DNA of 64,000 nucleotides from positions 62,001-126,000 of the forward strand of contig NZ_BMKD01000004.1 in the NCBI RefSeq assembly GCF_014643835.1, written 5' to 3'. The notes under the pieces are model-generated. The model saw nothing but the letters and a program-made list of their open reading frames with translations. It did no database searches and had not been told where the DNA came from. The DNA comes from Mucilaginibacter rubeus. GTDB taxonomy: Bacteria > Bacteroidota > Bacteroidia > Sphingobacteriales > Sphingobacteriaceae. This document shows, piece by piece, positions 1 to 64,000 of the stretch (the first letter of the stretch is position 1; each line of letters begins with the position of its first letter). The translations under genes were made by a program, and so were the position numbers.

Positions 1-26
1 CAGCCATAAAGCCAAATAAATACCAG

Positions 27-914
27 TTAAATAAATACGCGGTTTCCGGTATAGGTTTCCCTGAATTCTTTGGGAATACACATTTTTTTACGCTTAAAGA
101 TCCTGTTGAAATTGGAGATATTGTTAAAGCCGCATTTATAGGCAATTTCGGCTACCGTGGTTGTAGAGTCAATAAGCATCCTGGAAGCATGCCCAAGCCT
201 GATCTCGTTCAAACTGTCAATAAAGGTTTTGCCCGTGCGCTTTTTGATAAACCTGCTAAATGAAGCTTCGGGCATATTGGCAATTTTAGCTACTTCGGCA
301 AGGGTGATTTGCTTGTTATAGTTAATATTCATGTGCTCAAACACTTTTTCAATGCGGCGGCTGTTGTAGTAAAACTTCTCATTTGTAAAGCTTGGATCCG
401 ACAGCATTTTCATATTGCGGGAAATTGACAGGTCATGAAGAATGGATAAAAGTTCTAATACAGAGTCAAAACCACTTTTTTTATCCAGCTGCATAATCCG
501 GTCTTTAAGCGCGTAAATGGTTTCCGATGAGAAAGAAATCCCCCTTTGCGAGCGCTCGAGCATGCTTTTTACAAAACTTAACTGATTTCGCTTCAGAAAC
601 TTTTCATCAAACAGATCCTTATGAAACTGGATGGTAACCTCGGTTATATCTTCGCTTTGACATTGGTGCGTAAACCAGGCATGGTATAAGTTTGGGCCTA
701 TCAGCGCAAGCTCTACTTCTTCAATAACCTCAATATGGCCACCTACCACCCTTTTGGCTCCTTTGGCGTTGATAATTAAATTAAGCTCGTATTCGTCATG
801 ATAATGAAGCGGAAAATCAAATTTCTTTTTTACCCTCGAAAAAATAGTAAAACAATCACTTGGCGTTAGCGGAGTTATCTCCCGCATTACATTACTTGTC
901 GTCATAGAATCCAC
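27..914 (-). CDS. AraC family transcriptional regulator
   Basis: This is a 295-residue DNA-binding regulator. The N-terminal part (about residues 35-90) contains HYHDEYELNL followed by beta-rich sequence, as in the cupin-type sensing domain of AraC proteins. The last 100 residues hold two helix-turn-helix motifs, including ITLAEVAKIANMPEASFSRF and TTVAEIAYKCGFNNISNFNR, which match the HTH_18 pattern. The longest frame begins with GTG at 914; an ATG three codons inside (903-905) is an equally good start. The gene stands alone and faces away from the transporter operon, so its target is probably beyond the left edge of the window. Members of this family commonly control sugar or polysaccharide use, but the ligand cannot be read from the sequence. 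Confidence 0.93.
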   Translation of the reverse strand: MDSMTTSNVMREITPLTPSDCFTIFSRVKKKFDFPLHYHDEYELNLIINAKGAKRVVGGHIEVIEEVELALIGPNLYHAWFTHQCQSEDITEVTIQFHKDLFDEKFLKRNQLSFVKSMLERSQRGISFSSETIYALKDRIMQLDKKSGFDSVLELLSILHDLSISRNMKMLSDPSFTNEKFYYNSRRIEKVFEHMNINYNKQITLAEVAKIANMPEASFSRFIKKRTGKTFIDSLNEIRLGHASRMLIDSTTTVAEIAYKCGFNNISNFNRIFKRKKMCIPKEFRETYTGNRVFI

Positions 915-1691
915 TAAAATAAGTTTACTAATTAATGATACTAATTTAACACTTTTATACTTTCAAAATGTCAATTAAACAATTAATTATTAATTCTCGT
1001 TACCTCATTGCGTATTATGCCCCCTTACAGCACTGTAACCAATTAAAATGTGCCTGCAGGGTTTAACGTTAGTTGTATGGCAAAATCACAGTTAACCTCA
1101 CTATCTGATAATTTGCCGTTAATATCAAGCCGTGAAAACTCAAATGAATTTGGCAGCGCGTTTTAAAATGCCTGGTAATACAGTATAATATAAGGCAACT
1201 TATCAAAATTTTACACTTCATTAACTAATATTTTAGGGGCTGTACTGCGCTATATAAATTTTAACTTTTAGGTTTGCAGACAAATTGGTTTAAACATTTA
1301 ACCCAAACGGTCAAAGGTTTATTTAGCCGTAATTTAATCTGTCATTAATACTGTATTGATAATTTGCCGGCAGAGATTTTGGCCGGCCTTTTGCTACAGC
1401 ATTTTATAATTGATTTATTATCAAATGTACTTTTAATGCACGGGCAAGATGTAATACTTTTTTTTCATTATTTAGTTTTAAATTACCAAAAACGTTTAAA
1501 TTACTACTGTAAACACTCAAAACAAAGCATCGGCACCTAATACTTTTATGTCATTTTATTAATTAAACAAATTCTTTTTAAAACGATTTAAAAAGTTGCC
1601 CAAAGTATCTTAATGAAATAAAACACGGTACAGCAAACAAACACCTGCGGGTTTTGTAGAGTTACCATACGCATATACAAGTACATTTTTA
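915..1691. other. AT-rich intergenic region with no supported gene
   Basis: The 777 bases between the divergent AraC gene and the MCE transporter operon are AT-rich. A small GC-rich stem followed by a short T run lies at 1366-1392 and could be a weak terminator. On the minus strand, 1043-1160 stays open for 38 codons but has no start codon; it could be the 3' remnant of a lost gene or chance. No convincing TAnnTTTG box sits just ahead of 1692. Confidence 0.5.
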
Positions 1692-2501
1692 ATGGACAAT
1701 ACGCAAAGCATAACCAGGCATACAAACAAAAGATTCGTGAAGCTTAAACAAAGCCTGAGCGACTTTTTTTTAACGCTTTACCGGATAAACCAGTTTATCA
1801 TCCGCTTTTTTAAAGAAGCTTTTGTACCACCTTTTGAACTTAAGGAAGTTATACGCCAGTGTTATGAAGTAGGTGTACGTTCATTTACCCTGATATCGGT
1901 TACGGGTTTTATTGTGGGGGTGATATTTACCAAGCAATCAAGGCCATCGTTATCACAGTTTGGCGCCGAATCGTGGTTGCCTTCGCTGGTATCCATAGCC
2001 ATCATGCGTGCGCTTGCGCCCTTGGTTACCGCACTGATAGCATCCGGAAAAGTAGGCTCAAGCATTGGCGCCGAGCTGGGGTCCATGCGCGTTACCGAGC
2101 AGATAGACGCGATGGAAGTATCGGGCACCAAACCATTTAAATACCTGGTATGTACCCGCGTGCTGGCTACCACGCTTACTATTCCAATTTTATCAACCTA
2201 TACAGGCTTTGTGGCTTTATTTGGCGGGTATTTAAATGTAACCATGAACGAAGGCACCACCTGGACAACTTTTATACAGGAAGTTTTTGAGCCGCTAACC
2301 TTTACCGATTTTGTGGCATCGCTTATAAAATCAATTGTATTTGGCTTTACCATTGGCATTGTGGGCTGTTACCAGGGCTATAACTCCAATAAAGGAACCG
2401 AAGGCGTGGGTAAAGCTGCAAACGGCGCGGTAATTACCGCCATGTTCCTGGTGTTTATTGAAGAAGTTATTATTGTACAGATAACCGGCTGGTTCCGCTA
2501 A
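1692..2501 (+). CDS. MlaE-like permease of an MCE lipid ABC transporter
   Basis: This 269-residue inner-membrane protein is the permease of an MCE (mammalian cell entry)-type ABC transporter, which moves phospholipids or other lipids between the inner and outer membranes. It has the family layout: a short N-terminal amphipathic stretch, then about five or six hydrophobic segments. The middle carries the conserved-looking block around residues 110-150 (ASGKVGSSIGAELGSMRVTEQIDAM) and EVSGTKPFKYLV, typical of MlaE permeases. The ATPase gene begins 12 bases after its stop and the MCE protein gene follows, so the three form one operon. No MlaB or MlaC partner is present here. Substrate and direction of transport are not visible. 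Confidence 0.93.
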   Translation: MDNTQSITRHTNKRFVKLKQSLSDFFLTLYRINQFIIRFFKEAFVPPFELKEVIRQCYEVGVRSFTLISVTGFIVGVIFTKQSRPSLSQFGAESWLPSLVSIAIMRALAPLVTALIASGKVGSSIGAELGSMRVTEQIDAMEVSGTKPFKYLVCTRVLATTLTIPILSTYTGFVALFGGYLNVTMNEGTTWTTFIQEVFEPLTFTDFVASLIKSIVFGFTIGIVGCYQGYNSNKGTEGVGKAANGAVITAMFLVFIEEVIIVQITGWFR

Positions 2502-2512
2502 TTTATGGAGAT

Positions 2513-3286
2513 ATGAAAAAGGCAGCAGTACACACAGATCATAATAACCCGGTTATCAGCATCAGGGGCTTAAAAAAAGCTTTCCAGGATTATGCCGTAC
2601 TCCGCGGTATTGACCTTGACCTTTACCAGGGTGAAAACCTTGTAGTGCTTGGCCGCTCAGGTACAGGTAAGTCGGTACTGATCAAGATCATATCGGGCCT
2701 GCTTAAACCTGATGAGGGTATGGTAAAAGTATTTGGCCAGGATATCGCTCATATTACCGAAGATGACTTACAGAAATTACGCATCCGTATCGGCTTTTCG
2801 TTTCAGAACAGCGCTTTGTACGATAGTATGACCGTGCGTAAAAACCTGGAGTTCCCGTTGGTGCGTAACAAACGTAACCTTACCCGCGGGGAGATCAATA
2901 CCGCGGTTGAAACGGTGCTTGACGCGGTTGGACTTTCGCAAACCATCAACCAGATGCCATCCGAGCTTTCGGGCGGGCAGCGTAAGCGTATCGGCATTGC
3001 ACGAACACTGATCCTGAACCCCGAGGTTATGCTGTATGATGAACCTACCGCCGGCCTTGACCCTATCACCTGTATCGAAATCAATGACCTGATTAACGAG
3101 GTGCAGCAGCGGTATAATACATCATCCATCATTATAACACATGATCTGACCTGCGCCAAGCAAACCGGCGACAGGATAGCCATGCTCTTAGACGGGCAGT
3201 TTCAGCGCACCGGCACTTTCGACGAGGTGTTTAACACCACCGATAGCCGGGTGAAACCATTTTACGATTACAACTTTATTGAATAA
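2513..3286 (+). CDS. MlaF-like ATP-binding protein of the MCE transporter
   Basis: This 257-residue cytoplasmic ATPase powers the MCE transporter. All motifs of an active ABC ATPase are visible: Walker A GRSGTGKS (47-54), a Q-loop near residue 98, the signature LSGGQ (152-156), Walker B VMLYDEP (172-178) and the switch histidine in ITHD (about 210). The gene lies between permease and MCE-protein genes with short gaps on each side. Family assignment to MlaF rests on this context, since the motifs alone fit any importer-type ABC ATPase. Confidence 0.95.
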   Translation: MKKAAVHTDHNNPVISIRGLKKAFQDYAVLRGIDLDLYQGENLVVLGRSGTGKSVLIKIISGLLKPDEGMVKVFGQDIAHITEDDLQKLRIRIGFSFQNSALYDSMTVRKNLEFPLVRNKRNLTRGEINTAVETVLDAVGLSQTINQMPSELSGGQRKRIGIARTLILNPEVMLYDEPTAGLDPITCIEINDLINEVQQRYNTSSIIITHDLTCAKQTGDRIAMLLDGQFQRTGTFDEVFNTTDSRVKPFYDYNFIE

Positions 3287-3314
3287 CAACAATTAGATAA
3301 GATATACCATTATC

Positions 3315-4304
3315 ATGGATCCAGCAGAAAAAAGAAAATCGATCATAGTAGGCATATTCCTGGCACTTGGGCTCATATTGTTTATATTGGGGGTATTTAC
3401 CCTGGGGGGCCAGCAAAAAGCCTTTGTTAAAAATATAAAGTTAAGCGCCGTATTTACCGATGTTGCCGGTTTAAAGAAAGGCAACGCCATTTGGTTTTCG
3501 GGCGTTAAAGTTGGCACTATCAGCAATATCAAATTTATCGGCCCATCAGAGGTCCAGGTGTATATGAATGTTGATGAGGCTACACAGCAATACATCCGCC
3601 GCAACGCGATGGCCAAAATAGGATCAGACGGTTTGATAGGTAATAAAATTATTGTGATAGAAGGCGGAACCGCACAGGCACCGGTAATTGAAGATGGTGA
3701 CGTATTGCAATCCGAAAAAATGCTCTCGACCGATGACATGCTTAAAACCCTGCAGGATAATAACCAAAACCTGTTAGCCATCACTAACGATTTTAAATCA
3801 TTAAGCCATAACATATTGCAAGGTAAAGGTACCGTTGGCGCATTATTAGCCGACAGCACCATGGCGATACAACTGCGCGGCGCCATGCGCAACCTGCAGG
3901 CCACTACTCAAAGTGCTGCTTTAATGGCTGTACAGCTTGACCAGTTTAGCCGTAAAATGAACACCAAAGGCGGCCTTGCCGATAAAATGCTTACGGATAC
4001 AGCTACCTTTGCTCAAATTAAACAGGCTGTAGGCCAACTGCAGCAAACCGCAGCAAACGCTTCAACACTTACCAGCAATCTTACCAGGGCAAGTAACAAG
4101 CTTAACACTACCGATAATGCATTAGGCGTATTATTGAACGATCCCAAAGCGGCGGTGCAAACACAATCGGCCATTAATAACCTGCAGGCAGCATCTATCA
4201 AATTAAATGATGACCTGGAAGCCGTTCAGCATAACTTTTTCCTGAGAGGTTTTTTCAAGAAGAAAGAAAAAGCAAAAGCTGATAGTTTGAAAGGAAAACA
4301 GTAA
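3315..4304 (+). CDS. MlaD-like MCE domain protein
   Basis: This 329-residue periplasmic protein is anchored by one N-terminal membrane helix (about residues 12-32). An MCE domain follows (about 38-115), with the typical FTDVAGLKKGNAIWFSGVKVG and GLIGNKIIVIEGG stretches. The remaining 200 residues are predicted mostly helical and rich in Q, N, A and T, as in the long C-terminal helices that form the channel stalk in longer MCE proteins. It is the third gene of the transporter operon. Its stop codon is followed directly by AGCCCCCTCTAAA, a piece of the G/C-rich repeat family found elsewhere in the window. Confidence 0.93.
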   Translation: MDPAEKRKSIIVGIFLALGLILFILGVFTLGGQQKAFVKNIKLSAVFTDVAGLKKGNAIWFSGVKVGTISNIKFIGPSEVQVYMNVDEATQQYIRRNAMAKIGSDGLIGNKIIVIEGGTAQAPVIEDGDVLQSEKMLSTDDMLKTLQDNNQNLLAITNDFKSLSHNILQGKGTVGALLADSTMAIQLRGAMRNLQATTQSAALMAVQLDQFSRKMNTKGGLADKMLTDTATFAQIKQAVGQLQQTAANASTLTSNLTRASNKLNTTDNALGVLLNDPKAAVQTQSAINNLQAASIKLNDDLEAVQHNFFLRGFFKKKEKAKADSLKGKQ

Positions 4305-4540
4305 GCCCCCTCTAAACGGCGTAGCCCTCATGAGCACTAAAAACTAAAAACTCATGCCGTTGTTGGTGTTGTCACCACCAACTTTTTTGCCTGTTTTATA
4401 TCTAATAATCACGAAATCACCATTTGCTATCCACGTAGTAATTGAGCGGCGCTCGGCGCGGAGTTGTTGGGGACAACACCAACAACGGCGAGAGAGATTT
4501 CTAACTCGTTCCTCGTTTCGAAATGACAATTACTTTTGTT
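4304..4540. repeat. Palindromic repeat element downstream of the MCE operon
   Basis: Two 26-base arms at 4357-4382 and 4463-4488 are near-perfect inverted repeats that begin CCGTTGTTGGTGTTGTC. About 80 bases lie between them. The right arm runs on into sequence ending TTTCGAAATGACAATTA, which resembles the ATGACA ends of the GTCATTG repeats at 11.5, 29.9 and 33.2 kb. The left edge carries AGCCCCCTCTAAA, shared with the repeats at 24.7 and 36.5 kb. The element looks like a mosaic of several small repeats. An open frame reads through it but has no sign of being a gene. Confidence 0.75.
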
Positions 4541-4550
4541 TGATAATCCT

Positions 4551-4589
4551 CTCAAAAAAAATGCGTTCCGTATCTCACCCCGGAACGCA
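4551..4589 (-). terminator. Hairpin with T run, minus orientation
   Basis: The arms TGCGTTCCG (4562-4570) and CGGAACGCA (4581-4589) are perfectly complementary. Read on the minus strand, the stem is followed by eight T residues. It would stop transcription coming from the right, although no minus-strand gene lies close by. Confidence 0.55.
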
Positions 4590-4842
4590 ATCTCGACAAC
4601 GTCTCATTGATATCGATCAACTAAACCAGGTTAAATCTCAGCCTGTACTTTATTATACACGCATATCGTGTCATTGTTTTAAATAATTAAAAACCAACAC
4701 CTTAAGCAAAAATCCATTCACTCCAACTGTCTGATTTTGCACATATCATGTTCAATTACGGTCATATAAATTGGTTAACGCTGGTCTTTCCCATTTTTAA
4801 ATTTTATTTTCACTTTACCTCTTAATCAACTACCAGGGAAAC

Positions 4843-5292
4843 ATGACAGACAGTTCACCATATGAAACAGAAATAAATAAAACGGTTAATATCAATGCCC
4901 CGGTTTCAAAGGTGTGGGATGCCATGACAAATCCGGCATTAATTAAGCTATGGATGTCTGATTCTGCAATTGATGTGATATCCGAATGGCAGGTTGGAAG
5001 CCCAATAATTTTCCGGGGGGATCTGCACTGGATAAGTTTTGAAAACAAGGGCACTATCCGGCAATTCGACCCCGAAAAGGTTTTTCAATATAATTATTGG
5101 AGTTCGCTTTCAAACCTGCCTGATATACCTGAAAATTACACAGAAGTCCGCTTTGTATTAACCCCCATTGAAGATAAAACAATGGTTATATTAACCTTAA
5201 ATAATTTTCCGGACGAAATAATTTACAAGCATGTTAATTTTTACTGGAATGTAACACTTGCTATATTAAAAAAACTGTGTGAACAATTATAA
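4843..5292 (+). CDS. SRPBCC (AHSA1-like) domain protein
   Basis: This 149-residue soluble protein has the Bet v1-like START fold pattern: an N-terminal strand (TEINKTVNINAPVSKVWDAMTNPALIKLWM), an internal DPEKVFQYNYWSS block and a long C-terminal helix. Family members bind small hydrophobic ligands or act in stress responses, and no catalytic residues can be assigned. The start at 4843 follows a purine-poor leader typical of Bacteroidota, where Shine-Dalgarno sites are often absent. The DinB-like gene follows about 60 bases later in the same direction. Confidence 0.85.
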   Translation: MTDSSPYETEINKTVNINAPVSKVWDAMTNPALIKLWMSDSAIDVISEWQVGSPIIFRGDLHWISFENKGTIRQFDPEKVFQYNYWSSLSNLPDIPENYTEVRFVLTPIEDKTMVILTLNNFPDEIIYKHVNFYWNVTLAILKKLCEQL

Positions 5293-5355
5293 ATTTAATA
5301 CCAAAGCTCATAGCTTTATGCTTTTTGCGTTCTGCTTTCAGCTGTAAATTAACTT

Positions 5356-5910
5356 ATGGAAAATGACTATTTAACCAGTGTAAAAAAGCAGTTTGCTTAT
5401 TACAAATCCCTCGGCGAAAAAACGTTTGAACAGCTTACCGACGAACAATTATATTGGCAATACAACTCCGAATCAAACAGCATTGCCATGATCGTGAAGC
5501 ACATGGCAGGCAATATGATTTCCAGATGGACTGATATTTTCACTACTGATGGTGAAAAATCCACCCGTAACCGGGAAGCTGAATTTACCCCTTCTACCCC
5601 CACCCGCCAAACAATTACCAAAACCTGGGAACAGGGATGGCAATGCCTTTTTGATACGCTTGATAAACTAACCGCCGACGATCTCGATAAGATCATCTAT
5701 ATCCGCAACCAGGGCCATACGGTTATGGAAGCCATTAACCGGCAGCTGGCCCATTACCCTTACCACGTTGGCCAGATCGTTTTTTTAGGTAAGATGCTTT
5801 GCAATGAAACCTGGCATTCGCTATCTATCCCCAGGGGGCAATCTGAAAATTACAATGCAGATAAATTTGCCAAAGAGAAACGGAAAGCGCATTTTACAGA
5901 TGAAGAATAA
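5356..5910 (+). CDS. DUF1572/DinB-like family protein
   Basis: This 184-residue protein is likely a four-helix DinB/YfiT-type metal-binding protein. The conserved histidines expected for metal binding can be seen in MIVKHMAGNM (about residue 48) and in LAHYPYHVGQIVFLGK (about 137-152). In known DinB folds such histidines hold a divalent metal; some relatives are thiol transferases. The neighbouring genes are small SRPBCC and VOC proteins, a frequent grouping in Bacteroidota with no established pathway. Function is inferred only at the fold level. Confidence 0.85.
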   Translation: MENDYLTSVKKQFAYYKSLGEKTFEQLTDEQLYWQYNSESNSIAMIVKHMAGNMISRWTDIFTTDGEKSTRNREAEFTPSTPTRQTITKTWEQGWQCLFDTLDKLTADDLDKIIYIRNQGHTVMEAINRQLAHYPYHVGQIVFLGKMLCNETWHSLSIPRGQSENYNADKFAKEKRKAHFTDEE

Positions 5911-5994
5911 GCCACTTACTCCCCTTTTATTAACGTCCTATTTCTTCGTTTGCTTAAAATACGAGCTTTAAAATATTTTTTCGAATAAATTTCC

Positions 5995-6036
5995 GCAACC
6001 GATTAATTGCATTTATATTTGCAATCAAACGGTTGC
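5995..6036 (+). promoter_or_regulatory. Promoter and inverted-repeat operator of the ArsR operon
   Basis: A Bacteroidota -7 box, TATATTTG, lies at 6013-6020. It is flanked by two arms of an imperfect inverted repeat: GCAACCGATTAATTGC (5995-6010) and GCAATCAAACGGTTGC (6021-6036). Thirteen of 16 positions are complementary. The arrangement is what an autoregulating ArsR repressor would need. The transcript would start near 6025, which rules out the upstream TTG codon at 6007 as the start of the gene. Confidence 0.65.
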
Positions 6037-6048
6037 AAAAAAGTTTTT

Positions 6049-6369
6049 ATGAGAAGAGATGTATTTCAGGCCATTGCCGATCCTACCCGCAGGGCCATTA
6101 TTAGTTTGCTTGCTTTGCAGGCTATGACACCCAATGCCATTGCCGAACATTTTCAAAGCAGCAGGCAAGCTGTATCTAAGCATATCCAAATCCTGAGCGA
6201 ATGCCAGCTGGTTAATCAAAAACAAACCGGCCGCGAAATTTATTATCATTTTAACGCTCAAAAAATGAAAGAAGTGGATGTTTGGATGGACCAGTTCCGC
6301 GCCCTGTGGGAAACCCGTTTTAGCCAGTTAGATAACGTACTACAAAACCTAAAAAACAAACAGTCATGA
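6049..6369 (+). CDS. ArsR family winged-helix repressor
   Basis: This 106-residue regulator begins [21 protein letters not shown], the hallmark start of the ArsR subgroup that controls SRPBCC genes. Its recognition helix lies in [26 protein letters not shown], and a wing follows in [10 protein letters not shown]. No cysteine cluster for metal sensing is present, so it is unlikely to sense arsenic or zinc. The ATG at 6049 was chosen because it lies downstream of the promoter box; a longer frame from TTG at 6007 would start inside the promoter. The stop overlaps the next start by four bases (ATGA), indicating translational coupling. Confidence 0.92.
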
Positions 6370-7331
6370 CAAACAACGAAACCGTATTTACCAAAGACCT
6401 GCAAAACAGACGGCTTAATGTGGTAAGAACTTTTGACGCGCCACTCAATTTAGTATGGCAGGCATGGACCGACAGTGAAATTCTTGACCAGTGGTGGGCA
6501 CCAAAACCTTATCGCACCGAAACAAAAACCATGGATTTTAGGGAAGGCGGCTACTGGTTATACCAGATGGTTGGCCCGGAGCATACTGAACATCCAACAT
6601 GGTGCAAGGAAGAGTATAAAACCATTGTAGTCCCGCAAAAAATCGCCAATGCCGTTTCCTTTTGTGATGAAAATGCTGTAACCAATACCAATTTTCCTGT
6701 CATGAACTGGGAGAAGAACTTTACCGGCGAAGGTGAGCATACTACCGTTAACATCGATATCTATTTTGATAAAGTGGAAGATATGCAAACCATTGTTGGT
6801 ATGGGCTTCCAGGAAGGCTTCACTGCCGGCTTAAGCAACCTTGATCATTACCTGAGCACAGCTTTCAGAATAAGGAAAGATCTGAAACCGGGCAATGCGG
6901 CAAGGGTTACCACTTATTTAAATTTCCCCGGAAACACTGAAGAGGCTTTAACCTTTTACAAAGAGGTTTTTAAGGGCGAGTTTACAGGTAAAAAACTCAC
7001 GCGGTTCAGCGATATAGAGTTGCCGGCTGAGGTCCGGATGAACGAAGCTGATAAAAAATTGATCATCCACGGCGAACTTACCATTATGGGCGGCCACATA
7101 CTGATGGCTACCGACGCGCCGGAGAGTATGGGCTTTAAACTGCAGACCGGCAATAATATGCACATCAATGTTGAACCCGAAAGCCGCGAAGAAACCGAGC
7201 GCCTGTTCAATGAACTTTCGGCCGGTGGTGTGGTTACCATGCCATTGAGCGATATGTTCTTTGGGGCATACTTCGCAGAGTTTACTGATAAGTATGGAAT
7301 TAACTGGATGTTGAATTATCAGAACGTCTGA
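6366..7331 (+). CDS. SRPBCC-VOC fusion protein
   Basis: This 321-residue protein joins two domains that are usually separate. Residues 1-165 form an AHSA1-type SRPBCC domain ([20 protein letters not shown] and [16 protein letters not shown]). Residues about 175-321 form a PhnB-like VOC (glyoxalase-fold) domain beginning [20 protein letters not shown] and ending with [11 protein letters not shown]. PhnB-like proteins lack the usual glyoxalase metal set and mostly have no known reaction. The frame is open throughout with no sign of a recent frameshift. It is the second gene of the ArsR operon and is probably repressed by that regulator. Confidence 0.88.
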
Positions 7332-7394
7332 ACAGGGATTTGGGGGGATTTTTGGATTAGTGGGATTTTAATTGCGATTTTAATATAGCTTAAC

Positions 7395-7545
7395 GTCCCA
7401 TCAGGGTCTCTCGCAGAGGACCCTGATGTATACACTCTACTTGCGCTCGTTTGCAACGAGCGCTTAACGTGGCTTAGCGATTGCATCGCAACTCGCATTA
7501 CAAATGCGGAACCATATTAAGCACTCATCACAGATGAGCGCAGGT
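7395..7545. repeat. Cluster of five consecutive hairpins (REP-like element)
   Basis: Five inverted repeats follow each other. The stems are CATCAGGGTC (7399-7408/7419-7428), GCGCTCGTT (7443-7451/7455-7463), GCGAT (7477-7481/7485-7489), CGCATT (7494-7499/7503-7508) and CTCATC (7524-7529/7533-7538). All are perfect, and the last four have three-base loops: TGC, TGC, ACA, ACA. No reading frame fits. Hairpin clusters with tiny loops are typical of DNA mobilised by IS200/RAYT-type Y1 transposases; no such transposase is in the window, so that link is inference. Confidence 0.8.
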
Positions 7546-7617
7546 GGAACTTAATTTAATAAATTCGGGTTCAGACAATTTCTCAAATCTCCTATCTCAC
7601 ATTTCATATCAAAATCC

Positions 7618-7625
7618 TATCTTTG
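7618..7625 (+). promoter_or_regulatory. -7 box of guaA, almost touching the start codon
   Basis: The box TATCTTTG ends only three bases before the ATG at 7629. If it is used, the mRNA would have almost no leader. A TTTG element 20 bases upstream is not obvious. Confidence 0.45.
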
Positions 7626-7628
7626 CCC

Positions 7629-9158
7629 ATGCAAGAAAAAATCCTCATTCTTGACTTTGGCTCGCAATTCACCCAACTTATAGCGCGCCGTGTCAGGGAG
7701 CTCAATATTTATTGTGAGATCCACCCCTTCAATCATTATCCCGAAATTGACAGCACTGTAAAAGGTATCATTCTTTCCGGCAGCCCTTATTCTGTAAGGC
7801 AGGAAGATGCTCCTCATTTCGAATTTGAAAAATTCCATACCACACGCCCTATTTTAGGTGTTTGCTACGGTGCGCAGTATGTTGCCCATTTTCATGGCGG
7901 CGAAGTATTACCATCAAGCACCCGTGAATACGGTCGCGCCAATTTGGAATATATTAAACAAGATAATCCATTGTTTAAGGATGTTCCAGGTGGCTCACAG
8001 GTGTGGATGTCGCACGGCGATACCATTGCAACCATTGGCGATAACTTTGAGGTAATTGCAAGTACCGATAGCGTTAAAGTTGCCGCTTACCAGGTTACCG
8101 GTACCCAAACTTACGGCATCCAATTTCACCCGGAAGTTACCCACAGTATTGATGGTAAACAATTGCTGCAAAACTTTTTGGTTGACATTTGCGGTTGCAA
8201 ACAAGACTGGACACCTGATTCATTCATCGAAACCACAGTTGCCGCTCTTCGCGAAAAACTGGGCGATGATAAGGTAGTACTTGGTTTATCAGGAGGCGTT
8301 GATTCGTCGGTTGCGGCAGTATTGCTGCACCATGCTATCGGCAAAAACCTGCATTGTATATTTGTAGATAACGGCCTTTTGCGTAAGGATGAATTTGAGC
8401 AGGTGCTTGATTCATACCAACACATGGGCTTAAACATAAAAGGCATCGATGCTAAACAACGTTTTTATGACGCGCTTGCCGGCTTAACCGATCCTGAAAA
8501 GAAACGTAAAGCTATCGGCCGGGTGTTCATCGAAGTATTTGATGATGCCGCGCATGAGGTACAGGATGTGAAATGGCTTGGCCAGGGCACAATCTATCCC
8601 GACGTTATCGAGTCGGTATCAGTAAAAGGCCCTTCAGCTACCATCAAATCGCACCACAACGTTGGTGGTCTGCCTGATTTTATGAAACTTAAAGTAGTTG
8701 AGCCACTTAACACTTTATTTAAAGATGAGGTAAGGAAAGTAGGTAAAGCTTTAGGTATCGACCCTAATATTTTAGGTCGCCACCCTTTCCCGGGCCCGGG
8801 CCTGGCTATCAGGATTTTGGGAGACATCACGCCTGAAAAAGTAGCGATATTACAGGAAGCTGATGCAATTTATATAAACAATTTACGTGCTGCCGGGGTT
8901 TACGATAAAGTTTGGCAGGCCGGCGCTATATTTTTACCGGTACAGTCGGTAGGCGTAATGGGCGATGAGCGTACTTACGAAAACGTGATCTGCCTCCGTG
9001 CCGTTGAATCGGTTGACGGGATGACCGCCGACTGGTGCCATTTACCGTACGACTTGCTGGCCAAGATCAGCAACGAGATCATCAACAACGTAAAAGGAAT
9101 TAACCGGGTAGTATATGATATCAGTTCAAAACCACCGGCCACCATTGAGTGGGAATAA
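7629..9158 (+). CDS. guaA: GMP synthase (glutamine-hydrolysing)
   Basis: GuaA makes GMP from XMP, ATP and glutamine in the cytoplasm. The protein is 509 residues, the normal length. The N-terminal glutamine amidotransferase domain shows the catalytic Cys79 (GVCYGAQ), His167 and Glu169 (FHPEV). The ATP-pyrophosphatase domain carries the PP-loop SGGVDSS (221-227), and the C-terminal dimerisation domain ends with KPPATIEWE, the family signature. The ATG at 7629 gives [13 protein letters not shown], the usual start; the TTG two codons upstream lies inside the promoter box. The next gene starts inside its 3' end. Confidence 0.98.
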
Positions 9159-10368
9159 GTGGTTACCGTTTTTTTGCATAGCCTTGCTGCTGGCCGCGTG
9201 TTCACCCAAAACGCGGCCGGTAGCAACTACCATAAAAAAACCGACTGACATCGAAAAAAAGCCCGATAATACCTCCGAAAAACCGGTCAAAGCCCCGGAG
9301 CAAAAGGTAGCTACTATAGCCATGATCCTGCCTTTGAATCTTGAGCATTTAAATCCGGCTCAAAAATATAGCCCTATACAATTAAGCCAGGCCAATATCG
9401 CTGTTGAATATTACCAGGGATTTAAACTCGCCCTCGATTCGCTTACTGCTTACGGAAATAATTATAAGCTGCAGATCTTTGATTCAAAGGATGAGGCTAT
9501 GCAGGCACATGATCTGGCTTTAAACGCGTTTGTACGTTCAAGTGATCTGATAGTCGGCCCGGTTTTCCCGGACGGTGTAAAAGCGTTTTCAGGCGCACTG
9601 TCTTATTCAAAGGGACCAATTTTATCTCCCCTATCGCCTGCCAATCCAAGCACAATTAAAAGCAAAAATTTAATCACTGCTATTCCGCCGCTTGAATATC
9701 ACGCATGGGGCGCTGCCGAATACATTAACAGAACGGTTAAGCCTAAAAAAATCTTTATTCTGCGTTCGGGCTTTAACCAGGAAAATGATTACGCTGTTAA
9801 TTTTAAAAAGGCTATCGACAGCTTAAGCAAAAAGAAGGTAAAGGTTACCAACGTATATGTTATACGGGGCAAACTGAGTAGCCTGCTGCCGCAGCTATCA
9901 AAAACCGAAAAAAATGTGTTTTTGATCCCCGCTACCGACCAGGCATTTTTGGGTGTAACCCTCCGGTCGTTAGATACATTGAACAAACATTACCCGGTTA
10001 TGGTGTTTGGGCACCCGAGTTGGGAGAAGTTTAGCTTCCTGAAACCGCAACTTTTACAACGTTTGAATACGCATATTACCTCTACCGAAAAAATAAATTA
10101 CAAAGCGGGGGCTACAATAACATTTTTACGTAACTATAGGCGTGCTTATCACGTTGAACCGACCGAATACGCCATTAAGGGTTTTGATGAAGGGCTATAC
10201 TTTGGCAGGCAACTTTTTGCCGATAAAGGATTAGCTTCAATTGAGGGAACCGATTTTACCGGCCTGCATAACAGTTTTCATTTCATCAAAAAGCCGGGCC
10301 TGGGTTGGATCAATACCCACGTAAATATATTAATGTATACTAACTTTGAGCTAAAACAGGTAGAATGA
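9115..10368 (+). CDS. Lipoprotein with type 1 periplasmic-binding fold
   Basis: This protein of about 407-417 residues has a lipoprotein signal ([14 protein letters not shown]) and a proline/lysine-rich linker. The mature part, from [15 protein letters not shown], resembles the ligand-binding receptor family of type 1 periplasmic-binding proteins (also used by LpoA-type peptidoglycan synthase activators). It is probably tethered to a membrane facing the periplasm. Two starts are possible: ATG 9115, or TTG 9145, which gives a more typical short signal peptide. Both lie inside guaA, so the genes are translationally linked. Its ligand is unknown, and no ABC permease is nearby, which argues against a classical transport role. 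Confidence 0.85.
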
Positions 10369-11537
10369 AGGCTATAAATCAGCTTAAAACGTTTCAGCGA
10401 ATTTTGGGTGAATACCCTGCCGATACGCCACTAAGTAAATTTTTACCCGGCTTTTACCGGCAAAACAAACAAATGGGCTCAACCGACAGGCGGGTTGCCA
10501 ACCGGTTAGTATACAACTACTTTCGGCTTGGCAGGGCACTGCCTGATGTGCCTGAAGATGAACGCCTGTTAGTTGCCGAGTTTTTATGCAACACCCAAAC
10601 CAACTCTTACCTGCAACACTTCAAACCAGAGTGGGCTGTATGTGTTGGTTTTAGTGACGATGATAAACTGGCCCTTGTAAAAACCGCCTACCCTGATTTT
10701 AAACTGGCAGATGTTTTCCCATGGAGCAGCCAGCTTTCAGAAGGGATTGATAAAGAAGCTTTTCTAAAATCATTTTTTTGCCAGCCCGATCTGTTTATCC
10801 GCGTACGCAACGGTTATGATCATTTGGTAAAAGCCGAACTAACCAAAGCCCAGGTTGTATTTAAAGACGAAGGTAATGGCTGTTATTCGCTGCCAAACGG
10901 TACGCGCCTCGAAACCATATTTCCTAAACAACATTGGTTTGAGGTGCAGGATTATTCATCGCAGCAAACTGGCAATTATTTTAAGCCGCAACGCTGGGAT
11001 AGCTGGTGGGATGCCTGCGCAGCATCGGGTGGTAAATCATTATTGCTGCATGAAGATGAGCCTAATATCAAACTGGTTGTATCCGATATCCGCGAATCGA
11101 TATTGGCTAACCTTGATGAGCGCTTTCAATTGGCCGGATTAACCAAATACCAGAAAAAAGCCCTCGACCTTACCCAAAACATTGATTCGGTGATGCATGA
11201 TTATGCATTCGACGGGATCATCCTTGATGCCCCCTGCAGTGGCTCGGGCACCTGGGGACGTACTCCTGAAATGATAGCCCAGTTTGATGTGCATAAGATT
11301 GAGTTTTTCCAAAAGCTTCAGAAGAGTATTGCCCAAAACGTAGTAAAATACCTCAAGCCCGGTAAGCCGCTCATCTACATTACCTGCTCGGCCTTTAAAG
11401 GCGAGAACGAAGATGTGGTTGACTACCTGGTAAATGAACTTGGCTTAAAGCTTGAAGAAAAAGCGGTTTTAAAAGGCTACGAGCGTAAGGCTGATACAAT
11501 GTTTGTGGCGAGGCTGAGCCCTTCTCCAATCATTTAA
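10365..11537 (+). CDS. RsmB/NOP-type RNA cytosine methyltransferase
   Basis: This 390-residue enzyme is a SAM-dependent m5C methyltransferase of the RsmB/Nop2 family. Visible motifs are the SAM-binding region WDACAASGGKS (215-225), motif IV DAPCSGSGTW (288-297) with Cys291, and motif VI ITCSAFKGENED with the nucleophile Cys341. The N-terminal 200 residues replace the NusB-like domain of E. coli RsmB with a divergent region. The target is probably rRNA, but position and substrate cannot be decided from the sequence. The start overlaps the upstream lipoprotein stop by four bases. Confidence 0.9.
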   Translation: MKAINQLKTFQRILGEYPADTPLSKFLPGFYRQNKQMGSTDRRVANRLVYNYFRLGRALPDVPEDERLLVAEFLCNTQTNSYLQHFKPEWAVCVGFSDDDKLALVKTAYPDFKLADVFPWSSQLSEGIDKEAFLKSFFCQPDLFIRVRNGYDHLVKAELTKAQVVFKDEGNGCYSLPNGTRLETIFPKQHWFEVQDYSSQQTGNYFKPQRWDSWWDACAASGGKSLLLHEDEPNIKLVVSDIRESILANLDERFQLAGLTKYQKKALDLTQNIDSVMHDYAFDGIILDAPCSGSGTWGRTPEMIAQFDVHKIEFFQKLQKSIAQNVVKYLKPGKPLIYITCSAFKGENEDVVDYLVNELGLKLEEKAVLKGYERKADTMFVARLSPSPII

Positions 11538-11545
11538 TAAAAAAT

Positions 11546-11674
11546 ATGTCATTGTGAGCATAGCGCGGCAATCTCGTCGCGTTAATGACCATCATGCCAA
11601 TCTAATATGCATTAGCTACGAGATTGCCGCGTCGCCCTTTGCGCACATTCCCTGGCTGCTCCTCGCAATGACAT
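11546..11674. repeat. GTCATTG palindromic repeat, copy 1
   Basis: The element opens ATGTCATTGTGAG and closes CTCGCAATGACAT, with a long imperfect stem that includes GCGGCAATCTCG paired with CGAGATTGCCGC. The middle contains TAATGACCATCATGCC, of which TAATGACCATCA is also found in the repeat at 24.7 kb. Related copies lie at 29867-29958 and 33180-33275. It fills the space between converging genes and may also act as a terminator for both. Confidence 0.85.
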
Positions 11675-11692
11675 GTAGTATATATTTGATAT

Positions 11693-12265
11693 CTACAAAT
11701 GCGTATTACTCCTGAACAGTTTAATAGCTATAGCCAATAAAATAATCCCGAATGCTTTACGCAATACGCTCAAACCTATCGGCCCAAGCAACCTTTCCAG
11801 CCACTTTACATTTTTAAGAACTAAGTAAACTACAAGGGTATTCAGCACAATGCCTACAAGGATATTTTGGGTTTGATATTGCGATTTGAGGGAAAGCAGC
11901 GTAGTCATGGTACCGGCTCCTGCAATCAGTGGAAAAGCCAGTGGTACGATGGAAGCGGCCTGTGGTAATTCCTCTTTAAAAAAGTCGACACCTAAAATCA
12001 TTTCCATGGCGATGATGAAAATCACCAATGAACCTGCAATAGCAAATGAAGAAATATCCAAGCCTATTACAGCCAATAGTTCATCACCTATAAAAAGAAA
12101 GGTCACCATAAGCACCAGCACGGCTATACTGGCCTTTTCCGACTCGATATGACCTACACGTTGCCTGAGCTGGATAATTACCGGTATAGCACCCAAAATA
12201 TCAATAATAGCAAAAAGGATCATCGTAACCGAAATGATCTCCTTAAAAATAAATGGGTGCGGCAT
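11693..12265 (-). CDS. MarC family integral membrane protein
   Basis: This 190-residue protein has about six hydrophobic segments and the conserved early stretch ATIDILGAIPVI-like sequence (here FAIIDILGAIPVI) of the MarC/UPF0056 family. Despite the name, MarC proteins are not proven antibiotic-resistance determinants and their role is unknown. The GAGTMTTLLSL segment near residue 115 is also typical. The MFS gene ends up directly upstream (12-base gap), so both are probably cotranscribed. Confidence 0.92.
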   Translation of the reverse strand: MPHPFIFKEIISVTMILFAIIDILGAIPVIIQLRQRVGHIESEKASIAVLVLMVTFLFIGDELLAVIGLDISSFAIAGSLVIFIIAMEMILGVDFFKEELPQAASIVPLAFPLIAGAGTMTTLLSLKSQYQTQNILVGIVLNTLVVYLVLKNVKWLERLLGPIGLSVLRKAFGIILLAIAIKLFRSNTHL

Positions 12266-12277
12266 GGTCTCTTAAAT

Positions 12278-13441
12278 TTATTCTTTTCTCTTTAACCGGA
12301 TACTTAGCAGCAACGCAGCTAAAATATAGCATGAAGATAAGAAGAAAATAGCATGTACCGATAGCAAAGCTGCAAAGCCGGCTGTAACCGGACCAAGGGT
12401 TTGCCCTATGGAAGCATACGACTGGTTGATGCCCAATATTTTGCCTTGTTCTTTATGGTCAATATGATCGGCAATTATTGCGTTGAGCATAGGATTACGC
12501 AGACCGTTGAACAGGCCATAAATACAAATACCTATAACGAACGGAATAAAATGATTGGTGAGCCCGGTTGCAAACATCGCCGCAAGGCAAAGAAAAGTAG
12601 AGAGCAACAGGATCATTGATTTAGATGAAAACCATTTGGTAAACAGCGGCACACAAAGCTGCATAATAATACCGCTCACGCCGAAACCTGCGTACAGAAT
12701 ACCGATCTGTGTAGGGTTGATCTTCAATACATCAACAGTAAAAGTTTGAAATGCGATAATCATGGTAAACTGCGCCATGGTGAGCATAAAGCCTGTAAAT
12801 ACGGCCGTGCCAATAACCGGCCGTTTAAGGGTAGTTATCAGCGATGTAAACGAAAATTTAGTTTTTTCTGAATTCTTTTTTGTTTTATCGGGCGGGTTGG
12901 TTTCCTTTAAAAAGAACAGGCTGCAAAGTGTGCCTATAAGTGAAATGCCAGCCGCAAAAAAGAAAGGTACCTGCATACCGTACCTGTTCAGGAAGCCGCC
13001 CACGGCAGGCCCAATCACAAAACCAAACCCAAAGGCAGAACTTAGTATACCGAACCTTTTTGCCCTATTATCCGGCCTTGCCGTATCCGATACCATGGCC
13101 TGTGCCACAGAAACATTTCCTCCTGTTAGCCCGTCCAAAATCCGGGCTGCAAAAAGCATGATCATACTCCTCGCTTCGGCAAACAGAATAAAGGAAATAC
13201 AGGTACCTGCCAGGCTGATCACCAGCAAAGGCTTCCTCCCCCATTTATCAGACAGGGAACCCAAAACCGGTGTGGCAAAAAACTGAGCTACTGAAAAGGA
13301 AGCGGTGAGGATACCTAATGTTTCGCCGGTAACGCCAAAGGTTTTACCATAAGAGTAAAGTATCGGTACAATAATGCCGAACCCTAACGAGTTGATGATA
13401 CATACAAATACTAATACCCACAGGTTTTTATCGCCCTTCAT
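12278..13441 (-). CDS. Major facilitator superfamily efflux transporter (TetA-like)
   Basis: This 387-residue protein has 12 predicted membrane helices. Loop 2-3 holds the MFS motif A, GSLSDKWGRKPLL (about 61-73). The C-half has LRNPMLNAIIADHIDHKEQGKILG, matching the TetA/multidrug group of proton antiporters. It would export a drug or metabolite. The substrate is not predictable. A bidirectional terminator lies just upstream of its start and separates it from the amino acid permease. Confidence 0.93.
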   Translation of the reverse strand: MKGDKNLWVLVFVCIINSLGFGIIVPILYSYGKTFGVTGETLGILTASFSVAQFFATPVLGSLSDKWGRKPLLVISLAGTCISFILFAEARSMIMLFAARILDGLTGGNVSVAQAMVSDTARPDNRAKRFGILSSAFGFGFVIGPAVGGFLNRYGMQVPFFFAAGISLIGTLCSLFFLKETNPPDKTKKNSEKTKFSFTSLITTLKRPVIGTAVFTGFMLTMAQFTMIIAFQTFTVDVLKINPTQIGILYAGFGVSGIIMQLCVPLFTKWFSSKSMILLLSTFLCLAAMFATGLTNHFIPFVIGICIYGLFNGLRNPMLNAIIADHIDHKEQGKILGINQSYASIGQTLGPVTAGFAALLSVHAIFFLSSCYILAALLLSIRLKRKE

Positions 13442-13483
13442 GAAGCGGTATCATTGGTTTACTGGTATAAAAAGAGAATGTAA

Positions 13484-13518
13484 CAAAAAAGGTTCTGAAA
13501 ATTCAGAACCTTTTTTGT
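13484..13518. terminator. Bidirectional rho-independent terminator
   Basis: The stem AAGGTTCTGAA/TTCAGAACCTT is flanked by an A run on the left and a T run on the right. It lies 20 bases downstream of the amino acid permease stop (minus strand), which it most likely terminates. Confidence 0.85.
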
Positions 13519-13538
13519 TTATGATAACATTGTTATGA

Positions 13539-15095
13539 TTACTCAACAAATTTAGGGTTGATAGGGTTATTAGCACCTTCAACTTTACCATGGCGTACAT
13601 GTGAACGTTTGATACTGTAACCAAAGTAAACGGCAAAACCAATCAATAACCAAACAATAAGCCTTGCCCAGTTTTCCCAGCCTTCGCTGGCAATCATACA
13701 CAGACATATGAGGGCGCCAAGCGGGCAAACTATCATATAAGCCGGAGTTTTGAACGGGCGTTCAATGCCAGGGTCGGTTCTCCTTAAAATAAAGATACCA
13801 ATACATACAAGCACAAAAGCAAACAGTGTTCCTATACTCACCATATCCCCTACATATTTATCAGGAATAAAACCGGCAAATAATGACACAAACACAAAGA
13901 ATAACCATTGCGATTTGTAAGGCGTACGGAATTTAGGGTGCAGCTTTGAGAATACTTTAGGGATCAAACCATCGGTGCTCATAGTATAAAATACACGGGT
14001 CTGGCCCATCAGCATCACCAGGATCACCGAAGAGAAACCTGCAAGTATCGATACAGTAACAAATGAAGCCAACCATCCATAACCAGGCATAGCGGTTTTG
14101 ATAGCGTAACTTACTGAAGCTTCTTTACCCTGGATCAGGAAATCTTTGTATGATACTAAACCTGTTAACACATGCGAAAACAGAATATAAAGTGCAGTAC
14201 AAAACACTAACGATATCAAAATACCTTTTGGCATGTCTCTCTGTGGGTTCTTAGCTTCCTGAGCAGCAGTTGAAACTGCATCAAAACCAATAAAGGCGAA
14301 AAACACAACGCTTGCTCCGCGTAATACGCCAAGCCATCCATGGTTAAAGGTATCGGCATAGTCAACTACTCCGGCACTCACTTTAATTTTTCCTGCATCG
14401 GCAGGGATAGTATATGGGGTATGGAAAGCCGGGTTAATAAAGTGCCAGCCTAAACCAATGATCATCAATACAATGGCAACTTTTACAATTACGATGATAT
14501 TATTCACAACTGCCGATTCTGCAGTACCACGAATCAATAACAGCGTTAACAGGAACAGGATCAGAATAGCCGGCAGGTTAACGATACCTCTTGTACCCAT
14601 TTCGGCGGCGTACATACCTGCAGTGGTATTTGAGACTTCCATAAACGAGTGCGACCATGCGTATGGTATATGCACGTTAAAGAAAGTGGTTAAAAATTCA
14701 TTAAAATACTGCGACCAGCCAATTGCAACTGTAGCGGCACCAAGCGCGTATTCAAGCACTAAATCCCAGCCAATGATCCAGGCAATAAACTCGCCCATGG
14801 TAGCGTAAGAGTAGGTATAAGCAGATCCTGCGATGGGGATCATACTGGCAAATTCTGCGTAGCACAATCCGGCCAGGGCGCAACCGGCGGCTGCTATAAG
14901 GAAAGAGATGGTAACCGCAGGGCCGGCATGTTCACCTGCCGCAGCTGCCGTACGAACGAAAATACCGGCACCTATAATTGCGCCGATACCGAGTGCTATA
15001 AGTGAGCCAACGCCTAAGGTTCTCTTGAGCGACTTCTCCGTCTCTGCCGAAGCAGCCATTAGTTGAGCAATCGGTTTCTTAATAAATAATTTCAT
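13539..15095 (-). CDS. APC family amino acid permease (CAT-like)
   Basis: This 518-residue transporter has about 12-14 membrane segments. It begins with the soluble tail MKLFIKKPIAQLM and the APC signature GVGSLIALGIGAIIGAGIFV, where GAGIF lines the substrate site. The order VVFFAFIGFDAVSTAAQEAKNPQRDMP identifies the cationic amino acid transporter (CAT) branch. It probably imports amino acids by proton coupling. A TACGTTTG box sits 46 bases upstream of the start, so it is likely transcribed alone. Confidence 0.93.
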   Translation of the reverse strand: MKLFIKKPIAQLMAASAETEKSLKRTLGVGSLIALGIGAIIGAGIFVRTAAAAGEHAGPAVTISFLIAAAGCALAGLCYAEFASMIPIAGSAYTYSYATMGEFIAWIIGWDLVLEYALGAATVAIGWSQYFNEFLTTFFNVHIPYAWSHSFMEVSNTTAGMYAAEMGTRGIVNLPAILILFLLTLLLIRGTAESAVVNNIIVIVKVAIVLMIIGLGWHFINPAFHTPYTIPADAGKIKVSAGVVDYADTFNHGWLGVLRGASVVFFAFIGFDAVSTAAQEAKNPQRDMPKGILISLVFCTALYILFSHVLTGLVSYKDFLIQGKEASVSYAIKTAMPGYGWLASFVTVSILAGFSSVILVMLMGQTRVFYTMSTDGLIPKVFSKLHPKFRTPYKSQWLFFVFVSLFAGFIPDKYVGDMVSIGTLFAFVLVCIGIFILRRTDPGIERPFKTPAYMIVCPLGALICLCMIASEGWENWARLIVWLLIGFAVYFGYSIKRSHVRHGKVEGANNPINPKFVE

Positions 15096-15140
15096 TTTAA
15101 ATTAGTAAGATCAGTCAAAAATTAAAAATTTACATTTCCC

Positions 15141-15148
15141 CAAACGTA
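15141..15148 (-). promoter_or_regulatory. -7 box for the amino acid permease
   Basis: On the minus strand this reads TACGTTTG, matching TAnnTTTG, 46 bases before the permease start. No good TTTG element was found 20 bases further upstream. Confidence 0.45.
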
Positions 15149-15351
15149 CTTAAATTTATTGAAAACATAAAGCGCCGAATGAAACAACAGTTAAGTATTA
15201 ATTATCAAAATATTAAACTGTTAAATGCTATTAAATCTATAGAGAATCGGATTTTAAAGCTGAATACAGAACGCCTAAAGTTCAAATCAAATAAACCGGC
15301 AAATCTCACAGCGAACTGCTGCTCACTGCAAACTGTTACTCAAGCAAAATG

Positions 15352-15714
15352 CTACTGCTCCCCTTCCCGTTTCACCAGCAACACTTCATCATTATCTAAT
15401 AACAGGTAGCCGTACTCATAATTAAAAAAATAGGTCGACCCGGTTTTGGTTTGATAGATGCTGGTAATATGGTCAAAATCAAAACCTTTTGCTGTGAGTT
15501 TTTTACGGGTTGTTTTGGTTTTGCCGGTCGGGTTCAACTCTTCCAGCACACGGCGGTTACGGCGCAGGATATTATTGATATTACGCACCAGGTTATAGCT
15601 GTTACTGTTAAGCTGATTGTTATAATTATTGCGGCACAGATCATTACAAAACTTTTTGTCGGCACGGCCTTGTAGTGGCGTACCACAATCTAAGCATACT
15701 CTTTCCTGATTCAT
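15352..15714 (-). CDS. Small zinc-ribbon protein
   Basis: This 120-residue protein begins with a CxxC...C...C zinc ribbon, VCLDCGTPL and FCNDLCRNNYNNQ, resembling the DUF2116-type ribbon. A basic helical stretch follows (NINNILRRNRRVLEEL), then a beta-rich C-terminus. It may bind nucleic acid, but no function is established. Its start codon lies four bases after a TATCTTTA promoter box. The gene is divergent from ssb, and the shared spacer contains a perfect 12-base inverted repeat. Confidence 0.8.
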   Translation of the reverse strand: MNQERVCLDCGTPLQGRADKKFCNDLCRNNYNNQLNSNSYNLVRNINNILRRNRRVLEELNPTGKTKTTRKKLTAKGFDFDHITSIYQTKTGSTYFFNYEYGYLLLDNDEVLLVKREGEQ

Positions 15715-15718
15715 GACA

Positions 15719-15765
15719 TAAAGATAGCGATTAATTTATCCGTTTGCAAACGCTTGCAAACGGAT
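15719..15765 (-). promoter_or_regulatory. Promoter and palindromic operator between the zinc-ribbon gene and ssb
   Basis: On the minus strand TTTG (15747-15750), exactly 20 bases and TATCTTTA (15719-15726) form a near-consensus Bacteroidota promoter ending four bases before the zinc-ribbon start codon. The TTTG element lies inside a perfect inverted repeat with arms ATCCGTTTGCAA (15738-15749) and TTGCAAACGGAT (15754-15765), separated by four bases. Such an arrangement fits a repressor site. The protein that binds it is unknown. Confidence 0.7.
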
Positions 15766-15863
15766 ACTATCGACTATAAACGGTTAATATCCGGTTAATT
15801 TTTCTTGCCCTCCCCACCTTTGTATCGTTAATTCAAACAACAATAAACATAAATAATAAAACG

Positions 15864-16202
15864 ATGAACTCATTAAGAAACAGTGTGCGCCTGGTAGGCA
15901 ACTTAGGTATGGACCCGGAAGTAAAAGTATTTGACAGTAATAAAAAGATGGTACGCCTGTCCATAGCCACCAACGAAAGTTATAAAAACGATAAAGGCGA
16001 GAAAATAACCGATACCCAATGGCATAACCTGATTTTCTGGGGCACACAAGCTAAACTTGCCGAAGACCTGCTCAAAAAAGGTGATGAAGTTGCTGTGGAA
16101 GGCAAACTGGCCAATCGTAACTATACCGATAAAGATGGTATTAAACGCTACGTATCTGAAGTAGTGGTTAACGAATTTTTAAAAGTGGGCGTTAAAGGCT
16201 GA
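15864..16202 (+). CDS. ssb: Single-stranded DNA-binding protein
   Basis: This 112-residue protein is an OB-fold SSB: NSVRLVGNLGMDPEVKVF at the start, then WHNLIFWGTQAKLAEDLLKKGDEVAVEGKL and an NYTDKDGIKRYVSEVVV end. It lacks the disordered tail and acidic C-terminal tip used by housekeeping SSBs to recruit partners. This shortened form is probably an accessory paralogue rather than the replicative SSB. It stands alone downstream of the palindromic operator described above. Confidence 0.9.
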   Translation: MNSLRNSVRLVGNLGMDPEVKVFDSNKKMVRLSIATNESYKNDKGEKITDTQWHNLIFWGTQAKLAEDLLKKGDEVAVEGKLANRNYTDKDGIKRYVSEVVVNEFLKVGVKG

Positions 16203-16296
16203 AAAGCAAATGGCGAGATATCTAAAGCTGTGGGGCATTGGCGGGTAAGATCAGTTGATTCAAGGGCGCAGGTATCGCCAAGGGAAGAGCAACCTT

Positions 16297-16331
16297 CACC
16301 TGAAGTTAAAAATGCGTTTAAACTTCAGGTG
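16297..16331. terminator. Inverted repeat between converging genes
   Basis: The arms CACCTGAAGTT and AACTTCAGGTG pair around an A/T-rich centre. The hairpin lies between ssb and the converging gene at 16363. A clear T run is missing, so termination is likely but not certain. Confidence 0.55.
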
Positions 16332-16362
16332 TATTGCAATTTTGTAGTGATTGATTTGCCAC

Positions 16363-16887
16363 TTAAAAAGGATACATACCCAATTTATATTTAAGGCGCA
16401 TCCAAAACACCCTCAGCCGATGATTTAGCGGATTCAATTGCCAGTTGATATCAAATTTTTTATCCCGGTCTTCCTTCAGCGCTCCGTAATTCGGTATTGG
16501 AACTTTATAGTGCAGCATAGGTGGATCGCTAATTATTGTTTCCCGATACATTGCATCTAATGAAGTTTTCAGATAATAAGCAATTTCTATTATCGTAACA
16601 TTTCTTTCAGCCCTGTAAACGTATAAATTGATGTCGTGAAGATTATCAAAAAGTGAAAGCAATTGCGGCAACACTTCGGCCAGCGACCGGGGTACCTTTT
16701 GATCATTCTCCTGTTTCCTCGACTTGTGCAAATCACAAAAATTCTGCGCGCTGTTTTCTATTTCAGATGTAATGTACAAACAGTTGTCAGTTATTCTGTT
16801 CCATGACGATTTCCGCGCTATTTCAAGTAAAGAAATCGTAGCGTCGGACAAATTACTATACAATGTAGTCTTGGTAATTGTATTCAT
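16363..16887 (-). CDS. Protein of unknown function
   Basis: This 174-residue soluble protein matches no family I recognise. The first two thirds look helical (ISLLEIARKSSW, LAEVLPQLLSLFDNLHDIN), and the C-terminal part is basic with several tryptophans. No signal peptide or membrane segment is seen. It lies 15 bases downstream of the PAS-GAF gene in the same direction, so it may act with that sensor. Confidence 0.7.
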   Translation of the reverse strand: MNTITKTTLYSNLSDATISLLEIARKSSWNRITDNCLYITSEIENSAQNFCDLHKSRKQENDQKVPRSLAEVLPQLLSLFDNLHDINLYVYRAERNVTIIEIAYYLKTSLDAMYRETIISDPPMLHYKVPIPNYGALKEDRDKKFDINWQLNPLNHRLRVFWMRLKYKLGMYPF

Positions 16888-16902
16888 CCTTTCGTCCTCG
16901 AC

Positions 16903-18354
16903 TTACACATCCGCCTCGGAAGCCTTAATATACGCCGTTCTTTCCACAATGGAGTGTATAACCCCGTCAAGTTGCTGCGATGTTGTATCAATATGCCCGA
17001 TGATCTCTTTATTGAGCGGGTTTTGAAGATCTTCATTATCAAACAAATTAACTAAACCTAAGATAGTTGCAACCGGTTTGCGCAACTCGTGCGAGCTGAT
17101 ATTGGCTATCGTTTGCAGCCTGTGATTTTGTTCCCGTATATTATCTTCGGTCTTTTTGCTTTCTATCAGTACTCTCAGAATATTTACAGTACGCTCAATA
17201 ATACTCAACTCGTCATCATTTGGCTCACGTACAGTATGGTAATAAATACCAAACACGGCCAAAACTTTGGTATTTTTTGAACTCATTACCGGCGATGACC
17301 AGCAAGCCTTAAGACCATAGGGTTTAACAAGATAAACATAATCAGCCCAAAGGGGATCGTTTTCAATATCGCTTACAATAACCTGCTTGCGGTGAAATGC
17401 CGACGTACCGCAGGAGCCTACATTTGGCCCTATTGACAAACCTTCCAGTTGATTACTATAAGCCTGTGGCAACCGCGGGCCGGCAAGCGTATACAATTTT
17501 TCTTGTGCGTCATCAACTTCCAAAACAGAACAGATCATGTCCGGAAAGATTCTTTCAATTCCGGTAAGTAATTCAACAGCCAATTGTGCAAGTGTATATT
17601 GTGCTGTTGCATTTACTTCCAATACTCGTTTTTCGAGTTCCAATACCCTTTCCTGCCTTTTAATTTCTGTTATATCACGTATAAAAATAGCCAGATAGTC
17701 CTGATATGGATATATATTGATGCGAAGCCAGCTGTTTGAATATGCATTTAAATATTGTACCTGTATTGATTTTTTGCAGGTTAATGAAAGTTGAAACTCA
17801 CTCTCTACCCTTTCAGTTAAACCAAGACTTTTAATCTGCATAAAATTGGCCTGATCAAGTTGGGTTAAGCTAAGGTTAGTCATGGCCTGGAAAGCCGGGT
17901 TAAAGGAAATTATATTCCAGTTGGCATCAAGTACAATAAAACCTTCATTAAGGCTTTGGATGGTATGCTGAACAATATCATCTCCCGATTGGCCTATCAT
18001 ACCGGCCAGCGTATTACCGCTCGAATAAATCAGGTTATCATCCTCATTCAATATCACCGACCAGATAATGCTAAAGTAACACCCGTCTTTTGCTTTAATA
18101 CGGCTTTGGTAACCAACTAATTTTTTATTAAGCAGAAGGCTGCCCTGTGATTCTGCCTGGCGTTCTTTATCTGCCGGATGGCATAGCGCTGCGATATTTA
18201 TGCCTGTTAATTCATCATCGCTATAGTTAAGGATGTTACGAAAAGCATGGTTGGTATGCATGATCACGCCATTCATATCCATGACAAAAAAAATATCTTT
18301 TGAATGAGTAAAGAGTGACGTAAACCTTGTGTCCATACGCGGCAGGTATAACAT
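16903..18354 (-). CDS. PAS-PAS-GAF protein with histidine-kinase dimerisation domain but no ATPase domain
   Basis: This 483-residue cytoplasmic protein has a PAS domain (about 10-115), a second PAS domain (about 130-235, ending FIRDITEIKRQERVLELEKR), a GAF domain (about 250-400, with PNVGSCGTSAFHRKQVIVSDI) and a HisKA-like helix pair. The phospho-acceptor region ISSHELRKPVATILGL places the histidine at about residue 422. The protein then ends 61 residues later, with no N, G1 or G2 box of a HATPase domain. No missing ATPase fragment is seen downstream. It could be phosphorylated by another kinase, act as a phosphatase, or be an adaptor. The unknown gene at 16363 follows it. Confidence 0.88.
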   Translation of the reverse strand: MLYLPRMDTRFTSLFTHSKDIFFVMDMNGVIMHTNHAFRNILNYSDDELTGINIAALCHPADKERQAESQGSLLLNKKLVGYQSRIKAKDGCYFSIIWSVILNEDDNLIYSSGNTLAGMIGQSGDDIVQHTIQSLNEGFIVLDANWNIISFNPAFQAMTNLSLTQLDQANFMQIKSLGLTERVESEFQLSLTCKKSIQVQYLNAYSNSWLRINIYPYQDYLAIFIRDITEIKRQERVLELEKRVLEVNATAQYTLAQLAVELLTGIERIFPDMICSVLEVDDAQEKLYTLAGPRLPQAYSNQLEGLSIGPNVGSCGTSAFHRKQVIVSDIENDPLWADYVYLVKPYGLKACWSSPVMSSKNTKVLAVFGIYYHTVREPNDDELSIIERTVNILRVLIESKKTEDNIREQNHRLQTIANISSHELRKPVATILGLVNLFDNEDLQNPLNKEIIGHIDTTSQQLDGVIHSIVERTAYIKASEADV

Positions 18355-18403
18355 AGTTATAATAACTAAGTTATAAAAAATGTTTGCAATATTATCTAAT
18401 ATT

Positions 18404-19108
18404 TCAAGGGGTACTTGCTGCTACTGGTATTATTTTTCCGTTAAAAAATTTGCTCCCGGTTAAGGCAAAATCAGCGATATATTTACCCATTTCAAACGCC
18501 ATTACAGGCGATTGATAACCAGGAAAAGCCTGTTCCAGCATCTCGGTTTGTGCCGATCCTAAAGCCAGGCAATTTACTTTGATCCCTTGTTCGGTTAACT
18601 CCTGTGCTAAACATTCGGTTAGCGTATGCAATGCTGATTTACTTGCTGAGTAAGCCGCCAGCCCCGGAAATTTAGCGCTCCCCTGAAATCCTCCCATGCT
18701 GCCAATATTAACAATGTGCGAGCCCGCAGGCATTAAAGGAAGCAATGCCTGGATAGCACGTACATGACCAATAAAATTGCTTTGCAACATCTCTACAAAA
18801 TCCGACTCGAGTAATTCAGCAAATGGCTTATTGATAAGCACCCCTGCATTGTTGATTAAAATATCAACCCGATTATCAAAATGTGATGCGATGAACTGCT
18901 GCAAACCTTCATAATCATCATGCACTATATCAAATTTTAAAGCAAACAACTGGCAATCGGGGTTTAAACCATGTGCTATCTCCAGCAAACGTTCCAGTTT
19001 ATCCTGTGAGCGGGCCAGGGCTATTACCTTATGGCTGCCCGAAAGTATCAGTTCAATTACGGCTTCAAAGCCCACGCCGCTACTGGCGCCGGTTATTATG
19101 ATGTTCAT
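18404..19108 (-). CDS. Short-chain dehydrogenase/reductase
   Basis: This 234-residue classical SDR has the nucleotide-binding TGASSGVG motif (7-14), NNAG (86-89), Ser137 and the catalytic Tyr153 and Lys157 (YSASK). It would oxidise or reduce an alcohol or ketone with NAD(P). The substrate cannot be read from the sequence. Upstream lies a short copy of the CCCCCTAAAGGGGG repeat, which separates it from phenylalanine hydroxylase. Confidence 0.92.
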   Translation of the reverse strand: MNIIITGASSGVGFEAVIELILSGSHKVIALARSQDKLERLLEIAHGLNPDCQLFALKFDIVHDDYEGLQQFIASHFDNRVDILINNAGVLINKPFAELLESDFVEMLQSNFIGHVRAIQALLPLMPAGSHIVNIGSMGGFQGSAKFPGLAAYSASKSALHTLTECLAQELTEQGIKVNCLALGSAQTEMLEQAFPGYQSPVMAFEMGKYIADFALTGSKFFNGKIIPVAASTP

Positions 19109-19119
19109 ATGCCCCCTAA

Positions 19120-19223
19120 CCCCCTAAAGGGGGAATGATTATTTATTATTAATTTCATTTCCCACGCGTCCTTGCCTCGTTCTTCACAATGACGCGTGAT
19201 TTATCCTCTAAGATGATAAATCA
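19120..19223. repeat. CCCCCTAAAGGGGGAATGA repeat, GTCATTG-like fragment and hairpin
   Basis: Positions 19120-19138 carry a 19-base word identical to 53535-53553. ACGCGT/TGACGCGT with CCTCGTTCTTCACAATGAC (about 19164-19197) looks like a half copy of the GTCATTG palindromes. A final hairpin, TGATTTATC/GATAAATCA (19197-19223), lies just downstream of the hydroxylase stop and may terminate it. Confidence 0.65.
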
Positions 19224-19226
19224 ACG

Positions 19227-21008
19227 CTAAACTACCAATTTTTGCTCAACCGGGTGCTTAATCAGGTAAAAGCCGTCGCTGATGAGCTTACCATATTCAG
19301 GCTCGTTACGGCCCTTTTCTTCAAGAAAATGCTTGATTTCGGCTGCTAACACTGGGTCTACACCTTCATGGTCAAGTATTTCCAGTATCTCGAGGGCACA
19401 AAGCCAATCGTCATGATGATCTTTTTGGAGTTGCTGCCATACATTGCCTAAAAAACCATAATCACCATGGTTAATGCGGCAATTTCGTACCTGCTGGTAA
19501 AGCTTGTGCAATTCTTTGGTTTTATGATCATGCCGGGCGTGATGGGTTTCTGTTTTGGATTTATAAACAATGGTTTCATAAGCTTCCCTGTCGGCCGCGC
19601 CACAAAATACCGAAATGATCTCTTCGCCAACGGCCATGTCATAAACGCCCCAGGCCGGATCAAACAACAACGTTCCATTATCATCAGTAACGGTTACGTT
19701 ATCAAAAGTGATCAGGCAGATTTTGCCATCCTCCGAAAGGATATTTTTAATAATGCCTTTTACGGTGATCCCGCTTTCAAAATGCAGTTCGGTTCCCAAC
19801 CCTTTTATCATACCCGCTGCTTTCAGATCATCCTCCGAAAAATCCTCCAAAGGTGTATTGTGATAGCCTTTCAATTTACCAACCGGCGAACTGAAACCAT
19901 CTTTATGATAATCTTTACCATGCCCTTTTAACTGTTTATAGTTTAGGCCCAGCGCGGTGGGACCGGTGGTTTTTATAAAATAAGGCTTGCCGGCTGCATC
20001 TGTCTTAAAATCGGTAATGTTACCCGAAACCTGCAAGCCTGAACTGTAAACAGCCGTACAGGTATTTTTGCTTTCAACGGCCTTGTTTAATCCGTAAGCA
20101 CCACCTTTTCTGAAAGCCATGGTATTGGCAAACTCCTCCAGCACACTGATCAGGTTTTGAAAATCGGGGGTTACGAAAAGCTGGGGCTGCGGCTTGGTGA
20201 TATCATAGGGATATTTAACAGCGTCAATAGTATACCATAGCTTTTGAACATCTTTATTCATACAGGTTGAACTTTCACCGATAGATGAAAGCAGGCCTGC
20301 ACCATAGATTTTTGGCTGTTCAAGAGTGCCTATTAAGCCGTACTCTACCGTCCACCAGTGTAAGCGGCTTAGCAACGCCATTTCCGAAGGTTCACCCATA
20401 TTCTCCTGGCAATAAGTTACCAGCTCTTCGGCTTTAAGGATTTCCTGTTCATCGGCATCAGGCATTTCTTTTAATATCGATAGTGCGCGGATAGCCTCAT
20501 AAAGCTCAAAATCCTGTGCCGAAAACATGGCTTTAGCCCCTATCGATCCAAAATAACTCAGGTATTCATGGTAATCCTTGTCGGCAATTATGGGCGCATG
20601 CCCTGCCGATTCATGAATGATATCAGGAGCTGGAGTATATTCAATATGTTTTAACTGGCGTATATCAGCGGCGATAACCAGCACCCGGTACGCCTGGTAC
20701 TCCATAAAGGCCGCCGGCGGGATAAAGCCGTCGACCGTAACAGCACCCCAGCCAATTTTGCCGAGGGCATCATTCATCTCCTGTAAATTGGGAATATGTT
20801 CAATAGTTAAACCTGCTTTTTGCAGGCCGGGAATGTACGGGTAGTAAGCGACATCCTTTAGATAACTATAATTTTGGCGCATGACATAGCGCCACACCGC
20901 ATGATCGATAGGCGTATAATGCTCGTAGTGCTGGTCGACTATAAATTGTTTTAAATGACCGGGCAATGCCGCAACCTGCGGATTATTAAAATCATTAAAA
21001 TGGCTCAT
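19227..21008 (-). CDS. phhA: Phenylalanine 4-monooxygenase, long form
   Basis: This enzyme hydroxylates phenylalanine to tyrosine using tetrahydropterin and oxygen. The iron ligands of the aromatic amino acid hydroxylase family are visible: His132 and His137 in PDIIHESAGHAP, and Glu222 in HWWTVEYGLIG. The protein is 593 residues, about twice the simple bacterial enzyme. The catalytic part covers roughly residues 40-330, and the remaining 260 residues form an extension with no motif I know. Tyrosine catabolic genes occur 11-16 kb further on, so the enzyme probably feeds that pathway. Whether the long form has another substrate is open. Confidence 0.93.
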   Translation of the reverse strand: MSHFNDFNNPQVAALPGHLKQFIVDQHYEHYTPIDHAVWRYVMRQNYSYLKDVAYYPYIPGLQKAGLTIEHIPNLQEMNDALGKIGWGAVTVDGFIPPAAFMEYQAYRVLVIAADIRQLKHIEYTPAPDIIHESAGHAPIIADKDYHEYLSYFGSIGAKAMFSAQDFELYEAIRALSILKEMPDADEQEILKAEELVTYCQENMGEPSEMALLSRLHWWTVEYGLIGTLEQPKIYGAGLLSSIGESSTCMNKDVQKLWYTIDAVKYPYDITKPQPQLFVTPDFQNLISVLEEFANTMAFRKGGAYGLNKAVESKNTCTAVYSSGLQVSGNITDFKTDAAGKPYFIKTTGPTALGLNYKQLKGHGKDYHKDGFSSPVGKLKGYHNTPLEDFSEDDLKAAGMIKGLGTELHFESGITVKGIIKNILSEDGKICLITFDNVTVTDDNGTLLFDPAWGVYDMAVGEEIISVFCGAADREAYETIVYKSKTETHHARHDHKTKELHKLYQQVRNCRINHGDYGFLGNVWQQLQKDHHDDWLCALEILEILDHEGVDPVLAAEIKHFLEEKGRNEPEYGKLISDGFYLIKHPVEQKLVV

Positions 21009-21108
21009 TGATAACTGGCGATTTATAATACAACGCCAAGTTTAGCAGATGGTTGCCATGAAAACAAGTTTCAGTTTATTATTCTGAAATTAAAATAACA
21101 GCAAAATA

Positions 21109-22068
21109 TTATTCTTCTATTGGATGATTTTCCAATTTTGGTTCTTCGCCTTTTTTAAGGCCAGCCTCAAGTCGTTTAGGAATAAGCACATAATATACAC
21201 CTAATAAAGCTACAATAATTGAGATGAGATAAAATCCAAAGCTCAGGTACACAGCCATATCTTCGGCCAGGTTAAACTGCCGGGCCAGTGTAAGGAACAG
21301 CGCGTCGCGGATACCGCCGCCGCCCAAACTAAATGGAATAATTGCCGCTAACGACGAGAAAAGAAACGATAGCAGATACGGAGCAAACTTACCGTTGAAA
21401 TCCTGCGCAAGCAGTAAACAAATAATGGTAAGCAATTGCATGCTTTGTACACCTATGGCTTTTAAATGTGCCTGTATAAAGTTGTGGGTGTATTCTTTAA
21501 AAAATTTACGGGCTACGGCGTAATAGATCACAGAACCAACCGATACTATACCAAGCGGCCAGGCCAGGTGATAGGGAAAACTCGGTATTAAAACAACCAG
21601 CCCCACTACAATGGCGCCTATCGCCCAAAAACCGCTAAGCCTGTCAAACAGGATGGCCCAGAACACTTTTTTTGTAGGTAAATGATAGCGTTTGTGCAAC
21701 AGGTAAATTTTGTAACCATCGCCACCGATACCGCCGGGCAATAGCACGTTATAGCACAAGCCAAGAAAATACAGGCGGAGGTTGAAGCGCCAGTCTAACC
21801 GTAAACCAATGGATTTGAAATAGCTTAATAACCGCCATGATGAAAAAAACATCGACCCGATATAACAGGCAATAGCGGCAGCTAACCAGGCGCGGTCGGC
21901 ATGGAGTAAGCGATATTTAATTTTAGCAAACGGCACCTTACTGAATACATAGTAAAGCAAACCACCGGTTACTACTATGATAAGGATTACTTTTATAACG
22001 CCCCAAAGCTTACCTTTCCAGGTTTTGTGTTCGGCACCTTCGTCAATGAGATCTTCTGTTTGTGTCAT
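21109..22068 (-). CDS. Lysylphosphatidylglycerol synthase TM region family protein
   Basis: This 319-residue protein has about eight membrane helices and belongs to the UPF0104/AglD_2 family. Typical stretches are LPGGIGGDGYKIYLLHKRYH (near residue 115) and FSLGGGGIRDALFLTLARQF (near 245). The C-terminal aminoacyl-transferase domain of MprF is absent, so it is not a complete lysyl-phosphatidylglycerol synthase. Relatives are thought to be lipid flippase-like or glycosylation-associated membrane proteins; none of this is proven here. Confidence 0.9.
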   Translation of the reverse strand: MTQTEDLIDEGAEHKTWKGKLWGVIKVILIIVVTGGLLYYVFSKVPFAKIKYRLLHADRAWLAAAIACYIGSMFFSSWRLLSYFKSIGLRLDWRFNLRLYFLGLCYNVLLPGGIGGDGYKIYLLHKRYHLPTKKVFWAILFDRLSGFWAIGAIVVGLVVLIPSFPYHLAWPLGIVSVGSVIYYAVARKFFKEYTHNFIQAHLKAIGVQSMQLLTIICLLLAQDFNGKFAPYLLSFLFSSLAAIIPFSLGGGGIRDALFLTLARQFNLAEDMAVYLSFGFYLISIIVALLGVYYVLIPKRLEAGLKKGEEPKLENHPIEE

Positions 22069-22291
22069 TCGGCTGCAAAGCTATGTTATTTTTTTATTTC
22101 GATGTATCGGATAGTCAATTAACAAAAAAACTTCATTTTGTTTTCAGGAAACATTAAAACCAGTAAATCAGGTTATTATTTCGGGGAGGGATCAATGTAA
22201 AATGGCAAAGGCAATCTCACACCAGTGTAATCGTACTTTCAACTGAGTGTAATCATAATATTAAATGGGTGAAATCCTTGTTTCAAAGTGT

Positions 22292-22299
22292 TATTTTTG
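22292..22299 (+). promoter_or_regulatory. -7 box of the aguB operon
   Basis: TATTTTTG at 22292-22299 matches TAnnTTTG and lies 16 bases before the chosen aguB start. The leader carries TTTGGAGATG, a weak ribosome-binding sequence. Confidence 0.5.
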
Positions 22300-22315
22300 C
22301 GCAAATTTTTTGGAG

Positions 22316-23185
22316 ATGAGTAAAGTAAAAGTTGGTTTAGTACAAATGAGCTGTACTGCTGATAAAGAGCAGAACCTGCAAAAAGCAATTGTTAAAGTAA
22401 GGGAAGCGGCTGCTAAAGGCGCGCAAATAGTTTGTTTACAGGAACTTTTTACCTCACTTTATTTTTGCGATGAAGAAGATTACAATAATTTTAAGCTGGC
22501 CGAAGCTATTCCCGGCCCATCAACCGATGAGCTTTCAAAAGTTGCTGCCGAGCTTAATGTGGTGATCATTGCTTCATTGTTTGAAAAACGTGCTCAGGGT
22601 GTTTACCATAACACCACCGCTGTGCTTGATGCCGACGGAAGCTATTTAGGCAAATACCGCAAAATGCATATCCCTGATGACCCGGGCTTTTACGAAAAAT
22701 TTTACTTCACTCCCGGCGATTTAGGTTACAAAGTATTTAACACCAAATTTGCCCGTGTAGGTGTACTGATCTGCTGGGACCAATGGTATCCTGAAGCTGC
22801 ACGCATCACTGCCCTAATGGGTGCCGATATATTATTTTACCCAACCGCTATCGGCTGGGCTACCACGCAGGATGAAGCAACCAACGTTGAGCAATACAAC
22901 GCATGGCAAACTATTCAACGTTCGCACGCTGTAGCTAACGGCATACACGTAGTAAGCGTTAACCGAGTGGGCGAAGAAGCCGGCGTAAAATTCTGGGGCG
23001 GTTCATTCTTTGCCAATCCTTTCGGCGCGATCATCCATCAAACATCACACGATGATGAAGAAGTTGTAGTACAGGAATTGGATCTTGATAAATCTGATTA
23101 TTACAGAAGTCACTGGCCGTTTTTGAGAGATCGTCGCATAGATTCTTATCAGCCGATAACTAAAAGGTTATTAGACGAGGACTAA
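22316..23185 (+). CDS. aguB: N-carbamoylputrescine amidase
   Basis: AguB hydrolyses N-carbamoylputrescine to putrescine, carbon dioxide and ammonia. The nitrilase-fold catalytic triad is present: Glu43 (LQELF), Lys116 (YRKMHIP) and Cys153 (LICWDQWYPE). The protein is 289 residues, the usual length. The start at 22316 (MSKVKVGLVQ) was chosen over the in-frame codon at 22265 because a promoter box lies between them. The agmatine deiminase gene follows 411 bases later, interrupted by a four-helix-bundle gene. Confidence 0.96.
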   Translation: MSKVKVGLVQMSCTADKEQNLQKAIVKVREAAAKGAQIVCLQELFTSLYFCDEEDYNNFKLAEAIPGPSTDELSKVAAELNVVIIASLFEKRAQGVYHNTTAVLDADGSYLGKYRKMHIPDDPGFYEKFYFTPGDLGYKVFNTKFARVGVLICWDQWYPEAARITALMGADILFYPTAIGWATTQDEATNVEQYNAWQTIQRSHAVANGIHVVSVNRVGEEAGVKFWGGSFFANPFGAIIHQTSHDDEEVVVQELDLDKSDYYRSHWPFLRDRRIDSYQPITKRLLDED

Positions 23186-23191
23186 TGTCTT

Positions 23192-23666
23192 GAGTCCGAA
23201 AGTCAGCAAAGTCCGAAAGAAAGAGTTTATATGAGTTTTAAGTTTGAAAAGTTAGTTGTATGGCAAAAAGCTGTCGATCTGTCGGCCGACATTCATGACC
23301 TAACCAAAACTTTTCCAAAAGATGAGTTGTTTATTTTAACATCTCAGATAAAACGGGCTGCGGATTCTATTTCATTAAATATTGCTGAAGGCTCGACCGG
23401 CCAATCAAACGCAGAGTTTAATAAATTTGTCGGTTATGCTTTACGATCGGATATTGAAGTTGTGGGATGTCTTTACTTAGCACAAAAGCGGAATTTGATA
23501 TCTGACGAAAATTTTTCAAAACTATATCAGCAATGCGAAGAAATTTTAGCAATGTTGAATGGTTTGCGTAACTCTCTAAAATAACCAATTATTAAATGTC
23601 ACCATTGAAAGATATATCACCCCAATCCTCACTTCCCGACTTTCGGACTTCCGGACTTTCGGACTC
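23192..23666. mobile_element. Putative cassette: inverted repeats enclosing a four-helix-bundle gene
   Basis: The left arm at 23192-23219 reads GAGTCCGAAAGT...AAGTCCGAAAG, and the right arm at 23640-23666 is its inverted copy, with about 24 of 28 positions matching. Each arm contains AGTCCGAAAG twice. Between them lie the whole four-helix-bundle gene and the start codon of aguA. The left arm begins six bases after the aguB stop. The right arm is translated as part of the deiminase N-terminus. In RNA the arms could pair and loop out the enclosed gene. Mobility is inferred from position and structure. Confidence 0.6.
23231..23584 (+). CDS. Four-helix-bundle protein (23S rRNA intervening-sequence protein family)
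   Basis: This 117-residue protein has the signature of the S23/IVP family: FEKLVVWQKAVDLSADIH near the start and SQIKRAADSISLNIAEGSTGQSNAEF in the middle. Family members fold as four helices, form pentamers in known structures and have basic surfaces suited to nucleic acid binding. They were first found in insertions within 23S rRNA genes. Here the gene sits between aguB and aguA inside an inverted-repeat pair and has no metabolic link to either. What it does is unknown. Confidence 0.9.
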   Translation: MSFKFEKLVVWQKAVDLSADIHDLTKTFPKDELFILTSQIKRAADSISLNIAEGSTGQSNAEFNKFVGYALRSDIEVVGCLYLAQKRNLISDENFSKLYQQCEEILAMLNGLRNSLK

Positions 23667-24699
23667 GCCTTTGGCGCAAGGCTTCTCTTTCCCTGCTGAA
23701 TGGGCTAAACATACGGCTACCTGGCTAAGCTGGCCTCACAAAGAGGCATCATGGCCTGGCAAGATCGATACCATTTACGCGCCTTACATTGAGTTTATAA
23801 AGATTGTTACCGAAGGCGAACTGGTACGCATTAACGTGACTGATGCTGATATGAAGGCCTCGGTGATTTTCCAGTTGCAAAACGCAGGTGTTGATCTTAA
23901 CAAAATAGAGATCTTTGAATTCCCGACCAATGATGCCTGGTGCCGCGACCACGGTCCGGCGTTTTTGATAAACCCTGCTACTAAACAAAAAGCCATTGTT
24001 GACTGGGGTTATAACGCCTGGGGCTGTAAGTACCCTCCTTTTGACCTGGATGACGTGATCCCTACCAAAATAGGTAATCACTTCGGTTTGCCGGTATTTA
24101 ATCCCGGCATAGTAATGGAAGGCGGCTCGGTCGACTTTAACGGCAAAGGCACTATTTTAACTACCACTGCCTGCCTGCTCAACAAAAACCGCAACCCGCA
24201 GCTTAACCAGCAACAGATTGAAAGCTACCTGCAAAATTATTATGGCGCAGAACAGATCCTTTGGCTGGGTGATGGTATTGTAGGTGACGATACCGACGGA
24301 CATATCGACGATATCACCCGCTTTGTAAACGAGGATACCGTAGTTACCGTTGTTGAGGAAGATAAGAATGATGAGAACTACCACATCCTTCAGGAAAACC
24401 TCGAAACGCTGAAGACCATGCGCCTGCTTAACGGCAAACAGCTAAACATTGTTGAATTGCCCATGCCTGATGCGGTTGTTTATGAAGATACCCGCTTACC
24501 GGCCTCTTACGCTAATTTTTATATAGCCAACTCGGCCGTGATTGTGCCTACTTACTGTTCAAAGAACGATGATAAAGCGCTTGATATATTAACCAAATGC
24601 TTCCCCGACCGAAAGGTTGTAGGCATTGACAGCACCGACATTATCTGGGGCCTCGGCAGTTTCCATTGCCTCAGCCAGCAGGAACCAAGCCCCCTCTAA
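23596..24699 (+). CDS. aguA: Agmatine deiminase
   Basis: AguA converts agmatine to N-carbamoylputrescine, the substrate of the neighbouring AguB. The 367-residue protein has the guanidino-modifying fold with MEGGSVDFNGKGT (174-186), TDGHIDD (233-239, catalytic His236) and the nucleophile Cys358 in GLGSFHCLSQQEP. The family core begins near residue 30 (FSFPAEWAKHTATW). Residues 13-25 (LPDFRTSGLSDSP) come from the right repeat arm of the cassette. TTG at 23671 would skip this extension and is a possible start. The last three residues (SPL) and the stop are formed by the repeat at 24688. Confidence 0.95.
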   Translation: MSPLKDISPQSSLPDFRTSGLSDSPLAQGFSFPAEWAKHTATWLSWPHKEASWPGKIDTIYAPYIEFIKIVTEGELVRINVTDADMKASVIFQLQNAGVDLNKIEIFEFPTNDAWCRDHGPAFLINPATKQKAIVDWGYNAWGCKYPPFDLDDVIPTKIGNHFGLPVFNPGIVMEGGSVDFNGKGTILTTTACLLNKNRNPQLNQQQIESYLQNYYGAEQILWLGDGIVGDDTDGHIDDITRFVNEDTVVTVVEEDKNDENYHILQENLETLKTMRLLNGKQLNIVELPMPDAVVYEDTRLPASYANFYIANSAVIVPTYCSKNDDKALDILTKCFPDRKVVGIDSTDIIWGLGSFHCLSQQEPSPL

Positions 24700-24850
24700 A
24701 TCTCCCCCGGGTAAGGGAGACTTGGGGCGTCGCCCTTTACGCTAATGACCATCAATGCCGTTTCTTAAAATACTAAAAAAATTAAAGCCCTCTGCATAGT
24801 GGGCTTTAATTTTTTTAGTCTCCCCTACCGGGGGAGATTTAGAGGGGGCT
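24688..24850. repeat. G/C-rich inverted repeat overlapping the aguA stop
   Basis: Arms at 24688-24722 and 24817-24850 are imperfect inverted copies of AGCCCCCTCTAAATCTCCCC. The right arm is identical over all 34 bases to 36489-36522 inside the 4-hydroxyphenylpyruvate dioxygenase gene. The interior holds TAATGACCATCA, shared with the repeat at 11.6 kb, and a terminator at 24774-24816. Confidence 0.85.
24774..24816. terminator. Bidirectional terminator inside the repeat
   Basis: The stem ATTAAAGCCC/GGGCTTTAAT has a ten-base loop and is flanked by an A run and a T run. It lies 75 bases after the aguA stop and is the likely end of the aguB-aguA transcript. Confidence 0.88.
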
Positions 24851-24907
24851 TTCACCGCCTTTATCCCCTACTTTACCGACATCTCCCCTTACATCGCCAA
24901 CAATTGA

Positions 24908-24938
24908 TTGACCCGCCTGCCCTGTTGCTGTAGTTTTG
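24908..24938 (+). promoter_or_regulatory. Promoter of the first LiaF-like gene
   Basis: TTG (24908-24910), 20 bases and TAGTTTTG (24931-24938) match the Bacteroidota promoter layout. The same -7 box, TAGTTTTGG, precedes the paralogue at 26814. Confidence 0.6.
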
Positions 24939-24960
24939 GGTAACATTAAAACTTAAAGCG

Positions 24961-25368
24961 ATGAACAACGATATAATAAACACCGAAAACAAAAGAAATG
25001 GCAAAATCATGTTAGGAATAATTTTACTGGCCGCCGGTGGTTTATTTCTGATAGATCAGCTCAATGCCTTCCTTATTCCCGACTGGCTTTTTAGCTGGCC
25101 AATGTGGTTCATAGCCTGGGGCGCTTACATGGGTGCCAAACATGACTTTAAAAAACCATCATGGATCTTTATGATACTGTTAGGCATCATATTCCTGGTA
25201 AATGATAACGTTTATAACGCCGACCGCATAACCTGGCCAATTGCATTGATGCTGCTTGGTACCTGGATAGCCATCAAACCGGCCAAACAAACCGACCGGG
25301 ACTTCTGGGAAAAGAACGAAAAAGCTAAACAACACTTCGACTTTGAACAACCCAAAACCGAAGCTTAA
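24961..25368 (+). CDS. LiaF-like membrane protein without the C-terminal domain (DUF5668-type)
   Basis: This 135-residue membrane protein has three or four short hydrophobic segments with the pattern GIILLAAGGLFLIDQLN, WPMWFIAWGAYMG and SWIFMILLGIIFL, as in the membrane domain of LiaF-type proteins. Its first five codons are identical in DNA to those of the gene at 26814, and the two proteins align over the membrane part, so they are paralogues. It lacks the C-terminal beta-rich domain of the longer copy and ends in a charged tail. It may act in the same envelope-stress pathway. Confidence 0.82.
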   Translation: MNNDIINTENKRNGKIMLGIILLAAGGLFLIDQLNAFLIPDWLFSWPMWFIAWGAYMGAKHDFKKPSWIFMILLGIIFLVNDNVYNADRITWPIALMLLGTWIAIKPAKQTDRDFWEKNEKAKQHFDFEQPKTEA

Positions 25369-25390
25369 ACTCAATCATCCATCATATATC

Positions 25391-25425
25391 AAAGCCGGGG
25401 CATTTTTAAAAAGCTCCGGCTTTTT
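25391..25425. terminator. Rho-independent terminator
   Basis: AAAGCCGG pairs with CCGGCTTT around a short loop, followed by TTTTTG. It lies between the converging genes at 24961 and 25453. Confidence 0.85.
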
Positions 25426-25452
25426 GTTTGTCCTCCCATCGATTTAAAAATA

Positions 25453-26595
25453 TTATAAGTCGACATAAAACCATGGCATTTTAAAAAGTCCCTTTTTCTC
25501 CATTACACGCACCGTTGAGCCAACACTTGTATGGTAATAAAAAGATTTGGGAACTATAATATATTCCGCTTCGTGATGATCCCCCCAACTATCTATCCGG
25601 ATATGATAATTAGTTGCATGCTTATAGGAGATAAATTTATCGGTTACAGTTGTAGAATAGATTTGAGCACTTGACTTATCAAAAGAACAATTAACATTGG
25701 CTATTACCCCTATAGCATAAGCTGCTGAAAATATAATCATTAGTAAAAATTGCCCGATACGTGAACTATATGTGTTATTAAATCCTTTCACTGCTAATAC
25801 TCCGAGAATAACTGAACCTAAAATCAGACTTGGAACAGTTAATTTATCATAGTTAGTTATGTGATAATAATTCAGAGATTTTAAAACCAATAATAATACT
25901 CCGAGATATAAGCCCGGCATTACATTGTTATAAGCGCTGTTTCTTTTAGAAATTAATGTTACAAGCCCCTTACTGAAATAAATAATCGAAATACCAATTA
26001 AAGGAAAAACCAATAATATTGCATCAGCCGCGCTGGTATCCCTCAGAAAAAACAAGAACAATACAAAAAGTACAAACCCAACAAAGTTGTATATCCCCGA
26101 TAACCGTGTTATTGCTTTAAACTTGTCTGTCCTCTCCCCTTCGCTATATCCCAAATTAGCATTATTTATTATATCATTTTTCTCCTTTTCGTAATCTTCT
26201 TTATTTAAATCCTTAAGATTAGTGCGCAACCAAGAGGTTAGGTTATTAAGATTCCCGATGCTTGAATAGTCGCGAATTTTTATTTTGGAATAGCCTGCTT
26301 CTACAGGCTCAATAACAATTACCTTATTGTTAATCCTGAAACCTTTAATATCAGCACGCAAAAGCTCTTTGGTACCAAATACGGTCGTTCTTACAATACT
26401 GTAATCAGATATTATAAGCTTACTTTTAAATTGGTTTATTAATGTTACCACACCTCCCGTTCCAAATACAACGGGGAATATAATAAGTCCATTAGTCGGT
26501 TTAGTTAGCAGGAATAATGAAAAAACAATTGCTGATGTCCCCATTGCTCCATAAAAAATTCGCCAGTATAGCGATATAGTGTATTCCTGTTCCAT
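25453..26595 (-). CDS. Multi-span membrane protein of unknown function
   Basis: This 380-residue protein has two membrane helices near the N-terminus (about 12-50), then a beta-rich stretch (LIISDYSIVRTTVFGTKELLRADIKGF) resembling a bacterial PH-like domain. About six further helices follow between 165 and 300, then a soluble C-terminal part with YHIRIDSWGDHHEAEYIIVPK. It is more AT-rich than its neighbours. It is inserted against the direction of the LiaF-like genes and may be a later arrival. No family function is known to me. Confidence 0.75.
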   Translation of the reverse strand: MEQEYTISLYWRIFYGAMGTSAIVFSLFLLTKPTNGLIIFPVVFGTGGVVTLINQFKSKLIISDYSIVRTTVFGTKELLRADIKGFRINNKVIVIEPVEAGYSKIKIRDYSSIGNLNNLTSWLRTNLKDLNKEDYEKEKNDIINNANLGYSEGERTDKFKAITRLSGIYNFVGFVLFVLFLFFLRDTSAADAILLVFPLIGISIIYFSKGLVTLISKRNSAYNNVMPGLYLGVLLLVLKSLNYYHITNYDKLTVPSLILGSVILGVLAVKGFNNTYSSRIGQFLLMIIFSAAYAIGVIANVNCSFDKSSAQIYSTTVTDKFISYKHATNYHIRIDSWGDHHEAEYIIVPKSFYYHTSVGSTVRVMEKKGLFKMPWFYVDL

Positions 26596-26753
26596 TTTTT
26601 AATATGATAAAGTTTAGCACGGTTATTTACGATAAAAAACCGTCACAACATACAAATTTTTATTTTTGCCGGATGATAAAAAATCAACCGCAACTTTTTC
26701 ACCGCCAAAACATCCCCCTTCACCGATTTCTTTAAATACGTCGCCAGTTTTTG

Positions 26754-26785
26754 TTTGGCTCAACTATAATGTTACCTTAGTTTTG
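26754..26785 (+). promoter_or_regulatory. Promoter of the LiaF-LytS-LytTR group
   Basis: TTTG (26754-26757), 20 bases and TAGTTTTG (26778-26785) form a full consensus promoter 28 bases before the gene. The -7 box matches that of the paralogue at 24931. Confidence 0.7.
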
Positions 26786-26813
26786 GATATGATTTCAATT
26801 TGCAGATAATACA

Positions 26814-27668
26814 ATGAACAACGATATAGAACGTCCAAAAGATCCTAACAAGGGCAAGTCTGTTGCCGGGATCATTTTACTTGCTGTAGGCAGCATACTG
26901 CTGCTTCAGCAATTCAACCTCTTCTTTATACCACATAATATTGTTTTGTGGCCATTTTGGCTTGTCTTCTGGGGGCTTTATATTGGCTCAAAGCATCAGT
27001 ACAAAAAAGCCTCATGGCTTTTGCTGGTAGGCTTAGGTGTATTGCTTCTGCTCAGCAAAAACATCAATAATTCCGACCGTATTCTTTGGCCCTTAGCTGT
27101 AATTGGATTTGGTATGTGGCTGATATTAAGGCGCAACAAACATTTTGATCCGCAGCAATGGAAAAACGATTTCAAAGGAGAAAAATGGACCAACTGGGAT
27201 AAAAAAGAGCCCTTCCAATTTGAGAAAGCCGAAACTGTTGACTATACCGTAAAAGAAGAAGGCGCCGAGATCCCCCCGGTTGATCCCTACGCTCAAAAAC
27301 AACAGCAATACAACACCAAATATTCCGGCGATGATTATATCGATACCGTATCCATTTTTGGCGGGGTTAACAAAACAATCCTTTCCAAACAGTTCCGCGG
27401 TGGCGATATCGTAAACATATTTGGCGGTGCCGAACTTGATTTTACGCAGGCGGATATTAATGGCCGTATCATCATCGACATCACCCAGATCTTCGGCGGC
27501 ACTAAAATTATTGTGCCATCAAACTGGCAGGTAGTATCTGACCTGGCAGCGGTTTTTGCCAGCGTTGATGATAAACGCATCAGGAGCACCGCAAGCGTAG
27601 GCAGCGAAAAGGTGCTGGTACTTAAAGGGGTATCCATATTCGCGGGGGTAGATATCCGCAGTTATTAA
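26814..27668 (+). CDS. LiaF-like protein with membrane and C-terminal stress-response domains
   Basis: This 284-residue protein has four short membrane segments in the first 105 residues (GIILLAVGSILLLQQFN, WPFWLVFWGLYIG, LLLVGLGVLLLL, WPLAVIGFGMWLI). A charged linker rich in K, E and Q follows, then a beta-helix-like domain (about 175-284) with repeated IFGG turns, typical of the LiaF C-terminal family. In Firmicutes LiaF holds a histidine kinase in check during cell-wall stress. Here a LytS-type kinase gene lies two genes downstream, which suggests a similar partnership with a different kinase class. Confidence 0.88.
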   Translation: MNNDIERPKDPNKGKSVAGIILLAVGSILLLQQFNLFFIPHNIVLWPFWLVFWGLYIGSKHQYKKASWLLLVGLGVLLLLSKNINNSDRILWPLAVIGFGMWLILRRNKHFDPQQWKNDFKGEKWTNWDKKEPFQFEKAETVDYTVKEEGAEIPPVDPYAQKQQQYNTKYSGDDYIDTVSIFGGVNKTILSKQFRGGDIVNIFGGAELDFTQADINGRIIIDITQIFGGTKIIVPSNWQVVSDLAAVFASVDDKRIRSTASVGSEKVLVLKGVSIFAGVDIRSY

Positions 27669-27701
27669 TTAAGGCAGCTAATTACGAAAAGCATAAACAA
27701 C

Positions 27702-28037
27702 ATGAACTGGTACGTAGCAAAATTAGTTTTCAGGGTGATAAGCGGGGATGGCGACCATCAGGCGCAGTTTGATGAGCAATTAAGGTTAATCAGCGCAGAT
27801 AATGAACTGGTGGCTTATGAAAAAGCCAACCGCATAGGTCACGCCAACCAGGATAGCTTTAAGAATATTGAAAAGCAAACCGTTAAATGGCAATTTATTG
27901 ATGTAGCCGAGCTTAACCAGCTTGGCGAACTTACCGACGGTGCTGAATTGTATTACAACATACACGAAACACCCGATGCCGACCTGTACATTGCATGGGC
28001 GCATCATAAGTCGGCCTTATTGGGCATCAGAAATTAA
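27702..28037 (+). CDS. DUF4288-type small protein
   Basis: This 111-residue soluble protein begins MNWYVAKLVFRVISGDGDH, the characteristic opening of DUF4288 proteins, followed by EQLRLISADNELVAYEKANRIG and WQFIDVAELNQLGELTDGAELY. No catalytic residues or membrane segments are seen. It lies between the LiaF-like and kinase genes with gaps of about 30 bases, so it is part of the same transcription unit. Function unknown. Confidence 0.82.
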   Translation: MNWYVAKLVFRVISGDGDHQAQFDEQLRLISADNELVAYEKANRIGHANQDSFKNIEKQTVKWQFIDVAELNQLGELTDGAELYYNIHETPDADLYIAWAHHKSALLGIRN

Positions 28038-28065
28038 ACCTTAAAACCACAGAAAGTAACCCGTT

Positions 28066-29100
28066 TTGGAAGTTCCATCAATACAAACATCAAAACTATA
28101 CGCGGCATTTGTAATATGCGGTGTGGCCTGGGCCGCACTGCAAACTTACATCATCCATAGTTTTGGTTTTTTATGGTTCACCGCCGCTACCGATGGCCTG
28201 TTAAGCGCCATATTGCTTTCATGTGCATGCTGGCTTATCAATAATAACTTACGCTACTATCAGCCGGGTAAGGGCAGCTATATTAACCTGTTTATCTGGT
28301 GCGTTGCGCTGGCAGGGATCTGCACCGCCGGCTGCCGTTACCTGTTACCGCTCATTAACAGCGACACAATTTACACCGGTTTCCTGGCCCAGTCGTTAAC
28401 CATCCGCTTTTTCACCGACTTTTTAGCCATCGGCTGGATGGCCATGATCAGCTTGCTTTGGTTTTCGCAACTCGACCAGAAAGAAACCCTGAAACGCAAA
28501 ACCGAAGCTGAGCAGTTGGCCCGCGAGGCCGAATTATATAATTTGAGGCAGCAACTACAGCCCCACTTCCTGTTTAACAGCTTAAATTCCATCAACGCGC
28601 TTATTGGCTTTAAACCAGATGAGGCCCGCAGGATGATCCACCAGTTATCCGACTTTTTGCGCGGAACACTTAAAAAGGACGATCAGCTACAGGTTAGCCT
28701 TACCGAGGAATTGGCACATCTTAATTTATACCTCGATATAGAAAAAGTACGCTTTGGCCACCGTTTACAAACCGAAATAAGCTGCGACCCCAAATGCGGA
28801 AGTGCCATATTGCCATCTATGCTGTTACAGCCTTTGGTTGAAAATGCCATTAAATTTGGCCTGTACGACACCATAGGCGAAGTTACAGTGAGCATTCGCG
28901 GTGAAATTGAGGATGGCTACCTGAACTTAATGGTACAGAACCCCTACGATCCGCAAACATCTAAACCAAAAAAAGGTACAGGTTTTGGTTTGCGGGGAGT
29001 GCAACGGCGATTATATTTGCTTTATGCCCGCAATGATTTAATGGAAACCCATGCGAGCGATGATCTGTACACAACCATTATAAAAATACCGCAACTATGA
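28066..29100 (+). CDS. LytS-type sensor histidine kinase
   Basis: This 344-residue membrane kinase has four hydrophobic segments in the first 135 residues, a short coiled coil (KETLKRKTEAEQLAREAELYNLR) and the LytS-family phospho-acceptor QPHFLFNSLNSINALI with His167. The ATPase end shows LVENAIKFG and GFGLRGVQRRLYLLY. The apparent start is TTG at 28066, since no ATG lies near the first helix. It overlaps the response regulator gene by four bases and is its obvious partner. The membrane domain has no recognised sensor module, so the LiaF-like neighbour is a candidate signal source. Confidence 0.93.
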   Translation: MEVPSIQTSKLYAAFVICGVAWAALQTYIIHSFGFLWFTAATDGLLSAILLSCACWLINNNLRYYQPGKGSYINLFIWCVALAGICTAGCRYLLPLINSDTIYTGFLAQSLTIRFFTDFLAIGWMAMISLLWFSQLDQKETLKRKTEAEQLAREAELYNLRQQLQPHFLFNSLNSINALIGFKPDEARRMIHQLSDFLRGTLKKDDQLQVSLTEELAHLNLYLDIEKVRFGHRLQTEISCDPKCGSAILPSMLLQPLVENAIKFGLYDTIGEVTVSIRGEIEDGYLNLMVQNPYDPQTSKPKKGTGFGLRGVQRRLYLLYARNDLMETHASDDLYTTIIKIPQL

Positions 29101-29843
29101 AGCGAGCTTTAATTATTGATGATGAACCTTTAGCCCGCATGGTTGTAAGGGAATACCTGCTTGATTTTAAAGACATTGAACTGATACAGGAATGTAACGA
29201 CGGCTTTGAAGGCCTCAAAGCCATTCAGCAGCACCAGCCCGACCTGGTTTTTTTAGATATCCAGATGCCTAAAATTACCGGCTTCGAAATGCTTGAACTG
29301 GTTGAACAACCTCCTGCCGTAATATTTGCCACCGCATTTGACGAATACGCCATCAAAGCTTTTGAAGCCCACGCGGTTGACTATTTATTAAAACCATTCA
29401 GTAAAGAACGGTTTAATAAAGCGGTTGAAAAATTCCTGGCCTCAGCCGCGCCAAAACCTGCCGTTAAGCAAACGGAAGAGTTGCTGGAGACCGCCGCTAC
29501 CCAGTCGCCCGCCCAGCATGAGCGCATTGTGGTAAAAACCGGCACCAAGGTAAAGATCATTCCGGTTGCCGATGTTGAATACCTGCAGGCCGATGATGAT
29601 TATGTAAGTGTGATCACCAAAGAAGGCTCGTACCTCAAAAACAAAACCATGAGCTTTTTTGAGCAAACCCTTGATCCTAATCATTTTGTTCGTGTTCATC
29701 GTTCCTACATCGTAGCCATACAACAAATCACCCGTATCGACCCATACGAAAAAGACGCACACCTGGCCATCCTGAAATCAGGCGCTAAAATCCCGGTAAG
29801 TAAAACAGGGTATGTGAAGTTGAAACAGGTGCTGGGGATATAG
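29097..29843 (+). CDS. LytTR family response regulator
   Basis: This 248-residue regulator has a receiver domain with Asp9/Asp54 (IIDDEPLA, VFLDIQMP) and the conserved lysine in YLLKPFSK. A linker follows, then a LytTR DNA-binding domain (about 145-248) including VEYLQADDDYVSV, KTMSFFEQ and FVRVHRSYIVA. It is phosphorylated by the kinase encoded just upstream. LytTR regulators bind direct repeats; the 20-base palindrome at 30030 ahead of the L,D-transpeptidase is the nearest regulatory-looking site. Confidence 0.95.
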   Translation: MKRALIIDDEPLARMVVREYLLDFKDIELIQECNDGFEGLKAIQQHQPDLVFLDIQMPKITGFEMLELVEQPPAVIFATAFDEYAIKAFEAHAVDYLLKPFSKERFNKAVEKFLASAAPKPAVKQTEELLETAATQSPAQHERIVVKTGTKVKIIPVADVEYLQADDDYVSVITKEGSYLKNKTMSFFEQTLDPNHFVRVHRSYIVAIQQITRIDPYEKDAHLAILKSGAKIPVSKTGYVKLKQVLGI

Positions 29844-29866
29844 AACCAACTGCTTACAACAAAAAA

Positions 29867-29958
29867 ATGTCATTGCGAGGAGGGACGACGAAGCAATCGC
29901 ATGCTATACAGAGCGGCTATGCATCCGTGCGATTGCCGCGCTGCGCCCGCAATGACAT
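29867..29958. repeat. GTCATTG palindromic repeat, copy 2
   Basis: The element runs from ATGTCATTGCGAG to CGCAATGACAT, with an inner stem GCAATCGCA/TGCGATTGC. Its ends match copy 1 at 11546 and copy 3 at 33180. It lies between the regulator and the L,D-transpeptidase. Confidence 0.88.
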
Positions 29959-30029
29959 GGAGATTATAACCTGCATTTTTAGCCAACAAAAAATCTCCCC
30001 TCCCGCATAATTTCCTTCCAACAACTCCG

Positions 30030-30049
30030 TTAACTATAATTATAGTTAA
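30030..30049. promoter_or_regulatory. Perfect 20-base palindrome ahead of the L,D-transpeptidase gene
   Basis: TTAACTATAATTATAGTTAA is perfectly self-complementary and ends 11 bases before the start codon. It could be a repressor operator covering the start region, or a small cruciform. No -7 box was found between it and the gene. Confidence 0.55.
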
Positions 30050-30060
30050 AAACCTAACCA

Positions 30061-30759
30061 ATGCCTAAACCAATTACATTGCTGCTATTAATTATATTGG
30101 CAGCACTTCACAAAACCGAAATCCCCGACAGCAAAAGAGCTAACGATGTGCGTCTTAAAGTATGGCCTAAACTTCAGAAAGAACTTAAAGACAAAGGCTT
30201 TGCTTCCTATGGCTCGGTGTACCTCCGTATTATCAAAGACATCAGCATACTTGAAGTATGGGTAAAATCGGCTAATAAATACCAGCTCTTTAAAACTTAT
30301 GACGTATGCACCTACTCCGGCGGGTTAGGTACCAAAACCCGCAGCGGCGACGGTAAAAGCCCGGAAGGTTTATATACCATAGAGCCTAAACAACTAAACC
30401 CGGTAAGCAACTATTACCTGGCTATTAATGTTGGCTACCCAAATGCCATTGATAAAGCTAAAGGTTATACCGGCAGCGCCATCATGGTACATGGGCACTG
30501 TGCTTCTATAGGTTGCTATGCCATGACCGATGCACGGATAGAAGAAATTTATACCCTGGTTTACGAGGCATTTGTAGCCGGCCAAAAGCAAGTCCGTGTT
30601 GATATTTTCCCTTTCCGGATGGATGACGCAAACTTAAAGCGCTATGCGGCTTACAGACAGGATGCCTTTTGGCGCAGCCTCAAACCGGCTTACGAATTAT
30701 TTGAAAAACGACAGCTACCAGTTGATTATCATCTTAAGGGGAAGGAATACGCTTATTAA
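30061..30759 (+). CDS. YafK-type L,D-transpeptidase family protein
   Basis: This 232-residue exported protein has a hydrophobic N-terminus (ITLLLLIILAAL) and a YkuD catalytic domain with GDGKSPEGLYTI (96-107), IMVHGHCASIGCYAMTD (141-157), active-site His144 and Cys152. YkuD enzymes cross-link peptidoglycan stems or attach proteins to them; the YafK branch includes amidase-like activity. The signal peptide is short and may be an anchor. Placement after the LiaF-LytS-LytTR group suggests cell-wall work under stress control. Confidence 0.92.
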   Translation: MPKPITLLLLIILAALHKTEIPDSKRANDVRLKVWPKLQKELKDKGFASYGSVYLRIIKDISILEVWVKSANKYQLFKTYDVCTYSGGLGTKTRSGDGKSPEGLYTIEPKQLNPVSNYYLAINVGYPNAIDKAKGYTGSAIMVHGHCASIGCYAMTDARIEEIYTLVYEAFVAGQKQVRVDIFPFRMDDANLKRYAAYRQDAFWRSLKPAYELFEKRQLPVDYHLKGKEYAY

Positions 30760-30843
30760 CCGTTGATTTTTTGATTACGCGGATGGGGCTCAAATATTTA
30801 GCTTGTGATCGGTATTATCACCAGAAGTATTCGAAAGATTTTA

Positions 30844-30964
30844 ATTCCCTCCCTTGGGAGGGGTGCGGCTGGATTTCGTGGTGGCAGGGAGGGGTTTATA
30901 CTTCATTTCAGGCGAATAAGTCTGTGAATAAAACCCCTCCCTACACCCTCCCAGGGGAGGGAAT
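30844..30964. repeat. Nested G/C-rich palindrome
   Basis: The left side ATTCCCTCCCTTGGGAGGGG is matched by the inverted right side CCCTCCCAGGGGAGGGAAT (ending 30963). AGGGAGGGGTTT (about 30886-30897) pairs with AAACCCCTCCCT (30930-30941). The left arm has about 20 extra bases that the right arm lacks. The space from 30760 to 31184 holds no gene; a reading frame through the palindrome is an artefact. The same plan appears at 34641-34878. Confidence 0.85.
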
Positions 30965-31184
30965 CGCACAATCCCTCGCTTTTTCTATTTCTTCCGAACA
31001 CTTCTGGCGTTAACACACGCTCAATGTCAATCCGAATAAGGATTTGCATTCCCCGGGGAGGAGACTTCGGCCACCAGGCATAACATGGAGACTTTATTTA
31101 CAAAGTTTACATTTTTATTTACAATCCTGGTTCTTCTGACAGTAAGGTATCAAAGTAATTTCGCTGGATCAACTTTGATATGAT

Positions 31185-32228
31185 ATGAAAAATAAAAGAA
31201 ACGTTTTGTCCTGCCTGATTATTCTGCTGGCAGGAGTAATTTATTCCCCTGCACAGGCCCAGCAAAAGCATGCCGAAAGCGTAATCCCTTTCGCCGGACC
31301 TAACCGAATCACCCGTAATATCATACAAGATAAAAAAGGCAACATTTGGATTGCTGCATTTGATGGTATTTTTCGGTACGATGGGAAATCCTTTACCAAT
31401 ATCACAAGTAAAGTGAGTTCGGCCCGCTTTTTTTCTGTTTTAGAAGATAGGAAAGGCAACTTGTGGTTCGGCTCTATCGGTTCAGGTGTTTACCGTTACG
31501 ACGGGAAATCCTTTCGTAATTTTACAATAAAGGATGGCCTTCTCAATAATGATGTTGTAAGTATTTATGAAGATAAAAAAGGCAGCATCTGGTTCGGCGT
31601 TTGGGGTGGAACAAGCCGGTATGATGGAATATCATTTCGGAATTATATCATAAACGGATATGGGATGAATGAAGACCCAACAGGGAAAACATTTCCGGAT
31701 AGGGCACCTTACGAAGTTAATTCAATTATTGAAGACAGAACGGGCAAGCTTTGGTTTGCCACAAGAGGCAACACCTTTGTGTACGACGGAAAAATATTTA
31801 ACGTTTTCAGCCGTAATGGTAAACCTTTTACCAATGTTCGTTCTGTAATGGAAGATAAAAAGGGCAATATCTGGCTCGCCGGCGGTGATGGACTGTGGCG
31901 CTATGATGGTAGTTCATTTACCAATTTCACCCGGAAATTTGCGGGTTACGTTTACGAAGATAAAAAAGGAAACATTTGGACAAGTTCAGAAAGTGCTGAT
32001 AACCCCAACAGGGTACTTTCTGGTTTTAGCGCTAATACAGCGGCCTGGGCGCTTTCCCGTTACGATGAAAAATCCTTGTCTGATAAAAAGCCATCAGTAA
32101 CCGAAATAACTAATAAGCCAATGGTTTTTGGGATTTTAGAAGATGATAAAGGAAATATTTGGTTTGGTGCTATAGGTGGAGTGTACCGGTATGATGGAAA
32201 CACTATAACAGACTTTAAAGGGATGTAG
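31185..32228 (+). CDS. Free-standing Reg_prop (two-component propeller) protein
   Basis: This 347-residue exported protein has a signal peptide ending SPAQAQQ and about seven repeats of the type EDKKGNIWFG...YRYDGKSFTNF. These are Reg_prop blades, and the protein probably folds as a seven-bladed propeller. In Bacteroidota these repeats usually form the periplasmic sensor half of hybrid two-component kinases, which have a Y_Y_Y domain and a membrane helix after them. None of these follow here. It may bind a ligand alone or serve another sensor. The next gene lies on the other strand. Confidence 0.88.
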   Translation: MKNKRNVLSCLIILLAGVIYSPAQAQQKHAESVIPFAGPNRITRNIIQDKKGNIWIAAFDGIFRYDGKSFTNITSKVSSARFFSVLEDRKGNLWFGSIGSGVYRYDGKSFRNFTIKDGLLNNDVVSIYEDKKGSIWFGVWGGTSRYDGISFRNYIINGYGMNEDPTGKTFPDRAPYEVNSIIEDRTGKLWFATRGNTFVYDGKIFNVFSRNGKPFTNVRSVMEDKKGNIWLAGGDGLWRYDGSSFTNFTRKFAGYVYEDKKGNIWTSSESADNPNRVLSGFSANTAAWALSRYDEKSLSDKKPSVTEITNKPMVFGILEDDKGNIWFGAIGGVYRYDGNTITDFKGM

Positions 32229-32272
32229 CTGATGATCCGTCTCACACTGGCAGAAGAATACGTATTCAGCTA

Positions 32273-33163
32273 TCATTCCATCAGCAACACCATCAAAGCT
32301 TCTTCAACCCGCTCTTCTTCAAGTAAATGCTTAGCTTTCAAATGTAATTGCAGCTCACGGGTCTGGCTGTCGCCGATGGTGGCATCAAGTACTTCTTTTA
32401 TCTCCGGGGTAAGCGCAAAGGCTTCGATAGCCTCATCGCCGGGTATAGCTTCGAGGTTACCCAATTGCCCGAGGTTGTTACCTGTAAGGATCCTCGAGTT
32501 GCGGATAGCATAAGGCAGTGCATCAACACCTATACCCATTTTGGTATTGGGTTTGGCTACTTTAAACAGGTTATCTTTAGTAACCCGGCAATACCAGTCG
32601 CCGCCAAGCCGGGCAACCAGGTCCATTTTGGCCTGGTTTATTTTGCCATCCGCGTCTAAAACGGCATCATTAATGTGCATCATCTTGATTTCGGCGAATA
32701 CAAGATTGCCGGCGCCATGGCCTTGTCCCAATTCAACAACCTCCTTAACTACACATTCCATTTGCACATATGACTCCGCCACGCGTGGCGGTTTTACCAA
32801 TTGGGATGGTACAGGTGTTAAACCCGATTTAATAAACTCATTAACACCCTGCGGATACTCTACGCTTGAGAGCGAAGTTTGCTGCACCATATCATAATTA
32901 ACAATATTGATCACGCATTCGGGCACTTCTTTTACATTTTCGAGCGTGTGTTTGGTGGTATTATCCCTCACCCGCCGTGATGGCGAAAAAATACATATGG
33001 GCGGATTAACGCTGAAAATATTAAAGTAACTGAAAGGGCTCAGGTTTACATTCCCGGCTTTATCAACCGTTGAGGCCAGGCAAATCGGTCGCGGAGCTAC
33101 CGCAAAGTTCAGGTAGCTTTGCAGTTGAACAGGAGAAAGATCGGATATGTGGATGGTGGGCAT
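32273..33163 (-). CDS. Flavin reductase family protein
   Basis: This 296-residue protein has the FMN-binding split-barrel of the flavin reductase family: LASTVDKAGNVNLSPFSYFNIFSVNPPICIFSPSR in the first 60 residues and GHGAGNLVFAEIKMMHI near 170. It is longer than typical flavin reductases, with about 90 extra C-terminal residues ending in a helical LKAKHLLEEERVEEAL. It sits beside fumarylacetoacetase in the same direction. An unproven role in tyrosine breakdown is possible. Confidence 0.88.
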   Translation of the reverse strand: MPTIHISDLSPVQLQSYLNFAVAPRPICLASTVDKAGNVNLSPFSYFNIFSVNPPICIFSPSRRVRDNTTKHTLENVKEVPECVINIVNYDMVQQTSLSSVEYPQGVNEFIKSGLTPVPSQLVKPPRVAESYVQMECVVKEVVELGQGHGAGNLVFAEIKMMHINDAVLDADGKINQAKMDLVARLGGDWYCRVTKDNLFKVAKPNTKMGIGVDALPYAIRNSRILTGNNLGQLGNLEAIPGDEAIEAFALTPEIKEVLDATIGDSQTRELQLHLKAKHLLEEERVEEALMVLLME

Positions 33164-33179
33164 GGACGTTTTACTTTCA

Positions 33180-33275
33180 CCGTCATTGCGAGGTACGAAG
33201 CAATCCCCAATTGGCAGAGAAGCTATACAAGTCCCTCTGTATAGTTTGGGATTGCTTCGTACCTTATAATGACGG
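33180..33275. repeat. GTCATTG palindromic repeat, copy 3
   Basis: The element runs from CCGTCATTGCGAGGTACGAA to the inverted GTACCTTATAATGACGG, with an inner stem GAAGCAATCCC/GGGATTGCTTC. It is close to copies 1 and 2. Confidence 0.88.
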
Positions 33276-33327
33276 AATTATAAGTTATTGATTATTAAGT
33301 ATATTTTCTCGATCAATTTTATAACAT

Positions 33328-33434
33328 GGGCGTTGCCTGCGGCCCGGGCTTTCCGTTACAAGTCCTCGCCTTTCCTACCCGCAATCCCTGCACGCGCTGT
33401 GGGCTTTTCACTGCAATCCCTAACGCGGCCCCGC
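33328..33434. repeat. GC-rich dispersed repeat, copy 1
   Basis: GGCGTTGCCTGCGGCC...GGGCTTTCCG followed by CAATCCCTAACGC is related to 58058-58136. The GC content is well above that of its surroundings. With the GTCATTG repeat it fills the gap 33164-33530, in which no gene is seen. Confidence 0.75.
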
Positions 33435-33530
33435 ACGTCATAATACATTTTAAAGGTCATAACCATTTTTTCCCGGGGTTTCCTGGTGGGTTATAGCAAT
33501 GACGCATTTTATGCTTACTGGTATTATTTC

Positions 33531-34526
33531 TTACTTCTTCAACTTCAATATCGAAAAATCACTATTGGATTTTTTAATAATATTCCCGAGCATGCCTAAA
33601 CCGGTAACCTCCATTTCAACCAGATCACCCGGCTGCAGCCATTGTGGTTCATAATCTGCATTATTAAGTACACCGGTGCCATTCAGTTCAAGAAAACAGC
33701 CTGTACCAACCGTGCCCGAACCTATTACATCACCCGGTAATACATCGCATCCATAGGCAGCACGTTCAATGATCTCGGCAAAGGTCCAGTCCATATCGGC
33801 CATATTACCTGCGGATACCTGTTTGCCATTCACCACGCATTTCATCTCCAGGTTATAGGCATTCCCTGTATGACCAGGTTTTGCAGGTACTTTATATTGC
33901 TCCAGTTCGTCGGGTGTTACCAGCCAGGGACCAATCACCGTCGAAAAATCTTTACCTTTCGCCGGGCCAAGGTTCAGCAGCATTTCTTCCATTTGCAGGG
34001 TGCGGGCGCTCATATCATTCATGATCATATATCCCGCTATAAAACTATCGGCTTCGGCAGCTGTAATGTTACGCCCTTTTTTATTGAGAACAACGGCAAC
34101 TTCCAGCTCAAAATCAAGTTTTTGAAAATGATCGGGCATACATTCAATTTCGCCGGGGCCTTGTATGGCGTTGTGATTGGTGAAATAAAAAATAGGATAC
34201 TGATCAAACTCAGGTATCATATCCAGCTTACGGTTGCGCCTTGCCGAAGCCACGTGCTGGCGAAATGCATAACCGTCACGACATGATGTTGGATGGGGTA
34301 CCGGTGCCATCAGCTCAAAAAACAGTTCCTCTTTAGCCTCTATCTTTCCCGACCGGATATCTTCGTTAACCCGTGCAGCATGCTCCATCAGTTCGGGGCC
34401 TCCCCATAAAAACTCGTTCATATTGTCGGGGATCAGCTTATCGCAGGAGTTTAAATTGTAGATATGGCCATTAACAAAAACGCCAAGATGTTCACGGTCT
34501 TCGGTTTTATAGGATACTAATTTCAT
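33531..34526 (-). CDS. fahA: Fumarylacetoacetate hydrolase family protein
   Basis: This 331-residue enzyme belongs to the FAH family and most likely cleaves fumarylacetoacetate to fumarate and acetoacetate, the last step of tyrosine breakdown. Visible family blocks are DFELEVAVVLNKKGRNI (133-149), GYMIMNDMSARTLQ and GPAKGKDFSTVIGPWLV, with metal-binding acidic residues in the DFELEVA stretch. It is shorter than the eukaryotic enzyme. Its gene diverges from homogentisate dioxygenase across about 690 bases filled by a large palindrome, so the two are not one operon but sit in the same catabolic region. Confidence 0.9.
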   Translation of the reverse strand: MKLVSYKTEDREHLGVFVNGHIYNLNSCDKLIPDNMNEFLWGGPELMEHAARVNEDIRSGKIEAKEELFFELMAPVPHPTSCRDGYAFRQHVASARRNRKLDMIPEFDQYPIFYFTNHNAIQGPGEIECMPDHFQKLDFELEVAVVLNKKGRNITAAEADSFIAGYMIMNDMSARTLQMEEMLLNLGPAKGKDFSTVIGPWLVTPDELEQYKVPAKPGHTGNAYNLEMKCVVNGKQVSAGNMADMDWTFAEIIERAAYGCDVLPGDVIGSGTVGTGCFLELNGTGVLNNADYEPQWLQPGDLVEMEVTGLGMLGNIIKKSNSDFSILKLKK

Positions 34527-34640
34527 AGAGTAGCTTAATTGGTATAATCAAAGCTAATGATTTTGATTGAGGGAATTATAGTGAATGGTTGATTAAGTTG
34601 AGAGGTCCCTCTCGCGGGCGTATATAAAGATATACTGCCA

Positions 34641-34878
34641 CCGCTCGGCTCCAGCCCATAGCCGTTAACTTAAGGAAAAAACTCTTCAAAGCGAGGGAAT
34701 GTGCGACTCCCCTCTTGAGAGGGGTGGAGGGGTGTGTTATTCTACGTGCAGCTTATCGCTTGTATAACACACCCCTGCTCCCGCTCTTTCCCACTACGCC
34801 CCCTCTCAAGAGGGGATTTTAAAGCGCATGTGCTAAATTAATCTCTTAGGTTAATGGCTATGGGCTGGAGCCGAGCGG
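34641..34878. repeat. Large nested inverted repeat
   Basis: Outer arms at 34641-34674 and 34845-34878 match at 32 of 34 positions and include GGCTATGGGCTGGAGCCGAG. Inner arms at 34708-34740 and 34764-34816 begin TCCCCTCTTGAGAGGGG and end at GGTGTGTTAT/ATAACACACC. The right inner arm has about 20 extra bases. Total length is 238 bases, with no reading frame. It resembles a miniature inverted-repeat element and stands between the divergent fahA and hmgA genes. Confidence 0.88.
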
Positions 34879-34978
34879 CGGCGTAAGGATTAAAAAATAA
34901 CTAACCAGTCACCTAATCAACCACTCACTATTCAACCCAAAACTTGCATCCTAAATATAATCCCGCTAACTTAGTATC

Positions 34979-35089
34979 ATGTTACGCGTACAAATGCATT
35001 TTCTGTTTTCATTGGGGTTAACCTCCATGAGCGATGCGTCATCGTTCAGAGATGCTATGCTTGCCAAGATCGTGCTGGCGCAATACTAA
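34979..35089 (+). CDS. Possible 36-codon small protein
   Basis: An ATG-initiated frame of 36 codons (ending ASSFRDAMLAKIVLAQY) lies in the space before hmgA. It is more GC-rich than the flanking DNA. It has no recognisable family, ribosome-binding site or promoter, so it may be chance or a remnant. Confidence 0.2.
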   Translation: MLRVQMHFLFSLGLTSMSDASSFRDAMLAKIVLAQY

Positions 35090-35220
35090 TTCCCCCTCCT
35101 CTTTCCTCTATTATTTTTAACCATTATTTATTAAATGGTCAGGCTATGCGTTACGGACTTTTTAGCCCGAACACAAATCAGCATTTTATACGTTTTATTG
35201 TTAACCAATTAAACCAATCC

Positions 35221-36378
35221 ATGCCTCTATATCATAGTTTAGGATCAATTCCGCCTAAGCGGCATACGCAATTCCGTAAGCCCGATGGTAGTTTATATGC
35301 CGAAGAGCTGGTATCAACCGAAGGTTTTTCAAGCCTTTATTCACTGGTGTACCACGCCTATCCGCCCACCATTGTAAAAACCCTTGGCGAGCCTTATAGT
35401 GTGGAACCTAAAATAGCACGCGAAAAACACCTGAAGCATACCAGTTTGATAGGTTTCAATATCCAGCCCGAGGATGACTACCTGCAAAGCCGCAAGCCGG
35501 TACTGGTAAACAGCGATCTGCATATTTCGCTGGCAGCGCCGCGCCAAAGCATGACCGACTATTTTTATAAGAACAGCCAGGCCGATGAGGTAGTTTTTAT
35601 TCACGAAGGTACAGGCATTTTAAAAACAGGTTTCGGCAATATCAAGTTCCAATACGGCGACTACCTGGTGATCCCCCGCGGCACCATTTACCAGATGGAG
35701 TTTGACGGCATGGGCAACCGACTTTTTATTGTAGAAAGTTTTAGTCCTATTCGTCCGCCAAAGCGTTACCGTAACCAGTACGGGCAGCTAATGGAACATT
35801 CACCTTATTGCGAGCGCGATATCAAACTACCGGCCAATCTGAAAACTTATGATGAGCATGGCGATTTCAAGATCCTGATCAAAAAGCAAGGCCTCATTTA
35901 TCCTTATATCTATGGCACCCATCCTTTTGATTTTATTGGCTGGGATGGCTTCCATTATCCCTGGGCGCTGTCCATCCATGATTTTGAACCTATAACCGGG
36001 CGCTTACACCAGCCGCCTCCGGTACACCAAACCTTTGAGGGTAATAACTTCGTGATCTGCTCCTTTGTGCCCCGCAAGTTTGATTACCACCCGTTATCTA
36101 TCCCTGCTCCTTACAACCACAGCAATGTAGACAGCGACGAGGTTTTGTACTATGTAGATGGCGATTTCATGAGCCGCAAAAGCGTGGTAAAAGGGCAGAT
36201 CACCCTGCACCCCGGTGGCATTCCACACGGCCCGCATCCCGGCTCGGTCGAAAAATCAATAGGCAAAGAATCAACGGACGAACTGGCTGTGATGATCGAC
36301 CCATTCAGGCCGCTGATGCTTACGGAAGACGCGATTAAGATTGAGGACGAAAATTATTATAAGAGCTGGCAAGAGTAA
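35221..36378 (+). CDS. hmgA: Homogentisate 1,2-dioxygenase
   Basis: HmgA opens the aromatic ring of homogentisate to maleylacetoacetate using ferrous iron and oxygen. The 385-residue protein has the cupin-like core with YNHSNVDSDEVLYYVDGDF and HPGGIPHGPHPG, which carry iron-binding and catalytic histidines and a glutamate. It begins MPLYHSLGSIPPKRHTQF, the usual start in Bacteroidota; the longer frame from 35146 adds 25 residues with no homology that I can see. The HPPD gene follows 84 bases later and supplies its substrate. Confidence 0.95.
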   Translation: MPLYHSLGSIPPKRHTQFRKPDGSLYAEELVSTEGFSSLYSLVYHAYPPTIVKTLGEPYSVEPKIAREKHLKHTSLIGFNIQPEDDYLQSRKPVLVNSDLHISLAAPRQSMTDYFYKNSQADEVVFIHEGTGILKTGFGNIKFQYGDYLVIPRGTIYQMEFDGMGNRLFIVESFSPIRPPKRYRNQYGQLMEHSPYCERDIKLPANLKTYDEHGDFKILIKKQGLIYPYIYGTHPFDFIGWDGFHYPWALSIHDFEPITGRLHQPPPVHQTFEGNNFVICSFVPRKFDYHPLSIPAPYNHSNVDSDEVLYYVDGDFMSRKSVVKGQITLHPGGIPHGPHPGSVEKSIGKESTDELAVMIDPFRPLMLTEDAIKIEDENYYKSWQE

Positions 36379-36411
36379 GGCGAAAGGTTAAAGGCGAAAG
36401 CTGAAAGGTTT
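36379..36411 (+). repeat. Short-period GAAAGG phrase
   Basis: Repeated words of the type AGGCGAAAGGTTAAAGGCG recur with a period of about 7-13 bases between hmgA and hppD. The phrase is not coding. Confidence 0.6.
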
Positions 36412-36462
36412 TAAACTCCGGCCACTAATACAATAACTCAAAAATCATTGCAATAATTAACC

Positions 36463-37608
36463 ATGAACACACAAACTTTAGATAAAAAAGTCTCCCCTAC
36501 CGGGGGAGATTTAGAGGGGGCTGACTTCCTGCCCCTTAACGGCACCGATTATGTGGAATTTTATGTTGGCAATGCCAAACAGGCAGCCCATTATTATAAA
36601 ACCGCCTTCGGCTTTCAAAACCTGGCTTATGCCGGGCCCGAAACCGGCGTGCGCGACAGGGCATCATACGTTTTGCAGCAGGGTAAGATCAGGATAGTGC
36701 TTACCACTCCCCTGCACTCTGATCACCCTATTGCCGATCATGTTAAAAAACATGGCGATGGTGTAAAAGTGCTGGCCCTTTGGGTTGACGACGCCTACGA
36801 TGCCTTTGAGCAAACCACCAAACGAGGTGCCCAGCCTTACCAGCAACCGCAAACCCTGACTGATGAAAACGGCGAAGTACGAACCAGCGGCATTAAATTA
36901 TACGGCGAAACGGTGCACATGTTCATTGAACGTAAAAACTACAAAGGCTTGTTTTTACCGGGATATCAAAAGCTGGAAAATAACTACAACCCGGCAGATA
37001 CCGGCCTGCTATATGTTGACCATTGCGTAGGCAACGTTGGCTGGCATAAAATGAACGAATGGGTTAACTTTTATGAAGAGGTTTTAGGTTTCCGCAATAT
37101 CCTCACCTTTGATGATAAAATGATCTCTACTGAGTATTCGGCTTTGATGAGCAAGGTGATGAGCAACGGGAACGGCTATGTAAAATTCCCAATCAATGAA
37201 CCTGCCGAGGGTAAAAAGAAATCGCAGATTGAAGAATACCTTGAATTTTATGAGGATGAAGGTGTACAGCACCTGGCCCTTGCAACGCATGATATTGTAG
37301 CCACCGTTACCGAGCTGCAAAACCGGGGCGTTGAGTTCTTAACTGTTCCCTCAACCTATTATGATGATCTGATCGACCGCGTTGGCCATATTGATGAAGA
37401 CCTTGAGCCATTAAAACGCTTAGGTATTTTGGTCGATCGTGATGACGAAGGATACCTGTTGCAGATCTTCACCAAACCTGTTGAAGACAGGCCGACGTTG
37501 TTTTTTGAGATCATCCAGCGCAAGGGTGCCAAATCATTCGGTGCCGGTAATTTTAAAGCCCTGTTTGAGGCCATTGAACGTGAACAGGAAGCGAGAGGGA
37601 ATCTTTGA
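36463..37608 (+). CDS. hppD: 4-hydroxyphenylpyruvate dioxygenase with repeat-derived N-terminal insert
   Basis: HppD converts 4-hydroxyphenylpyruvate to homogentisate, the substrate of the upstream HmgA. The 381-residue protein has the two VOC halves and all three iron ligands: His187 (YVDHCVG), His270 (GVQHLAL) and Glu349 (LFFEIIQRKG). Residues 10-20 (VSPTGGDLEGA) are encoded by a 34-base repeat at 36489-36522 that is identical to a non-coding repeat arm at 24817-24850. The insert is in frame and falls in the flexible N-terminal tail, before the first VOC strand at about residue 28, so activity is probably kept. Confidence 0.95.
   Translation: MNTQTLDKKVSPTGGDLEGADFLPLNGTDYVEFYVGNAKQAAHYYKTAFGFQNLAYAGPETGVRDRASYVLQQGKIRIVLTTPLHSDHPIADHVKKHGDGVKVLALWVDDAYDAFEQTTKRGAQPYQQPQTLTDENGEVRTSGIKLYGETVHMFIERKNYKGLFLPGYQKLENNYNPADTGLLYVDHCVGNVGWHKMNEWVNFYEEVLGFRNILTFDDKMISTEYSALMSKVMSNGNGYVKFPINEPAEGKKKSQIEEYLEFYEDEGVQHLALATHDIVATVTELQNRGVEFLTVPSTYYDDLIDRVGHIDEDLEPLKRLGILVDRDDEGYLLQIFTKPVEDRPTLFFEIIQRKGAKSFGAGNFKALFEAIEREQEARGNL
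36489..36522 (+). repeat. Repeat arm inside hppD
   Basis: All 34 bases are identical, in the same orientation, to 24817-24850. It begins AGTCTCCCCTACC and ends GAGGGGGCT. It is read through in frame by hppD. Confidence 0.95.
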
Positions 37609-37662
37609 TTTGAGATTTCGGAATTTCGATTTCAGATTTTTAATATTGAAATTATGATTAGG

Positions 37663-37686
37663 AGCCGGGCATTGCCCGGCTTTTTA
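37663..37686 (+). terminator. Rho-independent terminator after hppD
   Basis: AGCCGGGC pairs with GCCCGGCT around ATT and is followed by TTTTTA. It ends the hmgA-hppD transcript. A short-period phrase of ATTTCGGA words precedes it (37609-37643). Confidence 0.88.
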
Positions 37687-37703
37687 TTTGGTTGGCAATA
37701 GAT

Positions 37704-37711
37704 TATATTTG
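37704..37711 (+). promoter_or_regulatory. -7 box for the YCII-like gene
   Basis: TATATTTG lies 22 bases before the start at 37734 and just after the hppD terminator. The upstream element is not clear. Confidence 0.5.
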
Positions 37712-37733
37712 ATATAATCAACAATCACTTTTT

Positions 37734-38204
37734 ATGAAGAAAGCTTTACTTATCATTGTCGCTCTTGCGTTAAGCCTTAACTGCTTAGCCCAGAATGCTC
37801 CGGCCACCAAACCCGTTTATGATGCCACCCTGGCCAAAAAACTCGGAGCCGATGATTATGGTATGAAAAAATATGTGATGGCCTTTTTAAAAGAAGGGCC
37901 AACACAACTCAAAGATTCGGCGGCTAATATGCAGCTGCAGATGGCGCACCTTAAAAATATTGGCCGCCTTGCTGCCGAAGGTAAGCTTGTTGTTGCAGGG
38001 CCGTTTTTAGATAACCAGCCTTTACGCGGCATTTTTATTTTTAATGTAGAAACTGTGGAAGAAGCCCAAAAACTTACCGAAACCGATCCGGCCATCAAAG
38101 CAGGGGCTTTAGTGATGGAGCTGCACCCTTTTTATTGCAGCGCGGCACTGATGCAGGTAGTGCCGATTCACAACACCCTCCAAAAGAAAAGCATGACCAA
38201 TTAA
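37734..38204 (+). CDS. Exported YCII-like protein
   Basis: This 156-residue protein has a signal peptide (MKKALLIIVALALSLNCLAQ) followed by a YCII-type alpha/beta barrel domain with MAFLKEGPTQ, GKLVVAGPFLDN and ETDPAIKAG. The His/Asp pair of YCII proteins is partly recognisable in the DPAI region. Most YCII proteins are cytoplasmic, and an exported version suggests use in the periplasm. Reaction unknown. The stop is directly followed by the start of the AlkD-like gene, indicating cotranscription. Confidence 0.85.
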   Translation: MKKALLIIVALALSLNCLAQNAPATKPVYDATLAKKLGADDYGMKKYVMAFLKEGPTQLKDSAANMQLQMAHLKNIGRLAAEGKLVVAGPFLDNQPLRGIFIFNVETVEEAQKLTETDPAIKAGALVMELHPFYCSAALMQVVPIHNTLQKKSMTN

Positions 38205-38861
38205 ATGGATGACGTACTATTTGTACTTGAACAGCTTAAAGAAAAAGCTGATGCTGCGTACTTAAAAGGCATGGCCCGTTTTGGTATTGATAATTCGAGG
38301 GCTTTAGGGGTAAAATTGCCGGAGATCCGCAAACTGGCTAAGATCATTAAAAAAGATCATGAACTGGCTTTAGCACTTTGGGATACGCAAATACATGAAG
38401 CCCGGATGCTGGCCTCCATGATAGCTGATCCTAAACAGGTTACCCCCGAACTAATGGACAGCTGGACCGGCGGCTTTTATTCATGGGATATTTGCGACCA
38501 GGTTTGCGGTAATCTTTTTGACCGCACCCCATTTGCCATTGATAAAGCTGTTGAATATAGCAGTCATGAGCAGGAATTTGTAAAACGTGCCGGTTTCGTT
38601 TTAATGGCCGAATATGCAGTTCATAATAAAACGGCGCCCGACAAAATATTTACAAACCTGTTTCCCATTATGGAGCGGGAAGCCTGGGATAACCGGAACT
38701 TTGTTAAAAAAGCTATTAACTGGGCTTTACGTCAAATAGGCAAACGGAATAATATATTAAAAGTTAAAGCCATTAACACTGCACAAAATATATATAACCA
38801 GCCCAGCAAATCGGCCAAATGGATTGCAAAAAACGCGCTTGATGAACTAATAAGAAAATAA
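38205..38861 (+). CDS. AlkD-like DNA alkylation repair protein
   Basis: This 218-residue all-helical protein matches the HEAT-repeat alkylation repair family: LGVKLPEIRKLAKIIKKD, HEARMLASMIADPKQVT, FYSWDICDQVCGNLFD and DNRNFVKKAINWALRQIGKRN. AlkD enzymes remove N3- and N7-alkylated purines without base flipping. The conserved-looking Trp and Asp in the SWDICD stretch support the assignment. The start codon immediately follows the upstream stop. Confidence 0.88.
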   Translation: MDDVLFVLEQLKEKADAAYLKGMARFGIDNSRALGVKLPEIRKLAKIIKKDHELALALWDTQIHEARMLASMIADPKQVTPELMDSWTGGFYSWDICDQVCGNLFDRTPFAIDKAVEYSSHEQEFVKRAGFVLMAEYAVHNKTAPDKIFTNLFPIMEREAWDNRNFVKKAINWALRQIGKRNNILKVKAINTAQNIYNQPSKSAKWIAKNALDELIRK

Positions 38862-39304
38862 TGATTTAATATTTTCTACAAAGTTAAATTTCCGGCAAAT
38901 TGCCTGTAAAATAGGACATTATAAAACCCAATAATAGTTCACCCATATTTACTAAACTGGTGGCCGCAATTTTTTACAATTCAATTACATCAAACAATTT
39001 CATGAAGGATACCTTCATTTTTTTAACACAAAAATGAAGTGTGAGCATATTTTTGTAAAATATCACTTCAATTAAGAGTAGATATGGCCAAATATTCTTC
39101 AAGCCGTAAATACCAGTAAAAGAATACATTATAAAGTATCAAAAATATTATATTTGAAGCAGGCCAAATGTGGAATAAATGATTGATAAGAAGCCACGGC
39201 CATACAACTGATGGTTATAAATTATAAAAACTTCAAATCATGGCACATGTTTTAGTCATATGCACGTGTCAAAAACAAGTTGAATTAGTGAACAGATTGT
39301 TGAT
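38862..39304. other. AT-rich intergenic region
   Basis: A small hairpin ATGAAGG/CCTTCAT followed by T residues (39002-39024) may terminate the AlkD transcript. A TATATTTG box lies at 39149-39156, leaving a leader of about 140 bases before the kinase gene. No gene is seen. Confidence 0.5.
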
Positions 39305-40786
39305 ATGAGTTTTTTTGAAAAGGGCAAACTTTCCGGCGATGATGTACATCTTACCCCTTTGATCAATGATCTGGATACGGGGATCTGGAAGTACAATTTC
39401 AATACAAGGGAAGTAAAATGGTCGACGGGCTTCTATACGCTGTTAGGTTATCAAGTCAATGAAATTGAATGTGATGCTTATACTTTTTTTGAACATCTGC
39501 TTTACCACGGCGATAAACCGTTTTTTTTCAACGCCATTAACAACAGGATAGCGGAAGACACACCACCGCTCCAATTACGTTTTTTAACAAAAAAAAACGG
39601 GTACCAGTGGTTTGAAACCACTATCAGGAAACTGGACGACGAGCATGGCAGTATAGTTTACGGTTCGCTTGTAAACATCAACCGTTACAAACAAGATGAC
39701 TTATTATCGGCTCATAGCCAAATCACCAATGATGGTGCCTTTAAAACAGCACGCTTAGGCATCTGGGAAATTGATCCTCAAAACATCAATACCATTGTGC
39801 TGTCAAAACAAGTATATGACTTATTTGATCTTCAAAATCATTTAAAACTTAGCGTTGAAGAGTTTATTAGTTTTTTTGAGCCTCCGTACCGGCCTGTTTT
39901 ACAAAATGCTATTAACCATACTGTTGAAGACAGCAGGCCCTTTGATATTGAATTGCTTTTACGTTCGGCCAAAAACAATATGTTATGGCTAAAAGTAAAG
40001 GCTGTACCTGTGATTGATCACCTGGGTAAATGCACATCAGTAAAAGGGGTTATCCAGGATATCGACAGCGAAAAAAGAAAGTTGCTGAAACTTGAACAGT
40101 CGATAAATTTACTGACCGACCAAAACCGCCGCCTGCAAAACTTCGCGTACATTGTTTCACATAATCTTCGTTCGCATACGGGCAATCTTCAATTTATGGT
40201 AAACCTGTTTGAACAAACCGAAACAACTGAAGAGCGGGAGGAGATCTTTTCGCATATTAAAACCATCAGCGACAGCCTGGACCTGACTATCGAACACATC
40301 AACGAAATAGTTAAAATTCAAACTGAAATTACCAAAGAGCGGAAGATGGTTGAGTTGGAGCCGATGTTCAAAAACATTTGCTCGGCACTAAAAAATAATA
40401 TTGAGACCATAAACGCCCACGTTGAAGGTGACTTTACGCAATGCCGCGAGATTAGTTATATACCGGCTTACATGGAAAGTATTTTACAAAACCTGCTTAC
40501 CAACTCTTTAAAATACAGTCACCCCGACAGGCAGCCCGTTATAAAATGCTATACCTTAACAGAAGGGAAACATATTTATCTCATTTTTGAAGATAACGGC
40601 CTTGGTATTGATCTTGACCGTTATGGCGATAAGATTTTTGGCATGTATAAAACATTTCATCAAAATACGGATGCAAAAGGCATTGGCTTATTTATAACCC
40701 GTAACCAGATTGAAGCATTAGGCGGAAGCATTAAAGTTGACAGTACAGTAAACGTTGGCACAAAATTTACTATCAGACTGGTATAA
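39305..40786 (+). CDS. PAS-domain histidine kinase
   Basis: This 493-residue cytoplasmic kinase has two PAS-like domains (about 20-130 and 145-255). The second ends with the VKGVIQDIDSEKRKLLKLEQ linker. A HisKA region follows with IVSHNLRSHTGNL and His286. The ATPase domain is complete: NLLTNSLKYSH (N box), FEDNGLGID (G1) and AKGIGLFITRNQIEALGG (G2). No membrane helix is present, so it senses an internal signal. The response regulator gene follows 16 bases later. Confidence 0.95.
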   Translation: MSFFEKGKLSGDDVHLTPLINDLDTGIWKYNFNTREVKWSTGFYTLLGYQVNEIECDAYTFFEHLLYHGDKPFFFNAINNRIAEDTPPLQLRFLTKKNGYQWFETTIRKLDDEHGSIVYGSLVNINRYKQDDLLSAHSQITNDGAFKTARLGIWEIDPQNINTIVLSKQVYDLFDLQNHLKLSVEEFISFFEPPYRPVLQNAINHTVEDSRPFDIELLLRSAKNNMLWLKVKAVPVIDHLGKCTSVKGVIQDIDSEKRKLLKLEQSINLLTDQNRRLQNFAYIVSHNLRSHTGNLQFMVNLFEQTETTEEREEIFSHIKTISDSLDLTIEHINEIVKIQTEITKERKMVELEPMFKNICSALKNNIETINAHVEGDFTQCREISYIPAYMESILQNLLTNSLKYSHPDRQPVIKCYTLTEGKHIYLIFEDNGLGIDLDRYGDKIFGMYKTFHQNTDAKGIGLFITRNQIEALGGSIKVDSTVNVGTKFTIRLV

Positions 40787-40802
40787 TTAAAATTACCAAG
40801 AG

Positions 40803-41207
40803 ATGATTGCAGAGCGAAGTCCGGCTAACACCTGGATTGTGGATGATGATAGTATTTACGTTTACGGCCTTAAAAAATTAATAAGCATAAAGGAACTGAA
40901 TACCCAATTAAGCCATTTTGTAAATGGAGAAGAAGCCATTTGCGCATTGAAAAAAGCAAACGAAGACCATAACCTACCCGATGTAATATTACTGGATATT
41001 AATATGCCGGTTATGGATGGATGGGAGTTTATGCATGAATTTGCGAAAATAAAACCCCGAACGGGGAAAAAGATCGCTGTTTATATGGTGAGCTCATCCG
41101 TTGATCTTAACGATATCCACCGGGCTAAAAATATTTCTGAAGTTTCTGACTATCTGTTCAAACCTGTAAGAATAAATCAGTTAAAAGAGGTTTTTGACAA
41201 CGTTTAA
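40803..41207 (+). CDS. Single-domain response regulator
   Basis: This 134-residue protein is a receiver domain only, with the acidic pocket IVDDDSI, phospho-acceptor Asp65 (ILLDINMPVMDGWEF) and conserved lysine in YLFKPV. It has no output domain and probably works by protein contact, as in CheY or Rcp1-like regulators. Its partner is the PAS kinase upstream. A terminator follows. Confidence 0.95.
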   Translation: MIAERSPANTWIVDDDSIYVYGLKKLISIKELNTQLSHFVNGEEAICALKKANEDHNLPDVILLDINMPVMDGWEFMHEFAKIKPRTGKKIAVYMVSSSVDLNDIHRAKNISEVSDYLFKPVRINQLKEVFDNV

Positions 41208-41231
41208 CTGCAAGTGAACGAGCAAGTAAAT

Positions 41232-41260
41232 AAATACGGAACCTAAAAGGCTCCGTATTT
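41232..41260. terminator. Bidirectional terminator
   Basis: AAATACGGA...TCCGTATTT forms the stem, with A-rich and T-rich flanks. It lies between the converging regulator and lipoprotein genes. Confidence 0.88.
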
Positions 41261-41261
41261 A

Positions 41262-41732
41262 TTATTGCTTCATTAACACCGAAGTAGAAATAAAGTATTG
41301 GGAGGTATCTTTAAATGTAAGCTGAACTTTTCCGCCTACATTGCTCACCACGCCGTATGAAACAGATTTATTGGACAAAGTAAACTTTATCCGGTTACCG
41401 CTTTGCACCCAGGAACCTGACGCAGATGCCCCCTTTTGCCCAATAATAGTGTAACTATTATCAGTCCTTGAAACATAACAATCTTCAGCGCCTACGTAAG
41501 CGGCTGTCCATGTGCCATCACCTTTCAGGGTAGTTTGGTTATCACTTATGCATGGAGATACAACGTTTGTATAGGTATCTGAGTGACCGGTGGTGATGTT
41601 TATATTCGTTTCTGATATCAGCGAATACTTACCTGCATAAGCATTTACAGGTTCACCCTTTTCTTTTTTGCAGGCATTACCCGCAAGTAATGCCACTGTG
41701 GCCAGGCTTAAAAAATATATTTGTTTTTTCAT
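41262..41732 (-). CDS. Lipocalin-like lipoprotein of unknown function
   Basis: This 156-residue protein begins MKKQIYFLSLATVALLAGNACKKEKGE, a lipoprotein signal with cysteine at residue 21. The rest is beta-rich (AGKYSLISETNINITTG, GTWTAAYVGAEDCYVSR) and resembles lipocalin-like domains common among Bacteroidota lipoproteins. The longer frame from 41909 overlaps manA on the same strand and lacks a signal peptide, so the ATG at 41732 was preferred. It is 25 bases downstream of the manA stop and may be cotranscribed. Confidence 0.8.
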   Translation of the reverse strand: MKKQIYFLSLATVALLAGNACKKEKGEPVNAYAGKYSLISETNINITTGHSDTYTNVVSPCISDNQTTLKGDGTWTAAYVGAEDCYVSRTDNSYTIIGQKGASASGSWVQSGNRIKFTLSNKSVSYGVVSNVGGKVQLTFKDTSQYFISTSVLMKQ

Positions 41733-41757
41733 AAACGCAGGAAACAACCGTATGCTA

Positions 41758-42738
41758 TTATTCAATATAGCTTTCCAGTATTTTAAAGCCACCTGTTGTT
41801 TCCAGCTCAATTTTATCGATGCTTTTTGGCAACAGGATACATTCGCCCATTTTAACGGCGTACGCTTCATTGTTATATTTAACGGTATATCCACCTTCAA
41901 CACAAACATGGATCACAAAAGAATCAAGGGCCGAGTAGTCTTTTGATGTGCTTTCATCAAAATCAAGCACATTGGTTGTAAAATACGGGCAGCTAACCAA
42001 TTTTACGGTTTCATTCTCTTTAGGCTCGTATAATGTTTTGTATTCGGGATAATGTTTATAATCGATAGCAGCAAGGGCTTCTTCAGTATGTAGCTCACGT
42101 TTATTGCCTTTATCATCAACGCGGTCAAAATCGTAAATACGGTAAGTGATATCAGATGTTTGCTGAATTTCGGCAATCAATAAACCTTTGCCAATAGTAT
42201 GCACCCTGCCTGCGGGTAAAAAGAAAACATCATCAGCTACTGCATCTTCTTTGTTAAGGATATCCATGATATGACCGCTGTTTAAAGCATCGACATATTT
42301 TTGCTCGGTCATTTCCTGGTTAAAACCGGTAATCAGTGTCGACCCCGGATCGGCTTCAATGATATACCACATTTCGGTTTTACCAAATGAGTTATGGCGT
42401 ACTTTGGCCAACTTGTCATCGGGGTGTACCTGTACCGAAAGATCATCATTGGCATCAATAAATTTCACCAATAACGGGAAGATGTTGCCGAAGTGATCAT
42501 AAACCTTTTTACCAACCAGCTCATCTTTGTATTGCTCTAATAAGTCGGCCAGTGATTCGCCTTCCAAAGCGCCCGAAGCTACAACCGAAACATCAGATTT
42601 AACGCCGGATATTTCCCAGGTTTCGCCGCAGTTGGGCAGGCTGCCAAAATCTTTATGCAAATAGGTTTTTATCTTTTGACCGCCCCATATCTTGTCTTTA
42701 TATATGGTTTTAAATTTTAATGGATATAATGCCGACAT
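41758..42738 (-). CDS. manA: Mannose-6-phosphate isomerase, class I
   Basis: ManA interconverts mannose-6-phosphate and fructose-6-phosphate. The 326-residue protein has the short class I cupin form with GETWEISGVKSDVSVV near residue 38, the zinc site SVQVHPDDKLAK (about 100-111), EMWYIIEADPGS and PAGRVHTIGKGLLIAEIQQTSDITYR. It is not linked to a sugar operon here. Its product could feed capsule or glycan synthesis. Confidence 0.93.
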   Translation of the reverse strand: MSALYPLKFKTIYKDKIWGGQKIKTYLHKDFGSLPNCGETWEISGVKSDVSVVASGALEGESLADLLEQYKDELVGKKVYDHFGNIFPLLVKFIDANDDLSVQVHPDDKLAKVRHNSFGKTEMWYIIEADPGSTLITGFNQEMTEQKYVDALNSGHIMDILNKEDAVADDVFFLPAGRVHTIGKGLLIAEIQQTSDITYRIYDFDRVDDKGNKRELHTEEALAAIDYKHYPEYKTLYEPKENETVKLVSCPYFTTNVLDFDESTSKDYSALDSFVIHVCVEGGYTVKYNNEAYAVKMGECILLPKSIDKIELETTGGFKILESYIE

Positions 42739-42801
42739 AGTGTTGTGTATTTTGACCGCTAAGTTAGGAGTTAAATAGATAATTGAAAATGCTAAATTGG
42801 T

Positions 42802-43734
42802 TTACAATATATCTTGATAGGACTTTTCTATTAACGGGGCCGCATAATTTAAATCGGTAACTGTTCTAATCCGTAACCCTCTATTCAATGTCCATCGGTG
42901 GGTATCTGGGACTTTAAAAACTTTGCCCAAAGGGTCATTATAGTTTATTGGTCTTAAATAAATTAATACATTATCTGTTTGGATATGTACCTCCACAAAC
43001 ATCTTAGATATTCTAAATGCTATATTATTGGCATTAGCTTTCTCATAGATATTTTCATCCAGTTCAAAAATTGTTTTTCTTAAATCAAAAAACAACTCTT
43101 TTACAAAAGGCTGCGCTTTATTTAATTGCCTCTCCAGGTTAATATCCAACAATTGCGATGAATCGTTTTGTTTGATTTGTAGATTAAATTCTTTTATGCT
43201 CTCCTTTTTTTTCGAAACGATAATCGTCGAATCTATTTTTTCATCATCCCCATTAACTTTGTCTAAAGCGAAAATATCATTTTCATAATAGTGATATTTA
43301 TAAAGCTCAAGCCGTAATGGGATGATTTCTAATGTATCGATATCGTATTTACTATAACTTTCAGCAATGCAAATTACTCTCGGATGATGCCAGTCTATTT
43401 CAATTGAATTATTATCGCCCAATTTTTTTACAACTAATCTTTCGAAGAACTCAACCTTCTGAGATTTAAGCCATTTCAAATATGATAACGCTTGGTTAAT
43501 GACGTTATCATTTCTGTTTCTTTTGTATTCGAGAATTACTGGAGCTCCTTCAGAGTCGATTGCCAACGTATCAATCCTTCCTCCATGTGTCGTTGGATAT
43601 TCAGAATATAAAAATTTAATGTCTAAAATTTCAAGTAAATTTTCCTCAACTAATTTTTGAAGGGCTTTCTCTTTATCTAATGATATAAGATTTAATTTTT
43701 GGAGTTTCCCTTTGTTATTTGAATACAATGGCAT
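42802..43734 (-). CDS. NucS-like PD-(D/E)XK protein with DUF5655-type C-terminus
   Basis: This 310-residue protein has an N-terminal nuclease-like domain: a helix (LQKLVEENLLEILDI), the motif GGRIDTLAIDSEGAPVILEYKR with Asp55, Glu69 and Lys71, and a QALSYLKW stretch (Q81, Y85). This order matches the PD-(D/E)XK fold of NucS and related proteins. The C-terminal 110 residues (PFVKELFFDLRKTIFELDENI... RIRTVTDL) resemble DUF5655. The gene is clearly more AT-rich than its neighbours and stands alone, suggesting horizontal gain. It could act in DNA repair or in defence against foreign DNA; neither is shown. Confidence 0.83.
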   Translation of the reverse strand: MPLYSNNKGKLQKLNLISLDKEKALQKLVEENLLEILDIKFLYSEYPTTHGGRIDTLAIDSEGAPVILEYKRNRNDNVINQALSYLKWLKSQKVEFFERLVVKKLGDNNSIEIDWHHPRVICIAESYSKYDIDTLEIIPLRLELYKYHYYENDIFALDKVNGDDEKIDSTIIVSKKKESIKEFNLQIKQNDSSQLLDINLERQLNKAQPFVKELFFDLRKTIFELDENIYEKANANNIAFRISKMFVEVHIQTDNVLIYLRPINYNDPLGKVFKVPDTHRWTLNRGLRIRTVTDLNYAAPLIEKSYQDIL

Positions 43735-43817
43735 AATAAGGTCTAAGAAATAATTTAAAAGTAGAAGATTGGCGTTTAAATTATTTTATTCGAGTTATCT
43801 TATGAATAAATTCTAAC

Positions 43818-43854
43818 AAAAAGAGGCTGTTCTCAAATCGAGACAGCCCCTTTT
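43818..43854. terminator. Rho-independent terminator
   Basis: GGCTGT pairs with ACAGCC, with an inner CTC/GAG stem and flanking A and T runs. It lies just downstream of the icd stop (minus strand). Confidence 0.85.
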
Positions 43855-43871
43855 ATTGAATAAGCATTTTA

Positions 43872-45101
43872 TTATTTACCTAAGCGTTTTTTCAGGTTTT
43901 CGTCAATTGCAGCCAAAAACTCCTCGGTGTACAGGTAATCGGTACCATGCTCCACTTTGGGTTTAATGGTAATGGCCAAATCCTTGGTCATTTTGCCGCT
44001 TTCAACGGTTTCAATACAAACTTCTTCCAAAGCCTTGCAGAAATTGATCAATTCTGTGTTCTTATCCAGGATCCCACGGAATTCCAAACCTCTTGTCCAG
44101 GCAAAAATAGATGCAATTGGATTTGTCGAGGTTGGCTTACCGGCCTGGTGATCACGATAGTGACGGGTTACAGTACCGTGGGCAGCTTCAGCTTCCATTA
44201 CAGTACCATCAGGGGTAACGAGGGTTGAGGTCATTAAACCTAATGAACCAAAGCCCTGTGCTACAGTATCTGACTGTACGTCGCCATCGTAGTTTTTACA
44301 AGCCCAAACAAAGTTACCGTTCCATTTAAGGGCCGATGCAACCATGTCGTCAATTAAGCGGTGCTCATAGGTGATACCCGCTGCTTCAAACTTTTGTTTG
44401 TAATCATTTTGATAGATCTCTTCAAAAATATCTTTGAAGCGGCCATCATATTTTTTAAGGATGGTATTTTTGGTTGAAAGGTATAAAGGCCAGCCTTTCA
44501 TTAAAGCCTGGTTAAAGCAGGCATGCGCAAATCCTTTGATAGACTCATCGGTATTGTACATGGTTAATGCAACGCCATCACCTTTAAAATTAAATACCTC
44601 GTATGATTGCTCGGGGCCGCCATCTTCAGGAGTAAACTTAACGGTTAATTTACCTTTGCCTTTGGTTAAGAAATCGGTAGCACGGTACTGATCGCCAAAC
44701 GCGTGACGGCCAATACAGATAGGTGCTGTCCAGTTAGGTACCAGGCGGGGTACATTGGACATAACAATAGGCTCACGAAAAACAGTGCCGTCCAATATGT
44801 TACGGATAGTACCGTTCGGCGATTTCCACATTTGTTTTAACCCAAACTCTTTCACCCTCGCTTCGTCGGGCGTAATAGTAGCACATTTAATACCAACGCC
44901 GTATTGTTTAATAGCGTTAGCTGCGTCAATAGTTACCTGGTCGTCGGTTTGGTCGCGGTACTCGATACCCAGATCGTAATATTTAATATCAAGATCAAGG
45001 TACGGGGTAATCAATTTGTCTTTGATGAATTTCCAGATTATTCGGGTCATTTCATCGCCATCCAGTTCAACTACCGGATTCTCTACTTTTATTTTTGACA
45101 T
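43872..45101 (-). CDS. icd: NADP-dependent isocitrate dehydrogenase
   Basis: Icd oxidises isocitrate to 2-oxoglutarate in the TCA cycle. The 409-residue protein is of the eukaryote-like homodimeric class: [14 protein letters not shown] near the start, then [47 protein letters not shown] and [11 protein letters not shown]. The start at 45101 (MSKIKVENP) was chosen; the frame runs open for 58 more codons upstream, but these cross the promoter box at 45133. It is transcribed alone. Confidence 0.97.
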
Positions 45102-45132
45102 GCCTGATGTGGTTTTTGTTATACAAACGGCC

Positions 45133-45140
45133 CAAATATA
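45133..45140 (-). promoter_or_regulatory. -7 box of icd
   Basis: On the minus strand this reads TATATTTG, 31 bases before the icd start. It supports the shorter protein. Confidence 0.55.
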
Positions 45141-45313
45141 TAAAATTGACTTTATCAATTTTATCAAATAACGCAATGAAAAATTATAGATTTCGTTATA
45201 ATGACAATTATTAGTACCGGCATTGTTGTTTTTATAAACTTTGGTGCTATTTTTATAAAATAAAACGCTTACCATAAAACAAGCTCCTTTTATACAGGTG
45301 CTGCCGTTTATTT

Positions 45314-46024
45314 ATGATAAAATCCATACTAAAAATCTCCATTATAATCCTGCTGTGTTCTGTATCTTTTTTAGCTAAAGCCCAAATAGGCTTTGATTAT
45401 GCACAATATGACGTTGGCTTTGCCGCAGGTATCAACCAGGCCAGTTCCACCGATGTGCAAACCCTAAAAACAACACCTTCTATAAATCTTAACTTTACTT
45501 ACAATCAAAGCCCGTTTGTAAATTATGTATTTAATGTGGAGGTAGGCCGTTTAAAAGGCGGTTCGCCGGCTACAAGTACTCAAAGGCAATTTGAAAACCA
45601 TTTCAGTGCTTACTCTTTCAGGGTGCAGGTACAGGCAGGCGAATTAATTGACTACTCGAAAAGTGCTGTAGCCAATGCTTTTAAAAACCTTTACCTGTCA
45701 TCGGGCTTAGGATACATTAATAATAATGTTGTAGACAGAACACAAGATGCGCTTTTATTAGAGCAGGGCCTGGAATTACCCTACGAACGCAAAACAAATG
45801 AAATATTTATACCACTAAGGCTGGGTTATGAGTTTAAGCTGTTTAACAGTTACAACCAGCCTGCAGTTAAAATTGACCTGGGCTACCAGTACAATTTTAT
45901 TATGGGCGATAATCTGGACGCCTACGTAGCCGGCGCGCATAATGACGCGTATTCGCAGGTTACTTTAGGTTTTAAATTTGCCATTGGTGGTGTTACATCT
46001 TACCGCAAACAGATCCATTATTAA
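45314..46024 (+). CDS. Outer-membrane beta-barrel protein of unknown function
   Basis: This 236-residue protein has a signal peptide (IIILLCSVSFLAKAQ) and alternating beta-strand patterns (NYVFNVEVGRL, YSFRVQVQAGELI, PAVKIDLGYQYNFIMG) ending in an aromatic-containing last segment. It probably forms a small outer-membrane barrel of the OmpW/OprB-like size. No partner gene or substrate is apparent. The acidic protein gene follows in the same direction. Confidence 0.75.
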   Translation: MIKSILKISIIILLCSVSFLAKAQIGFDYAQYDVGFAAGINQASSTDVQTLKTTPSINLNFTYNQSPFVNYVFNVEVGRLKGGSPATSTQRQFENHFSAYSFRVQVQAGELIDYSKSAVANAFKNLYLSSGLGYINNNVVDRTQDALLLEQGLELPYERKTNEIFIPLRLGYEFKLFNSYNQPAVKIDLGYQYNFIMGDNLDAYVAGAHNDAYSQVTLGFKFAIGGVTSYRKQIHY

Positions 46025-46106
46025 GCTTAGGCTAAATCTTTTTTGGTTGATTTGCTTTTTGGCAGGATTTTTACTGCGTATATTTATATAATAAAAGCAC
46101 AAACCT

Positions 46107-46541
46107 ATGAACTACGATCAAATAGACGATGCAGGTTTCAATGATGATCTGCCTGATCGCGACGAAAGCCTGAAAGATGAACTGGGCGAAACCATTGATA
46201 AGGAAGACCTGAGCTATAACCCGGACGATAATAGCTACGAATACGATGTTAAAAGCGATGACCCGGATTATGACCATCCCGACCCGTATCACACTGCCGC
46301 AAAAAACGGCGAGGATTTTAACTCCACCTATGACGAGGCAAACCCTTACGATGTAGAGGGCGAATTTGACGAAGACCGTTCGCTTGAAACCGATGTAGAT
46401 GAATTGGGAATGCACATTGACAACGGAGAAAGTGTTGAGATTGATCCGGTTGATGCCGCCCTTTCTCATACTCCCGAAGATGACCGCGACGACCTTGATG
46501 AAGAGGGATACCCCAAAAATGACAGGGAACCCCTGAGATAA
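46107..46541 (+). CDS. Very acidic small protein
   Basis: This 144-residue protein is dominated by Asp and Glu (for example DEDRSLETDVDELGMHID), with many Asp-Pro-Asp and Asp-Asp runs and few basic residues. It has no signal peptide or membrane segment and is probably disordered. A similar but shorter acidic protein is encoded at 50346. Function unknown; charge-based binding to calcium or to basic proteins is only a guess. Confidence 0.75.
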   Translation: MNYDQIDDAGFNDDLPDRDESLKDELGETIDKEDLSYNPDDNSYEYDVKSDDPDYDHPDPYHTAAKNGEDFNSTYDEANPYDVEGEFDEDRSLETDVDELGMHIDNGESVEIDPVDAALSHTPEDDRDDLDEEGYPKNDREPLR

Positions 46542-46602
46542 TTTATTAACTGCTGAGTTGTGGGTTTTTAATTAAGCCCGCAGCTCAGCATTCAAAACCC
46601 GG

Positions 46603-48396
46603 TTAATCAAAATCAAGATTAAACCGGCTTTTCAATTCCAGCAACTGCGGGTTGCGGGCTGCCATATGCTGAAACTTTTCGGGCGCGGTATAAGGCTTAC
46701 GTACTACCTTTTGTTCGTCAACCCGGGCATTTACCTCGATAGTAAAATTTTTAAGTGTACTGCGCAGATAATTCAACATAACCGGCTTTTCATCCCTGAA
46801 AATGTTTTCCTGCACCATATTGCCTACTATTACTTCAAAAACATAGGGCTTTAGCATGCGCGGCGCGCCCGCTGTAAGAACGGTTAGCAAAGTTTTTTTA
46901 CCCTCTTTTTTTGCGAATGCAGCAAAATCGCTCCAGCATTGCAAAAAGGCGTCCATAGTAAAATCCTCTTTATCCTCTCCTTTTAAATATGGGTCCTCTT
47001 CTTCAAGTAATTCTTCCTGCGTTTTAACTTCACCGGTTAATGAAGGGGTGAGCGTACTTCGCGAAGGCATTACTATCTTAGGCTTTTCAGCAGGCGATGT
47101 TATTGTTTCTTTTACCTGTACAGATGGCGTTACAACCTCTTTTGGTGGGGCACTGTATACCGGTGCGGCTTCGCTCACCATAGATACAGCAGGGCTTGCC
47201 TGCGCTCCGTTAACAGGCGCTACTGTTGAGGTATCAGGTTTTTTTTTTAGTCCCCCGTCGGTCGCGGAAGTTACAGTGAGTGGTGTGGTTGCCAGGTTAA
47301 ACACCGATGGCAGGTGGCACATCTTGAGTAATGCCAGTTCAACCTGGAGCCGTTGATTTTTGCTGAGCTTATAACTAATATCGCACTGATTGGCAATATT
47401 CATGGCCGAGAGCAAAAACGACACCGATGCCTGCTGCGATTGCTGCAGGTATTTTGTTTTAATGCCTTCACTCACCTCAAGCAACTTTAGTGTCGATTGA
47501 TCCTTCCCCACCAACAGATTTCTGAAATGTTCAGAAAGCCCGGCTATAAAATGCGCGCCATCGAACCCGCGCGAAAGGATCTCGTCAAAAAACAATAATA
47601 CTTTAGCGGTATCTTCCTTAAGCAGGCTCTCAGTTATATTAAAATAATAATCGTAATCAAGTATGTTCAGGTTATCGATAACCGAACGATAAGTAACTTT
47701 GCCACCAGAGAAGCTTACAATCTGATCAAACATCGAAAGCGCGTCGCGCAAACCGCCATCGGCTTTCTGGGCTATGATATGCAGGCCGTCGGGCTCATAA
47801 CCTATGCTTTCCTTGCCGGCAATTGATGCCAGATGGTTGGCCATATCCTCAACCCTGATGCGGTTAAAATCAAAGATCTGGCAGCGCGAAAGAATGGTTG
47901 GCAGGATCTTATGCTTTTCGGTAGTAGCTAATATAAATATGGCATAATGAGGTGGTTCCTCAAGTGTTTTCAGGAACGCGTTAAAAGCGGCCTGCGACAG
48001 CATGTGCACCTCATCAATAATATAAACCTTGTAACGTGCCGCCTGGGGCGGGATCCGTACCTGCTCAATCAAACTGCGGATATCATCAACAGAGTTGTTT
48101 GAAGCAGCGTCAAGCTCATGAACATTAAAAGAATTTCCGTTTTCAAAAGCCTTGCATGAAGCGCATTCGCCGCAGGCTTCGCCATTGGGCTGTAAATTGG
48201 TACAGTTAATGGTTTTTGCCAGGATCCGTGCGCAGGTAGTTTTGCCCACGCCACGCGGCCCACAGAACAAAAATGCCTGTGCCAGCTGGTTATTTTTTAT
48301 AGCGTTTTTGAGCGTATTGGTTATATGTTGCTGACCAACAACGGTTTCAAAAGTAGCCGGGCGATACTTACGGGCCGAAACAATGAAATTATCCAC
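46603..48396 (-). CDS. dnaX: DNA polymerase III subunit gamma/tau
   Basis: DnaX is the clamp-loader ATPase. The 597-residue protein has Walker A GPRGVGKT (46-53), a zinc site (CTNLQPNGEACGECASC, 65-81), Walker B IIDEVHML (126-133) and sensor LSRCQIFDF. Domains I-III end near residue 370. A Pro/Thr/Val-rich linker and a C-terminal domain (about 490-597, ending LLELKSRFNLDFD) follow, as in the tau form. No A-rich slippery frameshift signal was recognised, although a lysine-rich GLKKKPD stretch sits near the linker. Confidence 0.96.
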   Translation of the reverse strand: MDNFIVSARKYRPATFETVVGQQHITNTLKNAIKNNQLAQAFLFCGPRGVGKTTCARILAKTINCTNLQPNGEACGECASCKAFENGNSFNVHELDAASNNSVDDIRSLIEQVRIPPQAARYKVYIIDEVHMLSQAAFNAFLKTLEEPPHYAIFILATTEKHKILPTILSRCQIFDFNRIRVEDMANHLASIAGKESIGYEPDGLHIIAQKADGGLRDALSMFDQIVSFSGGKVTYRSVIDNLNILDYDYYFNITESLLKEDTAKVLLFFDEILSRGFDGAHFIAGLSEHFRNLLVGKDQSTLKLLEVSEGIKTKYLQQSQQASVSFLLSAMNIANQCDISYKLSKNQRLQVELALLKMCHLPSVFNLATTPLTVTSATDGGLKKKPDTSTVAPVNGAQASPAVSMVSEAAPVYSAPPKEVVTPSVQVKETITSPAEKPKIVMPSRSTLTPSLTGEVKTQEELLEEEDPYLKGEDKEDFTMDAFLQCWSDFAAFAKKEGKKTLLTVLTAGAPRMLKPYVFEVIVGNMVQENIFRDEKPVMLNYLRSTLKNFTIEVNARVDEQKVVRKPYTAPEKFQHMAARNPQLLELKSRFNLDFD

Positions 48397-48491
48397 AAGT
48401 GCTAAGGTAGTGAGAAATTAGATTTGGTGAAAGAGCGGCTTTGCTAATTTTTTTACACACCGGCCTCTTCGCCATGTTAAACCCGGCATTA

Positions 48492-49943
48492 TTACATAAA
48501 CGCTTTTGACACCTTTAAAATAATGCCAAACGAATTGTAAAGCAGGCCCCCATGATCATATGCCAGATCATATCCAACAGAATAACCATTTTTTAACGCC
48601 CTGATTCCCTCAAAATAGGTTGAGTATTGATGCACCTTTTTAAATGCCCCATAATTGGCAGGGCTTCGTATTTTGCCTCCAACCGATCTATACAGTTCAG
48701 TGCCATTATCATAAGTTCCCATATTTTCTGAATAGGAAAACTTGCCTGTATAAAGCCAGTTAAAGGCATAAAACTGCACACCGGTATGCAACGCTAAAAC
48801 CCTGTTATTTACAAAAAATTGCTTGTTATTACCTATTTGGCTATCTCTTACATCATTTACTGTAGTTATAAAGGGGGTACCCAATCCAACTTCGTTATAT
48901 GACCATCCTTCTTCGTACTCATAATTATTGTAATAATTTTCAGCACCTGATTTTGTTTTCTTGGAATCCGCCTTACCAGCCTGGTTCGCTGTGTATAAAA
49001 ATTCAAATAAAAACTTCTTCCAGTAAAAATGATCCGAGTTTGGCTTGTTATTAACGAAAGTAATTCCGTTTAAGCCATCTGTGACATTAGCTAATGACCT
49101 TAAGGCACCTATATCATAAAAGTTTTGGCGATATATTGATACCGTGACCCCATCAAATCTATATTCAGCGCCCATGTCTAACGAACCTAAATGATTGCCA
49201 ACTTTACTTCCCTGATATAATTTACCGGTAAGCACATACCAATACGTTTCGGATCCCGACAATTGAAAACGGCTAAACACACGTTTTTCATTTCCCCATA
49301 AGGCTTCATGATTATAGCCCGCCTGAAACTTAAATCTCCATGATGGCTTGCCTATTTTAACATACAGTGTATTTTCCAGATAATAACCTTTGAAATCTGT
49401 TGGCCTTTCACCAGTTCTAACTTTAACATCTCCTAAATAACCACTTGCTAACGTCCCCTTAACTGCAAATAATTTCCCGAAAAATGGAATACTATAATAG
49501 TTGGGTATGCTTAAACTAATCTTGGGTATGCCTAAGGCATTACCTGAAATCGGAAATGCCCCGGATGAAAGGGTCGAATCTACAATCCCCACAATATCCT
49601 TTGAACGGCCAGCTTTCAATTCAAAAATACCGGCGTGGGCCTTTACAAATCCCTCAACTAAAATAAACTTGCTATTATTTCCGGCATTTCCTCTACCTTC
49701 AAAGGATGCGGCCCAGTCGTAAGTTTTTGTTGTATCATAATCTTTCCGAATTTTTCCGATTAAGCTACCGGACCCACCCGATAACGGAATACTGCCAAAC
49801 TGATTTGCCCTTAACCAAAATGGCACTGAATTATTGGTAGTGACAATGCCCTGGGCCTCCAGGCTAATATGCACATCCTGATTTTGTGCTTTTGCTAAAA
49901 AAAAAGATAATAATATCGGCAATAAGACGACTAATTTTTTCAT
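48492..49943 (-). CDS. Wzi-like capsule assembly family protein
   Basis: This 483-residue exported protein has a signal peptide (LPILLSFFLAKAQ) and the beta-barrel layout of the Wzi family: VPFWLRANQFGSIPLSGGSG near the start, FVKAHAGIFELKAGRSKD, FRFQAGYNHEALWGN and repeated aromatic strands to the C-terminus. Wzi anchors capsule polysaccharide to the outer membrane in enterics; in Bacteroidota relatives are common near polysaccharide genes. None lie close by here. Substrate unknown. Confidence 0.85.
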   Translation of the reverse strand: MKKLVVLLPILLSFFLAKAQNQDVHISLEAQGIVTTNNSVPFWLRANQFGSIPLSGGSGSLIGKIRKDYDTTKTYDWAASFEGRGNAGNNSKFILVEGFVKAHAGIFELKAGRSKDIVGIVDSTLSSGAFPISGNALGIPKISLSIPNYYSIPFFGKLFAVKGTLASGYLGDVKVRTGERPTDFKGYYLENTLYVKIGKPSWRFKFQAGYNHEALWGNEKRVFSRFQLSGSETYWYVLTGKLYQGSKVGNHLGSLDMGAEYRFDGVTVSIYRQNFYDIGALRSLANVTDGLNGITFVNNKPNSDHFYWKKFLFEFLYTANQAGKADSKKTKSGAENYYNNYEYEEGWSYNEVGLGTPFITTVNDVRDSQIGNNKQFFVNNRVLALHTGVQFYAFNWLYTGKFSYSENMGTYDNGTELYRSVGGKIRSPANYGAFKKVHQYSTYFEGIRALKNGYSVGYDLAYDHGGLLYNSFGIILKVSKAFM

Positions 49944-50345
49944 AACAGACAGTTTCGGCTAACGATTAATTTCAAATAACAAAAAATGATAATCTATTAA
50001 AAATAATATTATTTTTTTATTAAAATCACATCAATAATACTATTGCTAATACAAAAACAATCGTAATGTAGCAAATAAATTACATTATTCGCATTTTAAC
50101 TTCAAATTAAATTTAACTATACGTTTAAGTCAATGAAACTCAGGTCGAAAAAAATTAAATCATGAAGAAAAAAATAGACACAAAAGAGCCTGCGTTATGA
50201 TTACTACGCAATTTTAATTTAACTCAGCTTAGGGAATAGGCTGCTCTGATTGCCTTTTTAAGGCAGCAACAGGAAATAAACAGGAATAAGCAAAAAGGAA
50301 CTTAATATATCGCGGTCAAACAAACACGACTTAACACATAATATA
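49944..50345. other. AT-rich intergenic region
   Basis: The sequence is strongly AT-rich with a small GCC/GGC hairpin near 50250. No gene, repeat copy or clear promoter box was identified. Confidence 0.45.
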
Positions 50346-50582
50346 TTAAATATCATCATCAGGCAAATGATCATCATCTTCGGGGTCGGGCTCACCGATA
50401 CTGCCATCAACCTGTATTTCATGCAGATCTTCTTTATCCTCAAGGATATCATCAAAATCTTCATCTTCCTGGTCGTCCCAGTCGCCTTCAAGGGGATCAT
50501 CCCCTCCGCCATACATTAAGATCTCATCGAAAGTAAGCGGATTGCTTGTTCCTTTTTCGGCTTGAATAGTTGCGGGTTGCAT
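50346..50582 (-). CDS. Small acidic protein
   Basis: This 78-residue protein is about 40 percent Asp and Glu, with DDQEDEDFDDILEDKEDLHE and DPEDDDHLPDDDI. The N-terminus (NPLTFDEILMYGGGDDP) is less charged and may be the functional end. It is probably disordered. It resembles the larger acidic protein at 46107 in composition rather than in order. Function unknown. Confidence 0.65.
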   Translation of the reverse strand: MQPATIQAEKGTSNPLTFDEILMYGGGDDPLEGDWDDQEDEDFDDILEDKEDLHEIQVDGSIGEPDPEDDDHLPDDDI

Positions 50583-50668
50583 AGCTTATGAGTTTTTAAG
50601 TAAAACCATAAGCTATGCCATAAGTTTTAGAAAAAATATTGTTTTTATCAACACAATCTCTCCCCTGT

Positions 50669-51289
50669 TTACAGAATATCTATCGATACTATTTCCTTTA
50701 CCGTATAATACCCCTTGGCTTGCGGCAGATACACTTCCAGGTCCTTCCAGGTTATCTGCAGTTTTTTACCGGCAAGTTTAGCCGGTGAAGCATCTATAAA
50801 TTTCTCAGACCCGGAAAACTGCCTGAGCCAGATAAATGATTTTTCGGCCGCCGCCTTATCTGTTATAACAATATAATTGAATCCTTTTGTATCAATCCGT
50901 TTAAATACGCCGGTAGTAACCTGCGCGCCGGTACCCTCAGCATCGTCACCCTTTCCCATTTTCATGGCCAGTTGCATAAAAGATCCACATTTTTGCTTCA
51001 TCAGGTTTTTACCGATCTCCACGCCTACTTTACTCATTGCCGGTTCATCGGTTACCTCAACATTTTGCTCTTTGGCTACATCCATCAGCAAGTCGGCATG
51101 GTTTTCAAAGCACTTTTCAAAAGCATCATTGGCAGCTTGTTTGGTAGATATCTTTGCCACGTCAATTTTGGACAGTTCCTTACAAAGCGAATCAAGCAGG
51201 CGTTGCTGCGCGGGCCCTATTGTTTGTGCTTTTATTGCACCGGTTGTTGTTATAAAAAATGCGATAAAAAGGAGCAGGTTCTTTTTCAT
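50669..51289 (-). CDS. Exported protein of unknown function
   Basis: This 206-residue protein has a signal peptide (LLLFIAFFITTTGAIKAQ), a helical N-terminal half containing three cysteines (LLDSLCKELS, AFEKCFENH, KQKCGSFMQLA) and a beta-rich C-terminus (GVFKRIDTKGFNYIVITD, LEVYLPQAKGYYTV). The ATG at 51289 gives the signal peptide directly; the longer frame adds 22 residues. I do not recognise the family. Confidence 0.72.
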   Translation of the reverse strand: MKKNLLLFIAFFITTTGAIKAQTIGPAQQRLLDSLCKELSKIDVAKISTKQAANDAFEKCFENHADLLMDVAKEQNVEVTDEPAMSKVGVEIGKNLMKQKCGSFMQLAMKMGKGDDAEGTGAQVTTGVFKRIDTKGFNYIVITDKAAAEKSFIWLRQFSGSEKFIDASPAKLAGKKLQITWKDLEVYLPQAKGYYTVKEIVSIDIL

Positions 51290-51364
51290 AATATTAATTT
51301 GGCTGCTAATATAGCACTGCCGGGCTAATTTGCTGTTACACACGTAGCATTTCATTTAAAAACA

Positions 51365-51414
51365 TTTGATTGTTTCAATAATTACCCCTACATTTGCAGC
51401 CCCGTTATAGCGGG
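51365..51414 (+). promoter_or_regulatory. Promoter and leader hairpin of the rpsF operon
   Basis: TTTG (51365-51368), 20 bases and TACATTTG (51389-51396) form a consensus promoter. The leader contains a CCCG/CGGG hairpin (51401-51414), a plausible place for S6:S18 feedback binding. That regulatory leader is known in many bacteria but is not proven here. Confidence 0.65.
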
Positions 51415-51437
51415 TAAATAATTAAAAATCAAGTATA

Positions 51438-51806
51438 ATGCAACAGTACGAAATCGTGATCGTTCTAACCCCGTTGCTTTCAGAAGAGACTGCTAAAGAG
51501 GCAAATGCCAAATACAGCAAAATTCTTACTGATGGCGGAGCCGAAATTGTCCAGGAGGATAATTGGGGTTTGAGAAAATTAGCGTACCCAATCCAAAAGA
51601 AAACTACAGGGTACTATCACTTAACTGAATTTAAGGCTCCGGGTGAATTAATTAACAAATTGGAGATAGAGTTAAGGCGCGATGAGCGTGTTTTGCGTTT
51701 CCTGACCATTGCTTTGGATAAACATGCCATTGCTTACAATGACAAAAAACGCAGCGGTGCTTTTAACAAAAAACCAGCAGCTAAAGCAGAGGAGGCAGCA
51801 AACTAA
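51438..51806 (+). CDS. rpsF: Ribosomal protein S6
   Basis: S6 is a 30S subunit protein that binds S18. The 122-residue protein begins [17 protein letters not shown] and has the family stretch [29 protein letters not shown]. The Ala/Lys-rich tail is common in Bacteroidota. Its stop shares a base with the rpsR start (TAATG), so the two subunits are translated in step. Confidence 0.98.
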
Positions 51807-52069
51807 TGGCTAACGAACAAATTAAATATGTTACCGCTCCAAAAGTGGAGGATAACCGTAAAAAATACTGCCGTTTCAAAAAGAACGGTATCAAGTATAT
51901 TGATTACAAAGACGCAAACTTTTTATTAAAGTTCATTAACGACCAGGGTAAAGTATTACCACGCCGTTTAACCGGTACTTCATTAAAGTTTCAGCGTAAA
52001 GTGGCACAGGCTGTTAAACGCGCACGCCACATCGGTTTATTACCTTACGTTACAGATTCATTAAAATAA
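51806..52069 (+). CDS. rpsR: Ribosomal protein S18
   Basis: S18 is the 30S partner of S6. The 87-residue protein has [22 protein letters not shown] and [29 protein letters not shown], matching the family. It is the second gene of the rpsF-rpsR-rplI operon. Confidence 0.98.
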
Positions 52070-52084
52070 TAGGAGATTTAAGAA

Positions 52085-52528
52085 ATGGAAGTTATTTTAA
52101 AACAAGATGTAAAAAACCTGGGTGATAAAGACGATATCGTAAATGTGAAACCAGGTTATGGCCGTAACTACCTTTTACCAAAAGGCTACGCCATATTAGC
52201 TACCGAAAGCGCACGTAAAGTTTTAGCCGAAAACCTTAAACAAGCTCAATTTAAGCAAGAAAAAATCCGCAAGGATGCTGATGCTATCGCAGCTCGTTTA
52301 GAAGGTGTTAAACTTAACATTGGTGCTAAAGCCGGCGAAACAGGCAAAATCTTCGGTGCTATCAACACTATCCAAATTGCTGATGCATTGAAAAAAGAAG
52401 GTTTTGAAGTTGACCGTCGTCGTATCACTTTTGACCAGGAGCCAAAATTTGTTGGTGAGTATGTTGCCAACATCAACCTGCATAAAGAAGTTAAAGTACA
52501 GGTTCCGTTTGAAGTAGTAGCGGAATAA
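52085..52528 (+). CDS. rplI: Ribosomal protein L9
   Basis: L9 is a 50S protein with two domains joined by a long helix. The 147-residue protein begins MEVILKQDVKNLGDKDDIVNVKPGYGRNYLLPKGYA, the conserved N-terminal fold. The charged helix follows, then a C-terminal domain with FGAINTIQIADALKKEG. It is the last gene of the operon. Confidence 0.98.
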   Translation: MEVILKQDVKNLGDKDDIVNVKPGYGRNYLLPKGYAILATESARKVLAENLKQAQFKQEKIRKDADAIAARLEGVKLNIGAKAGETGKIFGAINTIQIADALKKEGFEVDRRRITFDQEPKFVGEYVANINLHKEVKVQVPFEVVAE

Positions 52529-52534
52529 TTATAT

Positions 52535-52664
52535 TTCGGAATTCGGATTTAAGATTTCGGATTTTGAAAAACTTAAAAGGTGTTTTGTTAATTCAAAACA
52601 CCTTTTTTTTATGATTAGAATTAAATAAAAACAAATTCGAAATCGAAAACTCGAAATCCGAAAT
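52535..52664. repeat. Inverted pair of TTTCGGA phrases
   Basis: A left phrase of repeated ATTTCGGA-type words (52535-52566) is mirrored by repeated TCGAAAT/TCCGAAAT words (52635-52664). A terminator lies between them. Confidence 0.65.
52575..52610 (+). terminator. Terminator of the ribosomal protein operon
   Basis: AAAAGGTGTTTTG pairs with CAAAACACCTTTT around TTAATT and is followed by a T run. Confidence 0.9.
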
Positions 52665-52708
52665 CAAGAATATTTATTTCGGATTTCTGGAAAAAATTTA
52701 GAATTTTA

Positions 52709-52746
52709 GAGGGTGTTTTGCTAAAGCAAAGCACCCTCTTCTTTTA
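52709..52746 (+). terminator. Second terminator before mtgA
   Basis: GAGGGTG...GCACCCTC with an inner TTGC/GCAA stem is followed by T-rich DNA. It lies 21 bases before the mtgA start. Confidence 0.75.
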
Positions 52747-52766
52747 TCAGGAAATATTTTATAACA

Positions 52767-53528
52767 GTGTTCAAATTCTTCGGCAAAAACAACCAAAAAT
52801 CAAAGTCGGGCAAACGGAATTCACCATCGGATTCAAAGCTTTATGGCGTCCCTAAATTGATATTCAGAATTTTTAAACTGATATTCATCCTGTTTTTTGG
52901 TTTAAGCCTTTTGGGTGTAATTGGTTACCGTTTTATAAACCCTCCTTTTACCTGGTTAATGATCGAACGCGGCTTCCAGCGTAAATCGGCAGGTAAGGAA
53001 TGGAAGATAGATAAAAAATGGAAAGATTTTGACGAGATCTCCGACAATATGAAACGTGCCGCCGTTGCTGCCGAAGATCAGACCTTTTTAGAGCACCACG
53101 GCTTCGATTTTAACGCCATCGAAAAAGCTATCGAAAAAAATTCGCACAGCAAAAAACTAATTGGCGGCAGTACCATATCACAGCAGGTAGCCAAAAATGT
53201 TTTCCTTTGGGAAGGCCGTTCCATACTCCGTAAAGGTATCGAAGCTTATTTTACCATATTGATAGAAACCTTTTGGAGCAAAAAGCGCATCATGGAGGTT
53301 TACCTGAACGAGATTGAAATGGGCGATGGCATATACGGTGTTGAGGCTGCTTCGCAGGCTTATTTTCACAAACCGGCCTCCGATTTAACCCGGCAGGAAG
53401 CCGCCGCCATAGCGGTGATTTTCCCAAGCCCGCTAAAATGGTCGGCCACCAACCCAACCAAATATTTAAAGCACAGGCAATACCTTATTATGAAAAATAT
53501 GAAAAGGCTGGGGCCGCTGGATTTTTAG
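52767..53528 (+). CDS. mtgA: Monofunctional peptidoglycan glycosyltransferase
   Basis: MtgA polymerises lipid II into glycan strands at the inner membrane. The 253-residue protein has one N-terminal membrane helix (about 34-55) and a GT51 domain with the motifs AAVAAEDQTFLEHHGFDF (catalytic Glu in EDQ), GGSTISQQVAKN and the second Glu region YLNEIEMGDGIYGVEAA. There is no transpeptidase domain. The start codon is GTG. A terminator just upstream means it needs its own promoter, which was not identified. Confidence 0.95.
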   Translation: MFKFFGKNNQKSKSGKRNSPSDSKLYGVPKLIFRIFKLIFILFFGLSLLGVIGYRFINPPFTWLMIERGFQRKSAGKEWKIDKKWKDFDEISDNMKRAAVAAEDQTFLEHHGFDFNAIEKAIEKNSHSKKLIGGSTISQQVAKNVFLWEGRSILRKGIEAYFTILIETFWSKKRIMEVYLNEIEMGDGIYGVEAASQAYFHKPASDLTRQEAAAIAVIFPSPLKWSATNPTKYLKHRQYLIMKNMKRLGPLDF

Positions 53529-53534
53529 CCCCAG

Positions 53535-53553
53535 CCCCCTAAAGGGGGAATGA
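53535..53553. repeat. CCCCCTAAAGGGGGAATGA word
   Basis: All 19 bases are identical to 19120-19138. It lies six bases after the mtgA stop codon. Confidence 0.8.
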
Positions 53554-53642
53554 AAATTCCTCTCCCGGTATTCCTTTTTTATTTCAGCAACGCTGTAACC
53601 ATTTGTAAATTAAGACTATCTTAATTTATATAACCACACGCC

Positions 53643-54728
53643 ATGTTGAAACAAAGTATCAAGACCAACCTCTGTCTGCTTGCTTTTATCTTTTTCGCAA
53701 ACATTGCTGCCGCGCAGGTTAAAAGCGATACCCCCGCCCCCTTTACGGACAAAGACATGGTGCAATGGGACTATCACTCAACAGTTATTGGCGAAGATTA
53801 TACCATCTACGTACATTTTCCTCCGGGTTATGATACTACTAAAACCAAATACCCGGTATTATACATGACCGATGGCGACTGGAACATGACCGTTGCCATG
53901 AACTGCTTCAACATGCTCCGGCAGGATTATGAAACCACCGAAGCACTCATTGTAGGCATTGGTTACGGCAGCCGCCCAAACCAGCGAAGCCGCGACCTGA
54001 ACCCCGCAACCGGCGGACCAAAGTTCATATCATTTATTGAGCAGGAAGTAATTCCTTTTATACAAAGCAAGTATCGTGTAAGCGATAATAAAGCACTATA
54101 CGGTTATTCGTTTGGTGGCATGTTCACTACCATGGTATTGTTTGAGCACCCCAACCTGTTTAACATGATTTTCATAGGCGCTCCGGGCAACAGCGGCAGT
54201 GAACTGATCCCTTCGGCTAAAAAATACTTCGCCAATAATCATGACATTAACTGCAGGGTATTTTTAGGCGTAGGTTCTTTTGAGCTCTTAACCAGCAAAA
54301 ACATTCAGGATTTTAAAATCTACATGGAAAACCAGCATTGTAAAGGGCTTGATATTGCTACCGCGATCACCCCAAATGCCGGGCATGGGGCAGCATTGGC
54401 GCAAGTAATGCAAAACGCAATAAAATTTGCTTATTGCAAACAGCATAAGGCTATTAATATACCTGCAAAGCAATTGGAACAATATGAAGGTAATTACCAG
54501 ATAGCAGGCGATGAAAAAAACAAATTCAAGACTTATGTTGCTGAAGGCAAACTATATTTCGTCCAAAATGATGCAATACCTATGGTAATTATACCATATG
54601 CAAAAGCATCATTCTTTATGTACGAAAATGAACGGGCCGATATTACTTTCCATACAGAAGGCAACAAAATTTACATGGTGTTCAGCTTTCCAAATGAAAA
54701 ACCAACCCGGCTGGATAAAATAAACTAA
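53643..54728 (+). CDS. Exported alpha/beta-hydrolase-fold esterase
   Basis: This 361-residue exported protein has a signal peptide (AFIFFANIAAAQ), then an esterase D-like hydrolase domain: YTIYVHFPPGYDTTKTKYPVLYMTDGDW, the nucleophile elbow YGYSFGGM with Ser156, and a catalytic histidine in NAGHGAALAQV. The last 70 residues form a beta-rich tail (LEQYEGNYQIAGDEKNKFKTY), seen in other exported Bacteroidota esterases. It could hydrolyse siderophores, acyl sugars or similar esters; substrate unknown. Confidence 0.9.
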   Translation: MLKQSIKTNLCLLAFIFFANIAAAQVKSDTPAPFTDKDMVQWDYHSTVIGEDYTIYVHFPPGYDTTKTKYPVLYMTDGDWNMTVAMNCFNMLRQDYETTEALIVGIGYGSRPNQRSRDLNPATGGPKFISFIEQEVIPFIQSKYRVSDNKALYGYSFGGMFTTMVLFEHPNLFNMIFIGAPGNSGSELIPSAKKYFANNHDINCRVFLGVGSFELLTSKNIQDFKIYMENQHCKGLDIATAITPNAGHGAALAQVMQNAIKFAYCKQHKAINIPAKQLEQYEGNYQIAGDEKNKFKTYVAEGKLYFVQNDAIPMVIIPYAKASFFMYENERADITFHTEGNKIYMVFSFPNEKPTRLDKIN

Positions 54729-54730
54729 AC

Positions 54731-55027
54731 CTATTCCGCACCGTCCAGCAGTGCCGTTAAATCTGGATGATACACAGGAGTCAAGAACTCGGTGACGGTA
54801 AATTCAGCAAGGTTATGCTTGTAAAAGGGATCTTCGGTAATGATCTTCTCTATTTGCTCCCTTGAGCCCGCAAAGGCCAGGATAGCTCCACCCGTGCGCG
54901 GCACCTTAGGCCCCCAAACAACAAATACCTTTTCATCATAATATTTATTAAGATGCTTCAGATGGACCTCCATATAAGCATCAATCTCTTCAAGAGGGGC
55001 GATATACTTAAGATCGATGAAAAACAT
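54731..55027 (-). CDS. YciI family protein
   Basis: This 98-residue soluble protein has the YciI fold with FFIDLKYIAPLEEID, VVWGPKVPRTGGAILAF and DPFYKHNLAEFTVTEF. The Asp in DPF and a His are the usual putative catalytic pair. Reaction unknown. The stop faces that of the esterase two bases away. Confidence 0.88.
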   Translation of the reverse strand: MFFIDLKYIAPLEEIDAYMEVHLKHLNKYYDEKVFVVWGPKVPRTGGAILAFAGSREQIEKIITEDPFYKHNLAEFTVTEFLTPVYHPDLTALLDGAE

Positions 55028-55059
55028 AAGCGTTAAGTTTAATATTCGGTATTTGGAAT

Positions 55060-55671
55060 TTATTTGTACTTCCAGTGCCTTGATTTACCCTCAGTAAGCC
55101 ACTCAGCGGCGGTTTCCATACGCTTAAGGCGGGTGGCCTCGGTTTTGGCTTCGGTTATCCATTCAATATACTCCTTTTTCTGCGAGTAGCTGAATTGGTT
55201 AAGGTTTAACCAGGCTTGCGGATGAGCTTCTAAAAATTTCACGAAGTAGTCAGGTACTACCAGCTCGTCGCGTTGGGCGGGCGACTTCTTTTGGGAAGCC
55301 GGCCTGGGTTTATTATCTTCATTTAGGACCATCGCCTGCTGTATAAACGCTATAAGTATTTCCTTTGGAGGAAGGCCATCAATACTGGTCAGGCGGCCGA
55401 AGCTACCTGCAGCCTGATCGGCCAGGCTTAATACCTTTTGTGGGTCGTATAATAACGATGCCTTCCAAAAACCAAATGAGCAATGTTGTTTAAAAGCGGC
55501 CATATTGCAAACCACACCTTTATAATCAAAAAAAGGCATGCTCCATTTCATGGTTTCAATTATCATAGGCGAGGCTTCATGCACCACAGCTCTCAGATAG
55601 TTTAAAATTGGCTTTGCAAATTCGGGCGATTTTTCGATGTAGGCATCAACCCGATTATCGTAATGTTCCAT
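55060..55671 (-). CDS. YdeI/OmdA and DUF1801-type protein
   Basis: This 203-residue soluble protein has an N-terminal DUF1801-like domain (FAKPILNYLRAVVHEASPMIIETMKWSMPFFDYKGVVCNMAAFKQHCSFGFW). The C-terminal YdeI/OmdA region (VPDYFVKFLEAHPQAWLNLNQFSYSQKKEYIEWITEAKTEATRLKRMETAAEWLTEGKS) follows. YdeI-type proteins were linked to bacteriocin protection, but no mechanism is settled. It may share a transcript with the YciI gene. Confidence 0.88.
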   Translation of the reverse strand: MEHYDNRVDAYIEKSPEFAKPILNYLRAVVHEASPMIIETMKWSMPFFDYKGVVCNMAAFKQHCSFGFWKASLLYDPQKVLSLADQAAGSFGRLTSIDGLPPKEILIAFIQQAMVLNEDNKPRPASQKKSPAQRDELVVPDYFVKFLEAHPQAWLNLNQFSYSQKKEYIEWITEAKTEATRLKRMETAAEWLTEGKSRHWKYK

Positions 55672-55752
55672 AATTAAAGTTAGCGATTACAATAACTCCG
55701 GCAAAATGGATTTAAATACGCCCTACCAAAACCAAGCGCGGACAAGCTCCTG

Positions 55753-55789
55753 CAAAAAAGGCCCGCTTCAAAAAGAAGCGGGCCTTAAA
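55753..55789. terminator. Rho-independent terminator after gyrB
   Basis: AAGGCCCGCTTC pairs with GAAGCGGGCCTT around AAAAA. On the minus strand a T run follows, so it would end gyrB. A short GGGG/CCCC repeat (about 55808-55830) lies between it and the gyrB stop. Confidence 0.85.
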
Positions 55790-55829
55790 AATTGTATCAA
55801 CCATCTCTCCCCTTCAGGGGTCGGGGGGC

Positions 55830-57794
<1,965 letters not shown>

Positions 57795-57810
57795 TTAATG
57801 AAACAATCTT

Positions 57811-57818
57811 CAAAATTA
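57811..57818 (-). promoter_or_regulatory. -7 box of gyrB
   Basis: On the minus strand this reads TAATTTTG, 22 bases before the start codon. The upstream element is not clear. Confidence 0.45.
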
Positions 57819-57879
57819 CAAAAAATACCCCGTATTAACGATTATTTGTGGATAAAAGTACTGTTGTGGAGAGTTGTCT

Positions 57880-58302
57880 GAATCAGAATTTACAGGATTT
57901 TAGAATTGTCAGAATACTTTGTCTGAACTCGAATTTTATAGAATTTAAAGGATTTATAGAATTTGTTGTATTTCCAACCCTGGCAATGCATTAATAATTT
58001 TAAAGAATCCAATTCATAAGTTCCGAAATCAAAAATCCGATATTCAAAATCATTAATGGCGTTGCCTGCGGCCGGGCTATCCGCTCATACGCCTGCAGGC
58101 ATTACCCTCAGGCCGGTATCCGCTACTATCCCTAATGCAAATTTACAGACCATAAAAACCTTTGAGGCAAACCAACCTTTGCGGCATTAGCGCCTTAGCG
58201 TGAAAAAAATCTTCGTTTTCAAATAACGGACTGCCGCAACAAACATCATCTACACATTCGCGTTCTGAAATCTGCACATCTGATTATCTGCACATCCGAT
58301 TA
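57880..58302. repeat. Repeat-filled intergenic region
   Basis: Quasi-periodic phrases of CTGAATCAGAATTT and AGGATTTATAGAATTT type occupy 57880-57965, and TCCGAAAT-type words 58018-58050. 58058-58136 is a second copy of the GC-rich repeat at 33328. 58175-58202 has GCATTAGCGCCTTAGCGTG, and 58262-58302 has two TCTGCACATC words. No gene is seen. Confidence 0.65.
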
Positions 58303-58322
58303 GGATACTTGCAATGAAAGAT

Positions 58323-58330
58323 TATCTTTG
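58323..58330 (+). promoter_or_regulatory. -7 box of the OmpH-like gene
   Basis: TATCTTTG lies 33 bases before the ATG at 58364 and rules out an upstream in-frame start at 58328. Confidence 0.55.
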
Positions 58331-58363
58331 TCAAAATTTTATAATAATTTTCAGATTGACAGA

Positions 58364-58957
58364 ATGAAAACCAGTGCTTCAGTTTTAACCAAACTTACTT
58401 TAGGATTAGCAATTGCAGGTAGCGTTGCGGCCTGTACTCAAAATAAAACCGCCGATAAACCGGCTGCTGCAACCACAGCAACTCCTGATAAAGAAACTAT
58501 TGTTTATGTAAACTCCGATTCTCTATTAAACAAGTACGATTACTTTAAGGATATGTCAAAACGCCTTGAAGAAAAAGGCAAAGCATCACAAACCGATCTG
58601 CAAAACCGCGGTCAGGCTTTTCAGCGCCAGGTTGCCGAGTACCAGAAAAATCAGGCTACTATGCCTGCCGATCAGCGCCAGGCTACTGAGCAACAGTTAC
58701 AGCGTAAACAACAGGAATTACAGGGCTACTCTCAAAATGCAGGTGCCGAATTCCAAAACGAGCAAGCCTCTGAAAATGCTAAGCTGTATGATAAAATTGC
58801 CGACTTTGTAAAAGGTTATGCTAAAGAAAAAGGCTACAAACTGGTGTTAACCTATTCAAAAGCCAATCCAACCGTATTGTATGGTGATCCATCTTTAGAT
58901 GTTACCGTTGACGTTGCCAAACGCCTTAACGAAGCTTACGCTAAAGACAAAAAATAA
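58364..58957 (+). CDS. OmpH/Skp-like lipoprotein
   Basis: This 197-residue protein begins MKTSASVLTKLTLGLAIAGSVAACTQNK, a lipoprotein signal with cysteine at about residue 24. The mature part has the OmpH/Skp pattern: IVYVNSDSLLNKYDYFKDM, then a long coiled coil rich in Q, K and A (QRQVAEYQKNQATMPADQRQ) and an end region KGYKLVLTYSKANPTVLYGDPSLDVT. Skp is a chaperone for outer-membrane proteins; the lipidated form is common in Bacteroidota. Confidence 0.92.
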   Translation: MKTSASVLTKLTLGLAIAGSVAACTQNKTADKPAAATTATPDKETIVYVNSDSLLNKYDYFKDMSKRLEEKGKASQTDLQNRGQAFQRQVAEYQKNQATMPADQRQATEQQLQRKQQELQGYSQNAGAEFQNEQASENAKLYDKIADFVKGYAKEKGYKLVLTYSKANPTVLYGDPSLDVTVDVAKRLNEAYAKDKK

Positions 58958-58962
58958 TATAC

Positions 58963-59040
58963 GATTTGAAAATTTGATGATGTAGTAATTTGAAAATTAC
59001 AAGTCATTTTCAAATATTCAAATTGACACATTTTCAAATT
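58963..59040. repeat. Inverted pair of ATTTGAAAAT phrases
   Basis: GATTTGAAAATTTGATGATG (from 58963) with a second AATTTGAAAAT at about 58987 is mirrored by ATTTTCAAATATTCAAATTG and ATTTTCAAATT (59006-59040). Both arms have a period of about 20 bases. Confidence 0.7.
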
Positions 59041-59068
59041 AAAACCTCAACTTCGGTTGAGGTTTTTT
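59041..59068 (+). terminator. Rho-independent terminator
   Basis: AAAACCTCAAC pairs with GTTGAGGTTTT around TTCG, a stable tetraloop, followed by T residues. Confidence 0.92.
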
Positions 59069-59081
59069 AATTTAGGACAAT

Positions 59082-59561
59082 ATGGAAAATACGGCACACG
59101 AAAAATTTATGCGCATAGCCATTGAGTTGGCCGAAGACAATGTAAAGCGCGGAATGGGCGGGCCTTTTGGGGCCGTAATTGTTAAGGACGGCATGATCAT
59201 AGCCCGCAGCGCCAACCGTGTTGTGCCCACTAATGACCCTACCGCACACGCCGAAGTCTCGGTGATCCGTCTGGCCTGCCAGGAACTGGGAACCTATAAT
59301 TTATCAGGCTGCGAAATTTATACCAGCTGCGAACCATGCCCCATGTGCCTGGGTGCCATTTACTGGGCCCGTATCGATAAAATTTATTACGCCAATACCA
59401 AAGCCGATGCGGCCGCGATAGGTTTCGACGATCATTTTATTTATGATGAACTGGGCTGTACCATGGAAAAACGCAAGCTCCCTTTTGTCCAAATCCTTCG
59501 TGATGAAGCGTTAACCGCCTTTAAACTTTGGGAAACAACCGAGCATAAAGATCATTATTGA
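59082..59561 (+). CDS. guaD: Guanine deaminase (cytidine deaminase fold)
   Basis: GuaD converts guanine to xanthine. The 159-residue protein has the zinc site HAEV (His56, Glu58) and PCPMC (Cys86, Cys89). The surrounding LGTYNLSGCEIYTSCEPCPMCLGAIYWARIDKIYYAN and IGFDDHFIYDEL match the Bacillus GuaD type rather than TadA. A tRNA adenosine deaminase role is less likely, since the FDDxFIYDE tail is typical of GuaD. Confidence 0.9.
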   Translation: MENTAHEKFMRIAIELAEDNVKRGMGGPFGAVIVKDGMIIARSANRVVPTNDPTAHAEVSVIRLACQELGTYNLSGCEIYTSCEPCPMCLGAIYWARIDKIYYANTKADAAAIGFDDHFIYDELGCTMEKRKLPFVQILRDEALTAFKLWETTEHKDHY

Positions 59562-59578
59562 CCGGGATTTGGGGGAGG

Positions 59579-59670
59579 ACATTTTGTCTGAACCCGGATT
59601 TGTAGGATTTATCAGATGGGCAGGACTTTGATTCTCATTTGCAAATCAAAATCCATCAATCCCTAAAATC
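59579..59670. repeat. Short-period GGATTT phrase
   Basis: Words such as TTTGTCTGAACCCGGATTTG and AGGATTTATCAG recur and resemble 57880-57965. The stretch is non-coding. Confidence 0.55.
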
Positions 59671-59673
59671 TGC

Positions 59674-60087
59674 TTAATCCTGGTTTTCCTCCTGCTCTTC
59701 AAAAAAATTATCTTTCAGGTCATCAATCTCGCGCCTGTCGGCCTTAGTGGGGCGGCCCGTGCCACGATCACGCTTCAGTATCGGGGCATGAAACATTGAT
59801 TTAAAGGCCTGGGTTTGTTCAACAGGAGTTATATCCTCGTAAAAATTGACAGCCGTTTTGGCGTCTACCCGGTTTTCCAACAAGCCGGTTACTTTTACAA
59901 CCTTGCGTTCAATGCCCTTTGCTACCTGGTAAACATCGCCAATTTTCACCTCGTATGACGGCTTGATGTTTTTACCGTCCAGCTTGATGCGGCCGGCCTT
60001 ACAGGCATCAGAAGCCAGCGTACGTGTTTTAAACACGCGGATGGCCCACAGGTATTTATCTATTCTCAGTTTCTCTTTTTCGGCCAT
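59674..60087 (-). CDS. S4-domain RNA-binding protein (Hsp15-like)
   Basis: This 137-residue protein begins with an S4 domain: LRIDKYLWAIRVFKTRTLASDACKAGRIKLDGKNIKPSYEVKIGD, followed by KGIERKVVKV. Hsp15 relatives bind stalled 50S subunits carrying nascent chains. The ATG at 60087 was chosen because the frame further up starts with TTG. The stop of the upstream ADP-ribosylglycohydrolase gene lies only six bases before this start, so the two are cotranscribed. Confidence 0.92.
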   Translation of the reverse strand: MAEKEKLRIDKYLWAIRVFKTRTLASDACKAGRIKLDGKNIKPSYEVKIGDVYQVAKGIERKVVKVTGLLENRVDAKTAVNFYEDITPVEQTQAFKSMFHAPILKRDRGTGRPTKADRREIDDLKDNFFEEQEENQD

Positions 60088-60092
60088 AACAT

Positions 60093-61043
60093 TCAATTGC
60101 TTTTATATTTACTGGCCAGGCGTTCGGCCAATGCATCAATATCATTTTTCCGGGCAAGCATAAGTACCCAATGTTCCGGAATACTTTCAAAACCATAAAT
60201 TAAACCAGCCAATCCACCTGTTACCGCTGCGGTGGTATCGGTATCAAGGCCCAAATTTACAGATTTTAATACGGCTTCGCTATAGTTCGTTGTGGTTAAC
60301 AAACACCAAATTGCCGCTTCAAGAGTATGCAGTACGTACCCGCTACTTTGTATTTCAGTTACAGGCAGCATGTAAATATCGCCTTTCAATAACCTGTCAA
60401 ACAAGGCTATTTCATCAGGGTTAATAGTTGTTCCCTCTAAAAACGAAGACACTTCAGTCTTTACTTTCTGATAAACAGATTCAGGATCATTATTTGCCAG
60501 CAAGCTACGGGCAAACTCCAGGTAATAAAAACAAGCTATTACTGAACGCACATGTCCATGTGTTATAGATGATACCTCTTTTGCGATGGCAAAACGCTCT
60601 TTTACAGGCTTATCTTTTATGTAAAATAGTAGAGGCAGAATCCGCATTAACGAACCATTGCCATTTGATGATTCATCGAACTCACCGGCCAGATCGGGCC
60701 GTACTTTGTGTAAAACCCGTTCAATAGCAACTCGGGTTGCCATGCCTACGTCAAACACCTCTCCGCGCGCAGTCCATTGTTCGTTATATAACCAGTTAAC
60801 AAAACTATCGGCAATTTTTTGCAAACTATAACCATCTGCTAAAACATCGGCGAGACAAAAAGTCAACGAACTATCGTCCGACCATGTACCCGGCGGCTGT
60901 CCATAAGTACCGAAACCGGTCATATCAGTTACCGGCTTTTTAGCAATGTCTTCCCGCGATTTAAATTCAACAGGAACACCCAGTGCGTCGCCAACGGCTA
61001 CACCAAATAATACGTCTTTATAAAAATTACGATTCACAGTCAC
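60093..61043 (-). CDS. ADP-ribosylglycohydrolase family protein
   Basis: This 316-residue all-helical protein has the ARH/DraG family features: VLFGVAVGDALGVPVEF near the start, the metal-binding TWSDDSSL (53-60), and the C-terminal NLGLDTDTTAAVTGGLAGLIYG with two further metal-binding Asp residues. Such enzymes remove ADP-ribose from proteins, or from nucleic acids. No ADP-ribosyltransferase is nearby. The target is unknown. Confidence 0.93.
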   Translation of the reverse strand: MTVNRNFYKDVLFGVAVGDALGVPVEFKSREDIAKKPVTDMTGFGTYGQPPGTWSDDSSLTFCLADVLADGYSLQKIADSFVNWLYNEQWTARGEVFDVGMATRVAIERVLHKVRPDLAGEFDESSNGNGSLMRILPLLFYIKDKPVKERFAIAKEVSSITHGHVRSVIACFYYLEFARSLLANNDPESVYQKVKTEVSSFLEGTTINPDEIALFDRLLKGDIYMLPVTEIQSSGYVLHTLEAAIWCLLTTTNYSEAVLKSVNLGLDTDTTAAVTGGLAGLIYGFESIPEHWVLMLARKNDIDALAERLASKYKSN

Positions 61044-61113
61044 AAGGGCTAATTAACACAACATTTTTTAATATGCTGGCAAATCAACAACCGCAAAACT
61101 TCGTTTTTACAAT

Positions 61114-61308
61114 TTACTTGGGCAGGTCTTTTTTAATGAACTTATGATAAAGGTATTCGGCATAACCAACACTAACATAATCCGGAAATTTCCAGTGTGG
61201 ATAATAGCGCCTTTGGATGTATTTGAGTAAACTAAAAAACAAAACGCTTAAGATAAGCAGCAGTGCCACCGAAAGCAAAATAACTGCAAATAGTACTAAA
61301 GGGGTCAT
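61114..61308 (-). CDS. Small single-span membrane protein
   Basis: This 64-residue protein has one long hydrophobic helix (LFAVILLSVALLLILSVLFF) and a basic, aromatic-rich cytoplasmic tail (YIQRRYYPHWKFPDYV). No family is recognised. It could be the first gene of the unit that continues with the ADP-ribosylglycohydrolase, 70 bases downstream. Confidence 0.6.
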   Translation of the reverse strand: MTPLVLFAVILLSVALLLILSVLFFSLLKYIQRRYYPHWKFPDYVSVGYAEYLYHKFIKKDLPK

Positions 61309-61557
61309 ATTGGGAATAATTTGTTAACAGCAATAAATTAAAAGGTTAAAACAATTATACCAATATTCAGCTAAGCTAACAGATTGATATAATAAGCAGT
61401 TATACGATAAGTAAAGTGCTAATGTTTACTGTTTTATAAACTTATTTACCAACAACATTAACAAATAACAATAAATAAACGCTCTTTTAAAATCAAGTTA
61501 TTTACCCAAAAATCTATTATACCAACCCCGGAATTATACCTATAAGCGCCCGTTGAA
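61309..61557. other. AT-rich intergenic region
   Basis: No gene or clear element is seen in this stretch. It marks the left margin of the degraded phage-like region. Confidence 0.4.
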
Positions 61558-61600
61558 ATAAAAAAAGTAAGCCTCCCCGACACTCGCTGTCCGGAAGGCT
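61558..61600 (-). terminator. Terminator, minus strand
   Basis: On the minus strand AGCCTTCCGGACA pairs with TGTCGGGGAGGCT and is followed by TAC and seven T residues. It would have ended transcripts of the lysozyme remnant. Confidence 0.8.
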
Positions 61601-61737
61601 TTGACACCTAATTAGTTTAAACGTTGGTTTCCGTTTACATAAAATTAAGGCTTACTTAATGTTTTTTATATAGCTACCCATCGATTGTCCGGATATTGTA
61701 TAAATGTGTGTAAAACAAGGCTCTGTAAGTCAAAATA

Positions 61738-61932
61738 TTATACGCAAACATTCAAAAAAAGGTCATCACATTGGATTTGAGTGATGATATCACCTTCTTT
61801 TACTGGTTTACTGTTCGGATAATAAGTACAGCCTATACAGATAGTCCAAACACCTACAATATCTTTGTAAGCATGTAAAACTACACCTTCTTCATTCTTA
61901 ATGAATCTCAAGCCTTCTTTATCAATTTCACA
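61738..61932 (-). pseudogene. GH24 (phage-type) lysozyme remnant
   Basis: The minus-strand frame from 61932 to a stop at 61738 encodes 64 residues. They include LRFIKNEEGVVLHAYKDIVG and VWTICIGCTYYPNSKPVKEG, followed by DIITQIQCDDLF. This matches the N-terminal half of GH24 lysozymes, with the catalytic Glu (EEG), Asp (AYKD) and Thr (VWTI) recognisable. The usual GYG after Thr has become CIGC. There is no start codon, a stop lies directly upstream, and the C-terminal half is missing. It is a decayed phage or prophage-derived endolysin gene. Confidence 0.8.
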
Positions 61933-61959
61933 TTAATAAATATTAGACCGAAGTATTTT

Positions 61960-61967
61960 TATCTTTG
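61960..61967 (+). promoter_or_regulatory. -7 box of the four-span membrane protein gene
   Basis: TATCTTTG lies 17 bases before the start at 61985. Confidence 0.55.
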
Positions 61968-61984
61968 ATAACCGAACCTACAGG

Positions 61985-62407
61985 ATGAATATCTTTAAAA
62001 CGATTTTAGGAGTTTTATTTGCCTTTTTAATTTTTACTGGCCTGATATCTGCATTAGCATACGCCAACCCTTTAAATGATTTTATGGCTAAAAACATTGT
62101 TACTGATGCAATGTATCATTTCCTTGTGTTTTTCATTCTGTGTTTTGTTCTGATAGTACTTACTGCTTATTTCGTTCCCCGGCCTAAAAAAATCGGGGTT
62201 TCAATATCGACCATCATTTCTTATTTGCTTGTTGGTGTAGCAATCTTTTACCAATTTGCTATATTGAAAAACCCTGTCAATTTCGTTTTGCCGTTCAGCG
62301 TATCAGGAGTAGTTTTAGGTTTGTCTTTAGGACTACTTTTAAGCAAAAGACTTTTTAAAAAGAAAGGTTGGGATTCTACCAAAGCAATCGAATTGGAGAC
62401 TTATTGA
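61985..62407 (+). CDS. Four-span membrane protein of unknown function
   Basis: This 140-residue protein has four hydrophobic segments (about 5-27, 44-64, 76-93 and 100-118) and a basic tail. There is no recognised family. It lies between the lysozyme and integrase remnants and is AT-rich like them, so it probably arrived with the element or was placed there by its decay. Its own promoter box is intact. Confidence 0.65.
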   Translation: MNIFKTILGVLFAFLIFTGLISALAYANPLNDFMAKNIVTDAMYHFLVFFILCFVLIVLTAYFVPRPKKIGVSISTIISYLLVGVAIFYQFAILKNPVNFVLPFSVSGVVLGLSLGLLLSKRLFKKKGWDSTKAIELETY

Positions 62408-62549
62408 AATTCCGGGGTGAATTTTCACTATACTCTTTAGGGTATTCTGTTTTTTCGCCATTATAAGTAATGGAGTAGCGAACAAACCACTTTTTATTAT
62501 CTTTGTCCCTGCTAATCTTCTTCGGAAGTGTGCAAGTAAATAAATTCAT
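62376..62549 (-). pseudogene. Tyrosine recombinase (integrase) N-terminal remnant
   Basis: The minus-strand frame starts at ATG 62549 and runs MNLFTCTLPKKISRDKDN, then KKWFVRYSITYNGEKTEYPK, to a stop at 62376. The first 45 residues look like the N-terminal start of Bacteroidota phage-type integrases (WFVRYSITYNGEK). The frame then crosses into the 3' end of the membrane protein gene, so the core-binding and catalytic domains (R...HxxR...Y) are lost. It records a deletion or rearrangement with a junction near 62410-62430. Confidence 0.65.
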
Positions 62550-62579
62550 AACTCAAAAAACATTAATATAAGGTAATCA

Positions 62580-62600
62580 ATTTTGTCCCTGTTTTGTCCC
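62580..62600. repeat. Tandem TTTTGTCCCT repeat near the integrase remnant
   Basis: TTTTGTCCCTGTTTTGTCCC holds two direct copies of TTTTGTCCC. It lies 30 bases upstream of the integrase start and could be an arm-type recombinase site, but this is speculative. Confidence 0.35.
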
Positions 62601-62674
62601 TTTATGGCCATGAAGGCATCAAAACAGCATAAAAGTAAAAAATCCTTTAATTTGCCAAAAGTTTAATTTCACCA

Positions 62675-63490
62675 ATGCAAGATCTTAAAAAACTGATTGA
62701 AGAGGCCTGGGAAGACAGGAACCTGCTGAACTATAATGAATACACCAACGCCATTGAAACCGTTATTGACCGTTTGGACAAAGGCGAGATCCGTGTGGCC
62801 GAACCCATTGGCACACGCTGGCATGTAAATGAGTGGATTAAAAAGGCGGTTGTTTTGTATTTCCCGACCAGGCAGATGGAAGAAATTAAAACCGGCCCTT
62901 TTGTTTTTCATGACAAAATGAAACTCAAAACGGATTACAAGCAAACCGGCGTTCGCGTGGTACCTCATGGTATTGCCCGCTACGGTGCCCACCTGGCCAA
63001 AGGTGTTATCATGATGCCATCGTACGTAAATATTGGCGCTTATGTTGATGAAGGCACCATGGTTGATACCTGGGCTACTGTAGGCTCATGTGCGCAGATT
63101 GGCAAACATGTACACTTAAGCGGTGGTGTTGGTATTGGTGGTGTTTTAGAACCGCTACAGGCTGCCCCGGTTATTATTGAAGATAACTGCTTTATTGGTT
63201 CACGTGCCATTGTTGTTGAGGGCGTACATGTTGAACATGAAGCTGTATTAGGTGCAAACGTGGTATTAACCGCATCAACCAAAATCATCGATGTTACCCA
63301 CAGCACCCCGGTTGAATATAAAGGCCGCGTACCTGCCCGCTCGGTGGTAATTCCGGGTTCATATACCAAAAAGTTTGCTGCCGGCGAATACCAGGTGCCT
63401 TGCGCCCTCATCATCGGCACCCGCAAGGAATCAACCGACAAAAAAACGTCATTAAATGACGCCCTGCGTGAAAACAACGTAGCGGTATAA
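62675..63490 (+). CDS. dapD: 2,3,4,5-tetrahydropyridine-2,6-dicarboxylate N-succinyltransferase
   Basis: DapD transfers succinyl groups in lysine and diaminopimelate synthesis. The 271-residue protein has an N-terminal helical domain (LKKLIEEAWEDRNLLNY) and a left-handed beta-helix of hexapeptide repeats (PSYVNIGAYVDEGTMVDTWATVGSCAQIGKHVHLSGGVGIGG). The C-terminal GARAVVVPG-like stretch (ARSVVIPGSYTKKF) is also present. The length matches the family. It is complete and functional-looking, immediately right of the degraded phage-like region. Confidence 0.97.
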   Translation: MQDLKKLIEEAWEDRNLLNYNEYTNAIETVIDRLDKGEIRVAEPIGTRWHVNEWIKKAVVLYFPTRQMEEIKTGPFVFHDKMKLKTDYKQTGVRVVPHGIARYGAHLAKGVIMMPSYVNIGAYVDEGTMVDTWATVGSCAQIGKHVHLSGGVGIGGVLEPLQAAPVIIEDNCFIGSRAIVVEGVHVEHEAVLGANVVLTASTKIIDVTHSTPVEYKGRVPARSVVIPGSYTKKFAAGEYQVPCALIIGTRKESTDKKTSLNDALRENNVAV

Positions 63491-63494
63491 TTAT

Positions 63495-63626
63495 AGATAT
63501 GAGATATCAGATGTGAGATATGAGATTTTGCATGGTAAAGATTCCGGCAATACCTTTATTTCACATCTGCTATATTCCTCTGAGAATGCAGCATTTCTCA
63601 CGTCTCATATCTCACATCTCATATCT
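63495..63626. repeat. Inverted pair of AGATATGAG phrases
   Basis: AGATATGAGATATCAGATGT and further GAGATATGAGAT words (63495-63526) are mirrored by CTCATATCTCACATCTCATA words (63597-63626). It lies between dapD and the glycosyltransferase and could form a long hairpin in RNA. Confidence 0.75.
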
Positions 63627-63631
63627 AAAAC

Positions 63632-64000
63632 ATGAAGATAGGATACGATGCTAAACGGGCTTTTTACAATAATACCGGCTTGGGTAATTACAGCCGCTGG
63701 TTAATTAAAGGCATAGCGTCGCTCAATCTATCCAACCTTTTATATTTATATACGCCAAAGGCCAAAGCCAATCCGCGGCTTAATTTTATTGGCGATTATC
63801 CCAGCATTCGCACAGTTACCCCAAAAAGCAAATGGTTCACTTCATGGTGGCGTAGTAAAGGAATTATCAAAGATTTAAAACGTGATGGTATTGAAGTGTA
63901 CCATGGTTTAAGTCACGAGTTGCCTTCGGGAATCGAACATACCGGCATTAAGTCGGTTGTCACCATGCATGACCTCATCTTCATGCGTTATCCGAAACAT
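63632..64000 (+). CDS. Glycosyltransferase family 4-like protein, 5' part
   Basis: The first 123 codons of a glycosyltransferase are visible before the window ends. The sequence starts MKIGYDAKRAFYNNTGLGNY and contains VYHGLSHELPSGI and VVTMHDLIFMRYPKH, all typical of the N-terminal acceptor half of GT-B enzymes of the GT4 group. The nucleotide-sugar half lies beyond the window. The start at 63632 directly follows the AGATATGAG repeat. Confidence 0.88.
   Translation, partial: MKIGYDAKRAFYNNTGLGNYSRWLIKGIASLNLSNLLYLYTPKAKANPRLNFIGDYPSIRTVTPKSKWFTSWWRSKGIIKDLKRDGIEVYHGLSHELPSGIEHTGIKSVVTMHDLIFMRYPKH

Follow-up and report, generated by a model that had tools for sequence, protein, structure and literature searches.

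An intact IVP gene between inverted octamer arrays in an aguB-aguA operon: a putative mobile relative of the rRNA intervening sequences

The closest described systems to the locus analysed here are the intervening sequences (IVSs) of rRNA genes. In the passages of PMC4990558 that deal with it, the 23S rRNA IVS of Coxiella burnetii is an element of 428–444 nt in which an S23p ORF lies between terminal inverted repeats, with tandem heptamers (GACAGAT) just upstream of the S23p start; its 28-bp stem is cut by RNase III, and the S23p ORF is reported to be decaying. The same passages describe the S23p of X. campestris as a homopentameric toroid, and S23p as having no known function (PMC4990558). 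Genes of this family, termed IVP in the following, are also known from CPR rRNA insertions, as stated in part of PMC11270868, and one located between cmr3 and cmr2 in cas loci has been discussed as having a cas-locus function, in passages of PMC3936711 that leave flanking arrays unmentioned. Heptamer arrays have been described separately: the TAACTGA repeats of Beggiatoaceae, Cyanobacteria and Bacteroidetes are intergenic and often near start codons, and no mention of S23, four helix or intervening was found in the text (PMC4679880).

In the window (the whole stretch of 64,000 nucleotides of DNA that was analysed), an IVP gene with an array of short units on each side lies between two host genes, in the following layout:

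22316..23185, + strand: aguB-like N-carbamoylputrescine amidase gene (CN_hydrolase, PF00795), the upstream host gene; ORF 22265-23185, with TIGR03381 as best NCBIfam match, below its cut-off; the alignment with a homologue (L180) begins at 22316
23192..23219, + strand: left array of octamer units, with AG anchors at 23193, 23201, 23210 and 23218 (spacing 8, 9, 8)
23231..23584, + strand: IVP gene (23S_rRNA_IVP / S23p, four-helix bundle), 117 aa, intact; PF05635 E 3.3e-36, TIGR02436 E 9.1e-35
23626..23666, - strand: right array of inverted period-8 units, with five anchors spaced exactly 8 nt apart; in the aguA frame it codes for about residues 11-24
23596..24699, + strand: aguA-like agmatine deiminase gene (PAD_porph), the downstream host gene, with its ATG 11 nt past the IVP stop and within the element

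The names aguB and aguA follow the Pfam families CN_hydrolase and PAD_porph and the best NCBIfam matches (TIGR03381, and PRK13551/TIGR03380), all of which score under their cut-offs. The only ORF of at least 60 aa between the arms is the PF05635 gene. From the position between aguB and aguA, it is clear that the element is not inside a 16S or 23S rRNA gene, and the window gave no Rfam match at gathering score.

The inverted arrays on the two sides share a period of 8 (left steps 8, 9, 8). The right-array anchors, AG on the minus strand, are the CT dinucleotides at 23632, 23640, 23648, 23656 and 23664; with five anchors this array has the most common number found in the wider sample described below, and the left array has four. 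A repeat search returned 18-nt arms at 23192-23209 and 23649-23666 that are 89% complementary. The scan of the window for periods 7 and 8 gave the right array (23626-23665, period 8) and did not report the left one, which was read off the sequence. In a preliminary description of this DNA, the left arm began six bases after the aguB stop and the right arm lay within aguA, and both placements agree with the present coordinates (aguB stop at 23185, arm from 23192; array inside ORF 23596-24699). The arms had also been given there as 28 and 27 bases, each with AGTCCGAAAG twice. Both copies per arm are indeed exact (23193 and 23210 on the plus strand, 23640 and 23656 on the minus strand), but the right arm is longer, starting from 23626 and comprising five anchors. 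Allowing up to one mismatch, the only other matches to AGTCCGAAAG in the whole window are at 23648, the middle unit of the right arm, and at 62325.

When the window element is set beside the rRNA IVS of Coxiella, as far as that is described in PMC4990558, terminal inverted repeats enclose the IVP/S23p ORF in both, and the lengths are 475 nt (23192 to 23666) and 428–444 nt, respectively. The two differ in that one is in rRNA and the other in an mRNA operon, in having heptamers and octamers, respectively, and in that the Coxiella ORF is decaying whereas the window IVP is intact and under purifying selection. The tandem heptamers of the Coxiella IVS (PMC4990558) strengthen the kinship. The cas-locus gene resembles the present one in lying between operon genes. 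The TAACTGA repeats resemble the cassette arrays in being intergenic heptamer arrays, and differ in being mainly direct repeats of one word (PMC4679880).

That the gene belongs to the family encoded in rRNA IVSs, as had been proposed from the sequence, is borne out by scores well above the curated cut-offs (PF05635 124.2 bits against 33.8; TIGR02436 119.2 against 24). The single-chain AF2 model of the window IVP has a pLDDT of 95.9 and a TM score of 0.97 to 2gsc; the homologue structures 2gsc and 2rld contain five chains per entry. Among the family matches of the IVP, no catalytic domain was found. The family is widespread in the phylum, with an IVP/S23p match in 45 of 61 sampled genomes and up to 16 per genome, and it evolves under strong purifying selection (median dN/dS 0.03 by NG86, from 12 usable of 18 pairs in which dS was often high). 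A resemblance between PF05635 and Avd has been noted in part of PMC10053308, and the window IVP model has a similar four-helix-bundle fold to Avd in 4dwl and to DGR RNP chains of the 8ub-series (TM 0.74–0.79, at Foldseek E values of 0.1–0.7). Identity with DGR Avd was rejected, as the DivGenRetAVD equivalog scored 20.1 bits against a cut-off of 80; a literature search for papers on RNA binding by Avd found none.

To see how general the layout is, two sets of IVP loci with their flanks were compared, related species entering all counts as separate loci. The first comprised the best 80 of 361 IVP loci from a scan of species genomes, ranked by closeness to the window IVP. Fifty of these are at agu, either between aguB and aguA or next to one of the two genes, as are the loci of the window and of the nearest genome (G001); the other 30 lie elsewhere. 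The second comprised the 58 best-scoring loci of a family search, chosen independently of similarity to the window; among 57 of these rechecked for position, only L180 is at agu. Complementarity between the two flanks reached a score of at least 26 at 61 of 81 IVP loci (3 of 84 loci were dropped for short flanks); neighbouring ORFs reached it in 16 of 433 cases and dinucleotide shuffles in 16 of 1620. A score of at least 30 was attained in 51, 6 and 2 of these, respectively. In the second set 40 of 58 loci passed the arm threshold, with differing words (AGATWTG, AGTATCA, GAATCAA, AGCTGAA, AGTTTGC and others). The threshold was missed by 20 of 81 loci in the first set, by 18 of 58 in the second and by 19 of 31 IVP rows in a set of three related genomes, in which 12 passed. 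Among 18 loci from five Omnitrophota, Schekmanbacteria and Thermodesulfovibrionales MAGs, several have the array layout, partly with other words, some lack it and one is too near a contig end; no rRNA match was found in 20 IVP loci run against Rfam (17 of these 18, and L053, L059 and L077).

The arrays show several regularities when the loci are pooled (156 analysed, of 160 non-redundant and 171 in all, 4 being short-flanked). The best tandem period was 7 (44 loci), 14 (45) or 8 (53) in 142 of 156 loci, compared with 39 of 156 shuffles, 27 of which were at 14. Among the 155 loci left after removal of one N-containing locus, 121 have a left array and 130 a right array above the 95% shuffle level; 106 have both, and 145 have at least one. 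In 76 of the 106 two-array loci both arrays are of AG type and run in the expected sense; another 15 loci are tied, and in the remaining 15 one array or both run the opposite way. The periods of the two arms, chosen independently, were (7,7) in 53 cases and (8,8) in 33, with a single (7,8), no (8,7) and 9 other combinations among 96. Array length peaks at 4.25–4.5 units (30 of 109 left and 34 of 119 right arrays), and the number of [A/G]G anchors at exact spacing is most often five at either period, in 53 of 138 arms for period 7 and in 40 of 90 for period 8. Arrays of period 7 and 8 differ in median length (31 versus 34 nt, p 0.001) and in unit number (4.43 versus 4.25, p 0.02); in the non-agu loci only unit number differs (p 0.016; length p 0.27).

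The words themselves follow the gene. Units are more similar to those of the other arm of the same locus than to those of other loci, with identities of 0.718 versus 0.466 in the 49 loci labelled non-agu, a label that may wrongly include L180, and of 0.740 versus 0.656 in 41 agu loci; the locus's own arm was the best match in 22 of the 49 and 4 of the 41. Similarity of unit vocabulary tracks IVP identity (Spearman 0.53 for same-period pairs, and 0.45 when pairs with the agu label on both loci are left out). For the AGATWTG, AGTATCA and GAATCAA cassettes this agreement is plain descent, since the sites were orthologous in all 19 pairs compared. By these comparisons gene and arrays are inherited together, the unit vocabulary following the IVP lineage. 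A one-word repeat (AGTCCGAAAG) for all cassettes was rejected, many other vocabularies being present around IVP genes; many other members of the family do have flanking repeats, AGTCCGAAAG being one vocabulary of many. Among the matches listed in searches of open-licence PMC full text, none was seen to describe arrays with a shared period and lineage-specific words around IVP genes, or the IVP-less relatives described below.

Our preferred reading, which we consider somewhat probable, is that of a mobile IVS-type cassette in mRNA operons, the end arrays of which are probably read by the pentameric IVP. The window element would be one copy of a widespread cassette that consists of the IVP gene and a degenerate array of 7- or 8-nt units on each side, usually inverted. 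In single-stranded RNA or DNA, each array would be bound by one IVP pentamer, with one [A/G]G anchor per IVP subunit, and the two arrays would mark the ends of the element. A precedent for such reading is TRAP, a ring of 11 subunits that binds 11 (G/U)AG repeats, as given in part of PMC4027176. The same principle would hold for IVP, namely regularly spaced short motifs that contain A/G, one for each subunit; the numbers differ, with 11 (G/U)AG motifs for TRAP and mostly five motifs at 7–8 nt spacing in the arrays that IVP may bind. The TRAP fold differs from the IVP fold. If the arrays are IVP binding sites, the function of a large orphan family becomes directly testable, including which nucleic acid is bound, why there are five marks and how the vocabulary is read.

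Of the 64 agu loci with a right array (of 72; 8 lack one), 61 keep the aguA frame open throughout that array. An in-frame ATG lies upstream of the right array in 42 of the 64, at an offset of 0–6 nt from the IVP stop in 24 of the 42. In the window the aguA start codon follows the IVP stop and precedes the right array, which therefore codes for the AguA N-terminus. An in-frame start codon after the right array is also present in 9 of the 64 loci, and in the window a TTG at 23671, after the right arm, could serve as aguA start. It is likely that aguA translation is coupled to IVP, and the host may tolerate the element because aguA translation would be coupled to the IVP stop. Of 79 non-agu loci with both neighbours (9 lacking a neighbour were dropped), 59 are in sense between same-strand genes, 5 are antisense and 15 lie between different-strand genes. 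Most cassettes examined are placed in sense orientation between genes of the same strand.

The inverted arms could also be of use by pairing with each other, as the preliminary description had proposed, with control of aguA translation as a possible effect. In the predicted fold of 23170-23700 they do pair, in runs of 13 and 11 base pairs; the z value is -2.47, and 3 of 100 shuffles folded equally well. But selected pairing is not supported by register covariation or by a clear G-U bias. Unit identity was 0.754 in register and 0.741 off register (n=74; 40 up, 26 down; p 0.16). Differences of G-U-able and A-C type stood at 79:102 in register and 274:414 off register, with no clear G-U excess, and an arm-register permutation test was flat (mean 0.526, n=81, p 0.32). 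A power check by simulation indicated that 20% copied positions would be detectable. An expectation of compensatory pairing between the arms failed in these tests. The arms agree in vocabulary and not base by base; in some, such as those of L010, all positions are identical (28 of 28). Shared vocabulary without register is what is expected of two copies of a binding array, while a selected duplex should add register.

These results bear on a reading in which the RNA duplex itself is the functional part, as in rRNA IVSs: a long-range stem would be maintained, would loop out the IVP ORF and, in the agu mRNA, would be a substrate of RNase III cleavage, the IVP being incidental. The predicted pairing of the arms (z -2.47), the RNase III cleavage of the 28-bp Coxiella stem (PMC4990558), the period and vocabulary common to both arms, and a constant stem length of about 31–34 nt, compatible with the array-length data, would all fit it. 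We nevertheless consider it unlikely. No register effect or clear G-U excess was seen, where the simulation would have detected 20% copied positions; the IVP is under strong purifying selection; and, with the right arm read in frame as the AguA N-terminus, cutting of the stem in the IVS manner would part the aguA ATG from the body of the gene in 42 of the 64 loci.

Whether the cassette is a fixed part of the agu operon can be judged from operons that lack it, as had also been suggested at the outset. In the family of the nearest genome, 126 of 151 genomes had an aguA match and 70 sites were read: 29 have an IVP gene, 39 have aguB upstream with no IVP match and 2 have neither. The two host genes overlap or almost touch at several of the IVP-less junctions. 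One agu site (L087) has both arms and no IVP, and two (L115 and L145) have a single arm. A hairpin of GTCATTGCGAGG type is found instead at the IVP-less agu junctions L089, L092, L094, L101 and L119, meaning that the junction accepts several kinds of insert.

Conversely, the same IVP lineage is found outside agu. The set that includes the window IVP comprises 18 tree rows (support 98, SH-aLRT from a quick search), of which 9 are at agu, 4 at a recR junction (recR-SSS, where the ORF opposite recR has no Pfam match), 3 at a liaF-HK junction and 2 elsewhere (L018, and L175 between the adenylate kinase and Obg genes, adk-obg). A second lineage, with 7-mer arrays, is also at agu in the same genus, including G001, and groups with the non-agu loci L067 and L181. 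Nine changes of the agu label are needed on the IVP tree, which is based on 118 columns for 155 rows, leaves 58 of its 152 inner branches open and has places where long branches meet. As side observations, at the liaF-HK junction of the window a 111-aa ORF of other sequence is present (27702-28037), where L010, L013 and L014 carry an IVP cassette, and the IVP gene at one agu locus with 7-mer arrays (L001, G001:C41) has no in-frame ATG at its start and looks frameshifted near the second codon.

The distribution also bears on a domesticated regulator, in which the IVP would bind two arrays, one beside its own start and another in the 5' codons of aguA, thereby tuning the conversion of agmatine to putrescine, and would be kept by the host for that purpose. 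Such a role would suit the location of 50 of the best 80 IVP loci at agu, the sense orientation, the 0–6 nt distance between IVP stop and aguA ATG at 24 of the 42 loci with an in-frame ATG before the array, and the IVP dN/dS of 0.03. However, 39 of the 70 sampled agu junctions have aguB and no IVP, the same IVP lineage is present at the recR, liaF-HK and adk-obg junctions, and two lineages with differing arrays occupy the agu site, and we regard this explanation as distinctly improbable.

Comparison of flanks and of close genomes points to movement, as our preferred reading of a mobile cassette would have it. For the AGTCCAT-like cassettes at 13 non-agu loci, flank similarity was found in 1 of 78 pairs (in 12 pairs one side was too short), and for the AGTCCGAA-type cassettes at six non-agu loci flanks were shared in 1 of 15 pairs. 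Three genomes of the same genus, about 80–94% identical in the compared stretches, contained four IVP loci without a partner in those stretches. For both of the two that were tested (L277 and L288), one genome has the cassette and the other two have 43 or 60 nt in its place; these cassettes score 20 each, under the arm threshold, only one side of L277 carries a clear array, and with three genomes gain and loss are indistinguishable. The mobility that the preliminary description had deduced from position thus no longer depends on position alone, since the same IVP lineage and vocabulary are present at unrelated sites and close genomes differ in whether they carry two of the cassettes. From these patterns we infer that the element may have moved.

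In addition to the complete cassette, the window contains arrays that stand without an IVP gene:

63495..63626, + strand: IVP-less mini-element, AGATATG AGATATC AGATGTG AGATATG AGAT, then a 69-nt spacer and an inverted array (SW 43 against a 99% null of 22, from period scan and mate search)
36377..36407, + strand: solo array AAGGCGA AAGGTTA AAGGCGA AAGCTGA AAG, at the stop of an HgmA-like ORF ending at 36378; the mate search up to 700 nt away gave nothing above the null
5313..5343, - strand: solo array GCTTTAT GCTTTTT GCGTTCT GCTTTCA GCT, located between two ORFs; likewise without a mate exceeding the null up to 700 nt away

The mini-element is located between a dapD-like ORF (stop 63490; Pfam THDPS_N_2) and the next ORF (ATG 63632), which has no Pfam match. 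Of 21 genomes of the genus, 12 contain 7-mer arrays and 15 contain 8-mer arrays, while a backward-read control gave none. Among 124 merged 7-mer arrays, neighbours within 300 nt were head-in in 24 cases (one an overlapping pair), head-out in none and tandem in one. Of 60 loci examined for mini-pairs, 11 hold pairs, all head-in and all 7-mer, and the rest none by the strict pattern. Most such arrays are remote from the gene, 97 of 99 7-mer arrays in five genomes being more than 700 nt from any IVP gene. Miniature relatives of the cassette without an IVP gene exist.

Gene-bearing copies together with many short, gene-less inverted-repeat copies are a feature of the REPIN-RAYT and MITE families, and the cassette resembles them in this respect. 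It is unlike REPIN-RAYT in that it has no tyrosine transposase, that its ends are tandem arrays and that short copies are found in genomes without the cognate IVP. Identity with REPIN-RAYT was rejected, the ORF between the arms being PF05635 only, with no element-encoded tyrosine transposase. A RAYT-like dependence of the mini-arrays on the cognate IVP was not found across genomes (judged by eye, with no statistic); one genome (G164), for example, has 37 7-mer matches and no match to the corresponding IVP type. That the mini-arrays do not track the cognate IVP speaks against simple dependence in trans.

One may also ask whether the arrays need a reader at all. If they were a mutational by-product, arising by slippage and template switching in intergenic DNA, their tandem structure and arms as alike as those of L010 would follow. 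We consider this very improbable indeed, because the periods are largely 7 and 8, the anchor count peaks at five, the mini-arrays face head-in, the vocabulary is tied to the IVP lineage, and complementarity of flanks at a score of at least 26 is rare at control ORFs (16 of 433).

A broader and more tentative extension, which we think possible but on balance doubtful, is a class of mobile elements spread over several phyla and having ring-matched array ends. At each end a pentamer would read five [A/G]G marks 7 or 8 nt apart, each lineage would have its own filler words, and protein, period and vocabulary would co-evolve; the rRNA IVSs would be members that landed in rRNA genes. Should the flanking arrays be IVP binding sites, the rRNA IVSs, the operon-borne IVP genes (including those of cas loci) and many short intergenic hairpins would be one class of element.

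Some further observations concern other arrangements of IVP genes and other repeats. In one region of three related genomes IVP genes occur in a row (L272, L281 and L289), some about 1.6 kb apart, and in a Thermodesulfovibrionales MAG an IVP cassette adjoins a CRISPR array (L059 and L312; Rfam CRISPR-DR7). Just past aguA in the window, a perfect 24-nt inverted repeat, AAGCCCCCTCTAAATCTCCCCCGG, is present at 24687-24710 and 24828-24851 and encloses a 22-nt hairpin at 24772-24819. A stretch related to this repeat forms N-terminal codons of an HPPD-like ORF (36463-37608).
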